A stretch of DNA of 56,046 bases, taken from positions 1-56,046 of the forward strand of contig JAJEIH010000030.1 of assembly GCA_022827685.1 (NCBI GenBank). The letters are read 5' to 3'. The position numbers and the translations under genes are program-made. This stretch comes from Alphaproteobacteria bacterium (lineage in GTDB: Bacteria; Pseudomonadota; Alphaproteobacteria; Bin95). Below are positions 1-56,046 of the stretch, one piece after another (position 1 is the first letter of the stretch; every line of letters begins with the position of its first letter). The notes under the pieces were generated by a model. The model was not told where the DNA came from, made no database searches, and worked only from the letters and a program-made list of their open reading frames with translations.

Positions 1-1145
1 CGGTCGTCGTCGATCCCGTCCTCATCGCCGCCACCGCCGCCGGCCCAGGGGCAGTCCTCACAGGTCTCCTCCGGCGGGTCGTCGGCGGGGGGCAGGTCTT
101 CGTTCGCCGGGGCGGGCGGGGTGAAGCTCACGGGCAGGCGGGTGCGCTCCTCGACGGCCGCGGCGAGCCGGCGGGCGGCCTCCTCATGCGCGGCTTCGTC
201 GAAGCCCTCCTGCGCTTCCATCGCCTCCCGGCTCTCGCGGTGGCGTTCGAGCGCGCGTTCGGCGCGGGCATGGCCCCGCCGCACGGCCTCGGCGAGCGGT
301 CCGGGCTCGGTGCCCGCCTCCAGGGCATCGCCCGCCTCGACCTCCCCGAACTCGTCCTCATGCGCCACCGGCCAGAGCCGGGCCCGGTTCCCGCCGGCTG
401 GACCGGCAAGCCCGGCGATCTCCGCCTGGAAGCGCAGCACCCGGAGCATCATGCAGGCCGACCCGCTCGCGACCGCCGCATCCCAGGCCTGCTCCGACCG
501 GGCAAGCAGGATGCGGGCCTCGTCCCGTTCGGTGCGCTTCCACGACAGGCGGATGCGCTCCTCGACGGCCGCGGCGAGCCTGCGGGCGGCCGCCTCATGC
601 GCGGCTTCGTCGAAGCCCTCCTGCCGTTCCATCGCCTCGCGGCTCTCGCGGTGTCGTTCGAGCGCGCGTTCGGCGCGGTCGCGTCCGCTGCGCACGGCCT
701 CGGCCAAGGGCCCGGGCCCGGTGCCCGCCTCCAGGGCATCGCCCGCTTCGACCTCCCCGAACTCGTCCTCATGCGCCACCGGCCAGAGCCGGGCCCGGTT
801 CCCGGCGGCGGGTCCGGCAAGCCCGGCGATCTCCGCCTGGAAGCGCAGCACCCGGAGCATCATGTAGGCCGACCCGCTGGCGACGGCGGCATCCCAGGCC
901 TGCTCCGACCGGGCAAGCAGGATGCGGGCCTCGTCCCGTTCGGTGCGCTTCCACGACAGGCGGATGCGGCGCAGGCGCTCCACGATGTAAGGCCGCTCCA
1001 GCAGCGCGCACCCGGTCTGGCGGGCGGAGCGCTCGGAATAGCCGGCCTGCCTTGCGGCGCCGGCCGCATTGCCGGAGACGGCATAGTGGCGGCAGAAGGC
1101 TTCCTGCCGGGTGGAAAGCGCGACGGCGGGGTCGATGATGGGCAT
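1..1145 (-). CDS. Terminase small subunit-like protein, partial (3' end outside window)
   Basis: The minus-strand frame from the ATG at 1145 is open for 381 codons and runs off the left edge. The start is preceded by AAGGAG with good spacing. Residues 14-60 (TRQEAFCRHYAVSGNAAGAA, then RQAGYSERSARQTG, then LLERPYIVERL) match the N-terminal HTH-like region of phage terminase small subunits, which bind packaging sites on DNA. The rest is not typical: a 137-residue segment starting RLSWKRTERDEARILLARSE is present twice in tandem, followed by an acidic Pro/Gly-rich tail with a CEDCPW motif. No other phage gene lies nearby, so this may be a domesticated or orphan terminase-like gene. The frame and N-terminal homology are clear; the function of the duplicated part is unknown. 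Confidence 0.75.
   Translation of the reverse strand, partial: MPIIDPAVALSTRQEAFCRHYAVSGNAAGAARQAGYSERSARQTGCALLERPYIVERLRRIRLSWKRTERDEARILLARSEQAWDAAVASGSAYMMLRVLRFQAEIAGLAGPAAGNRARLWPVAHEDEFGEVEAGDALEAGTGPGPLAEAVRSGRDRAERALERHRESREAMERQEGFDEAAHEAAARRLAAAVEERIRLSWKRTERDEARILLARSEQAWDAAVASGSACMMLRVLRFQAEIAGLAGPAGGNRARLWPVAHEDEFGEVEAGDALEAGTEPGPLAEAVRRGHARAERALERHRESREAMEAQEGFDEAAHEEAARRLAAAVEERTRLPVSFTPPAPANEDLPPADDPPEETCEDCPWAGGGGGDEDGIDDD
143..964. repeat. In-frame tandem duplication, two copies of 411 bp
   Basis: Copy A is about 143-553 and copy B about 554-964, offset by exactly 411 bp (137 codons). The copies are nearly identical with scattered substitutions, for example TGC against TAC before the shared Met-Met. 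Because the period is a multiple of three, the terminase-like frame stays open through both copies. The low divergence suggests a recent duplication or ongoing homogenisation. Confidence 0.9.
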
Positions 1146-1630
1146 GGGCAACTCCTTCATTCCATTTCGGTTCGTTTGCCATGCCGTCCCGGCATCGGAG
1201 CGACCCTGTTTCGCGCGTTTCCTGCGCGCGCGAGACGCAGGACACACCTCGCCTGTCGGCTGAATCGGGGTCGTTCCGCACCGGGCCGGCACGGGGAGAG
1301 AAGCGGTCCGCGCGGACTTCGCCTCCCTCGGACCCATCATACCACTGTTTCTGAAAATGCAATCCCCAAACAGAGAAATATTACCTGAATTTCAGGAACG
1401 ATTCGCCGTCCACACCGGCCGAACCCGGGCTTCGCCGCCCGGGGACGGGCCGCATACACATATCTCGTCCCGGCCTGTATCCCGCACCTCGCCGGCATAT
1501 CGTGCGGCGGAGCATAGCGGCGCCTCGCGGAGGCGAAGCCCGCCTTGACGGGTTTGCAGCCGGCCCATAGGACTCTCCGGGACGGACGGCGTCCGGCCGG
1601 ACAATGCGCGAAACACAGGGAGTTGAACCG
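1146..1630. other. Intergenic region between divergent genes
   Basis: This 485-bp gap separates the leftward terminase-like gene from the rightward cupin gene. Open frames here lack ribosome-binding sites and recognisable protein features. The part around 1336-1396 is locally AT-richer and holds the promoter-like element listed separately. On the plus strand, ttgacg at 1545 and taggac at 1568 are spaced by 17 bp and could be a weak promoter for the cupin gene. Nothing else is recognised. Confidence 0.5.
1336..1396 (-). promoter_or_regulatory. Putative promoter and palindromic operator for the terminase-like gene
   Basis: Read on the minus strand, TTGCAT (1362-1357) and TATGAT (1341-1336) resemble -35 and -10 boxes, though the 15-bp spacer is short. 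Just upstream is a perfect 13-bp palindrome, cctgaatttcagg, at 1384-1396. The position, about 190 bp before the start at 1145 in an AT-richer patch, suits a regulated promoter. This is inference only. Confidence 0.35.
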
Positions 1631-1960
1631 ATGGCAGACCCCGATGCCCGGCCCTATGTCATCGAACGCCGCGAGACGGTGGCCGAGACGGACACGCTGC
1701 GCGTCGGCATCCTGACGCTCGCGGAAGGGCAGGAAGTGCCCTGGCATTACCACAGCGAGATCGAGGACACCTTCTACTGCCTGGAAGGCACGCTTTCGGT
1801 GGAAACCCGCGCGCCCAGGGCGCAGCACCTGCTCGAGGTCGGCGAAAGCTGCGCCGTGCCGAAGATGACCGCGCACCGCGTCACGGGGAAGGACGGCAGC
1901 CGCGCCCGCTTCCTGATCGTGCAGGGCATAGGCGCCTACGACTTCTGCCCGGTCGGCTGA
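1631..1960 (+). CDS. Small cupin-domain protein
   Basis: A 109-residue single-domain cupin. The conserved metal-binding pattern is visible: H39 and H41 (WHYH), E45, then H82 after the second motif. This is the usual double-stranded beta-helix with a divalent metal site. The ATG at 1631 is chosen over an in-frame ATG 27 bp upstream because it follows a purine-rich CAGGGAG. The substrate cannot be inferred; such proteins can be dioxygenases, isomerases or sugar/auxin-like binders. It lies 119 bp upstream of a same-strand SDR gene, so the two may be co-transcribed. Confidence 0.8.
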   Translation: MADPDARPYVIERRETVAETDTLRVGILTLAEGQEVPWHYHSEIEDTFYCLEGTLSVETRAPRAQHLLEVGESCAVPKMTAHRVTGKDGSRARFLIVQGIGAYDFCPVG

Positions 1961-2079
1961 AGCTCACCTTCGAGCCGCGCCGGCAGGGCCCCCGAGGGTG
2001 ACGGCGGCGGGCGAAACAAGGCAGAATGGCCGCAATCGAACGGGGAGGCGGCGGTATCGCCGCGACTTGGGGGAAGCGC

Positions 2080-2862
2080 ATGGAGTTCGAAGGCCGGACC
2101 GTCATCGTGACGGGCGCAGGCACGGGCGTGGGGGCGGCTGCCGCGGCGCGCCTCGCCGGGGGCGGCGCCAACATCATCGTCAACTACTCCCGCAGCCGGG
2201 ACGAGGCGGAGGCCGTGGCGGCCGCCTGCCGGGAGGCCGGAGGCGACGCCGCGGCGGTGCAGGGCGACGTGGCGAGCGACGAGGACTGCCGGCGCCTTGC
2301 GGCAGAAGCCGTCGCGCGCTGGGGCCGGATCGACGGCCTCATCAACAGCGCCGGGACCACGGTGTTCCGGCCCGGCAACGATTTCGACACGCTCTCCCAG
2401 GAGGACTTCCAGCGCATCTACAGCGTGAACGTCGTCGGAGCCTTCCTGATGACCCGGGCGGTGGCGGCGCAGATGAAGTCACAGGGCAGCGGCAGCGTCG
2501 TCAACATATCGTCCATTGCGGGCGTGATGGGCGTCGGCAGTTCCATTGCCTATGCGGCGTCCAAGGGCGCGCTGAACACGCTGACGCTCTCGCTCGCCCG
2601 CGCGCTCGCGCCCGAAATCCGCGTCAACACGGTGGCGCCCGGCTTCATCACCGGCCGCTGGTGGCGGGAGAAGATGGGCGAGGGCTACGACAAGATGGTC
2701 GCGAACACCGAGGCGGCAACGCCGCTCAAGCGCGCCGGCACGCCGGAGGACATGGCGGCCGCGGCCGTCTGGCTGCTCTGCGGCGACATCAACATCACCG
2801 GCGAAATCCTGATCTCGGACGCCGGCATGCATCTCGGCGCAGCACCCCTCAAGGCGCGCTGA
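2080..2862 (+). CDS. SDR family NAD(P)-dependent oxidoreductase
   Basis: A 260-residue classical short-chain dehydrogenase/reductase. The cofactor motif TGAGTGVG is at residues 11-18, NSAG near 89-92, the catalytic Ser in NISS at 144/145 and the Y158-x3-K162 pair in YAASK. The C-terminus continues with the VNTVAPG motif after the active site. The start at 2080 follows GGGGGAAGCGC; upstream in-frame starts lack a better ribosome-binding site. The fold and chemistry (alcohol/ketone interconversion) are secure. The substrate is unknown, and FabG-like names would be guesses. It converges with mmsA, 18 bp away. Confidence 0.9.
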   Translation: MEFEGRTVIVTGAGTGVGAAAAARLAGGGANIIVNYSRSRDEAEAVAAACREAGGDAAAVQGDVASDEDCRRLAAEAVARWGRIDGLINSAGTTVFRPGNDFDTLSQEDFQRIYSVNVVGAFLMTRAVAAQMKSQGSGSVVNISSIAGVMGVGSSIAYAASKGALNTLTLSLARALAPEIRVNTVAPGFITGRWWREKMGEGYDKMVANTEAATPLKRAGTPEDMAAAAVWLLCGDINITGEILISDAGMHLGAAPLKAR

Positions 2863-2880
2863 CCCGGAACCCAGGAAGGG

Positions 2881-4389
2881 TCAGTTCCGCGTTTCGCTGC
2901 CGGCGTGGAAGCTGAACACCGCGCCTTCGCGGATGCTTTCGGGCCAGCGCGCCGTCACCGTCTTCAGCCGGGTGTTGAAGCGCACGCCCTCCATGCCGTG
3001 GACATAGTGGTCGCCGAACAGCGAGCGCTTCCAGCCGCCGAAGGAGTGGTAGGCGACGGGTACCGGGATCGGCACATTGACGCCGACCATGCCGATCTTC
3101 ACGCGGCTCGAGAAATCGCGCGCCGCATCGCCGTCGCGGGTGAAGATCGCCGCGCCATTGCCGTATTCGTGCTCGTTCACCATCCGGATGGCGCTCTCGT
3201 AGCTGGGCGAGCGCACGACCGAGAGCACCGGGCCGAAAATCTCCTGGCGGTAGATCGACATGTCGGTCGTCACCCGGTCGAAGAGGCAGCCCCCGATGAA
3301 GAAGCCGTCCTCATAGCCCTGAAGCTTGAGGCCGCGTCCGTCCACCACCAGCTCGGCCCCGGCGTCGATGCCCTCCGCGATCAGGCCCCTTATGCGCTCC
3401 AGGCTCTGGCGTGTGATCACCGGCCCCATTTCCGATGAAGGGTCGGTATAGGGCGCGACCTTGAGGCCCTCGACGCGCGGCTTGAGCGTCGTCACCAGCC
3501 GGTCGGCGGTTTCCTCGCCCACCGGCACCGCGACGGATACCGCCATGCAGCGCTCGCCGGCCGAACCGTAGGCTGACCCGACAAGCGCGTCCGCGACCTG
3601 GTCCATGTCCGCGTCGGGCATGACGACGAGATGGTTCTTCGCCCCGCAGAGCGCCTGCACGCGCTTGCCGGAGGCTGCGCCGCGCGCATAGATGTATTCG
3701 CCGATCGCGGTGGAGCCGACGAAGCTGACCGCGTCTATATCCGGATGGTCGAGGAGCGCGTCCACGGCTTCCTTGTCGCCGTTCACCACATTCATCACGC
3801 CGTCCGGCAGCCCGGCCCGGCTGAGGAGTTCGGCGATGCGCACCGCCACCGACGGATCGCGCTCCGAGGGCTTCAGCACGAAGGCGTTGCCGCAGGCGAT
3901 GGAGACCGGATACATCCAGAGCGGCACCATGGCGGGGAAGTTGAACGGCGTGATGCCGGCTACCACGCCGACCGGCTGGCGAAGCGCGAAGCTGTCGATT
4001 CCGGCCGCCACGCCCTCGGAATATTCACCCTTCAGCAATTGCGGAATGCCGCAGGCGAACTCCACCACCTCGATGCCGCGCGCAAGCTCGCCCTTCGCGT
4101 CCGCAATCGTCTTGCCGTGTTCGGCCGACAACATTTCGGCCAACTCGTCCGTGTGGCTGTTGAGCAGGTTCCGGAACTCGAACATCACCGCCGCGCGCTT
4201 GGCCGGCGGCGTGGCGCCCCAGGCGGGCTGGGCCCTGCAGGCGGCCGCTACCGCATGATCCACGTCCGCGGCGCTCGCCATGCTGACCTTCGAGGCCACG
4301 GCGCCTGTCGCCGGGTTGAAGATATCGCCGGTCCGTATCGAAGCGCCGGCCCAGACGGCCCCGGAAACGAAATGCTGGACGGTGTTCAT
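2881..4389 (-). CDS. mmsA: CoA-acylating methylmalonate-semialdehyde dehydrogenase
   Basis: A 502-residue aldehyde dehydrogenase of the MmsA type, which converts methylmalonate or malonate semialdehyde plus CoA and NAD+ to propionyl- or acetyl-CoA in valine, inositol and beta-alanine catabolism. Family signatures include TPFNFPAMVPLWM near residue 147, VGSTAIG near 225 and the catalytic C281 in GSAGERC. The ATG at 4389 follows GGAGAGGA; the frame extends further upstream but without family similarity. It is downstream of the single-chain carboxylase on the same strand, which fits a propionyl-CoA route. The family assignment is strong; the exact physiological substrate is inferred. Confidence 0.92.
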   Translation of the reverse strand: MNTVQHFVSGAVWAGASIRTGDIFNPATGAVASKVSMASAADVDHAVAAACRAQPAWGATPPAKRAAVMFEFRNLLNSHTDELAEMLSAEHGKTIADAKGELARGIEVVEFACGIPQLLKGEYSEGVAAGIDSFALRQPVGVVAGITPFNFPAMVPLWMYPVSIACGNAFVLKPSERDPSVAVRIAELLSRAGLPDGVMNVVNGDKEAVDALLDHPDIDAVSFVGSTAIGEYIYARGAASGKRVQALCGAKNHLVVMPDADMDQVADALVGSAYGSAGERCMAVSVAVPVGEETADRLVTTLKPRVEGLKVAPYTDPSSEMGPVITRQSLERIRGLIAEGIDAGAELVVDGRGLKLQGYEDGFFIGGCLFDRVTTDMSIYRQEIFGPVLSVVRSPSYESAIRMVNEHEYGNGAAIFTRDGDAARDFSSRVKIGMVGVNVPIPVPVAYHSFGGWKRSLFGDHYVHGMEGVRFNTRLKTVTARWPESIREGAVFSFHAGSETRN

Positions 4390-4495
4390 CGCTCGGTCCT
4401 CTCCGGAAGACGGGGTGGCAGCGGGCTCTTCTGCGGCCGCCGACCCGATTTTCCTCCATCGCCGCAACGGGGTGCAAGCCCGCCGCCCCGGCCGC

Positions 4496-7400
4496 TCACC
4501 AGGTGTCGATGAAGGCGTATTTCTTGCCCTCGCGCGGCGGCACGGGCGGCAGGCGTTTCAGGCTGTTCGATATCCAGCGCCGCGTTTCCGCCGGGTCGAT
4601 GACATCGTCGAGGCCCCCGCCGGCCGCGGCATTGACGGCGCGGGCGCGCTCATAGGCGTCCGCAACCCGGCGGTCGAACTCGGCCTTGCGCTCTTCCGCG
4701 CCTTCGATGGCCGCGAGCACGGGCCGGAAGCCCAGCTTCACCGCGCCCTCGATGTTCATGCCCGCGAACTCCGCCGTCGGCCACGCCACCATGCAGAAAC
4801 TGACCAGCGCGCTCGCCCCGCACATGGCCTGCACGCCGAGCCCGTAAGCCTTGCGGACGATGACGCCGAACATCGGCGCGCTGAGGTTTGCGCCGGTGTT
4901 GAACAGCCGCGTGCAATGGCGGACCAGCGCCGTGCGCTCGTGGTCGGGGCCGACCATGATGCCGGGGCAGTCCATCAGGCTCAGCACCGGAATGTCGAAG
5001 GCGTCGCAAAGCTGCAGGAAGCGCGCGCCCTTGTCCGCGCCGTCGGAGTCCACCGCGCCGGCCAGATGGTGCGGATTGTTGGCGATGACGCCCATCGGGC
5101 GGCCTTCGATGCGGATCAGGCAGGTGATGATGCCGATGCCGAACTTCTCGCGCAGCTCCAGCACGGAGTCCCTGTCCGCGAGCGTGCGGATGATCTCCCG
5201 CATGTCGTAGAGGCGGACGCGGTTCTCCGGCACCGCATGGCGCAGCATGCGCTGGTCGCCGCCTTCCTCCCAGCGGTCTATCGGCCCCTGGAAATAGGAG
5301 AGGTAGCGTTTGGCGACATCCACCGCTTCGTCCTCGTCCTCGACGAGGATATCGACCACGCCGTTCGGCACCTGGAAGTCCATGGGCCCGACCTCCTCGG
5401 GCGTATAGACGCCGAGGCCGCCGCCTTCGATCATGGCGGGGCCGCCCATGGCGATGGTGGAGCTCTTCGTCGCGATGATGACGTCGCAGCAGGCGAGCAG
5501 CGCCGTATTGCCGGCGAAGCAGCGCCCGTTGTTGATCCCGACCAGCGGCACGAGGCCGCTCAGCCTGGAGAAGGTGGTGAAGGTGTCGGTGTCGAAGGCG
5601 ACGCGCGGGCCGGTATTGTCGTCGCCCGGCCGCCCGCCGCCGCCCTCCGAGAACAGGACCACCGGCAGGCGGAAGCGCTGCGCCAGCTCGAACATCCGGT
5701 CCTGCTTGTAGTGGTTGCGCCGGCCCTGGGTGCCGGCAAGCACGGTGTAGTCGTAATGCACGACGACGGCCCGCGAGCGCTCGTCGTCGAAGTCGGCGCC
5801 GTTGATCGAGGCCGTGCCCGCCACCACGCCGTCGGCCGGATATTTCCGCCGCAGCGTCCCGATGTCGTAGCGCTGGTGCTGGAGGGCGGTGAGCAGCGGC
5901 CAGTATTCCTGGAAGGAGCCCGGATCGACCAGCCGGTCGATGTTCTCGCGCGGCATCCGGTAGCCCATCCCGTGCCGCCGGGCGACCGCCTCCGGGCGGT
6001 TCTCGTCCAGCGTATGGGCATGGCGCGCGACAACCTCTTCGAGGTCCGGCCGGATGAAATCCGGATCGACCTCCCGGCCGCCCTCGGTGAAATCGCCCTC
6101 GACGTCCGCCGGCTCGACGAAGGCGATGGGCCAGCCCTCGCGGACCACGTCGCCCTGCTTCATCGTCACCCGGCGCACGATTCCTGCGCGCCCGGCCCGG
6201 ATTTCGTGCTCCATCTTCATCGCCTCGACCACGGCGACCGGCTGGCCCGCCAGAACCCGGTCGTTCTCCGCGACCAGCAGTGCCGCGATGGTGCCCTGGA
6301 TGGGCGACGCCACGCCGGCGAGGCCCTCGGGTGCGGGCGGCCGGCGCCGCTCCCGCCCGGCCTCTGCGGCCTTGACCGCGCGGTCGTGGTCGAAGAGCGC
6401 GAGCGGGTCCGTGCTGTCCACGCGGGCGCCGGCGAAGCCGTCCCCGCCCTCCGCCTGCGCCGCGCCGGCGGCGAAGCGGGGCCGCAATCCTTCCGGCGGG
6501 GCGGCCAGCGCGGCGGCGTTTTCCTCCACCCAGCGCGTGTGGGTGCGCCCGGCGGCGAAATCCTCATGCGCCAGCACGTTCAGAAGGAAGGGGATATTGG
6601 TCCCGACGCCTTCGATGCGGAACTCGGCGAGCGCGCGCCGGGTCCGCGCCGCCGCATCCGCGAAGGCGGGGGAGGGCGCATGGCAGACCGTCTTGGCGAG
6701 CAGGGAATCGAAGGCGGTGCTCGTCCGGTAGCCCGCATAGCCGAAGCCGTCCACCCGCACGCCCGGCCCGCTCGGCGCTTCATAGGCCTCGATCAGCCCG
6801 GTCTCGGGGCGCACGGAGCCGTCCTCGGCCACGGTCTCCATATTGATCCGCGCCTGGATCGCATGGCCGCGCGGCCGGGCGGCGGCCGGATCGTCGAGGC
6901 CGAGTTCGGCGAGCGTCGCGCCGCCGGCCAGCCGGAACTGCGCCTCGACCAGATCGACGCCGGTCACGGCCTCCGTCACCGTGTGTTCGACCTGCAGCCG
7001 GGCATTGGCCTCGATGAAGAAAAAGCCTGTTCCTTCGGGGTTTTCGCCGGCATCCACCAGGAACTCGAAGGTGCCGAGACTGAGATAGCCGACCGACCGG
7101 GCGAGCCGCACGGCGGCGTCCGTCATCCCGCGGCGCAGATCGGGGTCGAGCCCCGGCGCGGGCGCAGTTTCCACGATCTTCTGGTAGCGGCGCTGGACGC
7201 TGCATTCGCGCTCGCCGAGATGCACGGCATGGCCCGTCCGGTCGCCGAGCACCTGGACCTCGATATGCCGGGCGCGGGGGATGAACGCCTCGACATAAAC
7301 GTCGCCGCAGCCGAAGGCGGCCTCGGCCTCGGAACGGCAGCGCGCCCAGGCCGGCCCGACCTCGCCGGCCTCGAACACGGCGCGCGCGCCCCGTCCGCCG

Positions 7401-7891
7401 CCGCCGGCAAGCGCCTTTATCATCATGGCGCCGCCGGTCCCGAGTGAGCCGAAGAACGCCTGCGCCTCTTCCAGCGAAACGGCGCGATCCAGACCGTCCG
7501 ATACCGGGACGCCCGCCGCGCGCGCCGCTTTCCGCGCTTCCGCCTTGTCCCCGAAGAGGCGCAGATGTTCCGGGTCCGGGCCGATGAAACACAGGCCGGC
7601 CTCCGCGCAGGCCTCGGCGAATTCCGCGCGCTCCGAGAGGAAGCCGTAGCCCGGATGAACCGCGTCGTAGCCGCCGTCGCTCGCCGTCCGGACGATCTGT
7701 TCGATGTCGAGATAGGCCGCTGCGCCGGACCCGCAGAGCGGATGCGCCTCGTCCGCCATGCGCGTGTGCAGGGAGGCGGAATCGTCCTCGGAATAGACGG
7801 CGCCCGCGCGCAGGCCGAGATCGGCGGCGGCGCGCGCAATGCGTATGGCGATCTCGCCCCGGTTTGCGATCAGGACGGCGGAAAGCGTCAT
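4496..7891 (-). CDS. Single-chain biotin-dependent acyl-CoA carboxylase (BC-BCCP-CT fusion)
   Basis: A 1131-residue polypeptide carrying all parts of an acyl-CoA carboxylase. Residues 1-450 are biotin carboxylase (ANRGEIAIRIAR at 9, ATP-grasp loop GGGGRGAR at 163-170, EANARLQVEHTVTEA at about 294). The biotinyl domain has VEAMKMEHE with biotin acceptor K559. Residues 620-1131 are a carboxyltransferase with alpha and beta halves. Most carboxylases split these over two or more subunits; this order and length resemble the long-chain acyl-CoA carboxylase (LCC) class. The start at 7891 follows AAGGAG. Substrate (propionyl-, acetyl- or longer acyl-CoA) cannot be read directly; the mmsA neighbour favours propionyl-CoA. 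Confidence 0.9.
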   Translation of the reverse strand: MTLSAVLIANRGEIAIRIARAAADLGLRAGAVYSEDDSASLHTRMADEAHPLCGSGAAAYLDIEQIVRTASDGGYDAVHPGYGFLSERAEFAEACAEAGLCFIGPDPEHLRLFGDKAEARKAARAAGVPVSDGLDRAVSLEEAQAFFGSLGTGGAMMIKALAGGGGRGARAVFEAGEVGPAWARCRSEAEAAFGCGDVYVEAFIPRARHIEVQVLGDRTGHAVHLGERECSVQRRYQKIVETAPAPGLDPDLRRGMTDAAVRLARSVGYLSLGTFEFLVDAGENPEGTGFFFIEANARLQVEHTVTEAVTGVDLVEAQFRLAGGATLAELGLDDPAAARPRGHAIQARINMETVAEDGSVRPETGLIEAYEAPSGPGVRVDGFGYAGYRTSTAFDSLLAKTVCHAPSPAFADAAARTRRALAEFRIEGVGTNIPFLLNVLAHEDFAAGRTHTRWVEENAAALAAPPEGLRPRFAAGAAQAEGGDGFAGARVDSTDPLALFDHDRAVKAAEAGRERRRPPAPEGLAGVASPIQGTIAALLVAENDRVLAGQPVAVVEAMKMEHEIRAGRAGIVRRVTMKQGDVVREGWPIAFVEPADVEGDFTEGGREVDPDFIRPDLEEVVARHAHTLDENRPEAVARRHGMGYRMPRENIDRLVDPGSFQEYWPLLTALQHQRYDIGTLRRKYPADGVVAGTASINGADFDDERSRAVVVHYDYTVLAGTQGRRNHYKQDRMFELAQRFRLPVVLFSEGGGGRPGDDNTGPRVAFDTDTFTTFSRLSGLVPLVGINNGRCFAGNTALLACCDVIIATKSSTIAMGGPAMIEGGGLGVYTPEEVGPMDFQVPNGVVDILVEDEDEAVDVAKRYLSYFQGPIDRWEEGGDQRMLRHAVPENRVRLYDMREIIRTLADRDSVLELREKFGIGIITCLIRIEGRPMGVIANNPHHLAGAVDSDGADKGARFLQLCDAFDIPVLSLMDCPGIMVGPDHERTALVRHCTRLFNTGANLSAPMFGVIVRKAYGLGVQAMCGASALVSFCMVAWPTAEFAGMNIEGAVKLGFRPVLAAIEGAEERKAEFDRRVADAYERARAVNAAAGGGLDDVIDPAETRRWISNSLKRLPPVPPREGKKYAFIDTW

Positions 7892-7945
7892 GCGGTCTCC
7901 TTCGCGCATCCGGCGTCTGCGCGGCTCAGGTCGGTTTCGCGGGTG

Positions 7946-8362
7946 TCAGGTCGAGGAAGCGTAGGGGTCGTAGGAGCCGAAATTCCAGAGATGCCCCTCC
8001 GGGTCGAGAACGCTGTAGAGCCGCCCGCCGTAAGGCTGGTCTTCCGGGGCCATCACGACCTCCGCCCCGGCGGCCGCGGCGCGCGCATGGTGCGCGTCCA
8101 CATCGGCCACGATCAGGTAGGGGCACTGCGTCTGCCGGCCGCCGACCTCGCCGGGCGAGACCATGCGCGTGTCGTAGTCTCCGTCCCTGGCTTGGCCCAG
8201 CATGACCATGCCGTGGCCGAAGGTCAGCTGGGCATGCTCGATCGCGCCGTCCTCGCCCTCGACGACGAGGTGGCGCTCGAAGCCGAAGGCGCGGCAGAGC
8301 CAGTCCAGCGCCGCGCGGGCGTCGCGGTAGCGGAGCGTCGGGATGATCGTGGGTGTCGGCAT
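7946..8362 (-). CDS. VOC (glyoxalase/bleomycin-resistance) family protein
   Basis: A 138-residue vicinal-oxygen-chelate protein. The N-terminus (TIIPTLRYRDARAALDWL) and the C-terminal strand (YSVLDPEGHLWNFGSYDP) with the conserved metal-ligand Glu/His environment are typical of the PhnB/glyoxalase-like branch. It sits between the FAH-family gene (27 bp upstream) and the carboxylase gene (54 bp downstream) on the same strand, so it is probably part of one operon. A role as an epimerase or lyase in the same catabolic route is possible but not shown by the sequence. Confidence 0.85.
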   Translation of the reverse strand: MPTPTIIPTLRYRDARAALDWLCRAFGFERHLVVEGEDGAIEHAQLTFGHGMVMLGQARDGDYDTRMVSPGEVGGRQTQCPYLIVADVDAHHARAAAAGAEVVMAPEDQPYGGRLYSVLDPEGHLWNFGSYDPYASST

Positions 8363-8389
8363 CGGAAAACCTTCGTTGGACTAAAGACG

Positions 8390-9175
8390 TTACAGACCCT
8401 CGCGGACCACCGGGTTGGAGAGCGTGCCGAGCCCGGTGATCTCGATTTCGCAGAGGTCGCCATGCTTCATGTTCGGCCCGGCGCCTTCGGTGCCCATCCA
8501 GACCACATCGCCCGGAACCAGGGTCAGATAGCGGGACATGCGGGCGATGAAGGTCTCGACGGAGAAGATCATCGAGTCCGTGGCGAAGCGGATCGTCTCC
8601 TCGCCGTTCATCCGCACGATCATTTCGGTCCCGGCCGGGTCGAACTCCGTGTCGATCCAGGGGCCCATCGGCGCGAAGCTGTCCGTGTTCTTGGCCCGCC
8701 AGAGCGTGCGGTCATGCGCCTGCCAGTGGCGCTCGGAGACATCGTTGCCGATGGTGTAGCCGAGCAGGTGGGCGCGCACCTGGTCCTCGCGGATATTGCG
8801 CGCCGTCCTGCCGATGACGGCCACCAGCTCGGCCTCGTATTGCACGCGCCCGGTTGCATCCGCCGGGATGACGATGGGCCGCTTGTGGCCGGTGAGCGCG
8901 TTGACGGCGCGGTAGCCGATATCGGCGGTCTCCGGCAGGGACGGGACCTCGCCGCGCTTGTTGGCCGCCGCCACGGCGTGCTCGGGATAGTTGAGGCCGG
9001 CGGCGTAGAAGGTCGGCGGCACGACCGGCGGCAGGAATCGGGCGGCGTCCAGCGCGACGCGCTCTCCGGTTGGCGCATGCCCGTCGAAGGGGGACCCCTC
9101 GACGGTTGCGATGCTGTCCCCCTCGACGATGCCGTAGCGGGGTCCGTCCGCCGTCTCGATCCGCGCCCAGCGCAT
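8390..9175 (-). CDS. Fumarylacetoacetate hydrolase (FAH) family protein
   Basis: A 261-residue FAH-fold enzyme, the class that cleaves C-C bonds in acylpyruvates or decarboxylates and isomerises aromatic meta-cleavage intermediates. The metal-binding residues E114 and E116 (YEAELVAVIG) and D145 (IGNDVSE) are visible, followed by KNTDSFAPMGPWI. The ATG at 9175 follows GGAGGGCAG. It appears to be the first gene of the minus-strand cluster leading through the VOC gene to the carboxylase and mmsA. Specific substrate is unknown; acylpyruvase or ureidoglycolate lyase names would be guesses. Confidence 0.88.
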   Translation of the reverse strand: MRWARIETADGPRYGIVEGDSIATVEGSPFDGHAPTGERVALDAARFLPPVVPPTFYAAGLNYPEHAVAAANKRGEVPSLPETADIGYRAVNALTGHKRPIVIPADATGRVQYEAELVAVIGRTARNIREDQVRAHLLGYTIGNDVSERHWQAHDRTLWRAKNTDSFAPMGPWIDTEFDPAGTEMIVRMNGEETIRFATDSMIFSVETFIARMSRYLTLVPGDVVWMGTEGAGPNMKHGDLCEIEITGLGTLSNPVVREGL

Positions 9176-9315
9176 GCCTGCCCTCCGGTTTTCCAGCCGC
9201 GCCATTCGTGGCGCGCGCCCGGCGGCCGGTCAAGCCCGGCGCGGGGCCCCGCCTTGCGGCGGCCGGCGGGGGCGTATAGGGTTCCTCCGGCATTCGGGGG
9301 AGCGGGAACGGGCCG

Positions 9316-9720
9316 TTGACGCCGGAGATGATCGCGACACTGGCGGTGGGCGCGACGCTTGCCGGGCTGCTCTGGCAGAGCCACCGCGCGCTGAGCGCCG
9401 ATTTCCGCGCCGACCTGTCCGCCGGCCTCCGGGAGGCGAAGGAGGACCGGGAGCGGCTGCGCGCCGAGGGGCGGGAGTTGCGCGCCGACATGAACGCCCG
9501 CATGGACCGGTTCGAGGCCCGTCTGGAGGCGATGGACGCCCGGATCGACGCCCGCATGAACCAGATGGATGCCCGGATGGACGGAATCGACGCCCGGATG
9601 GACGGCATTCACGGCGTGTTGTGCGAGCAGGGCGAACGGCTCTCGCGGATCGAGGGGATGCTGCACCTGCATCTGGGGCGCAACGACGACCTCGCGCCGC
9701 CACCCGTCGCCGCCGAATAA
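9316..9720 (+). CDS. Small membrane-anchored coiled-coil protein (family member 1)
   Basis: A 134-residue protein with an N-terminal hydrophobic segment (MIATLAVGATLAGLLW) followed by a charged helical region. Residues 65-100 consist of heptads such as MDARIDA and MDARMDG, encoded by degenerate 21-bp units around 9530-9605. It ends with GERLSRIEGML and a short Pro/Ala tail. The TTG at 9316 has a GGGGGAG upstream; the ATG at 9328 is an alternative with poor spacing. The same layout (VGxxLAG membrane helix, coiled coil, SR[VI]EG-like ending) recurs at 26946 and 44658. The function is unknown. It may be a genuine membrane oligomer or a fast-evolving orphan. Confidence 0.7.
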   Translation: MTPEMIATLAVGATLAGLLWQSHRALSADFRADLSAGLREAKEDRERLRAEGRELRADMNARMDRFEARLEAMDARIDARMNQMDARMDGIDARMDGIHGVLCEQGERLSRIEGMLHLHLGRNDDLAPPPVAAE

Positions 9721-9856
9721 CGGGCGGCCGCCGCAACCGGCGCCTCGCAGCCGTCGATGGCGCACTCCGCGGAAAACCGCGCGGCCTTTGCCTGCAATGC
9801 CGTCTTTCCGGGCATAATGGCGGCTCCATCGCCTGTTTGGGAAAGGGCAGAGGCAC

Positions 9857-11449
9857 ATGGTCGATTTCGCGCATCTCACGCTTGCCGGGGCCTCGCGGGC
9901 CATTGCGGCGGGGCACTTGTCGTCGGTCGAGCTGGTGGAGGCGACGCTCGCGCGCATTGAGGCCCATGACGCGCGGCTGAACAGCCATGTGACGGTGATG
10001 GCGGAAAGCGCGCTGGCGGACGCCAGGGCGGCGGACACGGAGATCGCCGCCGGGCGAAGGCGCGGGCCGCTGCACGGCGTCACCGTCGCGCTCAAGGACA
10101 TCTACGACACCGCGGGCGTGCTGACGGCGGGCGGCTCGAAGACCCGGCAGGACCGCGTGCCGGACGAGGACGCCGAGACGGTGCGCCGGCTGAGGGCGGC
10201 GGGCGCCGTCATCACCGGCAAGCTCGCCACGCATGAGTTCGCGCATGGCGGCCCGAGCTTCGACCTGCCCTGGCCGCCCGCCCGGAACCCCTGGAACACC
10301 GACCATTTCTCCGGCGGCTCGTCGAGCGGCTCCGGCGTCGCGGTGGCGGCGGGGCTTTGCCTCGGCGCGCTCGGCACCGACACGGGCGGCTCCATAAGGG
10401 GCCCGGCCGCGCTCTCCGGCGTTGCGGGGCTGATGCCGAGCTACGGGCTGGTCAGCCGGCGCGGCGTCATCCCCAACTCCTTCACCTTCGACCATTGCGG
10501 GCCGCTCGCCTGGACGGCGGAGGACTGCGCGCTGCTGCTCGATGCGCTGGCCGGCCACGACCCGGAGGACCCGCGCTCCTCGACCCGCCCGCAGCGCCCC
10601 GCGCCGCCTTCGATGGCCGGGCTGCGCGTCGGCCTGCTGCGCCACTATTGGGAGGAGGACCTGACATGCGCGCCGGAGATGGTCGCAGCCTGCGAACACA
10701 TGGCGGACGTCTTCCGCAGCCTCGGCGCAAGCGTGGAGACCGCCCGCATGCCGCCGGTGCAGGACTGGTACGACGTCAAGATCACCATAGCCGAGAGCGA
10801 GCTCTTCAACGTCCACCGGCGCGACCTGCAGACGCGCCCGCGCGATTTCGGGCAGGACTTCCTCTCCCGCGCGCTCGGCGCGGTCTGCTACACCTCGCAG
10901 GACTACATCGCCGCGCACCGGCGCTGGCGCCAGCTCCGCCGGGCGATGGAGCCGGTCTATGAGCGCTTCGACATGTTGATCGCGCCTTCGGCAACGGGCC
11001 CCGCGCCGCGCCTCGACGCCCACGACACGGCGAATTTCTGGCTCTACCCCAGCATCACCACGCCCTTCGACGTGACCGGTGGGCCGGCGCTGACGATCAC
11101 GGCCGGCTACTCGGAAAGCGGCCTGCCGCTCGGCGTGCAGATTGCCGCCGCGCCCTTCCACGACCGGGTCGTGCTTGCGGCCGGCCAGGCCTTCGAGGAA
11201 GCGACCGAATGGCGGAGCCGCCGCCCGGCGCTGGAAGCCGGCCCGCCGCCGGAGCGCGAAGCGGTGTCGCTGCCCGCGCCCGTCCTTCCGCCCGAGGGGG
11301 AATTGCTGGACGAGGTGCGGATGCTCGCCGCCGCGGCCGGCCTGCCGGACGACGGTTATGTGCTCGCCCTCATAGCCGAAGGCGCCCCCCACGCCCGCGC
11401 CATGGGCAAGCGGCTGGACCGGGACTACGGTTACGGCGACGAGATTTGA
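9857..11449 (+). CDS. Amidase signature family hydrolase
   Basis: A 530-residue amidase-signature enzyme. The Ser-cisSer-Lys triad can be placed: K80 in GVTVALKD, cis-Ser S155 in GGSSSGSG and nucleophile S179 in TDTGGSIRGPA. The length is slightly above typical GatA-like amidases because of a C-terminal extension of about 80 residues. It is unlikely to be GatA, as no gatB or gatC is nearby. The ATG at 9857 lies behind GGGAAAGGGCAGAGGCAC. Possible substrates include aliphatic or aryl amides and ureas; the sequence does not decide. A cataat near 9814 could be a -10 box but has no clear -35 partner. Confidence 0.9.
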   Translation: MVDFAHLTLAGASRAIAAGHLSSVELVEATLARIEAHDARLNSHVTVMAESALADARAADTEIAAGRRRGPLHGVTVALKDIYDTAGVLTAGGSKTRQDRVPDEDAETVRRLRAAGAVITGKLATHEFAHGGPSFDLPWPPARNPWNTDHFSGGSSSGSGVAVAAGLCLGALGTDTGGSIRGPAALSGVAGLMPSYGLVSRRGVIPNSFTFDHCGPLAWTAEDCALLLDALAGHDPEDPRSSTRPQRPAPPSMAGLRVGLLRHYWEEDLTCAPEMVAACEHMADVFRSLGASVETARMPPVQDWYDVKITIAESELFNVHRRDLQTRPRDFGQDFLSRALGAVCYTSQDYIAAHRRWRQLRRAMEPVYERFDMLIAPSATGPAPRLDAHDTANFWLYPSITTPFDVTGGPALTITAGYSESGLPLGVQIAAAPFHDRVVLAAGQAFEEATEWRSRRPALEAGPPPEREAVSLPAPVLPPEGELLDEVRMLAAAAGLPDDGYVLALIAEGAPHARAMGKRLDRDYGYGDEI

Positions 11450-11640
11450 GGGCGGCGGGGCGGTCCGCTCCAGATACCGGCGGAATCGTTATAGTCCCCG
11501 GCGTCGATGGCGGCCTGCACTGGATCGCGACTGTCGAACAGGTCGTCCGGCAAGCCGAGATGTTTGAGCGGCGCAGACTCCCGGTCCCCCGTCCTGTTCG
11601 CCGGAACGGCGCCGGGAAGAAGCTTCTGCCCTTTGGCCAT
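11431..11640 (-). CDS. Possible small hypothetical protein
   Basis: A 69-codon frame on the minus strand with a good ribosome-binding site (GGAGGAG about 8 bp before the ATG at 11640). Its 3' end overlaps the amidase stop by 19 bp. The product contains GLPDDLFDSRDPVQAAIDAG and is otherwise Pro-rich; no family is recognised. It fills most of the 11450-11777 gap, where nothing else is visible. In GC-rich DNA a frame of this size can be chance, so this is a weak call. Confidence 0.35.
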   Translation of the reverse strand: MAKGQKLLPGAVPANRTGDRESAPLKHLGLPDDLFDSRDPVQAAIDAGDYNDSAGIWSGPPRRPQISSP

Positions 11641-11777
11641 GACAGCCGCTCCTCCGGGTTCGACCCGTGTCTGGAGTTTCGAGAAACGCGCGTGCGAGCC
11701 TTGGCGGTTTTGTAGATGGCAGACGGCATGGGGTCCACCCCGATGTCCTCGCCGAAGCCGGCGCTTGCGGATTTTGG

Positions 11778-11813
11778 TTGTCTAATGACAACCGGCATTG
11801 CAAGGCTTATATG
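11778..11813 (+). promoter_or_regulatory. Palindrome and promoter-like boxes upstream of the HicAB-like module
   Basis: A perfect 14-bp palindrome, ttgtctaatgacaa, lies at 11778-11791. The atgaca inside it (11785-11790) is one mismatch from a -35 box, and tatatg (11808-11813) 17 bp downstream matches four of six -10 bases. An operator overlapping the promoter of a two-gene module whose second product has a helix-turn-helix suggests autoregulation, as in many toxin-antitoxin operons. The start of transcription would fall very close to the TTG at 11816, so the exact -10 is uncertain. Confidence 0.4.
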
Positions 11814-11815
11814 AG

Positions 11816-12082
11816 TTGAGAATCCGACATCCGAACAAGGAAATCGAGGCGGCATTGAGGACGTTGGAAGCCGATGGTTGGACCGTGCAGAAGGCAAGAG
11901 GCCGCAGTTCGCATGCTTGGGGCTATGCGCTCTGCCCGGCGAACGCCGGAAACCTTTGCCGGTCGGGACAGTTCTGCCGCATGTCGGTCTGGAGCACGCC
12001 GAGGAACCCGCAGCTCCATGCGCGGGCGTTGGTTTCGAAGGCCGCCGGCTGCGTGATGAGAGGAGGCGAAGATAGTGGCTGA
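11816..12082 (+). CDS. HicA-like small Cys-containing protein, putative toxin
   Basis: An 88-residue product from the TTG at 11816 (another in-frame TTG is at 11798). The N-terminal part, HPNKEIEAALRTLEADGW then RGRSSHAWGYALCP, resembles the HicA pattern in which a GW strand is followed by a G-S-H motif whose His (H33 here) is catalytic in HicA mRNA interferases. Unlike HicA it then has C40-x7-C48-x5-C54 and a basic VWSTPRNPQLHAR segment, so it may be a metal-binding relative or a separate family. It overlaps the next gene by 8 bp. The HicA relation is inferred from pattern, not from an alignment search. Confidence 0.6.
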   Translation: MRIRHPNKEIEAALRTLEADGWTVQKARGRSSHAWGYALCPANAGNLCRSGQFCRMSVWSTPRNPQLHARALVSKAAGCVMRGGEDSG

Positions 12083-12614
12083 AAGGGAGTTCGAGTTCGA
12101 TCTTATCTTTGCGCTGCCGGAAGGTGGGCTAGACGAAAGCGCGATTCTCGATGCGCTCCATGAAGCCGGATGCGACGATGCGGTGGTCGGTCTCGGCAGG
12201 CCGGGTTCCGTTGGTCTGGCATTCATCCGGGCCGGGCGGGACCCGGAGGCCGTTATTGTCGAAGCGGTCGGGCAGGCCGCGGCCGCGCTTCCCGAGGGGA
12301 CGGATCTTCGGGAGGTCCGGCCCGACCTCGTGAGCCTCGCGGATGTCGCCGCCCGGTTGCAGGTGACGCGGCAGGCCCTGCAAAAGCGGCCCATGCCGCC
12401 CCCTTCCCTTGGCGGCCTGTACCGGGCTTCGGAAATACCTGAACGGCTGCTAGCTGGCCGAGGAAAGTTGAGGGACCGTTACCTGGCATCGCGGGCTTGG
12501 TTCGACGCCGCGCCGGGCGCCCAGCGGGTAAATGCGAAGATCGGCCTCGGGGAATTCGTCCCAGCAGCCGAACTCCCGGAGATGGATGCGAAACCTACCG
12601 GCCGCATAGCGTAG
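12075..12614 (+). CDS. HTH-domain protein, putative HicB-like antitoxin/repressor
   Basis: A 179-residue protein with two parts. Residues 1-80 (FEFDLIFALPEGGLDESAIL, then DALHEAGCDDAVVGLGRPGS) form an alpha/beta domain. Residues 86-125 (SLADVAARLQVTRQALQKR, then YRASEIPERLL) look like a MerR/excisionase-type helix-turn-helix. The GTG at 12075 follows AGGAGG and overlaps the stop of the upstream small gene, implying translational coupling. An N-terminal alpha/beta domain plus a DNA-binding domain, encoded second, is the arrangement of hicAB operons, so it probably neutralises the upstream protein and represses the palindromic promoter. This role is inferred. Confidence 0.65.
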   Translation: MAEREFEFDLIFALPEGGLDESAILDALHEAGCDDAVVGLGRPGSVGLAFIRAGRDPEAVIVEAVGQAAAALPEGTDLREVRPDLVSLADVAARLQVTRQALQKRPMPPPSLGGLYRASEIPERLLAGRGKLRDRYLASRAWFDAAPGAQRVNAKIGLGEFVPAAELPEMDAKPTGRIA

Positions 12615-12668
12615 GTATAGGCGGTGCAGATTCGATACTCCCATACGGCTTAGAAGCGAGATTGATCT

Positions 12669-13304
12669 ATGGCAACCTATACATTTGTGCCATTCAATTT
12701 ACCCGAGGCGTCTGATTTTGCCGATTTGGTAGGTATTCGTCATGACCTCGAAAGCGCATGTAATTTGGCGAAAGAATTGAAATGCTATCTGGAACATATA
12801 TTCAAACAAGAGCTGAACAACATGCAAAACATAGACGCTTTTTCAACAGCAACCTTAGTAAGATATATTCGTCCATTTTCCAATGGAGCAAATAGAAGAT
12901 TGGGTGAATCTGTTTTGGGAAAATTAAATAAATATCAACGCGCTAAACATGATTACCTTAAGGCCTTTCGAGATAAGCACATTGCTCATTCTGTGAATGC
13001 ATTTGAGGAATTTCAACCAGTAGCTCGATATGTGGAGGAGCGTGTTGATGTAGAAGGCGTGTATGCTATCGAATGTCAGCACTCTCGGGTTGTGGGATTG
13101 AGTGTTGAAGATGTTGAAGACATAATCGAGCTTGCAACCATCATGCTCTGCCACTTAGAACATTTGTTGGAGATAGAGAAGCAGAAGCTATTGACCAAGG
13201 TTCGATCAATCCCACTTGAAGAATTGTTGTCTGCGGAAGAATTCCGGCACGCATCAAGCGATAAAGCTGACATTAAGAAACCCAGAAGGAAGCAGGGCCG
13301 CTGA
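12669..13304 (+). CDS. HEPN-like protein, AT-rich, probably horizontally acquired
   Basis: A 211-residue, mostly helical protein whose codons are far AT-richer than any flanking gene. It contains R101-D-K-H-I-A-H107, matching the R-x4-6-H active-site pattern of HEPN ribonucleases such as AbiU2-like proteins, within KAFRDKHIAHSVNAFEEF. The C-terminus is lysine/arginine-rich (KKPRRKQGR). HEPN proteins commonly act as RNA-cleaving toxins in abortive infection. It follows the HicAB-like module by 54 bp, suggesting an accessory or defence island, although co-transcription is unproven. Composition and motif are seen; nuclease activity is inferred. Confidence 0.65.
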   Translation: MATYTFVPFNLPEASDFADLVGIRHDLESACNLAKELKCYLEHIFKQELNNMQNIDAFSTATLVRYIRPFSNGANRRLGESVLGKLNKYQRAKHDYLKAFRDKHIAHSVNAFEEFQPVARYVEERVDVEGVYAIECQHSRVVGLSVEDVEDIIELATIMLCHLEHLLEIEKQKLLTKVRSIPLEELLSAEEFRHASSDKADIKKPRRKQGR

Positions 13305-13453
13305 CACCGGCCAAATATGCCGCAGCTAAGCATGCGGGTACAGCAATCGATCTGACGATTCGCTTCGTCGATTTGTGCGGTAGGGCTAATTGACTTGGAG
13401 CAAGACTATTCCTACAGCAATGAAAGTCGGCGGCGGACAGAAGGACTGGGGTC

Positions 13454-14065
13454 ATGGCGATCAAACTCTATCACTGCGTGCAGGCGCGCTCGATGCGGTG
13501 CGTGTGGACGCTGGAGGAGATGGGGCTCGACTACGAGCTGGTGACGCTGGAGTTCCCGCCGCGCGCCCACCACAAGGACTACAAGCAGGTGAACCCGCTC
13601 GGCACCGTGCCCTGCCTGATCGACGGCGATGTCTGGATGACGGAGTCGGGCGCGATCTGCCACTACCTTGTGGACCGCTACGGCCCGACGCCGCTCCGGG
13701 TGGCGGCGCACGAGCCGGACTATCCGCTCTGGCTCGACTGGCTGCACCGCAGCGACGCCACGCTGACCTTCCCGCAGACGCTGGTCTTCCGCTACCGCGA
13801 TCTCGAGCCGGAGGAGCGGCGCCTGCCGCAGGTGGTCGAGGACTACCGGCTCTGGTTCCTCGGCCGGCTGCGTGTGCTGGAGGCGGCGCTGGAGAGCCGC
13901 GACTATCTCTGTTCCGGGCGCTTCACCATCGCCGACATCGCCATCGTCTGGGCGCTGCATTTCGCAAAGCGGATCGGCATCGGGGAAGCCTTCACGCCCA
14001 ACATCCAGGCTTATTGGAACCGCACGACAGACCGCCCCGCCTTCGCCCGCGCCGCCGCGCTCTGA
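13454..14065 (+). CDS. Glutathione S-transferase family protein
   Basis: A 203-residue GST. The thioredoxin-like N-terminal domain starts IKLYHCVQARSMRCVWTLEE, with the VNPLGTVPCL cis-Pro loop and the ESGAICHYL glutathione-binding motif. The helical C-terminal domain contains FTIADIAIVWAL, the GST folding motif. It probably conjugates or reduces electrophiles with glutathione in the cytosol. G/C-rich codon use resumes here, marking the right edge of the AT-rich island. A ttgact at 13391 with tacagc 17 bp downstream is a weak promoter candidate in the 149-bp gap before it. Confidence 0.9.
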   Translation: MAIKLYHCVQARSMRCVWTLEEMGLDYELVTLEFPPRAHHKDYKQVNPLGTVPCLIDGDVWMTESGAICHYLVDRYGPTPLRVAAHEPDYPLWLDWLHRSDATLTFPQTLVFRYRDLEPEERRLPQVVEDYRLWFLGRLRVLEAALESRDYLCSGRFTIADIAIVWALHFAKRIGIGEAFTPNIQAYWNRTTDRPAFARAAAL

Positions 14066-14185
14066 GCGGGGACGCCCGACAGGCAATCAACGCTATTGAC
14101 GAGCCGGCGCGGGCGCGGTCGGATATTGCCGTGGGTCAATGCGTACGGGCTGCGACTGCGCCCGTCCTGTCGCGAGTAAACGGCC

Positions 14186-15286
14186 ATGGTTGCTGTCCCC
14201 CGCTTCACCAATCTGGTTGAAAGCCTGCCCTCGACGATCCCGTTCGTCGGCCCGGAGACGCTGGAACGCCGGCGCGGGGCGGCGTTCCGCGTCCGGGTCG
14301 GCGCGAACGAAAGCGCCTTCGGCATCTCTCCGAGCGCCGCCGAAGCCATGCGCGAGGCCACCCGGAACATCTCCTGGTACAACGACCCGGAAGGCTATGA
14401 GCTTCGCAGCGCCATCGCCGCGCTTCACGGCGTTTCCATGGACGAAGTGCTGCTCGGCGCCGGCATCGACGAGATGCTGGGCAATGTCGTGCGGATGGTC
14501 GTCGAGCCGGGGCAGCCGGTGGTGACCTCGCTCGGCGCCTACCCGACCTTCAACTACCATGTGGCCGGCTTCGGCGGGGTGCTGGAAGCGGTCCCCTACC
14601 GCGACGACCGGATCGACCTCGAAGCCCTGCTGGACGCCGTGCGCCGGCTGGAGGCGCCGCTCGTCTTCCTCGCCAATCCCGACAACCCGATGGGCACCTG
14701 GCACGATGCGGACGCGGTGCGCGCGTTCATCGACGAGCTGCCGGAATGGACGCTGCTGGTGCTCGACGAGGCTTATATCGATTTCGCGCCGGCCCCGGCG
14801 GTGTTTCCCGTCGAGGCCGGCGATCCGCGGGTCATCCGCATGCGGACCTTCTCCAAGGCGCACGGCATGGCCGGGGCCCGCATCGGCTACGCCGTCGCGC
14901 CCGCCCGGACCATCGGCGGCCTCGGGCGCATCCGCAACCATTTCGGCGTCAACCGCATCGCGCAGGCGGGCGCGCTCGCCTCGCTCGGCGACACGGCGTT
15001 CATCGCTTCCGTGGTCCGGGACGTCGAGCGCGGGCGCAACGACTATTACGCGCTCGCCCAGCGCCTCGGGCTCTCGACCGTCCAGTCCGCGACGAACTTC
15101 GTCGCCATAGACATGGGCGCGGACGGCGACCGGGCCCGCGCGGTGCTGGGGCGGCTGCAGGACGAGGGCGTGTTCGTGCGCATGCCGGGCGTTGCCCCGC
15201 TCGACCGCTGCATCCGCGTGACGGTGGGGACGGCGGAGGAGCGGGCGTTGTTCGCGGAGATATTCGAGGCGGTGGCGGGCGAATAG
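14186..15286 (+). CDS. Pyridoxal-phosphate aminotransferase, class I/II (HisC-like)
   Basis: A 366-residue fold-type I aminotransferase resembling histidinol-phosphate aminotransferases. Recognisable parts are RVGANESAFG near the N-terminus, ANPDNPMGTW, LDEAYIDF and the PLP lysine K224 in TFSKAHGMAGARIGY. The C-terminus IRVTVGTAEERALF is typical of the HisC group. No his genes are nearby, so it may serve histidine synthesis or act on aromatic or other amino acids. The ATG at 14186 lacks a strong ribosome-binding site. It is followed after 62 bp by the acyl-CoA ligase gene. Confidence 0.87.
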   Translation: MVAVPRFTNLVESLPSTIPFVGPETLERRRGAAFRVRVGANESAFGISPSAAEAMREATRNISWYNDPEGYELRSAIAALHGVSMDEVLLGAGIDEMLGNVVRMVVEPGQPVVTSLGAYPTFNYHVAGFGGVLEAVPYRDDRIDLEALLDAVRRLEAPLVFLANPDNPMGTWHDADAVRAFIDELPEWTLLVLDEAYIDFAPAPAVFPVEAGDPRVIRMRTFSKAHGMAGARIGYAVAPARTIGGLGRIRNHFGVNRIAQAGALASLGDTAFIASVVRDVERGRNDYYALAQRLGLSTVQSATNFVAIDMGADGDRARAVLGRLQDEGVFVRMPGVAPLDRCIRVTVGTAEERALFAEIFEAVAGE

Positions 15287-15348
15287 GGAGACACGGGCCG
15301 GCCCCGGAGGATTTGCACGGGGATGGCGCGCCGGTAGTGTTGTCCGCC

Positions 15349-16992
15349 ATGAGGGGCGAAGCGGTTCTCGGCGACGGGCGCGTCCGGCCGGACTGGACGA
15401 TGATCCATCTGGTCCGCGCCCGTGCGCGCGAGCATGGGCGGCGGGTCTTCGCGACCTTCGAGGGCGGGGCGGCGCTGACCTTCGCCGGCCTCGACCGGGA
15501 GTCGGACCGTTTCGCCGCCGCGCTCGCCGCCTCCGGGGTCGGTCCGGGCGAGCGGGTGATGGCCTTGCTCGGCAACGGACCGGAAATCCTGATTGCCTTC
15601 TTCGGCGCGATGAAGGCCGGCGCCCTCATCGTGCCGGTCAACATCGAACTCAGGGGCGCGTTCCTGGCGCACCAGGTCGGGAACGCCGAGCCGGCGATGG
15701 TCGTGGCGGAGGCCGGGCTGCTGCAGGCCTTCGACGGTATCGAGGCGCCGGGACCGGCGCGGCTGGCCGTGGTCGGAGACGAAGCGCCGGCGGCCCTGCC
15801 GGACCTGTTCGCCGACAGCAGGGTTTTCAGCTTCGAGGCGTTCCTGGCCGCAGGGGAGGGCGGCTCGGCGCCGGAAACAGGCGCCCGGCCCGGGGATATC
15901 GCGGCCATCATGTACACATCCGGCACCACGGGGCCCTCGAAGGGCGTCTTGCTGCCGCACGGGCACCTGTTCCTGATGTCCGCCGCGACGGCGCAGGCGA
16001 CGGGCCTGACGGCGGACGACTGCTATTACGTCTCCATGCCGCTCTTCCACATCAACGCGCTCTGCGCGCAGACGCTGGCGGCGCTGACGGTGGGCGCGCA
16101 CGTCCATATCGTGCGCCGCTTCAGCCCCAACCGCTGGCTGGACGAGGTGATCGCCTGCGGCGCGACGCACACCAATCTGCTGGGCGTCATGCCGGAGTTC
16201 CTGTTCAACACGGCCCCCACGCCGCGCGACCGCGACCACCGCCTGCGCGTGACCCTGGCGGTGCCCATCGGCCCCTGGGGGGCGGCGTTCGAGGAACGCT
16301 TCGGCCTGCGCATCCTCCAGGGCTTCGGGATGACGGAATGCGGCATGCCCTTCTGGTGCCCGCTCCCGGACCCGGTGGAGCCGGGCTGCGCCGGATATAT
16401 CTCGGAGCAGTGGTTCGAGGCCTGCATCGTGGACCCGGACACGGACATGCCGCTGCCGGCGGGCGAGGTCGGCGAGCTGCTGGTCCGCCCGAAAATGCCC
16501 GGCTGCTTCTTCGCCGGCTACTACCGGATGCCGGAGCGCACAGTGGAAGCCTGGCGCAATTTCTGGTTCCACACCGGTGATGCCGCGCGCTACGACGAGC
16601 GCGGCCGGCTCCACTATGTGGACCGCCTCAAGGACTGCGTCCGCCGGCGCGGCGAGAACATCTCCGCCTTCGAGGTCGAGCAGGTGCTGAACGCGCACCC
16701 CGCCATCGCCGAGAGCGCCGTGGTCGGGGTCAGGGTCGAGGGCGCGGGCGGCGAGGAGGAGGTGCTGGCGCTGCTGCTGCCCGAGGACGGCGCGCGGCCG
16801 GACCCGTGCGAGCTGCTCGACTGGTGCGTGCCCCGGATGCCGCGCTATGCCGTGCCGCGCTTCGTCGATTTCGTCGCCGGGTTCGAGAAGACGGCATCCG
16901 GCAAGCTCCGCAAGGGCGACCTCCGCGACGCCGGCCTGCCGCCCGGCGCCTGGGACAGGGAACAGGCCGGCTACACCATCGCCCGGCATTGA
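15349..16992 (+). CDS. AMP-forming acyl-CoA synthetase (CaiC-like)
   Basis: A 547-residue member of the ANL superfamily, which activates carboxylic acids to acyl-AMP and then acyl-CoA. The P-loop-like motif MYTSGTTGPSKG is at about 188-199, the adenylate region YFHTGDA-type sequence appears as FHTGDAARYDERG, and the C-terminal catalytic lysine is K519 in ASGKLRKGDL. The segment RLKDCVRRRGENISAFEVE is typical of crotonobetaine/carnitine-CoA ligase relatives, although no other carnitine genes are present. The ATG at 15349 is preferred; an in-frame GTG at 15337 is an alternative, and neither has a strong ribosome-binding site. Confidence 0.88.
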   Translation: MRGEAVLGDGRVRPDWTMIHLVRARAREHGRRVFATFEGGAALTFAGLDRESDRFAAALAASGVGPGERVMALLGNGPEILIAFFGAMKAGALIVPVNIELRGAFLAHQVGNAEPAMVVAEAGLLQAFDGIEAPGPARLAVVGDEAPAALPDLFADSRVFSFEAFLAAGEGGSAPETGARPGDIAAIMYTSGTTGPSKGVLLPHGHLFLMSAATAQATGLTADDCYYVSMPLFHINALCAQTLAALTVGAHVHIVRRFSPNRWLDEVIACGATHTNLLGVMPEFLFNTAPTPRDRDHRLRVTLAVPIGPWGAAFEERFGLRILQGFGMTECGMPFWCPLPDPVEPGCAGYISEQWFEACIVDPDTDMPLPAGEVGELLVRPKMPGCFFAGYYRMPERTVEAWRNFWFHTGDAARYDERGRLHYVDRLKDCVRRRGENISAFEVEQVLNAHPAIAESAVVGVRVEGAGGEEEVLALLLPEDGARPDPCELLDWCVPRMPRYAVPRFVDFVAGFEKTASGKLRKGDLRDAGLPPGAWDREQAGYTIARH

Positions 16993-17075
16993 CGCCGACG
17001 AGCAGAACAGCGATTACAGTCTCACTGCGAGCTTTGGGGGTGTTGGGCCGGACAGATTTGGAGACGGAGGCAGGA

Positions 17076-17300
17076 ATGACGGACAAGCTGATCGACAGGG
17101 ATCCGGAAATTCTCGGTGGGACTCCCGTTTTTGCCGGCACCAGGGTTCCGGTCCGCATTCTGATGGAGAATCTGGAAGCGGGCGACTGTCTGGACGAATT
17201 TCTGGAAGATTTCCCCAGCGTATCGCGGCAACAGGCCATTGCCGTGCTGGAGCGCGCCGCAGCGCTGCTGCTGTCCGATACGAATGAAGCTGCTGCTTGA
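17076..17300 (+). CDS. DUF433 family antitoxin
   Basis: A 74-residue DUF433 protein: DRDPEILGGTPVFAGTRVPV followed by a short helical segment (DEFLEDFPSVSRQQAIAVLE) that corresponds to the helix-turn-helix of this family. The ATG follows GGAGGCAGGA. It overlaps the downstream DUF5615 gene by 17 bp. DUF433/DUF5615 pairs are regarded as type II toxin-antitoxin modules, with DUF433 as antitoxin and DNA-binding autorepressor. The pairing is seen; antitoxin activity is inferred. Confidence 0.87.
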   Translation: MTDKLIDRDPEILGGTPVFAGTRVPVRILMENLEAGDCLDEFLEDFPSVSRQQAIAVLERAAALLLSDTNEAAA

Positions 17301-17643
17301 CGAGTCTGTACCCAGGCGGCTCGCCTCGTTTTTTCCTGAACGGTTCGATGTGCGGACGGTTCAGCAAATGGGGTGGGCAGGAACCCGGAATGGCCGGTTG
17401 TTGTCTCTGGCGGCAGGTCAGGGGTTTCAGGCTCTCGTCACGGTGGATCGGGGTTTCGAATATCAGCAGAACACGAACCGTCTGCCGATGCCGGTCGTGG
17501 TGATGCTCGCTGCCCGTAATCGCATTACGGAGTTGCAGCCGCTCATTCCCGATGTGGTTTCCGTTCTGTCGGGAGACCTGCAAAGGCGCATTTTTCGTGT
17601 CCCGGCGGAGCGTTTGCGGGCGGGGACAGGACCGGTAGTGTAG
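17284..17643 (+). CDS. DUF5615 PIN-like toxin
   Basis: A 119-residue PIN-like protein beginning MKLLLDESVPRRLASFFP, with D6 and E7 in the first acidic strand and VTVDRGFEYQQN further on, as in DUF5615/Mut7-C-like putative ribonucleases. The length is normal and the acidic residues are intact, so the toxin may be functional. The ATG at 17284 lies inside the end of the DUF433 gene, implying coupled translation. The locus sits between metabolic genes with no mobile element visible. Confidence 0.87.
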   Translation: MKLLLDESVPRRLASFFPERFDVRTVQQMGWAGTRNGRLLSLAAGQGFQALVTVDRGFEYQQNTNRLPMPVVVMLAARNRITELQPLIPDVVSVLSGDLQRRIFRVPAERLRAGTGPVV

Positions 17644-17701
17644 CGGTTGCCGGCGGTGTGCTGGCCGGCACTGGAGCCGGGGCAGGGGAGGGTTGAGGAC
17701 C

Positions 17702-19294
17702 ATGCAGGCCGATTATGTGATCGTGGGGGCGGGCTCCGCCGGGTGCGTGCTGGCCGAGCGGCTGAGCGCGGGCGGCGCGGAAGTGGTGCTGCTGGAGGCG
17801 GGCGGGAAGGATACGAACCCGCTGATCCATGTGCCCGCCGGCGTGCTCAGGCTCATCACCCACCCGGTCGTCAACTGGAACTACTACACCGAGCCGGACG
17901 AAAAGACCGGCAACCGCGCGTTCCATTGCCCGCGCGGCAAGGTGCTGGGCGGCTCGTCCTCGATCAACGGCATGCTGTTCATCCGCGGCAATGCGGCCGA
18001 TTTCGACGGCTGGGCGCAGATGGGCGCGCGCGGCTGGTCCTACGATGACGTGAAACAGCACTTCAAGAGCATCGAGCGCTACGGGCCGGGCGACCCCGGC
18101 GAGCGCGGCAAGTCGGGTCCCATCCTGGTCGAGGACTACCGGACGGTCCTGCCGCTCACCCACCGCTTCGTGGAGGCGGCGCAGCAGGCGGGGCACGCCT
18201 TCGCGCGCGACCTGAGCGGCCGGCCGCCGGCCGAGGGCGTGGGCTATTCGCAGATGTCGCGCAACGGGCGCTTCCGCGGCTCGACGGCGCGCACCTTCCT
18301 GCGCGACGCGCGCGGGCGGTCGAACCTGCGGGTCGTGACCGACGCCCATGCAACCGGACTCCAGTTCGACGGCAAGCGCTGCACCGGCGTCGCCTTCCGG
18401 CAAGGCGGCCGGGACCGGGAAGTCAGCGCGGCGCGGGAGGTGATCGTCTCCGGCGGCACCGTCAACTCGCCGCATCTGCTCCACATATCGGGCGTCGGCC
18501 CGGCGGACCGGCTCAAGGAGATCGGCGTTGAGGTCCGCCACGACCTGCCGGGCGTCGGCATGAACTATTCCGACCACTACACCGTGCGCATCTCCCACCG
18601 GGTGCGCGGCCAGCAGTCGATCAACCAGCTTGCGCGCGGCTGGCGGCTGGTGCGCGAGATGGCGCGCTTCGCGCTCCTCGGCAACGGCGCGCTCACCTTC
18701 GGCGTCTCCAGCGCGCAATGCTACACGCGCTCGCGGGAGGGGCTTGCCTCGCCCGACATCCAGCTCCTGTTCACGCCGGCGAGCTTCAACGAGGACGATT
18801 TCGGCCGGCTGGAGCGGGAGCCCGGCATGTCGGTGGCGGTCTCGATCGCGCGCCCGTCCTCGCGCGGCGAGATCGTGGCCGTCTCGCCGGACCCGTTCAC
18901 CCCGCCGGCCATCCGCCCAAACATGCTCGACGACCCGGACGATCTGCGAGTCGCCGTGGAGGGCGTCCGCCAGGCGCGCGAGATTTTCGCCCAGCCGGCC
19001 TTTGCCGGCATCACTCAGGGGGAGATTTCGCCGGGGCCGGAGGTGGACGGCAAGGAGGCGCTGGAGGACTTCGTGCGCCACACAGGCCGGACGATCTACC
19101 ACATGGTGGGCACCTGCCGCATGGGCGAGGACCCGATGGCGGTGGTCGATTCGCGCCTGCGCGTGCGCGGGCTGGAAGGGCTGCGGGTGATCGACGCCTC
19201 GGTCATGCCGGCCGTCACCACCGGCAACACCAACGCCCCCACCATCATGATCGCCGAAAAGGGCGCGGGCATGATCCTGGAGGACAACCGGTAG
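17702..19294 (+). CDS. GMC-family FAD-dependent oxidoreductase (choline dehydrogenase-like)
   Basis: A 530-residue glucose-methanol-choline oxidoreductase. The FAD-binding motif [16 protein letters not shown] is at the N-terminus, [16 protein letters not shown] is the first GMC signature, and [19 protein letters not shown] is the second. The C-terminal active site has the His of [10 protein letters not shown] and the Asn of GNTNAPT. It oxidises an alcohol, possibly choline or a polyethylene-glycol-type or short-chain alcohol. A second intact paralogue (27347-28963) and a relic (26781-26901) lie in the same window. It converges with the MFS gene, 27 bp away. Confidence 0.9.
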
Positions 19295-19321
19295 GGCGGG
19301 CCGGGCCCTGCTGTCGTCGGC

Positions 19322-20665
19322 TTACCGGGAAGCCCTGTCGGTCGCAAAAGCCAGGGCCAGGGCCGCTGCGACGGGGATGATGGCGGAGCCGAGGAACACG
19401 GCGGCGAAAGCGTAGAGGAAGCTGCCGCCGACGGTGTTGAAGGCGAGCATCAGCCCGGTTGCGCCCAGCACCACGCCGAGCGTGCGCGTCATCATGACGA
19501 GGCTGCCGGCCACGCCCCGGTCGGCCAGCGGCAGGCTGGCGCTGGCGACCTCCAGATAGGCGACCTGGAAGATGCCGAGTCCCGCGCCGTGGAGCAGCAG
19601 CGCGCCGGCGACGAAGGCCATGCCGGGCGCCCCGCCCCAGAGGCCGATGCCGGCAAGCCCGCCAGCGACCGCAAGCGCGCCCGCCGCCGCGATCAGCCTG
19701 CCGTCGCGGCGCTGCGCCCAGCGTCCTGCAAGGGGCGAGGCGAGCGCCATGCCGAGCGGCGAGAGGGCGAGCAGGGCGCCGGCGGTCAGCACGTCCAGCC
19801 CCGCCACCCGGTCGAGCCAGAAGGGCACCAGCAGCATCACCGCGAAGCCGACGAGATTGACCGCGATATTGCTCGCCGCCGGGATGGAGAAGCCCGGCCG
19901 GCGGAAGGGGGCGAGGCGGATGATGGGAGACGGGTGGCTGCGGAGCGCGAACCAGGCGCCGGCCGCGAGCGCCGCCACCAGCAGCGCGAAGCCGAACCAG
20001 CCGCCGCTCGCCGCCCGGCTGATGCCGAGCAGCAGGCAGCCGAGCGCGAGGACCAGCAGCAGCGCGCCCACTGCGTCGAAGCGGGGCGCGCCTCCGCCGG
20101 CAGCGGCAGCAGGCGGCGCGCGGAACAGCAGCAGGGCGGCGAGCGCGATCGGCGCGCGGAACCAGAACACGCCGGCCCAGCCCATCGCGTCCACCAGCAG
20201 GCCGCCGAGCGAGGGCCCGACCGCGCCGCCGAGCGCGAACAGCAGCGTGTAGGCGCCGAGCACCCGCGCGCGCGAGGACTCCGGGAAATAGGCCGTCGCC
20301 AGCGCCGGACCGACGGCGAGCACCATCGCCGTGCCGATGCCCTGGGCCACGCGGGCGGCGAGCAGGATTTCGAAGGCGGGCGCGAGCGCGCAGGCGACGA
20401 AGGCGGCGACGCTCCAGGCGAGCCCGATGCGGAACAGCCGCGCATGGCCGAACAGGTCCCCCAGCCGCCCGCAGACCAGCATCAGGCTCGCATAGGTCAG
20501 CACGTAGCAGATCACGACCCACTGGATGTCTGCGAGCTCGATGCCGAGGCTGCGGACGATGTCGGGGAAGGCGATGTTGACGGCCGTGTCGAGCGAGCCG
20601 ATGGCCGTGCCCAGCCCCACGACGACGACGCCCGCCGCCGCCCGCCTGCCCGGAGCGCTGCTCAT
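19322..20665 (-). CDS. MFS transporter, DHA2-type drug/solute exporter
   Basis: A 447-residue integral membrane protein with about 14 hydrophobic segments, consistent with the 14-helix DHA2 branch of the major facilitator superfamily. The first helix contains [14 protein letters not shown], equivalent to the LDxTIVNVALP motif, and [16 protein letters not shown] matches MFS motif A. It probably exports a small molecule in exchange for protons in the inner membrane. It starts 27 bp after the LLM flavoenzyme gene on the same strand, so the two are likely co-transcribed. The substrate is unknown. Confidence 0.9.
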
Positions 20666-20692
20666 CGCGCGGCGTTTCCCTCGGGACCCCGC

Positions 20693-21778
20693 CTAGCGGA
20701 ACTTCGGCATGATCTCTTCGGCGAACCGGCGGAAATTGCGCCGGTCCACCGCCTTGGGCGGCAGCAGCACGATCTCCCGGCACCCGGCGGCTTCCATCGC
20801 CCGGATGCGCTCGACGATCAGGTCCGGCTCGCCGACCAGCCCGCCGGTCGCCTGCACCGTGGCGGGCGTGACGAAGCGGTGCTCCGCCTCCGGCAGATAG
20901 GAGCAGTGGCCCTGATGGACGCGGAGATGCATCCGGTCGTCGGGAATGCCGAGGTCCCCGAGGAAGCGGTTGTAGAGCTCCCAGTCGTCGCGGGCGTAGT
21001 CGGGGATGAACCCGTCGTGGCCGACGATGCGCGCATGCTCCCACCAGTAGTGCAGGGTCGCGCCCACCTGCGCGCCGATCTCCTCGACGATATGCGGGTC
21101 GCTCACCTTCTCGCCCGGCTTCATGGCGCAGTAGAAGGTGAGGGTGGAGGCGTGGAAGTCCTCGGGCAGCGTGCGGCCCGCCTTCTTCGCGCCGGCCTTC
21201 ACCCGGTCGAGATTGCGCGCCATGACGCCCAAGGGCTCCGCGCCCGCGCAGATGCGCCCGTCGCCGAGCTCGCCCGCGATCTCCAGCGCCCTCGGCCCGT
21301 TGGCGGCGACATGGATCGGCACCGGCGGCTCGAAGCCGATGAAGCCCATCTCGCGGTTCTGGAACCGGATCGGCCGCGTCACGCCGTCATGGGTGAACGC
21401 GACCTCCTCGCCGTGGAGGAGCCCGCGCACCACGCGGAGATAGTCCCGGAACGCGGCGGGCTTCATGGGGGGATGGCCCATGATGCGCATGGCGGTGTGG
21501 CCGGTGCCGATGCCGAGAAAGGCGCGGCCGGGCGCAAGGCGGTTGATGGAGGCGATGGAATGCGCCGTCACCGGGGCGAGCCGCGTGCCGGGAATGGCGA
21601 CGCCGGTGCCGAGGCGGATGCGCGAGGTGTTGGCGGCGGCCAGCGCCAGCACGGCGTAGCAGTCCGACCAGATCATCTGGCTGTCCGGTGCCCAGCCCGA
21701 GTCGTAGCCGAGCTCCTCGGCGAGCTTCAGCGTCTGCCACTCGTCGATCTTGGTGTTGACCATCGCGCCGAACTGCAT
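20693..21778 (-). CDS. LLM-class flavin-dependent oxidoreductase
   Basis: A 361-residue luciferase-like TIM-barrel protein. It begins with the first strand of the family and has GYDSGWAPDSQ, RIRLGTGVAIPGTR and GRAFLGIGTGHTA, close to the FMN/F420-dependent branch related to methylenetetrahydromethanopterin reductase. It may use F420 or FMN; the sequence alone does not decide. The ATG at 21778 follows GGAAGGAAA. It is divergent from the YbdK-type ligase gene across 145 bp and upstream of the MFS exporter. Confidence 0.88.
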   Translation of the reverse strand: MQFGAMVNTKIDEWQTLKLAEELGYDSGWAPDSQMIWSDCYAVLALAAANTSRIRLGTGVAIPGTRLAPVTAHSIASINRLAPGRAFLGIGTGHTAMRIMGHPPMKPAAFRDYLRVVRGLLHGEEVAFTHDGVTRPIRFQNREMGFIGFEPPVPIHVAANGPRALEIAGELGDGRICAGAEPLGVMARNLDRVKAGAKKAGRTLPEDFHASTLTFYCAMKPGEKVSDPHIVEEIGAQVGATLHYWWEHARIVGHDGFIPDYARDDWELYNRFLGDLGIPDDRMHLRVHQGHCSYLPEAEHRFVTPATVQATGGLVGEPDLIVERIRAMEAAGCREIVLLPPKAVDRRNFRRFAEEIMPKFR

Positions 21779-21923
21779 GGGGCGTTTCCTTCCATCGCTC
21801 GCCCCGGACTATAGCGCGCCGCCGCGCCGGCAGCGCCACTCGATACCGGTCGGCATTCCGGTTTGTCCGGGGCCTCTGTATCCTTGGACGGCGAACGGCT
21901 CCCGGCGGCGGAGGGACGGACCC

Positions 21924-23060
21924 ATGGCAATTGCCGAACCCGCGTTCACCCTGGGCGTGGAGGAAGAGTATCTCCTGGTCGATGCGGAGACGGGCGCGCT
22001 TGCCTCCAACCCGCCGGAGAGCCTGATGGACGAATGCGTGAGCGCGCTCGGCGAGCAGGTCACCAACGAGTTCCTCCAGGCCCAGGTCGAGATCGGCACG
22101 AAGGTCTGCGGCGATATCGGCGAGGTCCGGGCGGAGCTGCGCCGGCTGAGGAGCGGCGTCGCGGGGGCCTGCGGCAATCACGGCCTCGCCCCGGTCGCGG
22201 CCTCCACGCACCCCTTCGGCGACTGGCGCCAGCAGGACTATGTCCACAAGGAGCGCTATGAGGGCCTCGCCCACGACATGCAGGCCGTGGCCTACCGCAT
22301 GCTCATCTGCGGCATGCACGTCCATGTCGGCATCGAGGACGAGGAGCTGCGCATCGACCTGATGAATCAGGCCCGGTATTTCCTGCCCCACATGCTCTGC
22401 CTGACGACCTCCTCGCCCTTCTGGCAGGGGCGGGACACGGGGCTGGCGTCCTACCGGCTGACGGTCTTCGACGCCATGCCGCGCACCGGCCTGCCCGAGC
22501 CGCTGGCGAGCTGGAGCGAATACCAGCGCATGATCGAGCACATGACGAGCTCCGGCCTGCTGGAGGACGGCTCCAAGATCTGGTGGGACCTGCGCCCGAG
22601 TTCGCGCTTCCCGACCCTGGAGATGCGCATCTGCGACGTCTGCCCGGACATGGAGGACGCGCTCGCCGTCGCCGCGCTGTTCCAGTGCATCCTGCGCATG
22701 CTCTACCGCCTGCGGCTCGGCAACCAGCGCTGGCGCGACTACCCCAACATGCTCGTCCAGGAGAACCGCTGGCTGGCGCAGCGCTACGGCAGCCGCAGCC
22801 GGCTGGTCGATTTCGGCAAGCGCGCGCTGGTGCCCTTCGCCGACCTCACGGACGAGCTTCTGGAGCTGGTGCGCGAGGACGCCGAGGCGCTCGGCTGCCG
22901 GGCGGAGGTGGAGCGCGCCCGGCGGATCGCGGCCCGCGGCACCTCCGCCGACCGCCAGCGCGCCGCCTTTGAAGCCGCCGGCGGCGGCGCCGACAGCGAC
23001 GCGGCGCTCCGCGCGGTCGTGCGCGGGCTGGCGGCCGAGACGGTGAGCGGCCTCGACTGA
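21924..23060 (+). CDS. YbdK-type carboxylate-amine ligase (GCS2 family)
   Basis: A 378-residue member of the glutamate-cysteine ligase 2 family. The N-terminal LGVEEEYLLVD with three acidic residues (E13-E15) binds Mg-ATP; CGMHVHVGIED and SSRFPTLEMRICDVCPD are further family blocks. Such enzymes form an amide from a carboxylate and an amine, and E. coli YbdK has weak gamma-glutamylcysteine activity. The ATG at 21924 follows GGAGGGACGG. Here it may make a small peptide-like product. It is followed by an inverted repeat and the DUF3179 gene. Confidence 0.9.
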   Translation: MAIAEPAFTLGVEEEYLLVDAETGALASNPPESLMDECVSALGEQVTNEFLQAQVEIGTKVCGDIGEVRAELRRLRSGVAGACGNHGLAPVAASTHPFGDWRQQDYVHKERYEGLAHDMQAVAYRMLICGMHVHVGIEDEELRIDLMNQARYFLPHMLCLTTSSPFWQGRDTGLASYRLTVFDAMPRTGLPEPLASWSEYQRMIEHMTSSGLLEDGSKIWWDLRPSSRFPTLEMRICDVCPDMEDALAVAALFQCILRMLYRLRLGNQRWRDYPNMLVQENRWLAQRYGSRSRLVDFGKRALVPFADLTDELLELVREDAEALGCRAEVERARRIAARGTSADRQRAAFEAAGGGADSDAALRAVVRGLAAETVSGLD

Positions 23061-23064
23061 ATAA

Positions 23065-23114
23065 TGGCCAGTGGATAGTGGATAGGGTTCGGCCTGACTG
23101 CTATTCACTGGCCA
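23065..23114. repeat. Inverted repeat after the YbdK-type gene
   Basis: The arms tggccagtggatag (23065-23078) and ctattcactggcca (23101-23114) pair over 14 bp, with one G-U in RNA, around a 22-nt loop. It begins 4 bp after the stop of the ligase gene. No T-run follows, so it is not a standard intrinsic terminator. It may stabilise the upstream mRNA or belong to a dispersed repeat. Confidence 0.6.
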
Positions 23115-23152
23115 CCGACCACCAGCCACCAACCGCCGGAGCCCGGTCCCCC

Positions 23153-24196
23153 ATGCGCATCCTCGCCGGCCTCGTCCTCATCGCCCTTGCCGCCCTGCCC
23201 GCCGCCGCGCCCGCCGCCGATGCGGGCCCCGACGAATACTGGCGCAAGGCCTGGCCCAACACGGATTTCAGCCGCCATTCGGTGCCGTTCGAGGAGATCG
23301 CGTCCGGCGGCGTCGCGCGCGACCAGATCCCGCCGATCGACGATCCGGTGTTCGCCTCAGTGGCGGAGGCGGAGAAGCTGATCGCGCCGACCGAGCCGGT
23401 GATTTCGCTGGCGGTGGACGGCGAGCGCCGCGCCTATCCGCTGGCGATCCTGATCTGGCACGAGATCGTGAACGACACCATCGCCGGCAAGCCCGTGGCG
23501 GTGACCTACTGCCCGCTCTGCGATGCGGCGCTGGTGTTCGACCGGCGGGTCGCGGGCCGGGTGCTCGATTTCGGCACGACGGGCCTGCTGCGCTTTTCCG
23601 ACCTCGTGATGTGGGACCGGCAGACGGAAAGCTGGTGGCAGCAGTTCCTGGGCGAGGCGATGGTGGGGGAGCTGACCGGCGAGCGGCTCACCATGCTGCC
23701 CTCGCGGGTGGAGAGCTTCCAGCGCTTCGCCGCCGCCGCGCCGGACGGCAAGGTGCTGATGCCGAACGACCCGGCCCTGCGCAGCTACGGCGCGAACCCC
23801 TATGCCGGCTATGACGGCGCGCACTGGCCCTTCCTCTACCGGGGCGAATACAAGCTGGCGGCGGTGCCGCCGCTGGCGCGCGTCGCCATGGTCGGCAAGC
23901 GGGCCTGGACGGTGGACCTGCTGAAGCAGAAGAAGCGCATCGAGGCGGGCGGTCTCGTGCTGGAATGGGCGCCCGGCCAGAACTCCGCGCTCGACCAGGG
24001 CGTGATCCGCGAGGGCCGCGACATCGGCAATGTCACCGTGCAGCGCCGCGCCGAGGACGGCGGCCTCGTCGATGCCGTCCATGACGTCACCTTCGCCTTC
24101 GCCTTCCTCGCCTTCGTGCCGGACGGCGTCATCCACACCATCTGCGGCCCGCATGTGAAGCCGGAAACCCTGCCGGACAACCTCGCCTGCGGGTAA
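23153..24196 (+). CDS. DUF3179 domain-containing exported protein
   Basis: A 347-residue protein with a signal peptide (MRILAGLVLIALAALPAAAP, then AADA) followed by a DUF3179 domain. Characteristic blocks are ARDQIPPIDDPVF, AYPLAILIWHEIVND, VAVTYCPLCDAALVFDR with its CPLC motif, and WDRQTESWWQQFLGEA. The family is widespread but its biochemical role is not established; the CxxC-like motif suggests metal or redox chemistry outside the cytoplasm. The ATG at 23153 is placed just before the hydrophobic signal. Confidence 0.88.
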   Translation: MRILAGLVLIALAALPAAAPAADAGPDEYWRKAWPNTDFSRHSVPFEEIASGGVARDQIPPIDDPVFASVAEAEKLIAPTEPVISLAVDGERRAYPLAILIWHEIVNDTIAGKPVAVTYCPLCDAALVFDRRVAGRVLDFGTTGLLRFSDLVMWDRQTESWWQQFLGEAMVGELTGERLTMLPSRVESFQRFAAAAPDGKVLMPNDPALRSYGANPYAGYDGAHWPFLYRGEYKLAAVPPLARVAMVGKRAWTVDLLKQKKRIEAGGLVLEWAPGQNSALDQGVIREGRDIGNVTVQRRAEDGGLVDAVHDVTFAFAFLAFVPDGVIHTICGPHVKPETLPDNLACG

Positions 24197-24206
24197 GCCT
24201 CCCAAC

Positions 24207-24288
24207 CGTCGCCCCGGCCCCCGAGCCGGGGCCTTGAGCGGCTTGCGCGGTGCTGGAGGGAGGTCTCGGCTCGGAGGCCGGGACGACG
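24207..24288. repeat. Palindromic intergenic element, copy 1
   Basis: An imperfect palindrome of about 82 bp. The left arm begins cgtcgccccggcccccgagc (24207 on) and the complement of the right arm begins cgtcgtcccggcctccgagc (24288 leftwards), so the two ends are near-identical inverted copies that could fold into a long hairpin. A similar element with related ends lies at 27235-27340. Such elements are common as dispersed repeats in Alphaproteobacteria. It starts 10 bp after the DUF3179 stop and may act as a transcription end. Confidence 0.65.
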
Positions 24289-24300
24289 CCTTTGATCTGC

Positions 24301-24331
24301 TTGACAACTGCCTGTTTGTTCCCCATATATT
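24301..24331 (+). promoter_or_regulatory. Putative promoter upstream of the orphan HTH gene
   Basis: A consensus ttgaca (24301-24306) and tatatt (24326-24331, five of six -10 bases) are separated by 19 bp in an AT-richer patch. Transcription would run through about 280 bp of leader before the HTH gene at 24613. Within 24332-24612 only the direct repeats listed separately are notable; short frames there look like chance. Confidence 0.4.
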
Positions 24332-24524
24332 CCGATTGACGAAGAAAACGGACCCATCGAAGCCATGACGTGAACCGCCGGCGGCGGCCTCCTGGGGCCG
24401 CGTTTGCGCCCTTCCGACTCTCAGCCGGGCCCGGTAGCCGCCGCAGGACGGATGAACGGCACGCCGGCCACCAACGGGAGGGGTGCGTCCGGCGCATGGG
24501 CCACCGCCGGCGGAACGGCGGCAA

Positions 24525-24574
24525 GTTGCGGTCAAGTTGAGCCGAAGAGGGCCGTTTGTTGCGGTCAAGCTGAG
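24525..24574. repeat. Pair of direct repeats upstream of the HTH gene
   Basis: gttgcggtcaagttgag (24525-24541) recurs as gttgcggtcaagctgag (24558-24574), with one mismatch and 33-bp spacing, about three helical turns. They end 38 bp before the HTH gene start, so they could be binding sites for its product or remnants of a transposon end. Confidence 0.6.
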
Positions 24575-24612
24575 CTGGAGAACGGCGCTGCGGCACCGGA
24601 GGAGCGGAGACG

Positions 24613-25050
24613 ATGACGAACGGAGCGGCGGACGAAGCGGCAGGCGCGCCGCCGACGGTCCTGCCGGCGCCGAGAAAGGGCCGGGCGGTGAACGAGGAGC
24701 TGCGGGGCCTGGCGATGGCGGCCGTGCTGCATGAGGGCATGAGCGGCAGCGCGGCGGCGCGGCGGTTCGGGCTGGGCAGGGCGACGGTCAGCCGGTGGGT
24801 GCGGCGGTATCGCGAGACCGGCCGGGTGCGGGCCGCCGCGCAGGGCGGCAGCACCGCGCGGCTGGAGCGGGCGCGGGGGCTGATCCTCCGCATCCTGGTC
24901 GCGCAGCCGGACATTTCCATGTACGGGCTGCGCGATGCGCTCGCCGCCGAGGGGGTGAAGGTCTATCCGACCACGCTGCAGCGCTTCCTGAAACGCCACG
25001 GCCTGGACCGCAAGACGCGCCGCACCCGGCGGCAGGCGGGCGGCGGCTGA
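24613..25050 (+). CDS. Orphan IS630-type transposase DNA-binding domain
   Basis: A 145-residue protein with two helix-turn-helix parts: residues 25-70 (ELRGLAMAAVLHEGMSGSAA, then RRFGLGRATVSRWVRRYRET) and 85-135 (MYGLRDALAAEGVKVYPTTL, then QRFLKRHGLDRK). These match the N-terminal DNA-binding half of IS630/Tc1-like transposases. The DDE catalytic half is missing: the frame ends RRTRRQAGGG and no DDE-like sequence follows. It is either a truncated transposase or a domesticated DNA-binding protein. The ATG follows GGAGGAGCGGAGACG, a good ribosome-binding site, which favours expression. Confidence 0.7.
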   Translation: MTNGAADEAAGAPPTVLPAPRKGRAVNEELRGLAMAAVLHEGMSGSAAARRFGLGRATVSRWVRRYRETGRVRAAAQGGSTARLERARGLILRILVAQPDISMYGLRDALAAEGVKVYPTTLQRFLKRHGLDRKTRRTRRQAGGG

Positions 25051-25087
25051 CGGCGGGCGCTTGCGCCGGGGCCGCGGGGCGGGCGGC

Positions 25088-25200
25088 TTAACAGGCCCGA
25101 TTGCGCAATTCGTAGTCGGAAACGGTATCGTCGGCGTCCAGGGCGCGGCGACCTTCCTCAAGGGCGTCGCGGTCCCCGCCGCTCAGCGGCTCATCGGCCT
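25088..25200 (-). pseudogene. Possible antitoxin C-terminal remnant
   Basis: The minus-strand frame ending at 25088 encodes DEPLSGGDRDALEEGRRALD followed by ADDTVSDYELRNRAC and a stop, resembling the C-terminal tail of small antitoxins. No suitable start or N-terminal domain is present upstream. In the 25051-25430 gap nothing else is recognised apart from a small palindrome, cgttcgaacg, near 25217. A very weak call. Confidence 0.2.
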
Positions 25201-25430
25201 TGGGGCAAGGAAGAGCGTTCGAACGAACGAGTGCCCGACCCCGGACAGGGATTCGAGATAGCGCCCGGCGACTGCGGGCCGGTCCCAGCCGGGAGGGTCC
25301 ATCGAGGTGCTCCGGTTCCGTCAGCGGAACCCTACCGCATTCCGCGACCAGTGCCGCCCCGCCCCGTAGCCGTGACACGGCGGCCGGGCGGTCGTAGCAT
25401 CGCAGGAATTCGGGGAGTGGAGAGCATGGC

Positions 25431-25754
25431 ATGAGCGCAGATGTGGCCTTGCGCCGGAAGCGGCCGGCCCTTAAGGCGACGTACCCGGATGTACTCGACG
25501 CTCCGCCGCATATGGCGTCCGAGATCATCAAAGGAGCATTGCGCCTCCAGCCGCAGCCGGCCAATAGCCACGCCATAGCCGGCTCCTCGCTCGGCATGGA
25601 AATAGGCAGTCCGTTCCGGTGGGGTCGGGGCAGGCCGGGCGGCTGGTGGATCGTCGATCAGCCGGAACTCCATTTCGGCGAGGACATGCTGGTACCCTAC
25701 CTTGTCTGTGGGGTGGGTAGGGGCCTCGGAATCTGTCGTGATGCGAGTCACTAG
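25431..25754 (+). pseudogene. Truncated Uma2-family (DUF820) endonuclease
   Basis: The first 85-90 residues match the start of Uma2-family proteins: ATYPDVLDAPPHMASEIIKG, LRLQPQPANSHAIAGSSLG and PGGWWIVDQPELHFGEDMLV followed by PYL. Uma2 proteins are PD-(D/E)xK-fold nucleases of about 180-200 residues, often linked to transposons. Here the homology ends after VPYL, within codons for the nuclease core, and the frame stops after a short unrelated tail (107 codons in all). The break lies 60-80 bp before the AT-richer HNH gene, so insertion of that foreign DNA probably truncated it. The start follows GGGGAGTGGAGAG. Confidence 0.7.
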
Positions 25755-25769
25755 AAGGGGTTATTTTCG

Positions 25770-26765
25770 TTGACTAACCTCGTATTGCTTCACAAGTCTG
25801 GCTCAAAGTACAAGGACCAGCCTGAGAGGCACTACCACTTTCCTAATCGACCCTATCTGAAGGCTATGAAGGAGGCGGTAGGAGAATGGATCGTTTATTT
25901 CGAGCCACAGGGCAAGAGCGCAGCAACTCCTGGCCGGCACGTTTATTTCGCGGCAGCGCGCATTGACGATATTGACCCAGACCCAGAAGACCCAAATCAT
26001 TCTTATGCCCGAATCACCGATTATTTCGACTTCCCCGAACTGGTGCATTTCAGGCGTTTGGATGGTACCCATTACGAAAGCAGGCTACAGCAACCAGACG
26101 GCTCCACGAATCGGGGGCTTCGACAATGGGCTGTGCGCCGTATTGATGCTGCTGATTTTTACTCTATTCGGGATGCTGGGATGATGATCCCAGAGCATCT
26201 CCAATTGTCCGATTCGTCTAGTTTTTCGGACTCCTATTCTTCAGAGATTGGCTTCTCGGAATACAGTATTTCGGAGTTCGATTTCTCGGATTCTGATTTG
26301 TCAGATCCTTCTTCATTCTCTCGCGCAGTCGTGCCCCTTTCGGGAAACCGGAAGGTCCGAGACCCGCTGTTCAGGGCTGCTGTTTTGCGAAGTTATGACT
26401 CGTGTTGTGCTTTCACGGATCTGAAGATTTTGAACGGTGGCAACCGAGCGGAAGTCGATGCTGCGCATATCGTGCCGGTAGGTCATAACCATCAGGGTAA
26501 CGACAGTGTCCGCAATGGGCTTGCATTGTCGAAGACTATGCATTGGCTGTTTGACCGAGGGATACTTGCCGTCGGCGATGACTATCGGATTATGGAATCT
26601 CCGGGACGTCTACCCGATAAGATTAGGCCGCTCTTTCGTCCGAGCGGCATAATTCGTGTGCCGAGGATTCCAGGAGAACAACCGAATCCCGAATATCTGC
26701 GATATCATCGCCAAATGTTTGAGGACGATTATGGAGAGTTTATACCTTTGGCAGTTGCCCAATAG
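25770..26765 (+). CDS. HNH endonuclease with PUA/EVE-like N-terminus, candidate type IV restriction enzyme
   Basis: A 331-residue protein with less GC-biased codons than its neighbours. The C-terminal HNH domain reads EVDAAHIVPVGHNHQGNDSV then RNGLALSKTMHWLFDRG, placing H233, N249 and H258 as the likely active-site triad. The N-terminal 140 residues (HYHFPNRPYLKAMKEAVGEW, then IVYFEPQGKS and YFAAARIDDI) resemble PUA/EVE-like readers found in modification-dependent nucleases. A Ser/Asp/Phe linker of about 40 residues (146-185) joins them. The TTG at 25770 follows AAGGGG. It probably cleaves modified invading DNA. The HNH part is solid; the reader assignment is inferred. Confidence 0.75.
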   Translation: MTNLVLLHKSGSKYKDQPERHYHFPNRPYLKAMKEAVGEWIVYFEPQGKSAATPGRHVYFAAARIDDIDPDPEDPNHSYARITDYFDFPELVHFRRLDGTHYESRLQQPDGSTNRGLRQWAVRRIDAADFYSIRDAGMMIPEHLQLSDSSSFSDSYSSEIGFSEYSISEFDFSDSDLSDPSSFSRAVVPLSGNRKVRDPLFRAAVLRSYDSCCAFTDLKILNGGNRAEVDAAHIVPVGHNHQGNDSVRNGLALSKTMHWLFDRGILAVGDDYRIMESPGRLPDKIRPLFRPSGIIRVPRIPGEQPNPEYLRYHRQMFEDDYGEFIPLAVAQ

Positions 26766-26780
26766 GCAGAATCCATCGGC

Positions 26781-26901
26781 ATCCCGCCACGCCCTTTCTG
26801 GCGGTCATGATGGTGGAGCTGTTGGTATTGCCGGAGGTGATCGCGGGCATGACGCGGAGGGTCTCCAGCCTGCGGACCCTGAGCCGGTCGGTCGCGGCGT
26901 C
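26781..26901 (-). pseudogene. Relic of a GMC oxidoreductase C-terminus
   Basis: The minus strand encodes DRLRVRRLETLRV then MPAITSGNTNSSTIMTARKG, which aligns with [20 protein letters not shown] and [18 protein letters not shown] of the intact GMC gene at 27347. Five residues (IDASV) are missing; at DNA level this is a 15-bp loss between two copies of atgac. Upstream coding sequence is absent and key residues are changed. It is a decayed fragment of a GMC gene, probably from a paralogue, abutting the HNH gene. Confidence 0.75.
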
Positions 26902-26945
26902 GGAACGCTCTTGCCATTCAGCCGCATGATTTCCAAAGTCGGGCC

Positions 26946-27185
26946 ATGTTCGAATCGGCCGACACGATTCCGATCCTGCTCGCCATCGTCGGCGTCGGCG
27001 GCGTTCTCGCCGGCATGGCGTGGCGCATGGCCGCCCGCCTTGACAGGCGCATAACCGAGGACAGGCGCGCCGCCGATGCGGACCGCCGCGCGTTCCAGCG
27101 CGCCATGGACGACTTCCGGACCGAGATGCAGCGCCTCGCCGAGCGGCACTCCCGCGTCGAAGGGTGGTTCAACGCCGCCGGATAG
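26946..27185 (+). CDS. Small membrane-anchored coiled-coil protein (family member 2)
   Basis: A 79-residue protein: a short N-terminus, a hydrophobic helix (ILLAIVGVGGVLAGMAW), then a highly charged helix (RRITEDRRAADADRRAFQRA) ending RLAERHSRVEGWFNAAG. It shares the VGxxLAG membrane helix, charged coiled coil and SRVEG-type ending with the proteins at 9316 and 44658. The ATG at 26946 has only a weak ribosome-binding site. It lies between a GMC relic and a palindromic element. Function unknown. Confidence 0.65.
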   Translation: MFESADTIPILLAIVGVGGVLAGMAWRMAARLDRRITEDRRAADADRRAFQRAMDDFRTEMQRLAERHSRVEGWFNAAG

Positions 27186-27234
27186 TTGCGGAATCCGTTC
27201 CGGTCGAACCGCATTTCGGTCCGAACCTGAAATT

Positions 27235-27340
27235 GTCGCCCCGGACCGCGATCCGGGGCCCATCCACAACCGTTTCGGCCTAGCGGAAAGGCCGGAAGAT
27301 GGACCCCGGATCGCCGCTGGCGCGCCGTCCGGGGTGACGA
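27235..27340. repeat. Palindromic intergenic element, copy 2
   Basis: The left arm (gtcgccccggaccgcgatcc from 27235) and the complement of the right arm (tcgtcaccccggacggcgcg, with cgatccggggtcc further in) are inverted copies with a small insertion in the right arm. A nested ggcc stem is in the middle. It occupies the gap between the small membrane gene and the convergent GMC gene and could terminate both. It is related in layout to the element at 24207. Confidence 0.65.
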
Positions 27341-27346
27341 TTGGGG

Positions 27347-28963
27347 TTATCCCCGCGCATCCTCCAGCGCCATGGCGGCGCCCTTTTCGGCGATCATGAT
27401 GGTGGGGCTGTTGGTGTTGCCGGAGACGATGGCGGGCATGACCGAGGCGTCTATGACGCGGAGGTTCTCCAGCCCGTGGACCTTCAGCCGGTCGGAGACG
27501 ACCGCTTCGCTGTCGCTGCCCATCCTGCAGGTGCCGACCGGGTGGTAGGTGGTGGTGCCGAGGTCGGCGGCGGCGCGGGCCAGCTCCTCGTCGGACTCGA
27601 AGGCGGGGCCGGGCACGAACTCCTCCGGCGCGTAGGGCGCGAGCGACGGCGCGGCAACGATGCGCCGGGTCAGCCGCACCATATCGACCGCCACCTGCCG
27701 GTCGCCGGGCGTGGAGAGATAGTTGGGCCGGATCGCGGGCGGCTCTTCCGGGTCCGGGGATTTGAGCGTGATCCAGCCCCGGCTCTCCGGCCTGAGGTTG
27801 CAGGGCGAGGCGGTGAAGGCGGGGAAGGTGTGCAGCGGCTCGCCGAACCGGTCGAGCGAGAGCGGCTGGACGTGATATTGCACATTGGCGGTCTCGCGCG
27901 CGGGGTCGGACTTCGCGAACGCGCCGAGCTGGCTCGGCGCCATGGTGAGCGGCCCGCGCCGGAACAGGATGTATTCGAGCCCCATGCCGAGCCGGCCCCA
28001 GAGGCTGTTCGCGCGCCGGTTGAGCGTCTCCACGCCGGAGACCCGGAACGCCATGCGGATCTGCATGTGGTCCTGGAGGTTGCCGCCGACGCCGGAAAGC
28101 TCGTGCAACACCGCCACGCCCTTCTCCTGCAGCAGCGCGCCCGGCCCGACGCCGGAGACCTGCAGCAGATGCGGCGAGCCGATGGCGCCCGCCGCCAGGA
28201 CGAGCTCGCCCGCGACCTCCGCCCGTTCGTCCCGCCCCTTGCGGCGGAATTCGAGGCCGGTCGCGCGGTGGCCGTCGAAGTGAATGCGCCGCGCGCGGGC
28301 GCCGGTCAGCACGGTCAGGTTGGGGCGCTTCTCCGCCGGCCGCAGGAAGCCGCGCGCGGTGTTCCAGCGGGTGCCGCCGCGCTGGTTGACCATGAATTTG
28401 CCGGTGCCCTCATTGTCGCCGTCGTTGAAGTCCGGCGTCGGGTGCAGGCCGATATCGGCGCAGGCGCGCTGGAAGGCATCGAGGATTTCCCAGCCGACCC
28501 GGGGCTGCTCCACCCGCCACTCGCCGCCCGTGCCGTGGAACTCGTCCGGCGGGCCGAAATGGTATTCCGACTTGCGGAACCAGGGCAGCACGTCGTCCCA
28601 GGACCAGCCGCGATTGCCCATCTGCGCCCAGCCGTCATAGTCGCGGGCCTGGCCGCGCATATAGACCATGCCGTTGATCGACGAGGAGCCGCCGAGCCCC
28701 CGGCCGCGCGGATAGGGGACCGTGCGCCCGTTCAGCCCGGGCTCCGCCTCGGTGGCGAAGCACCAGTCGGTGCGCGGGTTGTTCTGGGTGTAGAGATAGC
28801 CGACGGGAATCCTGATCCAGATGTAGTTGTCCCGGCCGCCCGCCTCCAGCAGCAGCACCCGGTTGCGCGCGTCCTCCGACAGCCGGTTCGCCAGCACGCA
28901 CCCCGCCGAGCCCCCGCCGACGACCACATAGTCGAAGCTGCCGACGCTCTGAGGCTGGGTCAT
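27347..28963 (-). CDS. GMC-family FAD-dependent oxidoreductase (choline dehydrogenase-like)
   Basis: A 538-residue GMC enzyme. [20 protein letters not shown] is the FAD-binding N-terminus, [20 protein letters not shown] is GMC signature 1 and LAAGAIGSPHLLQVSGVGP is signature 2. The active-site His in YHPVGTCRMG and Asn in GNTNSPT are present. It oxidises a primary alcohol and is likely membrane-peripheral. It lies 43 bp after tldD on the same strand. It is a paralogue of the enzyme at 17702; a decayed third copy of the C-terminus lies just to its left. Confidence 0.9.
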   Translation of the reverse strand: MTQPQSVGSFDYVVVGGGSAGCVLANRLSEDARNRVLLLEAGGRDNYIWIRIPVGYLYTQNNPRTDWCFATEAEPGLNGRTVPYPRGRGLGGSSSINGMVYMRGQARDYDGWAQMGNRGWSWDDVLPWFRKSEYHFGPPDEFHGTGGEWRVEQPRVGWEILDAFQRACADIGLHPTPDFNDGDNEGTGKFMVNQRGGTRWNTARGFLRPAEKRPNLTVLTGARARRIHFDGHRATGLEFRRKGRDERAEVAGELVLAAGAIGSPHLLQVSGVGPGALLQEKGVAVLHELSGVGGNLQDHMQIRMAFRVSGVETLNRRANSLWGRLGMGLEYILFRRGPLTMAPSQLGAFAKSDPARETANVQYHVQPLSLDRFGEPLHTFPAFTASPCNLRPESRGWITLKSPDPEEPPAIRPNYLSTPGDRQVAVDMVRLTRRIVAAPSLAPYAPEEFVPGPAFESDEELARAAADLGTTTYHPVGTCRMGSDSEAVVSDRLKVHGLENLRVIDASVMPAIVSGNTNSPTIMIAEKGAAMALEDARG

Positions 28964-29006
28964 CCGTGCCCTCCCGGCAGGCCGTATCGACTGCGGGCCG
29001 CTCTCC

Positions 29007-33148
<4,142 letters not shown>

Positions 33149-33193
33149 CGCCCGTCCCCGACTCCCCGCAGCGCCGGAGGATCGACTGAACCC

Positions 33194-34114
33194 GTGAGCG
33201 ACGCCTCCACCGCAGGAACCGCCGGCCTCGCGCCGACCGCCGGCTTCGCGCCGTCTGCCGGCGTCGGCGACTGGCTCGCGCTGCTGAAGCCGCGCGTCAT
33301 GTCGCTGGTCGTCTTCACCGGGCTGGTCGGCATGGCGATCGCGCCGGGCTCCCTGCACCCGCTGCTGGCGGCCGTCGCCGTGCTGTGCATCGCCGCCGGG
33401 GCGGGCGCGTCCGGCGCGGTGAACATGTGGTACGACCGCGATATCGACGCCGTGATGGAGCGCACGCGCGCCCGGCCGCTGCCGCAGGGCCTGATCGAGC
33501 CGGACGACGCGCTCGCCTTCGGCATCCTGTTGTCCGCGGGCGCGGTCGGCATGATGGGCCTCGCCGTCAACTGGCTCGCCGCCGGCCTGCTGGCGCTCAC
33601 CATCGCCTTCTACGTCTTCGTCTATACGATCTGGCTCAAGCGCCGCACGCCGCAGAACATCGTGATCGGCGGCGCGGCCGGGGCCATCCCGCCGGTCATC
33701 GGCTGGGCCGCGGTCACGGGCGATCTGGCGCTGACGCCGCTCTGCCTGTTCGCCATCGTCTTCATCTGGACGCCGCCGCATTTCTGGGCTCTGGCGCTCA
33801 CCCGCTCGGGCGACTATGCCGCCGCCGGCGTGCCGATGCTGCCGGTGACGGCCGGGGCGAAGGAGACCCGGCGGCAGATCCTGATCTACAGCGCCGTGCT
33901 GGCGCCGCTCGGCCTGGCGCCCGTGGCGGCGGGCGGCCTCGGCTGGCTCTACGGCGCGGCGGCGGCGCTGCTCGGGGCCGAGTTCCTGCGCCGCGCGCTT
34001 GCCGTCTGGCGCCGCGCCGACGACCGGAGCGCGCGGTCGCTCTTCGGCTTCTCGCTCGTCTATCTGGCGGCGCTCTTCTCCGCCATGCTCGCGGACCGGG
34101 CCCTGGGGCTATGA
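33194..34114 (+). CDS. ctaB: Protoheme IX farnesyltransferase (haem O synthase)
   Basis: A 306-residue UbiA-type prenyltransferase with about nine membrane helices. The two Asp-rich motifs are present: [20 protein letters not shown] and, less conserved, around HPPHFW-like [16 protein letters not shown]. It converts haem B to haem O for the oxidase. The start is GTG at 33194, after a Pro/Ala-rich leader ([19 protein letters not shown]). It lies 45 bp after coxA and is directly followed by a 40-codon membrane ORF. Confidence 0.94.
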
Positions 34115-34237
34115 ATGGCGGAGCTTTCGGAAAGAGAACGCCGCCGGCGCTTCAAGAACCGGGTCCTGCTCGTGGCGCTGCTGGCCTTCGTGGTCGTCGT
34201 CTATGCGGTGAGCGTGGTGCGGATGGGAGGCGGCTGA
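34115..34237 (+). CDS. Small single-pass membrane protein in the cox operon
   Basis: A 40-residue protein beginning MAELSERERRRRFKNRV followed by one hydrophobic helix (LLVALLAFVVVVYAVSVV) and RMGGG. The ATG at 34115 follows directly on the ctaB stop (34112-34114), and the stop lies 3 bp before ctaG. Short proteins with a basic N-terminus, one helix and a terminal RMGG occupy this slot in many alphaproteobacterial cox operons. A role in oxidase assembly is likely but not proven. Confidence 0.8.
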   Translation: MAELSERERRRRFKNRVLLVALLAFVVVVYAVSVVRMGGG

Positions 34238-34240
34238 GCC

Positions 34241-34930
34241 ATGGCTGACCGCCGCCGGAACCGGCGCATTGCCGCCGCGCTCGTCACGGTGCCGCTGGCG
34301 ATGGGCGCGCTCGCATGGGCGTCGGCCCCGCTCTACCGCCTGTTCTGCCAGGTCACGGGCTTCGGCGGCACGCCCGGCACGGCGGCAGAGGCCCCGCAGG
34401 CGGCGGCCGACGCGCCGAGCATCGAAATCCGCTTCAACGCCGACATCGCGCCCGACCTCGACTGGCGCTTCGGCCCGGTGGAGCGGGCGGTCACGGTCCG
34501 GCTCGGCGAGCAGGCGCTCGCCTTCTACCGGGCGGAGAACCTTGGCGACGAACCCGTCACCGGCGCGGCGGTCTTCAATGTCACGCCGTTGAAGGCGGGC
34601 GCCTATTTCAGCAAGATCGACTGCTTCTGCTTCACCGAGCAGCGGCTGGGTCCGGGCGAGAGCGCCGACATGCCGGTCTCCTTCTTCGTCGATCCGGAGA
34701 TCGCCCGGGACCCGAATGTCCGCGATGTCGGGACGATCACGCTGTCCTACACTTTCTTCAGGTCCGATGAAGAGCCGTCGGGCGATGCGGCGGCGACAGA
34801 GAAACAACAGGCCGCCGCGGCGAACATTACGAATGGCGGCGTCAGCGCCGCCGCGCTGAACGCGGCGAACACTACGAATGGCGGCGTTAGCGCCGCCGCG
34901 ACCAATCGGGAGCAGACCCATGGCGGATAG
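34241..34930 (+). CDS. ctaG: Cytochrome c oxidase assembly protein CtaG (Cox11)
   Basis: A 229-residue Cox11 homologue that delivers copper to the CuB site. One N-terminal membrane helix is followed by a periplasmic domain with the copper-binding CFCF motif in SKIDCFCFTEQRL. The core ends near ITLSYTFF; a tail of about 50 residues beyond it is unusual and contains two 15-residue repeats (AANITNGGVSAAALN, AANTTNGGVSAAATN). The stop overlaps coxC by 11 bp. The assignment is strong; the tail is probably a later insertion. Confidence 0.93.
   Translation: MADRRRNRRIAAALVTVPLAMGALAWASAPLYRLFCQVTGFGGTPGTAAEAPQAAADAPSIEIRFNADIAPDLDWRFGPVERAVTVRLGEQALAFYRAENLGDEPVTGAAVFNVTPLKAGAYFSKIDCFCFTEQRLGPGESADMPVSFFVDPEIARDPNVRDVGTITLSYTFFRSDEEPSGDAAATEKQQAAAANITNGGVSAAALNAANTTNGGVSAAATNREQTHGG
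34817..34906. repeat. Tandem 45-bp repeat with GC palindrome inside ctaG
   Basis: Two 45-bp copies (34817-34861 and 34862-34906) differ at a few positions. Each holds an inverted repeat, ggcggc then gccgcc separated by six bases, preceded by acgaat. Because 45 is divisible by three the ctaG frame is kept, adding a neutral Ala/Asn/Ser tail. This resembles palindromic elements that insert in frame in some Alphaproteobacteria. Confidence 0.8.
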
Positions 34931-35738
34931 CCACGTCCAGAAGCACCCCTACCATCTGGTCGATCCGAGTCCCTGGCCGCTGATCGGCGCGGTCGCGGCC
35001 TTCCTCGCGACCTTGGGCACGGTGCTGTTCATGCATGACGGGGTGATATGGGTCATGGCGCTCGGCCTGGTGCTGATCCTCGCCACCATGGCCGTGTGGT
35101 GGCGCGACGTGATCCGCGAAGCGGAGCATGAGGGCCACCACACCCAGCCGGTGCAGATCGGGCTGCGCTTCGGCATGGCGCTGTTCATCGCCTCGGAGGT
35201 GATGTTCTTCTCGGCCTTCTTCTGGGCGTTCTTCGACGGCGCGCTGTTCTTCGGCGCGGAGGAAATGCCGGGCCGTATCGAGGCGACCGGCGGCGTCTGG
35301 CCGCCGACGGGCATCGTGCCCTTCGAGGCGTTCGGGCTGCCCTTCCTGAACACGCTCATCCTGCTGCTCTCGGGCGTCACCGTCACCTGGGCGCACCACG
35401 CGCTGCTGCACGGCGACCGGGCGGGGCTGATCCAGGGCCTCGCCTGCACGGTCGCGCTCGGCGTGCTGTTCACCGGCTGCCAGATCTTCGAATACAGCCA
35501 TGCCGCCTTCGGCTTCCGCGAGGGCATCTATCCCTCCACCTTCTTCATGGCGACGGGCTTCCACGGCTTCCATGTCATCATCGGCACCTGCTTCCTGACC
35601 GTCTGCCTGTTCCGGGCGATCAAGGGGCATTTCCGGCCCGACCATCATTTCGGCTTCGAGGCGGCGGCCTGGTACTGGCATTTCGTCGATGTCGTCTGGC
35701 TGTTCCTGTTCTCGGTCGTCTATATCTGGGGCAGCTAG
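34920..35738 (+). CDS. coxC: Cytochrome c oxidase subunit III
   Basis: A 272-residue subunit III with seven membrane helices. Typical blocks are HPYHLVDPSPWPL at the N-terminus, RFGMALFIASEVMFFSAFFW, the Glu-containing helix, YPSTFFMATGFHGFHVIIGT and WYWHFVDVVWLFLFSVVYIW. It stabilises subunit I and proton uptake. The ATG at 34920 lies inside the end of ctaG, implying coupled translation. Its TAG stop (35736-35738) is in the same frame as the following SURF1 sequence, an oddity described under SURF1. Confidence 0.95.
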   Translation: MADSHVQKHPYHLVDPSPWPLIGAVAAFLATLGTVLFMHDGVIWVMALGLVLILATMAVWWRDVIREAEHEGHHTQPVQIGLRFGMALFIASEVMFFSAFFWAFFDGALFFGAEEMPGRIEATGGVWPPTGIVPFEAFGLPFLNTLILLLSGVTVTWAHHALLHGDRAGLIQGLACTVALGVLFTGCQIFEYSHAAFGFREGIYPSTFFMATGFHGFHVIIGTCFLTVCLFRAIKGHFRPDHHFGFEAAAWYWHFVDVVWLFLFSVVYIWGS

Positions 35739-35741
35739 GCC

Positions 35742-36425
35742 ATCCGGCGGCGCGTCCCGTTCATCCTGTTCGTCCTGCCGGCGCTGGCGGTCCTGATCGG
35801 CCTCGGCGCCTGGCAGCTTGACCGGCGGGAGTGGAAGCGCGAGCTGATCGACCGCGCGGCGGAGCGCGTCGCCGAACCTCCCATGACTTCGCTCGCCGGC
35901 GTCGGCCCCGGCGACGCCTGGCGCCGCGTCAGCCTGGAGGGCGTGTGGGAAGAACCCGAACTGCTGCTCCAGAGCCGGACCTGGAACGGGCGCGCCGGCT
36001 TCGACGTGCTGGCGTCCTTCCGGCCTTCGGGCGCGGCGGTATCGGTGCTGGTCAACCGGGGCTGGGTGGAGCCCGCCCGCAGCGCGCCGGATGCGCGCCC
36101 GACGCCGCCGGCGGCGCTGGAGGGCGTGGTGCGCTTCCCGAGCGAGCCGGGCCCCCTCGCCGCCGATAACGACCCTGCGCGCGGCATCTGGTTCCATATC
36201 GACCCCGAGGCTGTCGCGGCGCATCTCGGCCGGCCGCTCCTGCCCTTCTACGTCCAGGCCGCGCCTGCCGCCGGCGCACCGGACTGGCCGCGCGCCCGTC
36301 CGCCGGAGCCGCGCTTCCGCAACGACCATCTGCAATATGCGCTCACATGGTTTGCGCTCGCCGGGGCCGTGGCTATCCTCTACCTGGTCTGGCGCCGCCG
36401 GGCGGGGAGGGAAGGGCCGAGATGA
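35742..36425 (+). CDS. SURF1 family protein without canonical start codon
   Basis: SURF1 assists haem a insertion into subunit I. The coding similarity begins right after the coxC stop: RRRVPFILFVLPALAVLIGL is the first membrane helix, then GAWQLDRREWK, VNRGWVEP and the C-terminal helix after RNDHLQYALTWFAL. In this frame the only codons between the coxC TAG and the helix are GCC and ATC. No ATG, GTG or TTG occurs until 35883, which would remove the helix. The start at ATC 35742 is therefore a best guess giving 227 residues; stop-codon readthrough from coxC or a point mutation are alternatives. Confidence 0.8.
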   Translation: MRRRVPFILFVLPALAVLIGLGAWQLDRREWKRELIDRAAERVAEPPMTSLAGVGPGDAWRRVSLEGVWEEPELLLQSRTWNGRAGFDVLASFRPSGAAVSVLVNRGWVEPARSAPDARPTPPAALEGVVRFPSEPGPLAADNDPARGIWFHIDPEAVAAHLGRPLLPFYVQAAPAAGAPDWPRARPPEPRFRNDHLQYALTWFALAGAVAILYLVWRRRAGREGPR

Positions 36426-36434
36426 GGGAACGGG

Positions 36435-37775
36435 ATGCCGCGCCAGCTTCGCCTTAACCTGTTCGTCCACAGCCGCGGCCACCACGAGGCGTCCTGGCGC
36501 CACCCGGAGGCCTCGCCGCTTGCGCTGACGGATTTCGAGTTCCACCGGGAACTGGCCCTGAAGGCGGAAGACGCGGCGTTCGACTCGATCTTCCTCGCGG
36601 ACAGCCTCTCCATGTCGAGCGAGGTGGTGCATACGGCGCGAAGCTGGCTGGAGCCGATCACGCTGCTGGGCGCGCTTGCTTCCGCGACCTCGAAGATCGG
36701 GCTAATCGCGACGGCCTCGACCACCTATACCGAGCCTTTCAACCTCGTCCGCCAGTTCGCTTCGCTGGACCACATCAGCAACGGCCGGATCGGCTGGAAC
36801 ATCGTGACCTCCTGGTCGGTCGCTGCGGCCCACAATTACGGCGACGAGATCCAGGTGAGCCATGCGGACCGCTATGCGCGCGCCGAGGAATACATGACGG
36901 TCGCGAAAGCGCTCTGGGACAGCTGGGCCGATGATGCGGTGCTCGACGACCGGCCGGCGGGGCGGTATGCGAAGCCCGGCAGCATCCATGCGCTCGACCA
37001 CGCCGGCGAGCATTACAAGGTCGCCGGCCCGCTGAACGTGCCGCGTTGCCCGCAGGGGCGGCCGGTCTTCGTGCAGGCCGGGTCGTCCGAAACGGGGCGC
37101 GATTTCGCCGCCCGCCATGCCGAGGTGGTGTTCACCGCGCAACTGGAGAAGGCGACGGCGCAGGCCTTCTACGCCGACCTGAAGGGGCGGGCGGCAAAGG
37201 CCGGGCGGGACCCGGACCGGGTGGCGATCCTGCCGGGGTTCAGCCCCCTCATTGCCGACACGCGGGAGGAGGCGGAGCGGCTCGTTCTCGAACTGAACGG
37301 GCTGGCCGACCCGGAGGTCGGCAGGAAACGGCTCTCCGGGCGCTTCGGCGGCTTCGATTTCAGCCATCTCGAACTCGACCGGCCGCTGACGGCGGCGGAT
37401 TTCCCCGATCCCGACAAGGTCGAGGCGGCGCGGAGCCGGGCGGCGACGATCCTGGGCCTGGTCGAGCGCGAGCGCCCGACCCTGCGCCAATTGCTGGCCA
37501 AGCTTGCCGGCGCGCGCGGCCACTACACCTTCGCCGGCACGCCCGAGCAGACGGCGGACTTCATGGAGGAGTGGCTGGCGGACGGCGCCGCGGACGGCTT
37601 CAACCTCATGCCGCCCGTGCTGCCCTGGATGCTGGACGCCTTCATCGAGCGTGTGCTGCCGATCCTGCGCGAGCGGGGCCTCTTCCGCGACGCCTATTCC
37701 GGCTCGACGCTCCGCGCGCATTACGGCCTCGCCCGCCCCGCGCCGGAGGTGCCGCCGGGCGCGCGGGCGATCTAG
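36435..37775 (+). CDS. LLM-class flavin-dependent monooxygenase (NtaA/SnaA/DszA type)
   Basis: A 446-residue luciferase-like monooxygenase of the NtaA/SnaA/DszA group, which uses reduced FMN from a partner reductase to oxidise nitrilotriacetate, sulfur compounds or similar. Family blocks include FDSIFLADSLS, RIGWNIVTSWS, RYARAEEYMTVAKALWDSW and VFVQAGSSETGRDFAARHAE. It starts 9 bp after SURF1 and is followed by an alpha/beta hydrolase, so it may be transcribed with the cox genes although functionally unrelated. The substrate is unknown. Confidence 0.9.
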   Translation: MPRQLRLNLFVHSRGHHEASWRHPEASPLALTDFEFHRELALKAEDAAFDSIFLADSLSMSSEVVHTARSWLEPITLLGALASATSKIGLIATASTTYTEPFNLVRQFASLDHISNGRIGWNIVTSWSVAAAHNYGDEIQVSHADRYARAEEYMTVAKALWDSWADDAVLDDRPAGRYAKPGSIHALDHAGEHYKVAGPLNVPRCPQGRPVFVQAGSSETGRDFAARHAEVVFTAQLEKATAQAFYADLKGRAAKAGRDPDRVAILPGFSPLIADTREEAERLVLELNGLADPEVGRKRLSGRFGGFDFSHLELDRPLTAADFPDPDKVEAARSRAATILGLVERERPTLRQLLAKLAGARGHYTFAGTPEQTADFMEEWLADGAADGFNLMPPVLPWMLDAFIERVLPILRERGLFRDAYSGSTLRAHYGLARPAPEVPPGARAI

Positions 37776-37798
37776 CCCGAAGCAGGAGGAGCATCGCT

Positions 37799-38686
37799 AT
37801 GAGCGCGACACCCGTCACCTTCTATTCCGAAGGGTTCAAGCTCGTCGGGGACCTCTACCGGCCGGACGGCCTCGGGGCGGGAGAGACGCGAGCCGGCATC
37901 GTGCTCTGCCACGGCTATACCGGGGTGAAGGACCTCTACCTGCCGGACAATGCCCGTGTGCTGACCGAGGCCGGCTATGTCGTGCTGGCCTTCGACTACA
38001 AGGGCTGGGGCGAGAGCGAGGGGCCGCGCACCCGGCTTGCGCCCTACAGCCGGGTGGCGGACGTGCAGGCGGCGCTCACTTACCTCGGCGCGCAGGATGA
38101 GGTGGACGAGGCGCGGCTCGGCATCTACGGCACGAGCTATGGCGGCGCGACGGTGGTATGGACCGGCGCGGTGGACCGGCGGGTGAAATGCGTCGTCAGC
38201 GTGGTCGGCATCGGCCATGGCGAGCGGTGGATGCGCAGCGTGCGCCGGCCGGACGAATGGTTCGACCTGCTGGAGCGCTCCGCCGGGGACCGGGTGAAAC
38301 GCGCGACGGAGGGCGAGTCGGAGTGGGTCGAGCGCAGCGAGGTGCTGTTGCCGGACCGGCAGTCGGCGGAACTCGCGGCCGCCACGCGGCGCAATGTGCC
38401 CTCCGCGCTCAACACGCTGCCGCTCGAATATGTCGATGAGACGCTGGGTTTCCACCCGGAATGGATCGTGGACAGGATCGCGCCCCGCCCGGTGCTCTTC
38501 ATCACCACCGACGACGACCGGCTGGTGCCGCCGGAGGAGTCGCAGGCGCTCTACGACCGCGCCGGCGAGCCGAAGAAGCTGGTCGTGCTCCAAGGCTACG
38601 GCCACTACGAGGTCTATGTGGACCCCGCCTTCACCGAGGTCATGGACGAAACGCTCGCTTGGTTCCGGGAGCATTTACCGGCATAA
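37799..38686 (+). CDS. Alpha/beta hydrolase
   Basis: A 295-residue alpha/beta hydrolase of the DUF-free, dienelactone/dipeptidyl-peptidase-like group. The oxyanion region is VLCHGYTG, the nucleophile elbow G-T-S113-Y-G is in LGIYGTSYGGATVV, an acid lies in TTDDDRLVPP and the His in GYGHYEVY. The ATG at 37799 follows AGGAGGAGC. It is 23 bp after the LLM monooxygenase gene and probably hydrolyses a related intermediate. Specific substrate unknown. Confidence 0.88.
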   Translation: MSATPVTFYSEGFKLVGDLYRPDGLGAGETRAGIVLCHGYTGVKDLYLPDNARVLTEAGYVVLAFDYKGWGESEGPRTRLAPYSRVADVQAALTYLGAQDEVDEARLGIYGTSYGGATVVWTGAVDRRVKCVVSVVGIGHGERWMRSVRRPDEWFDLLERSAGDRVKRATEGESEWVERSEVLLPDRQSAELAAATRRNVPSALNTLPLEYVDETLGFHPEWIVDRIAPRPVLFITTDDDRLVPPEESQALYDRAGEPKKLVVLQGYGHYEVYVDPAFTEVMDETLAWFREHLPA

Positions 38687-38728
38687 CGGGCGCGCGGCAC
38701 GGGCCGACTGCCGGCCCCGCCGAAGGCG

Positions 38729-39055
38729 TCATTCGCTGGACGCCCTCTCGGCAATGCCCGTCAATTCGACCGGAGGACGGTCGGGGAACCTGGCGACGAG
38801 CGACAGGCTTCCTCCCATCGCCTCCACCGTTCTGCGCAGCGTTGAAAGCAGCAGGTCGCTGCGCTGTTCGAGCCGGGAAACGCCGTCCTGCGATATGCCG
38901 AGTTGGCGCGCGACACTCATCTGCGTCATCTGCCGGGCCTTGCGCAACTCGCACAAGGTCATTTCCTCCGCGATCAGCTCTGCCGCCCGCTCCTCGACCT
39001 TGCGTAGCCTTGCGGGGTCCAATGCCGCAATCTTGTCATCGACATTCACCGCCAT
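38729..39055 (-). CDS. XRE-family antitoxin
   Basis: A 108-residue protein with an N-terminal helical dimerisation part and an XRE helix-turn-helix at about 35-70 (LRKARQMTQMSVARQLGISQ, then DGVSRLEQRSD). The C-terminus (LRRTVEAMGGSLSLVARFPD) matches antitoxins of the HigA/gp49-linked type. The ATG at 39055 follows AAGGAG and overlaps the TGA of the upstream toxin remnant. It appears intact and likely represses its own operon through the palindrome at 39214. Confidence 0.85.
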   Translation of the reverse strand: MAVNVDDKIAALDPARLRKVEERAAELIAEEMTLCELRKARQMTQMSVARQLGISQDGVSRLEQRSDLLLSTLRRTVEAMGGSLSLVARFPDRPPVELTGIAERASSE

Positions 39056-39189
39056 CAGCATGCTCCTTGCTTTGCGAGCCGGGCCAGGTGCCTGTCGAAC
39101 CGCTCGTCCGCCTTGCGGATAAGCACCCGGTAGAACCGTCTCGTGTTGCCGCCCGACTTGTCGCCCGCGATCCTGACGACCCAGCTCAT
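39055..39189 (-). pseudogene. HigB/gp49-type toxin with internal deletion
   Basis: A 44-codon frame starting MSWVV and continuing directly with RIAGDKSGGNTRRFYRVLIR then KADERFDRHLARL. The second part is the C-terminus of phage gp49/HigB-type RelE-fold toxins, which are normally about 110-120 residues and often begin MSWVI. The start and end are preserved but roughly 65-75 central residues, including the catalytic core, are missing. The deletion kept the reading frame and the coupled overlap with the antitoxin. Confidence 0.7.
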
Positions 39190-39213
39190 TTCAAGAAAAT
39201 GTATCCCAGAGCA

Positions 39214-39231
39214 TATGTTGTCAATAACATA
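39214..39231 (-). promoter_or_regulatory. Operator-like palindrome of the toxin-antitoxin locus
   Basis: An inverted repeat tatgtt-gtcaat-aacata at 39214-39231. On the minus strand a consensus TTGACA lies within the palindrome and TACATT about 15 bp downstream could be a -10 box, just before the MSWVV start. An operator over the -35 box fits autoregulation by the XRE protein. Confidence 0.45.
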
Positions 39232-39367
39232 ATTTTGAGATTTACTGCTTTCTCGCATTGGGCGACGCGAGCGGTCGCTACGTGCCTCCTGCCGTGCTAT
39301 TTCTCGCCCGTCTTCGGAGAACGGCGATGAACGGCAGACCGGCAGACGCGCGCCGCGGGGCGTGACG

Positions 39368-40750
39368 ATGCGCTATCTCAGCACGCGCGGCGAGGCGGCG
39401 GAGCGGGATTTCTCCGGCGTCCTGCTGACGGGCCTGGCCGAGGATGGCGGGCTCTGGCAGCCGGCCGCATGGCCGCGGCTGGACGAGGCGGCGCGCGCGC
39501 CGGGCGCGGGCTATGCCGAGCGCGCCTTCGCCGTCACCCGCCCCTTCACGGCCGGCGGGCCGGGAGAAGAGGACTGGCGGGCGCTGCTGGCCGGTGTCTA
39601 TGCGGGCTTCCGCCACCCGGCGACGGCCCCGCTGGTACAGCTCGACACGAACCTCTGGCTGATGGAGTTGTTCCACGGGCCGACCTTTGCCTTCAAGGAC
39701 CTGGCGATGCAGGCGCTCGGGCGGCTGTTCGACCTCGTGCTGAAGGCGCGCGGCGAGCGCATCACCATCATCGGCGCCACCTCTGGCGACACCGGCGCGG
39801 CGGCCGTGGAGGCGGTCAAAGGGCTGGAGACCATCGACCTCGTCATGCTCTATCCGCACGGGCGCATCTCCGATGTGCAGCGCCGGCAGATGACGACGGT
39901 GGAGGAGCCCAATATCCACACGGTTGCGCTGGAAGGCACCTTCGACGACTGCCAGGACCTGGTGAAGGCGCTCTTTGCCGACACCCGGCTCCGCGAGGAA
40001 TGGCGCTTCGCCGCCGTCAACTCGATCAACTGGGCCCGCGTCATGGTGCAGACGGTCTATTACGTCCATGCGGCGGCGCAATTGGGCGGCGGGCCTGTCG
40101 CCTTTGCCGTGCCGAGCGGCAATTTCGGCAATGTCTATGCGGGCTACGCGGCGCGCGAAATGGGCCTCGATGCGCCGCGTTTCATCGTCGGCTCGAACAG
40201 CAACGACATCCTCGCGCGTTTTTTCGAGGCGGGCGACATGTCCACAAGGCCGGTGACGCCCAGCTGGTCACCCTCCATGGACATCCAGGTATCCAGCAAT
40301 TTCGAGCGTTTGCTGCATGACCTGCTGGAGCGCGACGGCCCGGCCGTCGCCCGGCACATGGCCGGTTTCCGGCAGAGCGGGCGGCTGCCGCTCGACGAGG
40401 CGCGCTGGCAGGCGGCGCGAAAGCTGTTCCGGGGCCATGCGGTGGACGATGACGGCACGCTCGCCGAGATCGCCTGCACCCATGCCGCAACCGGCATGAC
40501 CGTCGACCCGCACACCGCCGTCGGCATTGCGGCGGCCCGGGCGCTGCACGATCCCGATATACCGACGGTTGCGCTGGCGACTGCCCACCCGGCCAAGTTT
40601 CCCGACGCCGTGGAGCGCGCCATCGGCCGCCGCCCGCCTTTGCCGGACGCGCTCGCCGCACAGACGGAGCGCCCCGAACGGGCGGAGCGCATGGCGAACG
40701 ACCTCGGCCTTCTCAAGACCTTCATCCGCGAAAGGGTGCGCCGGCCATGA
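39368..40750 (+). CDS. thrC: Threonine synthase
   Basis: A 460-residue threonine synthase of the long (fungal/alphaproteobacterial) type, converting O-phosphohomoserine to threonine. RYLSTRGEAAERDFSGVLLT is the N-terminal signature and K110 in GPTFAFKDLAMQALG binds PLP. SGDTGAAAVEAV is the phosphate loop. The ATG at 39368 is preferred, but a GTG at 39362 overlaps the stop of a 12-codon frame with its own ribosome-binding site, so coupled initiation at the GTG is possible. The gene ends inside the M16 peptidase start. Confidence 0.94.
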   Translation: MRYLSTRGEAAERDFSGVLLTGLAEDGGLWQPAAWPRLDEAARAPGAGYAERAFAVTRPFTAGGPGEEDWRALLAGVYAGFRHPATAPLVQLDTNLWLMELFHGPTFAFKDLAMQALGRLFDLVLKARGERITIIGATSGDTGAAAVEAVKGLETIDLVMLYPHGRISDVQRRQMTTVEEPNIHTVALEGTFDDCQDLVKALFADTRLREEWRFAAVNSINWARVMVQTVYYVHAAAQLGGGPVAFAVPSGNFGNVYAGYAAREMGLDAPRFIVGSNSNDILARFFEAGDMSTRPVTPSWSPSMDIQVSSNFERLLHDLLERDGPAVARHMAGFRQSGRLPLDEARWQAARKLFRGHAVDDDGTLAEIACTHAATGMTVDPHTAVGIAAARALHDPDIPTVALATAHPAKFPDAVERAIGRRPPLPDALAAQTERPERAERMANDLGLLKTFIRERVRRP

Positions 40751-41961
40751 GCGTCACCGTGTCCACCCTGCCGAACGGCCTCCGGGTCGCGACCGACACC
40801 ATGAAGACCGTCGAGACCGTGTCGCTCGGCATGTGGGTCGGGGTCGGCACGCGCCATGAGCGCGCGGCCGAGAACGGCGTCTCGCACCTGCTGGAGCACA
40901 TGGCCTTCAAGGGCACGGAACGGCGCACGGCCGGCGACATCGCGCGCGAGATCGAGGCGGTGGGCGGGTTCCTCAACGCCTATACGGCGCGCGAGGTCAC
41001 GGCCTATTACGCCAAGGTGCTGAAGGACGACGCCGCGCTCGCGGTCGATATCCTGGCCGACATCCTGACCGGCTCCGTCTTCGACGCGGAGGAGCTGGAG
41101 CGCGAGCGCACCGTCATCCTGCAGGAGATCGGGCAGGCGCAGGACTTCCCCGAAGACGTGGCGTTCGACCTGTTCCAGGAGACCGCCTTTCCGGATCAGG
41201 CGATGGGACGGAGCATTCTCGGCCGCCCGGAGGTGGTGCGCTCGCTGCCGAGGGAGGCGGTGGCGGGCTGGATGGGCGAGCGCTACCGGGCGCCCGCCAT
41301 GGTGCTGGCGGCGGCGGGGCATATCGAGCACGAGGCGCTGGTTCGCCTTGCGGAGCAGCATTTCGCAGGCCTGCCGGCGACGCCCGCGCCCGTGCCGGAG
41401 GCGGCGCGCTATGCCGGCGGGGAGGCGCGGGAGGCCCGCGACATCGAGCAGACCCACCTGGTGCTGGGCTATGAGGGGCCGAGCTTCCGCGAAGTGGGCT
41501 TCTATCCGGCGCAGGTCTTCTCGACGCTCTATGGCGGCGGCATGTCCTCGCGGCTCTTCCAGGAGGTGCGGGAGAAGCGCGGGCTGGTCTATTCGATCTA
41601 TTCCTTCGCCTCGTCCGCGGCGGATACCGGTCTGGTGGGCGTCTATGCCGGTACGGCGCAGGAGAACGCGGAGGAAGTGCTCGCCATCGTGCGCGGCGAA
41701 CTGGAAGACCTGGCCGGCGGCGGGCCGGATGAGGACGAACTCGGCCGCGCCCGCGCGCAGCTTCGCGCCAGCCTGCTGATGGCGCGCGAAAGCACCTCCT
41801 CGCGCTGCGAACAGCTCGCCCAGCAGCTCCTGGTCCACAACCGCCCGATCCCGCCGGAGGAACTGACGGAGCGCGTCGAGGCGGTCAGCGCGGCCGAGGT
41901 CATGGGCATCGCCGCCCGCTACGCCAGCGCGCCGTCAAGCCTAGTGGTGCTGGGGCCCTGA
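40747..41961 (+). CDS. M16-family zinc peptidase (processing-peptidase-like)
   Basis: A 404-residue M16B peptidase related to the mitochondrial processing peptidase beta subunit. The inverted zinc motif H47-L-L-E-H51 is in GVSHLLEHMAFKGTERRT, with the third ligand Glu further on (EIEAVGGFLNAYTAREVTAY region). The glycine-rich YGGGMSSRLFQEVREKRGL block near residue 260 is also typical. The start overlaps the thrC stop (ATGA). thrC followed by this peptidase is a conserved alphaproteobacterial pair. Cellular targets are unknown. Confidence 0.92.
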   Translation: MSVTVSTLPNGLRVATDTMKTVETVSLGMWVGVGTRHERAAENGVSHLLEHMAFKGTERRTAGDIAREIEAVGGFLNAYTAREVTAYYAKVLKDDAALAVDILADILTGSVFDAEELERERTVILQEIGQAQDFPEDVAFDLFQETAFPDQAMGRSILGRPEVVRSLPREAVAGWMGERYRAPAMVLAAAGHIEHEALVRLAEQHFAGLPATPAPVPEAARYAGGEAREARDIEQTHLVLGYEGPSFREVGFYPAQVFSTLYGGGMSSRLFQEVREKRGLVYSIYSFASSAADTGLVGVYAGTAQENAEEVLAIVRGELEDLAGGGPDEDELGRARAQLRASLLMARESTSSRCEQLAQQLLVHNRPIPPEELTERVEAVSAAEVMGIAARYASAPSSLVVLGP

Positions 41962-41978
41962 ACGAAGGAAATACAGAC

Positions 41979-42716
41979 ATGGCAAAAACCGCAATCGTGA
42001 CCGGCGGGAGCCGGGGGATCGGGGCTTCGGTCTGCCGGCTGCTGGGCGCCGAAGGCTGGAATGTGGTCGTGAACTACGCCGGCCGGGCGGATGCCGCCGA
42101 GGCGGTCGTGCGGGATGTCGAGGCCGCCGGCGGCCGGGCGCTGGCGGTGCAGGCCGATGTTTCCTCGAAGGCCGATGTGGACCGGCTGTTCGCGGCGGGC
42201 GACGAGGCGTTCGGCCGGCTCGATGCACTGGTGAACAATGCGGGCGTGATCGGGCGGCGCGGGCGCTTCGAGGAGCTGGACGGGCCGGTGATGGAAGAGG
42301 TGCTCGCCGTCAATGTGCTCGGCTGCATGCTGTGCGCCCTGGCCGCGATCCCGCGCCTTTCCGCCCGCCACGGCGGACGCGGCGGCTCCATCGTCAACAT
42401 TTCCTCGGGCAACGCGCTTTCCGGCGGCCCGGGCGAAGCAGTTCTCTACAGCGTGTCCAAGGGGGCGGTGAACTCGCTCACCATCGGCCTCTCGCAGGAG
42501 CTTGCCGGGGAGGGCATCCGGGTCAACACCGTCAGCCCCGGCCTGACCGACACCGACATGCCCGGCCCGGAACGGCTCGCGCGCGTGGGCCCGACCATTC
42601 CGATGGGGCGTGTCGCGCACCCGGACGAGATCGCGGAGGGCGTGGTCTGGCTGCTCTCCGACAAGGCGTCCTACGTCGCGGGCGCCAATCTCCGCATCGG
42701 CGGCGGGCGGCCCTGA
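41979..42716 (+). CDS. SDR family NAD(P)-dependent oxidoreductase
   Basis: A 245-residue classical SDR. TGGSRGIG (8-15) binds the cofactor, NNAG is near 86-89, the Ser lies in NISSGNAL and the Y157-x3-K161 pair in LYSVSKG. A conserved VNTVSPGLTDTDM follows. The sequence looks like glucose-1-dehydrogenase or FabG-like enzymes but the substrate is undetermined. The ribosome-binding site is AAGGAA before the ATG, 17 bp after the M16 peptidase. It leads a group with the deacetylase-like genes. Confidence 0.9.
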   Translation: MAKTAIVTGGSRGIGASVCRLLGAEGWNVVVNYAGRADAAEAVVRDVEAAGGRALAVQADVSSKADVDRLFAAGDEAFGRLDALVNNAGVIGRRGRFEELDGPVMEEVLAVNVLGCMLCALAAIPRLSARHGGRGGSIVNISSGNALSGGPGEAVLYSVSKGAVNSLTIGLSQELAGEGIRVNTVSPGLTDTDMPGPERLARVGPTIPMGRVAHPDEIAEGVVWLLSDKASYVAGANLRIGGGRP

Positions 42717-42744
42717 AGGGGAAACGCGCCCCGCGGCTGCGTCC

Positions 42745-43689
42745 ATGAGACCCTTGGACAATTCCGCGCCGCCGGGGCAGCCTTTCGGCGCTATGATGGA
42801 CCGCTTCCCCTTTGTCCCGCTGCCCGAGCGCCCGAAGCTCGTCTGGCCCGAAGGCAAGCGGCTCGCCGTCTGGGTGCTGCCCAATATCGAGCATTACGAA
42901 TACCGGCCGGAGTTCGTGAACCGGCGCAACGCCTGGCCGCGCATGCCCGCCCCGGACGTGATCGGCTACGGCGTGCGCGACTACGGCAACCGCGTCGGCG
43001 TCTGGCGGATGCTCGACTGCTTCGCCCGCCACGGCATCAAGGCCACGGTCTCGCTCAACTTCGGCGTGATCGAGCACTATCCGGAGGTCTGGCAGGCCTT
43101 GCGCGAGCGCGGCGACGACATCCTCTGCCACGGCTTCTACAACACGCGCTACCTGTGGGGGCTTTCCGAGGAGGACGAGCGCGCCGTCATCCGCGACTGC
43201 GTCGAGACCTATGCCCGCGCCACCGGCGGCGAGATGCTGCCCGGCTGGTTCGGCCCCGCGGTCTCCGGCACCTTCAACACGGCCGACATCGTGAAGGAAC
43301 TCGGCATCAAATACACCGCCGACTACTACCATGACGACCAGCCGACCCTGGTGCGCACGAAGCACGGGGCCCTTCCCTGCGTGCCCTATTCGATGGATAT
43401 CAACGACGCGCAGGTCTATCGCTGGCAGTCGGAAGGCGTTGAGTTCGCCCGCATGATCCGCGACGCCTTCGACACGCTCTACGAGGAGGGCGCGGAGACC
43501 GGGCGGGTGCTGGCCATCTGCCTTCATCCCTTCCTCTACGGCCAGCCGCACCGGATCAAATATCTCGACGAGGCGCTCGGCTATGTGATGGGCCATGAGG
43601 GCGTGTGGCAGGCGACCGGCTCCGAGATCGCGGACTGGGCGATGCGGGAATGGCTGCCCTCCTGGGCCATGCCGGAGGCGGGCCCGTGA
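42745..43689 (+). CDS. Polysaccharide-deacetylase-fold protein 1 (PuuE-like)
   Basis: A 314-residue NodB-homology protein. It lacks the canonical TFDDG motif but keeps VLPNIEHYEYRPEF, the FARHGIKATVSLNFG strand, the His-containing CHGFYNTRY and LCLHPFLYGQPHRIKYL-type ending, as in allantoinase PuuE and related amidohydrolases. The likely reaction is hydrolysis of a cyclic amide or acetamide rather than chitin. The ATG at 42745 is chosen; ATGs at 42793 and 42796 are alternatives. It is followed by a paralogue whose GTG start overlaps its stop. Confidence 0.83.
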   Translation: MRPLDNSAPPGQPFGAMMDRFPFVPLPERPKLVWPEGKRLAVWVLPNIEHYEYRPEFVNRRNAWPRMPAPDVIGYGVRDYGNRVGVWRMLDCFARHGIKATVSLNFGVIEHYPEVWQALRERGDDILCHGFYNTRYLWGLSEEDERAVIRDCVETYARATGGEMLPGWFGPAVSGTFNTADIVKELGIKYTADYYHDDQPTLVRTKHGALPCVPYSMDINDAQVYRWQSEGVEFARMIRDAFDTLYEEGAETGRVLAICLHPFLYGQPHRIKYLDEALGYVMGHEGVWQATGSEIADWAMREWLPSWAMPEAGP

Positions 43690-44597
43690 GCGAGCAGACG
43701 CGCCGCTACCGCGACGGCCCCGGCTACGACCACCCCTGGTTCGACTGGCCGCCGCCGGAGGCTCCGGCCGTATGGCCCGGAGGCGCCCGGCTCGCGGTGA
43801 TGCCGCTCATCCATGTGGAGCATTTCGAACTCGATCCGGACCCGGATTCCTTCGGCGACCCGCGCTTCGCAGGTGCGCTCGGCAGCTACCGGCCCGACTA
43901 CAACAACTTCACCCGCCGGCTCTACGGGCTGCGCGTCGGCGTCTGGCGCCTCTTCGACATATTGAAGGCGCACGGGCTCCGGGCGACCGTCGCGCTCGGC
44001 GCGGCCGCCGCCGAGGCGTGCCCGCAGATCGTCGAGCGCGCGCTCAGGGACGGCCACGGCATCGCCGCGCACGGAACGGTCGCCAACCGGATGATCTCCG
44101 AGCGCATGAGCGAAGCGGAGGAGCGCGCCTTCATCGCCGAGTCGGCCGCGCGGCTCGAAGCCTGCCTCGGGCGCCGCCCGCGCGGCTGGGTCGGCCAGGA
44201 CCACGGAGAGAGCTCGCGCACGCCGGGCCTGCTGGCGGAAGCGGGCTTCGACCATGTCATCGACTGGCCGAACGACGAGCGCCCGGTGCCGATGCGCACC
44301 GAGCCGCCGATGGTGTCGATCCCGGCCCACACCGAGTGGGACGACGCGGAACTGTTCGCCGTGCGCAAGGTCGATGCGTGGCGCTATCCGGAGCTTATCG
44401 CCGACGCCGCCGAATGCCTGCATGGCGAGGGCGGGCGGATGATGACGCTCGGCATCCACGCCTGGATCTTCGGCCAGCCGCACCGCAGCCGCCATCTCGA
44501 CGCCGCGCTCGGCCGGCTGCTCGAACGGGATGGGCTCTGGAACGCGACCTCCGACGAGATCGCCGACCTGGCGCTGGGGAAGGCCCGCATCGTTTGA
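43686..44597 (+). CDS. Polysaccharide-deacetylase-fold protein 2 (PuuE-like)
   Basis: A 303-residue paralogue of the preceding protein: LIHVEHFELDPDPDSF, LKAHGLRATVALGAA, AAHGTVANRMISERMSEAEE, WVGQDHGESSRTP and GIHAWIFGQPHRSRHL line up with the same positions in protein 1. The GTG at 43686 overlaps the previous stop, implying coupled translation and perhaps a heteromeric or sequential role. Identity between the two is moderate, so they are old duplicates rather than a recent repeat. Confidence 0.83.
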   Translation: MSEQTRRYRDGPGYDHPWFDWPPPEAPAVWPGGARLAVMPLIHVEHFELDPDPDSFGDPRFAGALGSYRPDYNNFTRRLYGLRVGVWRLFDILKAHGLRATVALGAAAAEACPQIVERALRDGHGIAAHGTVANRMISERMSEAEERAFIAESAARLEACLGRRPRGWVGQDHGESSRTPGLLAEAGFDHVIDWPNDERPVPMRTEPPMVSIPAHTEWDDAELFAVRKVDAWRYPELIADAAECLHGEGGRMMTLGIHAWIFGQPHRSRHLDAALGRLLERDGLWNATSDEIADLALGKARIV

Positions 44598-44657
44598 TGG
44601 GCCCGGCCGGATGGCGTATGTTCGATATGGATTTGCCGGCGCGCGGAAAGAGCCGTC

Positions 44658-44858
44658 ATGGAAAGCGATACGACGGCGATCATCTTCTCCGTCATCGGAG
44701 TCGGCGTCGTCCTGGCGGGGCTGATCCTTACCGTGACCGGCCGTCTGAGCACCCGCCTGACGGCCGTGGAAAAGGAAACCGCCCGGCTTGCCGGACTGCT
44801 TGAAGGATTGGGGCTTGTGGGACGTACGGCTCCCCGTGCGTCCGGCGACGCGGATTAG
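44658..44858 (+). CDS. Small membrane-anchored coiled-coil protein (family member 3)
   Basis: A 66-residue protein: MESDTTAIIFSVIGVGVVLA then GLILTV is one hydrophobic helix, followed by GRLSTRLTAVEKETARLAGL and a short tail. It is the shortest member of the set shared with 9316 and 26946. The ATG follows GGAAAGAG with good spacing. It stands alone between the deacetylase pair and the ThDP enzyme. Function unknown. Confidence 0.65.
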   Translation: MESDTTAIIFSVIGVGVVLAGLILTVTGRLSTRLTAVEKETARLAGLLEGLGLVGRTAPRASGDAD

Positions 44859-44942
44859 GCGCGGGTTTCGCGGGAAAAGCGACGGACTCTGGAATGCGGC
44901 CCCGGACGAGGCCGCCGATACGCTATTGGAGACTGCACGGTC

Positions 44943-46481
44943 ATGAACGGCGCGGAAAGCCTTGTCACGACGCTTGTGGGCGGCGGGGTCGATGTCTGCT
45001 TCACCAATCCCGGCACGTCCGAGATGCATTTCGTGGCGGCGCTCGACCGCGTGGACGGCATGCGCTCCGTGCTCTGCCTGTTCGAGGGCGTGGTGTCGGG
45101 CGCGGCGGACGGCTACTGGCGCATGGCGCGGCGGCCGGCGGCCACCCTGCTGCATCTGGGGCCGGGGCTCGGCAATGCGGTCGCCAACCTGCATAACGCG
45201 AAGAAGGCGCATTCCGGCATCGTCAACATCGTCGGCGAGCATGCGACCTTCCACATCGAGCACGATGCGCCGCTGACCGCCGATATCGAAGGCATCGCCC
45301 GGCCCGTCTCGCACTGGGTCCATACCTCGCACGACTCGACCATGGTCGCCGAAGACGGAGCCCGGGCCATCGCGGAGGCGATGGCGGCGCCGGGGCGAAT
45401 CGCGACCCTGATCCTGCCGGGCGACACGGCCTGGAACGCAGCGAACGGCGTGGCCGCCGTGCCCGGGGTCGCGCCGCCCGCAAAGGTGGATGAAGAGGCC
45501 GTCACGGCGGCGGCGGACGCCGCGGGCGAGGGCTGCATGCTGCTGCTGAGCGGCGATGCGCTGACGGAACGCGGACTCGCGCTCGCCGGGGCGATTGCGG
45601 CGAAGACCGGCTCGTCCCTGCTCGCCCAGACCTCCAATGCCGTGCTCCAGCGCGGCGCGGGCCGGGTGCCGGTCGGGCGCGTGCCGTTCCCGGTGCTACA
45701 GGCTGTCGAGCAGCTCAAGGATATGCACACGGTCGTGCTGGTCGGCGCCAAGGCCCCGGTTGCGTTCTTCGGCTATCCTGACCGCCCGAGCGTCGTGACC
45801 TCGGACGACTGCGAAATCCGCTGCCTGGCCGCCATTGAAGAGGACCAGTTGGACGCGCTGGAGCGGCTCGCCGAGCGTGTGGGCGCGCGGGCCGAGGATG
45901 CGCCGGTGCAGCAACCGTTCAGGCCGGACCTGCCGACGGGCGCGTTCGACCTCGACAAGCTCGCGGCCATTCTCGGCAACACCATCCCGGAGAACGCGAT
46001 CTGCGTGGACGAGTCCGTGACCACCGGGCGCGGCTTCTACCCGCTGACGGCCGGCGCCCCGCCGCATGACTGGCTGCAGAACATGGGCGGCTCCATCGGC
46101 TATGGCGGTCCCTGCGCGGTGGGCGCGGCCATCGCCTGCCCGGACCGCAAGGTGCTGGCGATGATCGGCGACGGCAGCGCGATGTACACGATCCAGGCGC
46201 TCTGGACGATGGCGCGCGAGAACCTCGACGTCACCGTGGTGATCTGGGCCAACCGGAGCTACCAGATACTGAAGGGCGAGCTCGCCAATGTCGGCGCCGG
46301 CAATCCGGGCCGCAAGGCGCTGGACATGCTCGATATCGGCCGGCCGGACATGAACTTCGTCGAGATGGCGCGCGGCATGGGGGTGGAGGGCGAGCGCGCC
46401 GAGGACTGCGAGGGCCTGATCCGCGCGCTCGGCCGCGCCAATGCCGACCGCGGCCCCTACCTGATCGAGGCGGTTCTCTGA
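44943..46481 (+). CDS. Thiamine-diphosphate-dependent enzyme, acetolactate-synthase-like
   Basis: A 512-residue ThDP enzyme with PYR domain (catalytic Glu E48 in CLFEGVVSGAADGY), a central domain and a PP domain with GDGSAMYTIQALWTMAREN at about 409. It is similar to the acetolactate synthase large subunit/benzoylformate decarboxylase group; no small regulatory subunit gene is adjacent, so biosynthetic IlvB is unlikely. It may decarboxylate a 2-oxo acid in a degradative pathway. The ATG lies 84 bp after the small membrane gene. Confidence 0.88.
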   Translation: MNGAESLVTTLVGGGVDVCFTNPGTSEMHFVAALDRVDGMRSVLCLFEGVVSGAADGYWRMARRPAATLLHLGPGLGNAVANLHNAKKAHSGIVNIVGEHATFHIEHDAPLTADIEGIARPVSHWVHTSHDSTMVAEDGARAIAEAMAAPGRIATLILPGDTAWNAANGVAAVPGVAPPAKVDEEAVTAAADAAGEGCMLLLSGDALTERGLALAGAIAAKTGSSLLAQTSNAVLQRGAGRVPVGRVPFPVLQAVEQLKDMHTVVLVGAKAPVAFFGYPDRPSVVTSDDCEIRCLAAIEEDQLDALERLAERVGARAEDAPVQQPFRPDLPTGAFDLDKLAAILGNTIPENAICVDESVTTGRGFYPLTAGAPPHDWLQNMGGSIGYGGPCAVGAAIACPDRKVLAMIGDGSAMYTIQALWTMARENLDVTVVIWANRSYQILKGELANVGAGNPGRKALDMLDIGRPDMNFVEMARGMGVEGERAEDCEGLIRALGRANADRGPYLIEAVL

Positions 46482-46544
46482 CAGCGGCGTAGCTTGCAGA
46501 ACTGTAACTGGACCGCCTCCGGGGCGGGCCGCATAATCCCCGCT

Positions 46545-48362
46545 ATGCGAACGCTTTTCGTCCTTTTACTCTGCGCGGTCGTCGCCCCTGCGGACGGCCG
46601 CGCCGAGACGGTCCACCGCGCCCATGCCATCGCCATGCACGGGCAACCGAAATATCCGGCGGACTTCCCCCATTTCGATTATGTGAACCCGGAAGCGCCC
46701 AGGGGCGGCCTGATCCGGTTCGGCGTGCAGGGCAGCTTCGACAGCTTCAACCCCTATAACGGCAAGGGCAACGCGGCGGCCATGGCCAATCCGGTCGAGA
46801 CGCTGCTGACGGGCAGCGCCGACGAGCCGTTCACCGAATACGGGCTGATCGCCGAGAGCATGGAATGGCCCGAGGACCGCTCCTGGGTCGTCTTCCATCT
46901 GCGAGAGGAGGCGCGCTGGCACGACGGCAGGCCGATCACGGTCGAGGACGTGATCTTTTCGCTGGAACTGCTGAAAACCCAGGGCGAGCCGTTCTTCCGC
47001 CACTACTACGCCGATGTCGGCAAGGGCGAGAAGGTGGGGCCGCGGAGCGTGCGGTTCCGGTTCTCGGGCGGCGAGAACCGCGAACTGCCGCTGATCGTCG
47101 GCCAGATACCCATTCTGCCGAAACATTACTGGGAGAGCCGCGACTTCCAGGCGACGACGCTCGACCCGCCGCTCGGCAGCGGCCCCTACCGCGTCTCCTC
47201 CTTCGAGACCGGGCGTTATCTGGAGCTGGAGCGCGTGGAGGACTATTGGGGCCGCGACCTGCCGGTCAGGCGCGGCACTGGCAATTTCGACCGCATCCGC
47301 TACGAGTACTACCGCGACCCGACGGCCATCCGCGAAGCGCTCAAGTCCGGCGACATCGATTACCGGGAGGAGAACATCTCCAAGTCCTGGGCCACGGAAT
47401 ACGATATCGAGCCGGTGCGGAAGGGATGGCTGAAGAAGGAGAGCATCGAGCACGGCCGCGTGGCCGGGATGCAGGCCTTCGTCTTCAACGCCCGGCGCGA
47501 CATCTTCAAGGACCGGCGGGTGCGCCGCGCGCTCGGCTACGCTTTCGACTTCGAATGGTCCAACCGGACGCTCTTCTACGGCATATACGGGCGGACGGAG
47601 AGCTACTTCGACAACTCGGAGCTCGCGTCCTCCGGCGTGCCGCAGGGCCGGGAACTGGAACTTCTGGAGCCCTACCGCGCGGGCCTTCCGCCGGAGGTTT
47701 TCACCGAGCCGTTCGAGCTGCCGAAAACCGACGGGAAGGGCTGGCCGCGCCAGAATTACCGCGCCGCGCTACGCCTGCTGAAAGAAGCCGGGTGGGAGCT
47801 TCGGGACCTGCAATTGGTCCACGGGGAAACCGGGAAGCCGATGGCGTTCGAGATATTGCTGCGCAACCCGGCCTTCGAGCGCGTCTTCCTGCCCTTCGCG
47901 CGCAACCTGAAACGGCTCGGCGTCGAGGCCCGCATCCGGCTCGTGGACCCCTCGCAATATGCACAGCGCGTGCGCGGCCGCGACTTCGACATGATCGTCG
48001 GCGGCTGGGGGCAGAGCCATTCGCCCGGCAACGAGCAGCGCGACTATTGGGGCTCGGCTGCCGCCGGCCAGTTCGCCAGCCGCAACTCCGTCGGCATTGC
48101 CGATCCGGTGGTCGATGCTCTCGTCGAAAGCCTGATAGCCGCCCCGGACCGGCAGGAGCTGGTCTATCGCACGAGGGCGCTCGACCGGGTGCTGCTGCAC
48201 GGCTACTGGGTTATCCCGAACTGGCACACCTCCGCCGACCGCGTGCTCTACTGGGACAAATTCGGGCGGCCGCCGACCGTGCCGATGGACGGCGTCAACA
48301 CGAACCGCTGGTGGTTCAACCCCGCGAAGGCCGCCGCGCTGGAAGCGGCGCGCGGCGGCTGA
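46545..48362 (+). CDS. yejA: Oligopeptide ABC transporter substrate-binding protein YejA
   Basis: A 605-residue periplasmic binding protein of family 5. A signal peptide (MRTLFVLLLCAVVAPADGRA) precedes HAIAMHGQPKYPADFPHFDY, DSFNPYNGKGNAA and FHLREEARWHDGRPIT, and the C-terminus contains YWVIPNWHTSADRVLYWDKF, typical of YejA. It captures oligopeptides and can take up peptide antibiotics such as microcin C. It leads the yejABEF operon. The ATG at 46545 is supported by the signal peptide. Confidence 0.93.
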   Translation: MRTLFVLLLCAVVAPADGRAETVHRAHAIAMHGQPKYPADFPHFDYVNPEAPRGGLIRFGVQGSFDSFNPYNGKGNAAAMANPVETLLTGSADEPFTEYGLIAESMEWPEDRSWVVFHLREEARWHDGRPITVEDVIFSLELLKTQGEPFFRHYYADVGKGEKVGPRSVRFRFSGGENRELPLIVGQIPILPKHYWESRDFQATTLDPPLGSGPYRVSSFETGRYLELERVEDYWGRDLPVRRGTGNFDRIRYEYYRDPTAIREALKSGDIDYREENISKSWATEYDIEPVRKGWLKKESIEHGRVAGMQAFVFNARRDIFKDRRVRRALGYAFDFEWSNRTLFYGIYGRTESYFDNSELASSGVPQGRELELLEPYRAGLPPEVFTEPFELPKTDGKGWPRQNYRAALRLLKEAGWELRDLQLVHGETGKPMAFEILLRNPAFERVFLPFARNLKRLGVEARIRLVDPSQYAQRVRGRDFDMIVGGWGQSHSPGNEQRDYWGSAAAGQFASRNSVGIADPVVDALVESLIAAPDRQELVYRTRALDRVLLHGYWVIPNWHTSADRVLYWDKFGRPPTVPMDGVNTNRWWFNPAKAAALEAARGG

Positions 48363-48393
48363 CCGCCCGCCGGCGGCGCGCGCAAGCCGGCCG

Positions 48394-49482
48394 ATGGCAG
48401 CCTATATCCTGCGCCGCCTGGCGCTGATGGCGCCGACCTTCCTCGGCATCATCCTCATCAATTTCGTCGTCATCCAGTTCGCCCCCGGCGGGCCGATCGA
48501 CCAGGCGATCGCGCAGCTGGAGGGCTATGGCGACGCCGCGATAGAGCGGGTAACGCGCGGCGGCGCCGAGATCGTGCGCAGCGCGGAGAGCTCCGACAGC
48601 CGCTACCGGGGCGCGCAGGGCCTTGACCCCGCCTATATCGCGGAGCTCGAGAAGCGCTTCGGTTTTGACAGGCCGGTGCATGAGCGCTTCTTCAAGATGG
48701 TCGGCGACTATCTGAGCTTCGACTTCGGCGAAAGCTATTTCCGCGACGAGCGCGTGGTGGACCTCGTGCTGGAGAAAATGCCGGTCTCGATCTCGCTCGG
48801 CCTCTGGACGACCTTGCTGGTCTATCTCATCTCGATCCCGCTCGGCGTTGCCAAGGCGGTGCGCGACGGCTCGCGCTTCGACATCTGGTCAAGCGCGGTC
48901 GTGGTGTTCGGCAACGCCATCCCCTCCTTCATCTTTGCGGTCATGCTGCTGGTGCTGTTCGCCGGCGGCAGCTATCTCGACTGGTTCCCGCTGAAGGGGC
49001 TGACCTCGGACGGGGCGGAGCACTGGCCCTGGCATGCGCAGGTGGCCGACTATTTCTGGCATCTGGCGCTGCCGGTCACAGCGATGGTCGTCGGCGGCTT
49101 TGCGACGCTGACCCTGCTCACCAAAAACTCGTTCCTGGACCAGATAAGCCAGCAATATGTGCTGACCGCGCGGGCCAAGGGCCTGACGGCGCGCCGGGTG
49201 CTCTACGGCCACGTGTTCCGCAACGCCATGCTGATCGTCATTGCCGGCTTCCCGGCGGCCTTCGTCGGCGTGCTGTTCACCGGCGCGGTGCTGATCGAGA
49301 CGATCTTCTCGCTGGACGGGCTCGGCCTGCTCGGCTTCGAGGCGGCGCTCAACCGCGACTACCCGATCATGTTCGCCTCGCTCTGGTTCTTCACCCTGCT
49401 CGGCCTCGTCATGCAGCTCATCGGCGACCTCACCTACATGCTGGTGGACCCCCGCATCGACTTCGAAACGCGGCAGGTCTGA
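48394..49482 (+). CDS. yejB: Oligopeptide ABC transporter permease YejB
   Basis: A 362-residue inner-membrane permease with about six helices. Its N-terminus (ILRRLALMAPTFLGIILINF) and the EAA-loop region (YVLTARAKGLTARRVLYGHV) are typical of DppB/YejB, and the insert between helices 1 and 2 (RFGFDRPVHERFFKMVGDYL) is the YejB type. It forms the channel with YejE. The gene follows yejA by 31 bp and precedes yejE by 9 bp. Confidence 0.93.
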   Translation: MAAYILRRLALMAPTFLGIILINFVVIQFAPGGPIDQAIAQLEGYGDAAIERVTRGGAEIVRSAESSDSRYRGAQGLDPAYIAELEKRFGFDRPVHERFFKMVGDYLSFDFGESYFRDERVVDLVLEKMPVSISLGLWTTLLVYLISIPLGVAKAVRDGSRFDIWSSAVVVFGNAIPSFIFAVMLLVLFAGGSYLDWFPLKGLTSDGAEHWPWHAQVADYFWHLALPVTAMVVGGFATLTLLTKNSFLDQISQQYVLTARAKGLTARRVLYGHVFRNAMLIVIAGFPAAFVGVLFTGAVLIETIFSLDGLGLLGFEAALNRDYPIMFASLWFFTLLGLVMQLIGDLTYMLVDPRIDFETRQV

Positions 49483-49491
49483 GGTGGGGCG

Positions 49492-50514
49492 ATGAGTCCG
49501 CTGGCGCGCCGGCGCCTTGCCAATTTCCGGGCCAACCGGCGCGGCTGGTGGTCGCTCTGGATCTTCCTCGCGCTCTTCCTCCTCTCGCTGGGCGCGGAGT
49601 TCATCGCCAACGACAAGCCCTTCGTCGTCTTCTATGACGGGGGGCTCTACATGCCGGTGTTCGAACGCTATCCGGAGACCGTGTTCGGCGGCGAGTTCGA
49701 GGTGGAGGCCGACTATCGCGACCCCTATGTGCGCGAGCTGATCGCCGAGAAAGGCTGGATGCTGAACCCGATCATCCCCTACGACTACCGCACCGTCGCC
49801 TGGGACCTGGCCACGCCCGCGCCGTCCGCACCCGATGCGGAGCACTGGCTCGGCACCGACGACCAGGCCCGCGACGTCATGGCCCGCCTGATATACGGGT
49901 TCCGCATCTCGGTGCTGTTCGGGCTGACGCTCACCCTCTTCAGCAGCATCGTCGGTGTGGCGGCCGGGGCCGTGCAGGGCTATTTCGGCGGCTGGACCGA
50001 CCTGATCGGCCAGCGCATGATCGAAATCTGGGGAAGCATGCCGACACTCTACCTGCTCATCATCCTCGCCAGCACGATCACGCCGACCTTCTGGTGGCTG
50101 CTCGGGCTGCTGCTGCTCTTCTCATGGATTGCGCTGGTCGGGCTGGTGCGCGCCGAGTTCCTGCGCGCGCGCAATTTCGACTATGTGCGCGCCGCCCGCG
50201 CACTCGGCGTCTCCAACCCGGTCGTCATCTTCCGCCATGTGCTGCCGAACGCAATGGTGGCCACGATCACCTTCCTGCCCTTCGTGCTGATCGGCGCCAT
50301 CACGTCGCTGACCGGCCTCGACTTCCTGGGCTTCGGGCTGCCGGTCGGCTCCGCCTCGCTCGGCGAGTTGCTGGCGCAGGGCAAGGCCAATCTCCAGGCC
50401 CCCTGGCTGGGCCTTACGGCTTTCTTCTCGCTCGCAGTGCTGCTTTCGCTGCTGGTATTCATCGGCGAGGCGGTGCGCGACGCCTTCGACCCGCGCAAGG
50501 GGCTCACGGGATGA
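49492..50514 (+). CDS. yejE: Oligopeptide ABC transporter permease YejE
   Basis: A 340-residue permease of the DppC/YejE type. RLANFRANRRGWWSLWIF is the characteristic N-terminus, LGTDDQARDVMARLIYGFRI precedes the core helices and RAEFLRARNFDYVRAARALG is the EAA loop contacting the ATPase. The long N-terminal periplasmic segment is usual for YejE. Its stop overlaps the yejF start. Confidence 0.93.
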   Translation: MSPLARRRLANFRANRRGWWSLWIFLALFLLSLGAEFIANDKPFVVFYDGGLYMPVFERYPETVFGGEFEVEADYRDPYVRELIAEKGWMLNPIIPYDYRTVAWDLATPAPSAPDAEHWLGTDDQARDVMARLIYGFRISVLFGLTLTLFSSIVGVAAGAVQGYFGGWTDLIGQRMIEIWGSMPTLYLLIILASTITPTFWWLLGLLLLFSWIALVGLVRAEFLRARNFDYVRAARALGVSNPVVIFRHVLPNAMVATITFLPFVLIGAITSLTGLDFLGFGLPVGSASLGELLAQGKANLQAPWLGLTAFFSLAVLLSLLVFIGEAVRDAFDPRKGLTG

Positions 50515-52124
50515 GCGCGCTGCTGGCCGTCGAGGACCTCCGGGTCGATTTTCAAAGTCACGAGACGCAAGTCCACGCCGTGCGCGGCATATCCTTCGAC
50601 ATCGAGCGCGGCGAGACCCTGGCGCTGGTGGGCGAAAGCGGCTCCGGCAAGTCGGTGACCGCCCTCTCGCTGCTCCAGCTGCTGCCCTATCCCGCGGCTT
50701 CGCACCCGTCGGGGCGCATCCGCTTCGACGGCGAGGAGCTCATGGGCGCGGGCGAGGACCTCATGCGCCGGGTGCGCGGCAACCGCATCGCCATGATCTT
50801 CCAGGAGCCGATGACCTCGCTGAACCCGCTGCACACGGTCTCCCGGCAGGTGAGCGAGACGCTGTTCCTGCACAAGGGCCTCTCGCGCGAGCGGGCGCGG
50901 GCGGAGACGCTGAAGCTGCTGCGGGAGGTCGGCCTCCGCGACCCCGAGCAGCGTCTCGACAGCTATCCGCACCAGCTTTCCGGCGGCCAGCGCCAGCGTG
51001 TGATGATCGCCATGGCGCTCGCCAACGAACCGGACCTGCTGATCGCCGACGAGCCGACCACCGCGCTCGATGTCACCATCCAGGCCCAGATCCTCGACCT
51101 GCTGAAACGCCTCCAGGCCGAGCGCGGCATGGCGCTCATGCTCATCACCCACAATCTCGCCATCGTGCGCAAGATGGCCGACCGGGTCTGCGTGATGACG
51201 GAAGGCGAGATCGTCGAGCGCGGCAGCCGGGACGATATTTTCGAGCGCGCCGGCCATGCCTACACGCAGCGCCTGCTGGCCGCCGAGCCGAAGGGCGAGC
51301 CGCCGCCGGCCCCGGAGGGCGCGGAGGAGGTCATCCGGGCGGACGATGTGCGGGTCTGGTTCCCGGTCAAGCGCGGCGCGCTCAGGCGCACGGTCGGCCA
51401 TATCAAGGCCGTGGACGGCATTTCCTGCACGATCCGCGAGGGCCGCACGGTGGGCGTGGTGGGCGAAAGCGGGTCGGGCAAGACGACGCTCGGGCTGGCG
51501 CTGCTCCGCCTCGAACGCTCGCGCGGCGCCATCGTCTTCGGCGGCCGACCGATCCACGGCGAGGGCTGGAAGGCGCTCCGGCCGCTCCGGCGCGAGATGC
51601 AGATCGTCTTCCAGGACCCCTACGGCTCGCTCTCGCCCAGGCTGACCGTCGGCCAGATCGTCGGCGAGGGGCTGGCCGTCCACGATATCGGCGGCGGCAC
51701 GGCCGCGCGCAGGCGGGCGGTGGAGGAAGCGCTGGAGGAGGTGGGCCTCGAAGCCCGGATGGCGGACCGCTACCCGCACGAGTTCTCCGGCGGCCAGCGC
51801 CAGCGCGTTGCGATCGCGCGGGCCATGGTGCTGAAGCCGCGCTTCGTGGTGCTGGACGAGCCGACCTCTGCGCTCGACATGTCCGTGCAGGCGCAGATCG
51901 TGGACCTGCTGCGCGACCTCCAGGTTCGCCACGGCCTCGCTTACCTGTTCATCAGCCACGACCTCAAGGTCGTGCGCGCGCTGGCCGACGAGCTGATCGT
52001 GATGCGCGAGGGCAGGGTGGTGGAGCAGGGCCCGGCCCGGACCGTCTTCGAGGCGCCGCGCGACGACTACACCAAGGCCCTCCTCGCCGCCGCCTTCGAC
52101 CTGGAGGCGCGGGAGGCGGAGTAG
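50511..52124 (+). CDS. yejF: Oligopeptide ABC transporter ATP-binding protein YejF
   Basis: A 537-residue protein with two ABC domains in one chain. Domain 1 has Walker A GESGSGKS, signature LSGGQRQR and Walker [10 protein letters not shown]; domain 2 has [17 protein letters not shown] and VVLDEPTS. All catalytic motifs appear intact in both. It powers import through YejB/YejE. The start overlaps the yejE stop (ATGA) and the gene converges with the transglutaminase gene 9 bp away. Confidence 0.94.
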
Positions 52125-52133
52125 GGCGGCAGC

Positions 52134-52934
52134 TTACTGCGCCACGCCCACCGCGACATCGGCGGCGAGGGATTCTGAGCTTTCGCCGTGCATGTGGCCG
52201 CGGATGGGGGCGGCGTCGAAGGCGTCGAGGCCGGAGCCGAGGCGGACATAGGCGTCGGTCGGGCTCTGGCGGTGGGTCGGGTCGAAGCCGACCCAGCCGA
52301 GCCCCTGCACCCAGGCCTCCGCCCAGGCATGGGTTTCGCCGAGCGGCGCTTCGGGGTCGTGCAGATAGCCGACGACATAGCGCGCCGGGACTTCGAGGAA
52401 GCGGCAGGCGGCGGCGAAGAGATGCGCCTGGTCCTGGCAGACGCCGGCGCCGCGCTCCAGCGCTTCGGCGGCCGATACATCGCTGTCCGTTGCGCCCGGG
52501 CGGTATTCGACCGCATCGGCGACGGCTTCGTTCAGGTTGTGCAGCATCGGCAGCAGGCCGTCGCTCGCGTCCGCCACCCCGCGGGCGAACCCGGCGATGC
52601 CGCCCTCCGGTCCGGTGAGCGGCGTATAGCGCAGAAACACCGCCGGCCGGTGCGGCGGCCAGCGGCCGAGCATGCCGGCCCTGTCCTCGGTCTCGACCGT
52701 GCCCTCGACCGAGACCTCCACCCGCTCCGGCCGCTCCGGCGCCCGCCAGAGCGCCTCCCGGTCGCCGAAGGAGTTGGTCAGCAGCGGCGCCACCTCGGCC
52801 CCGTTCACCCGCACCGACCAGGCCTCGACGCGCTGCATGGCGCAATCGACCGCAAACAGCCTGAGCCTGAGCGCCAGCTGCGCGGGCGGCGGGTCGTAGC
52901 CGTAAACCGTGTCGTGGCGGATGGAGAGGCGCAT
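52134..52934 (-). CDS. Transglutaminase-like cysteine protease family protein
   Basis: A 266-residue transglutaminase-fold protein with the catalytic triad C166 (GAGVCQDQAHL), H202 (THAWAEAW) and D218 (GFDPTH). The N-terminal beta domain begins MRLSIRHDTVYGYDPP, typical of the bacterial group that accompanies alpha-E and ATP-grasp genes. It may hydrolyse or transfer an amide bond, perhaps undoing the action of the linked ligase. The ATG follows GAAAGG and lies 10 bp after the alpha-E gene stop on the same strand. Confidence 0.88.
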   Translation of the reverse strand: MRLSIRHDTVYGYDPPPAQLALRLRLFAVDCAMQRVEAWSVRVNGAEVAPLLTNSFGDREALWRAPERPERVEVSVEGTVETEDRAGMLGRWPPHRPAVFLRYTPLTGPEGGIAGFARGVADASDGLLPMLHNLNEAVADAVEYRPGATDSDVSAAEALERGAGVCQDQAHLFAAACRFLEVPARYVVGYLHDPEAPLGETHAWAEAWVQGLGWVGFDPTHRQSPTDAYVRLGSGLDAFDAAPIRGHMHGESSESLAADVAVGVAQ

Positions 52935-52944
52935 AGGCGGCCTT

Positions 52945-53874
52945 TCAGAAATGGTAGGCGCGGGAAAGCTCGCCGGACAGGCGGGCATTCACCCGGAGCG
53001 CCTCCAGCAGGAACTCGTGCAGCCCCTCGTCGAAAATGTCGTCCATCTCCCGGTCCTGCAATTGAAGAACGGCCTTTTCGACAGTGGCGTGGCAATCGTG
53101 GCGCGCGCCGTAGCGGTTCGCCAGGCGGATGAGCGCCGCGCGGAGGCCGCCGTAGCAGAAGGCGAGCGAGCAGGGGAATTCGGCGTTCAGGATCATGAAA
53201 TGGGCGATCTTCGACGGGTCGAAATCGCCGCGATAGACATAGTGGAAGGCGCGGACGGCCGATGTGGCGTGCAGGAGGCTGATCCAGCGGTAGCGGTCCC
53301 GGTTGTCGAGCAGGAGGCCGGTTTCCGGCAGCAGCACGAAATATTTGGCGTCGAGGAGCCTGAGGGTCATGTCGGCGCGCTCCAGGAAGGCGCCGGCGGA
53401 GAGGAAGTCGTAGCGCTCGCCGCGCAGCATGGTCGTCTGCGCCGCGCCCCGGAAGAGTGCCGAGAGGCTCCTGATACGGTCGAGCGTGGCCGGCAGGTCC
53501 CGCCGGACGGTCTCCGCCTCGACGCCGCCGAGCCACCGCCAGCCTTCGTTCAGCCCCTCCCACATGTCGGCGGTGAGCGCGGTGCGCACGGCGCGGGCAT
53601 TGTTCCTGGCGCGGTCGAGGCAGGCGCGGATCGAGGAGGGGTTGTCCCCGTCGAGAATGAGGCTCCGGCAGACCTCCGCCTCGCCGATCCGGGCGCCGGC
53701 GTCGAACGCCGCGCCCGCCCCGGCCGCGGCCACGACCGAGCGCCATTCCTCCTGCCCGTAGGCGCCGGGCAGCATCGCCATGCGCCGGCCCATCTCGATC
53801 AGCCGCGCGGTCGCCTCGGCGCGCTCGATATAGCGCGCCATCCAGAAGAGGCTTTCCGCCGTCCGGCTCAGCAT
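52945..53874 (-). CDS. Alpha-E domain protein (DUF403)
   Basis: A 309-residue all-helical protein starting MLSRTAESLFWMARYIERAE, the hallmark of the alpha-E domain, with DNPSSIRACLDRARNNARAV and FLERADMTLRLLDAKYFVLL further on. It is encoded immediately downstream of the circularly permuted ATP-grasp gene, its usual partner, and upstream of the transglutaminase. The three-gene set is predicted to make or process an amide-linked peptide; the alpha-E role itself is unknown. Longer upstream frames lack family similarity. Confidence 0.9.
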   Translation of the reverse strand: MLSRTAESLFWMARYIERAEATARLIEMGRRMAMLPGAYGQEEWRSVVAAAGAGAAFDAGARIGEAEVCRSLILDGDNPSSIRACLDRARNNARAVRTALTADMWEGLNEGWRWLGGVEAETVRRDLPATLDRIRSLSALFRGAAQTTMLRGERYDFLSAGAFLERADMTLRLLDAKYFVLLPETGLLLDNRDRYRWISLLHATSAVRAFHYVYRGDFDPSKIAHFMILNAEFPCSLAFCYGGLRAALIRLANRYGARHDCHATVEKAVLQLQDREMDDIFDEGLHEFLLEALRVNARLSGELSRAYHF

Positions 53875-53945
53875 GGATACAACCCTGTCAAACTCCGGGC
53901 ACAATATAGGCGGGTTTCGCCCGGCCTGTCCCGATCGGCGCAGCG

Positions 53946-55352
53946 CTATTCCGCCAGCACCCAGGTGTCCTTGACGCCGCCGCCCTGGCTGGAATTGACG
54001 ACCAGCGAGCCTTCCCGGAGCGCGACGCGGGTGAGGCCGCCGGGGACGAGGCGGATGGTGCGGCCGATCAGGCAATAGGGGCGGAAATCGACATGCCGGC
54101 CGGCGACGCCCGCCTCGGCGAGCGAGGGCGAGGAGGAGAGCTCCAGCGTCGGCTGGGCGATGAAGCCTTCGGGGTCGTGGCGTATCTTCTCCGCGAATGC
54201 GGCGCGCTCGGCGGCGGTCGAATGCGGCCCGATCAGCATGCCGTAGCCGCCCGAGCCGTGGACTTCCTTCACCACCAGCTCGTCGAGCCGCTCCAGCACA
54301 TATGCGCGTTCCTCGTCATTCGAACAGCGCCAGGTCGGCACGTTCTGCAGGATCGGCTCCTGGCCGAGATAGAAGCGGATCATCTCCGGCACATAGACAT
54401 AGACTTCCTTGTCGTCCGCCACGCCGGCGCCGGGCGCCGAGCAGAGCGTCACGCCGCCGGCCCGGTAGGCGTCGAACAGGCCGGGGACGCCGAGCATGCT
54501 GTCGGGACGGAAGGAGAGCGGGTCCAGAAAGGCGTCGTCGATGCGCCTGTAGAGCACGTCCACGCGCTCAGGCCCCTGCGTCGTGCGCATCCAGCACAGG
54601 CCCTCATCGACGAACAGGTCCTGGGGCTCGACCAGCTCGATGCCCATGAGGTCGGCGAGGAAGGAATGCTCGTAATAGGCGGAGTTGAACGGCCCCGGCG
54701 TCAGCAGCGCGATAGCGGGGTCGCCGTCGCAGGCGGCGGGCGCCACCTCCTCCAGCGTCCGGCGCAGCTCCTCCGGATAGACATCGACCGGCTCGATATT
54801 GCCGCCGCGGAACAGCTCCGGGCAGGTCCGCATCATGCATTCCCGGTTTTCCAGCATGTAGCTGACGCCGGACGGCGTGCGGCAATTGTCCTCCAGCACC
54901 TGGAATTCCTGCTCGCCGGTGCGCACGATGTCGATGCCGACCACATGGGAATAGACCCGGCCCGGCGGATCGACGCCGATCATCGCCGGCTCGAAGGCCG
55001 CATTCCGGTAAACCAGGCGCTCGGGCACGATCCCGGCGCGCAGGATTTCGCCGCGGTGATAGACGTCCTGGAGGAAGGCGTTGAGCGCGAGCGCGCGCTG
55101 GCGGATGCCGCGCTCCAGCCGGCGCCACTCGGCGGCGGCGAACACCCGCGGGATGAGGTCGAAGGGGATCAGCCGTTCCGGGTCCCCGCCCTCGCCATAG
55201 ACGGCGAAGGTGATGCCGATGCGGCGGAATATGGCCTCCGCCTCGGCCGTGTGCCGGCGCAGCGTGTCGATGCCGCTCGCCTCGATCCAGGCGGCGATGT
55301 CGCTGTAGGGCGCCCTCACTCCGTCGCCGTCGCCGGTCATCTCGTCGAACAT
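53946..55352 (-). CDS. Circularly permuted ATP-grasp protein (DUF404/DUF407)
   Basis: A 468-residue circularly permuted ATP-grasp protein. Blocks include RIGITFAVYGEGGDPERLIP, RLERGIRQRALALNAFLQDV, IGVDPPGRVYSHVVGIDIVR, LEDNCRTPSGVSYMLENREC and VVKEVHGSGGYGMLIGPHST, which holds ATP-binding and Mg-binding residues. It is thought to ligate an amino acid or peptide through an acyl-phosphate. It starts the minus-strand operon with alpha-E and transglutaminase. A proteasome-like anbu gene, often linked, is not seen in this window. Confidence 0.9.
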   Translation of the reverse strand: MFDEMTGDGDGVRAPYSDIAAWIEASGIDTLRRHTAEAEAIFRRIGITFAVYGEGGDPERLIPFDLIPRVFAAAEWRRLERGIRQRALALNAFLQDVYHRGEILRAGIVPERLVYRNAAFEPAMIGVDPPGRVYSHVVGIDIVRTGEQEFQVLEDNCRTPSGVSYMLENRECMMRTCPELFRGGNIEPVDVYPEELRRTLEEVAPAACDGDPAIALLTPGPFNSAYYEHSFLADLMGIELVEPQDLFVDEGLCWMRTTQGPERVDVLYRRIDDAFLDPLSFRPDSMLGVPGLFDAYRAGGVTLCSAPGAGVADDKEVYVYVPEMIRFYLGQEPILQNVPTWRCSNDEERAYVLERLDELVVKEVHGSGGYGMLIGPHSTAAERAAFAEKIRHDPEGFIAQPTLELSSSPSLAEAGVAGRHVDFRPYCLIGRTIRLVPGGLTRVALREGSLVVNSSQGGGVKDTWVLAE

Positions 55353-55399
55353 GCCGGCTCCTTTCCCGATCCGTGCCGCCGTCCGGCCGCCGCCTGCCG

Positions 55400-56046
55400 T
55401 CAGACGGGATCCCAGTAGAAGACGTCGCCGTCCCGGTCGAGCGGCGAGAAGGCCGCCTTCAGGGACGGCATCGCGTGTTCGTGGATGGCGGCCGGCGACC
55501 AGCCTTCGCCCCGGTGGACGGAGCGCGCCGGGCGGTGCTGGTTGAAGATGAACTGCTCGTTGCGCCGGGACGCGAAGATCTGCCCCGTCACCCCGCTCGC
55601 GAGGTCGGAGAGCAGATAGACCACCATCGGCGCAATCTGCGCGGGCTGCAGCGTCTTCAGCTTCTCGATCCGCTCCAGCTCCTGCGGCGTGTTGGCGGGA
55701 ATGGTCTCGATCATGCGGGTCCAGGCGAAGGGCGACATGCAGTTGGAGCGCACATTGAAGCGCTGCATGTCGAGCGCGATCGACTTCGACAGCCCCACAA
55801 TCCCCATCTTCGCCGCCGCGTAGTTCGCCTGGCCGAAATTGCCGATCAGCCCCGAGGTCGAGGTGAAATGCACCATCGCCCCGGACTCCTGCGCCCGGAA
55901 ATGGTCCGCCGCATTGCGCGCCACATTGAACGAGCCCTTGAGATGCACCGAGATCACCGCATCCCAGTCCGCCTCGCTCATCTTGTGGAAGATCACGTCG
56001 CGCAGGATGCCGGCCACATTCACGACCCCGTCGATGCGCCCGAAGG
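55400..56046 (-). CDS. SDR family oxidoreductase, partial (5' end outside window)
   Basis: The frame runs off the right edge; 215 codons are visible, starting FGRIDGVVNVAGILRD. The NVAG motif, the Ser in FTSTSGLIG and Y-A-A-A-K in ANYAAAKMG identify a classical SDR; the Rossmann TGxxxGxG lies outside. The extended C-terminus (FASRRNEQFIFNQHRPARSV, ending DRDGDVFYWDPV) resembles SDRs related to the dehydrogenase part of multifunctional beta-oxidation enzymes. It is 47 bp upstream of the ATP-grasp gene on the same strand, but a functional link is not evident. Confidence 0.88.
   Translation of the reverse strand, partial: FGRIDGVVNVAGILRDVIFHKMSEADWDAVISVHLKGSFNVARNAADHFRAQESGAMVHFTSTSGLIGNFGQANYAAAKMGIVGLSKSIALDMQRFNVRSNCMSPFAWTRMIETIPANTPQELERIEKLKTLQPAQIAPMVVYLLSDLASGVTGQIFASRRNEQFIFNQHRPARSVHRGEGWSPAAIHEHAMPSLKAAFSPLDRDGDVFYWDPV

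Follow-up and report, generated by a model that had tools for sequence, protein, structure and literature searches.

A foreign-looking nuclease gene at a variable genomic site

The window, that is, the whole 56,046-nucleotide stretch of DNA analysed here, contains an open reading frame exactly as the initial annotation had placed and described it (Table 1). Its product had been called an HNH endonuclease, and Pfam HNH_2 indeed matched it with 42.7 bits for a cut-off of 21. We refer to the gene as EVE-HNH, after its two predicted domains. The TTG start is common to the relatives from the genus and to a relative from another family (L005), as the loci were extracted by script. In the more distant relatives among the extracted loci, an ATG or GTG start lies near the equivalent point. 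A scan for promoters and terminators gave no informative result. The foreign look ascribed to the gene is borne out by its composition: G+C is 50.6% as compared to 68.8% in the window, and only 11 of 1101 gene-length segments (overlapping, taken in 50-nt steps, the gene's own included) are equally low.

A second low-G+C patch (0.474) was seen at positions 12501-13500. It contains a 211-aa ORF (12669-13304, + strand) that had no match in Pfam and is possibly another foreign gene. Upstream of the EVE-HNH gene, a 145-aa helix-turn-helix protein (24613-25050, + strand) resembles a transposase N-terminus (HTH_23 and other matches).

Table 1. Features of the EVE-HNH locus, in window coordinates
Feature	Position	Strand	Basis
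Putative EVE-HNH endonuclease gene, 331 aa, TTG start	25770..26765	+	ORF reading, Pfam HNH_2, AlphaFold2 model, Foldseek, VIA
Shine-Dalgarno-like GAAGGGG, 9 nt 5′ of the TTG start	25754..25760	+	Sequence reading by eye
Predicted N-terminal EVE/PUA-superfamily sensor domain, residues 1-138	25770..26183	+	AlphaFold2 model, VIA, alignments A1 and A3
Predicted disordered Ser/Asp/Phe-rich linker, residues 141-187	26190..26330	+	Low pLDDT, comparison of linker lengths
HNH_2 nuclease core, residues 213-268 (H233, N249, H258, D262)	26406..26573	+	Pfam, alignment to VcaM4I and TagI, conservation
DUF3179 protein, flanking the variable site on the left	23078..24196	+	Pfam; also to the left of the site in G004 and G006
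Right flank: conserved 79-aa protein without Pfam match	26946..27185	+	
Right flank: GMC oxidoreductase	27347..28963	-	

The gene was present in four of the eight genomes of the genus, always beside the same GMC oxidoreductase. At this site, G004 carries a phosphorothioate-dependent HNH enzyme (NF045808, 263.8 bits for a cut-off of 180) together with a PIN_10/DUF433 pair. In locus L002, apparently from the same contig as G004:C38 (length 33,218 in both), about 1.8 kb separate this NF045808 enzyme (2251-3204, - strand) from the EVE-HNH gene, and the PIN_10/DUF433 pair lies in the interval. In G007, whose contig C252 is apparently also that of L003 (length 12,615 in both), the PIN/DUF433 pair is on the opposite side of the gene as compared to G004; neither the window nor the G006 region has the pair. 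In G005 (L086, 2123-5367, + strand), the right flank is the same and the site carries a type IIG restriction-methyltransferase of 906 aa (PADLOC, E 1e-230); the G005 region, compared over the right flank, has no EVE-HNH gene, no NF045808 enzyme and no PIN/DUF433 pair. A 175-aa ORF 5′ of the type IIG gene in G005 matches only the C-terminal end of PF01555 and is perhaps a remnant. Absence of the EVE-HNH gene from G001, G002 and G003 is uninformative because G002 and G003 are cut by contig edges close to the site and G001 gave no match to the flank gene (E 1e-150). Overall, the locus is a variable site for restriction genes within the genus.

The C-terminal HNH domain and its predicted active site

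Family members were compared in an alignment of 21 rows (A1) and in one of 18 rows (A3), which additionally lacks L019, L028 and L030. Left out of A1 were L003, L004 and L016, which correspond to one place in G007 with an assembly gap of 10 N; L009, L024 and L032, with an internal stop or an overlong frame; L001, L006, L014, L015, L020 and L040, identical or nearly identical to a row in use; and L011-L013, L017, L018 and L037-L039, with a different or missing N-terminal part.

A profile of the 21 members matched TagI (6e-9) and VcaM4I (5e-7) via the HNH domain, and a profile-profile comparison with three VcaM4I-like proteins gave an E-value of 5.8e-13 on the HNH domains only. Using VIA, the modelled HNH part was superimposed on TagI with a Z-score of 13.3 and an rmsd of 2.5 over 112 aligned residues (27% identity). 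Profile alignment placed H233, N249, H258 and D262 opposite H224, N241, D250 and D254 of VcaM4I, respectively. The first three residues are invariant in all 21 members, and D262 is found in 20 of them. The available text of PMC7897488 describes the VcaM4I mutants H224A, D250A and D254A as drastically impaired in activity in vitro. As judged from these alignments, the C-terminal HNH domain carries the predicted catalytic residues.

The N-terminal domain is predicted to have an EVE fold

The AlphaFold2 model built from A1 had a mean pLDDT of 80.4, with most of both domains above 80. Values were below 50 at residues 49-55 and 146-190 (34-36 over residues 151-190) and low near residues 221-230. 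When the model was compared to the PDB with Foldseek, the EVE-HNH enzyme VcaM4I ranked first (E 4.0e-6), followed by TagI (E 1.5e-5) and by the EVE protein THYN1 (E 1.3e-4). Superposition on the whole length of VcaM4I was poor, with a TM-score of 0.25 and an rmsd of 17.8 by Foldseek and a Z-score of 9.9 and an rmsd of 15.6 over 217 residues by VIA. Therefore, the agreement with VcaM4I concerns the domains and not their relative placement.

In the VIA comparison of residues 1-138, the highest scores were obtained with PH1033 (2hd9; Z 13.4, rmsd 2.8, 128 aligned residues), 2p5d (Z 12.7) and 1zce (Z 10.7), which we take to be EVE proteins, and with 2eve (Z 10.3); the McrB N-terminal domain reached 10.1, the best YTH domain 9.7 and the best ASCH domain 9.6. 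Only the first two or three rows set EVE clearly apart from YTH. Both 2eve and THYN1 are named as EVE proteins in the available text of PMC7897488, where the EVE assignment of VcaM4I relies on a similar quantitative criterion, EVE proteins topping the list. Overall, the N-terminal domain of the model has an EVE (PUA superfamily) fold. This agrees with the PUA/EVE-like reader proposed in the initial annotation, and the predicted fold is thus not unrelated to those of base-flipping readers. Residues 1-138 had no match in Pfam, NCBIfam or PADLOC. The Pfam EVE model, absent from the window protein, matched two of the 21 aligned members (best E 0.036). This missing match is no defining failure since the census of PMC7641849, in its available text, includes EVE domains that are detectable only by sensitive methods.

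The Ser/Asp/Phe linker described at first is real, with 68% S/D/E/F over 47 aa, but it is not a trait of the family. Its counterpart measures 22 aa with 36-41% S/D/E/F in two relatives from the genus, and 28-37 aa with 21-47% in the other 18 aligned members; among the extracted loci, the expansion recurs only in G007. Within the linker, at 26271-26299, there is one imperfect 15-bp tandem repeat. The Ser/Asp/Phe stretch is best seen as a lineage-specific, local expansion of a flexible linker. Between residues 138 and 187, a stretch modelled with low confidence, no helix of at least four residues was found. Because the linker of VcaM4I is an autoinhibitory helix according to the available text of PMC7897488, whereas the one here, in its low-confidence region, is predicted to be disordered, control of the nuclease may differ from that in VcaM4I.

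The sensor domain is diverged and behaves as a module

Residues of the sensor that are invariant in A1 include Y14, D16, Y22, F24, P25, Y29, Y43, Y59, E103 and R123. Profile alignment of the sensor with the EVE domain of VcaM4I detected no sequence similarity (probabilities of 0.4% and 0.1%). The base pocket of VcaM4I, formed by E15, W22, S23, P24, W82, Q128 and Y130, is not transferable to this sensor since the two domains do not align. An ungapped register, noticed by eye, would bring D16 opposite E15 and P25 opposite P24 of VcaM4I; it was not counted as evidence.

Across 398 genomes of the phylum, the N-terminal profile matched 27 times, counting the window's own copy. In 25 of these matches, the HNH domain of the present family follows downstream on the same strand and in the same frame (one, in G663, was flagged with an in-frame stop). 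The remaining two are a truncated copy and L125, where the sensor is fused to a different HNH domain. L125 (1501-2310, + strand, 269 aa), from another class of the phylum, combines the sensor with a PF01844 HNH domain (27 bits for a cut-off of 21.4), and its HNH_2 score is below the cut-off. With this HNH domain downstream in 25 of 27 cases and an HNH domain of another type in one, the sensor behaves as a module. What appears new here, as far as sequence comparison goes, is a sensor without detectable similarity to that of VcaM4I, which also combines with an HNH domain of a further type; the finding on C5 methyltransferases in carriers, described below, is a new point as well.

Lack of a conserved methyltransferase partner

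The gene had also been described as lacking an adjacent methyltransferase. In agreement with this, Pfam found no DNA methyltransferase when the five closest window ORFs were scanned, and screening the 128 window ORFs of at least 150 aa for motifs gave one match, which is antisense to other genes and not methyltransferase-like. In relatives, 32 loci were considered, namely 7 annotated plasmid regions and 25 genome regions, with about 6 kb on each side and less at contig ends. A DNA methyltransferase gene was present in two of the 32, a cytosine methyltransferase in Roseomonas and a type I system in Rhizobium johnstonii; the motif screen of neighbouring ORFs of at least 150 aa missed the truncated type I methyltransferase gene of L047, visible in the annotation, and could also miss other divergent or cut methyltransferase genes. 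The types being different, these loci argue against a conserved cognate partner. The screen match in L049 presumably resembles the 16S rRNA methylase RsmD, and the matches in L050 and L053 seem to be spurious. In Agrobacterium tumefaciens F2, at a locus outside the 32, a DNA-cytosine methyltransferase was seen about 19 kb from the gene. Since no methyltransferase is conserved beside the gene, a solitary type IV enzyme fits these data.

Distribution of the family and the base that it may read

A search of the class at 1e-10 gave matches in 28 of 385 genomes, and 24 of the 385 (about 6%) have both domains; G052, G096, G359 and G366, with HNH-only or otherwise partial matches, account for the difference. 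On plasmids, 89 records matched, 40 of them across at least 80% of the protein, and many are from Rhizobium, Sinorhizobium and Agrobacterium. The 30 plasmid matches listed are labelled as HNH endonuclease, restriction endonuclease or hypothetical protein, or are unannotated. Among viral contigs, one stretch matched a pattern and no relative was confirmed; phage records gave six matches, to the HNH part only.

Among the matches listed, a C5 methyltransferase was found in 10 of the 24 carriers as compared to 133 of the 361 other genomes, which is no depletion (Fisher p = 0.67, in a test that takes no account of phylogeny or genome size and presumes the same genomes in both class searches, of 385 genomes each). 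There was still no depletion when all 28 matching genomes were counted (14 of 28 against 129 of 357, p = 0.16). An in-frame stop was flagged in four of the 24 carriers. Judged from the proteins extracted, it lies within a domain only in G098, those of G025, G147 and G179 falling at or beyond the end; without G098, 10 of 23 carriers have a C5 methyltransferase (p = 0.51). C5 matches occurred in 143 genomes and exceeded the family cut-off in 140 of them, and the host genome has two PF00145 and seven PF01555 matches.

Because carriers are not depleted of C5 methyltransferases, context-free cutting at 5mC is unlikely, and general 5mC is a less likely target than a narrow sequence context or a different base. 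This argument is not conclusive since a restriction-modification system and a type IV enzyme can coexist by silencing, as the available text of PMC8989522 reports for PcaII. Modified cytosines, the target first proposed, may be what the enzyme attacks. Tentatively, the sensor could belong to a separate EVE lineage that reads a mark other than 5mC or 5hmC, for instance a hypermodified base of alphaproteobacterial phages, or that demands a strict context, a possibility that we regard as somewhat doubtful. Such a lineage would explain both the C5 methyltransferases of the carriers and the absent sequence similarity to the sensor of VcaM4I.

A solitary modification-dependent endonuclease as the best explanation

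Overall, the gene very probably encodes a solitary modification-dependent (type IV) EVE-HNH restriction endonuclease. The type IV reading of the initial annotation gains support from the EVE-like fold, with VcaM4I as the best Foldseek match, and from the lack of a conserved methyltransferase in the 32 relative loci. By analogy with VcaM4I, the EVE-like domain would scan incoming DNA, flip a base out and hold it if suitably modified. As suggested by the conserved active site, by VcaM4I and by TagI, the HNH domains, probably dimeric, would make a metal-dependent double-strand break nearby. No methyltransferase would be needed because the host would be without the targeted modification in the recognised context. 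Cleavage of this kind may serve against phages. Composition and patchy presence suggest that the gene was probably acquired horizontally; it lies at a site where relatives carry other restriction genes.

The HNH domain of HhiV4I is 35% identical over residues 178-316, its PUA domain apparently does not serve as a modification sensor according to the available text of PMC11037411, and the PADLOC model 'HNH, type II restriction enzyme' matches the HNH part with an E-value of 1.6e-7. These data could be reconciled with an orphan type II-like HNH enzyme, in which the N-terminal domain would recognise an unmodified sequence or, as seems to be the case in HhiV4I, only aid binding. However, cutting at unmodified sites would kill the host, no methyltransferase being conserved nearby. 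The linkers, of 22-47 aa in the 21 members, contain no winged helix of the HhiV4I kind and are too short for a second DNA-reading domain. Moreover, the N-terminal domain accompanies this HNH domain in 25 of 27 cases and another one in one case, as a specificity module would. The orphan enzyme therefore has little probability.

That the protein is a nuclease toxin or an abortive-infection effector, its EVE-like domain being directed at modified host DNA or RNA and not at phage DNA, is very improbable. EVE domains are known in toxin-antitoxin contexts (PMC7641849, available text), and some relatives have PIN/DUF433, HipA or RelE/ParE genes nearby. Yet such neighbours are inconstant, as seen from the PIN/DUF433 pair missing in the window and the G006 region, and the domain layout equals that of a known DNA-cutting restriction enzyme. 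A phosphorothioate-dependent restriction enzyme of the SBD-HNH type is scarcely credible, although a relative carries an above-cut-off NF045808 protein at the same site and the HNH domain itself scores 65.5 bits against NF045808 of NCBIfam. Indeed, this score is far under the cut-off of 180, the match is limited to residues 188-279, that is, to HNH, and the N-terminal fold is EVE-like.

If the solitary type IV enzyme is active, modified DNA would meet a widespread barrier in soil and symbiotic bacteria, and the family might yield a reagent for mapping a DNA modification. Coexistence with C5 methyltransferases makes the question a concrete one: which base do these enzymes read?

Comparison with known systems

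The census of Bell, Wolf and Koonin (PMC7641849, available text) recognises a class of EVE-HNH proteins, putatively type IV enzymes. The class is thus already described, and the present subfamily may add a diverged sensor to it. Judging by titles and abstract openings, we found no paper that describes this subfamily.

The NF045808 SBD-HNH enzymes are alike in their HNH part, whereas the remainder is unmatched and the total score stays below the family cut-off. HHPV4I/HhiV4I, which are m6A-dependent PUA-wH-HNH enzymes in the available texts of PMC10101028 and PMC11037411, share the HNH domain (35% identity over 142 aligned columns). They differ by an extra winged-helix m6A sensor, and BLASTP gave no significant alignment between the N-terminal part of HhiV4I and the protein studied here. 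TagI (PDB 6ghs), an SRA-HNH enzyme, has the same HNH fold, with the Z-score and identity given above. Its sensor is an SRA domain, whereas the best-scoring solved structures for the present sensor were EVE proteins, followed by an McrB N-terminal domain and by YTH and ASCH domains.

VcaM4I (PDB 6yex; PMC7897488, available text) differs in having D250 where the present protein has the classical H258, in a sensor that cannot be aligned by sequence and in its helical autoinhibitory linker, as compared to the predicted disordered one here. The two proteins nevertheless share the order of the domains, EVE then HNH, a similar length (309 and 331 aa, respectively) and an active site that can be aligned.
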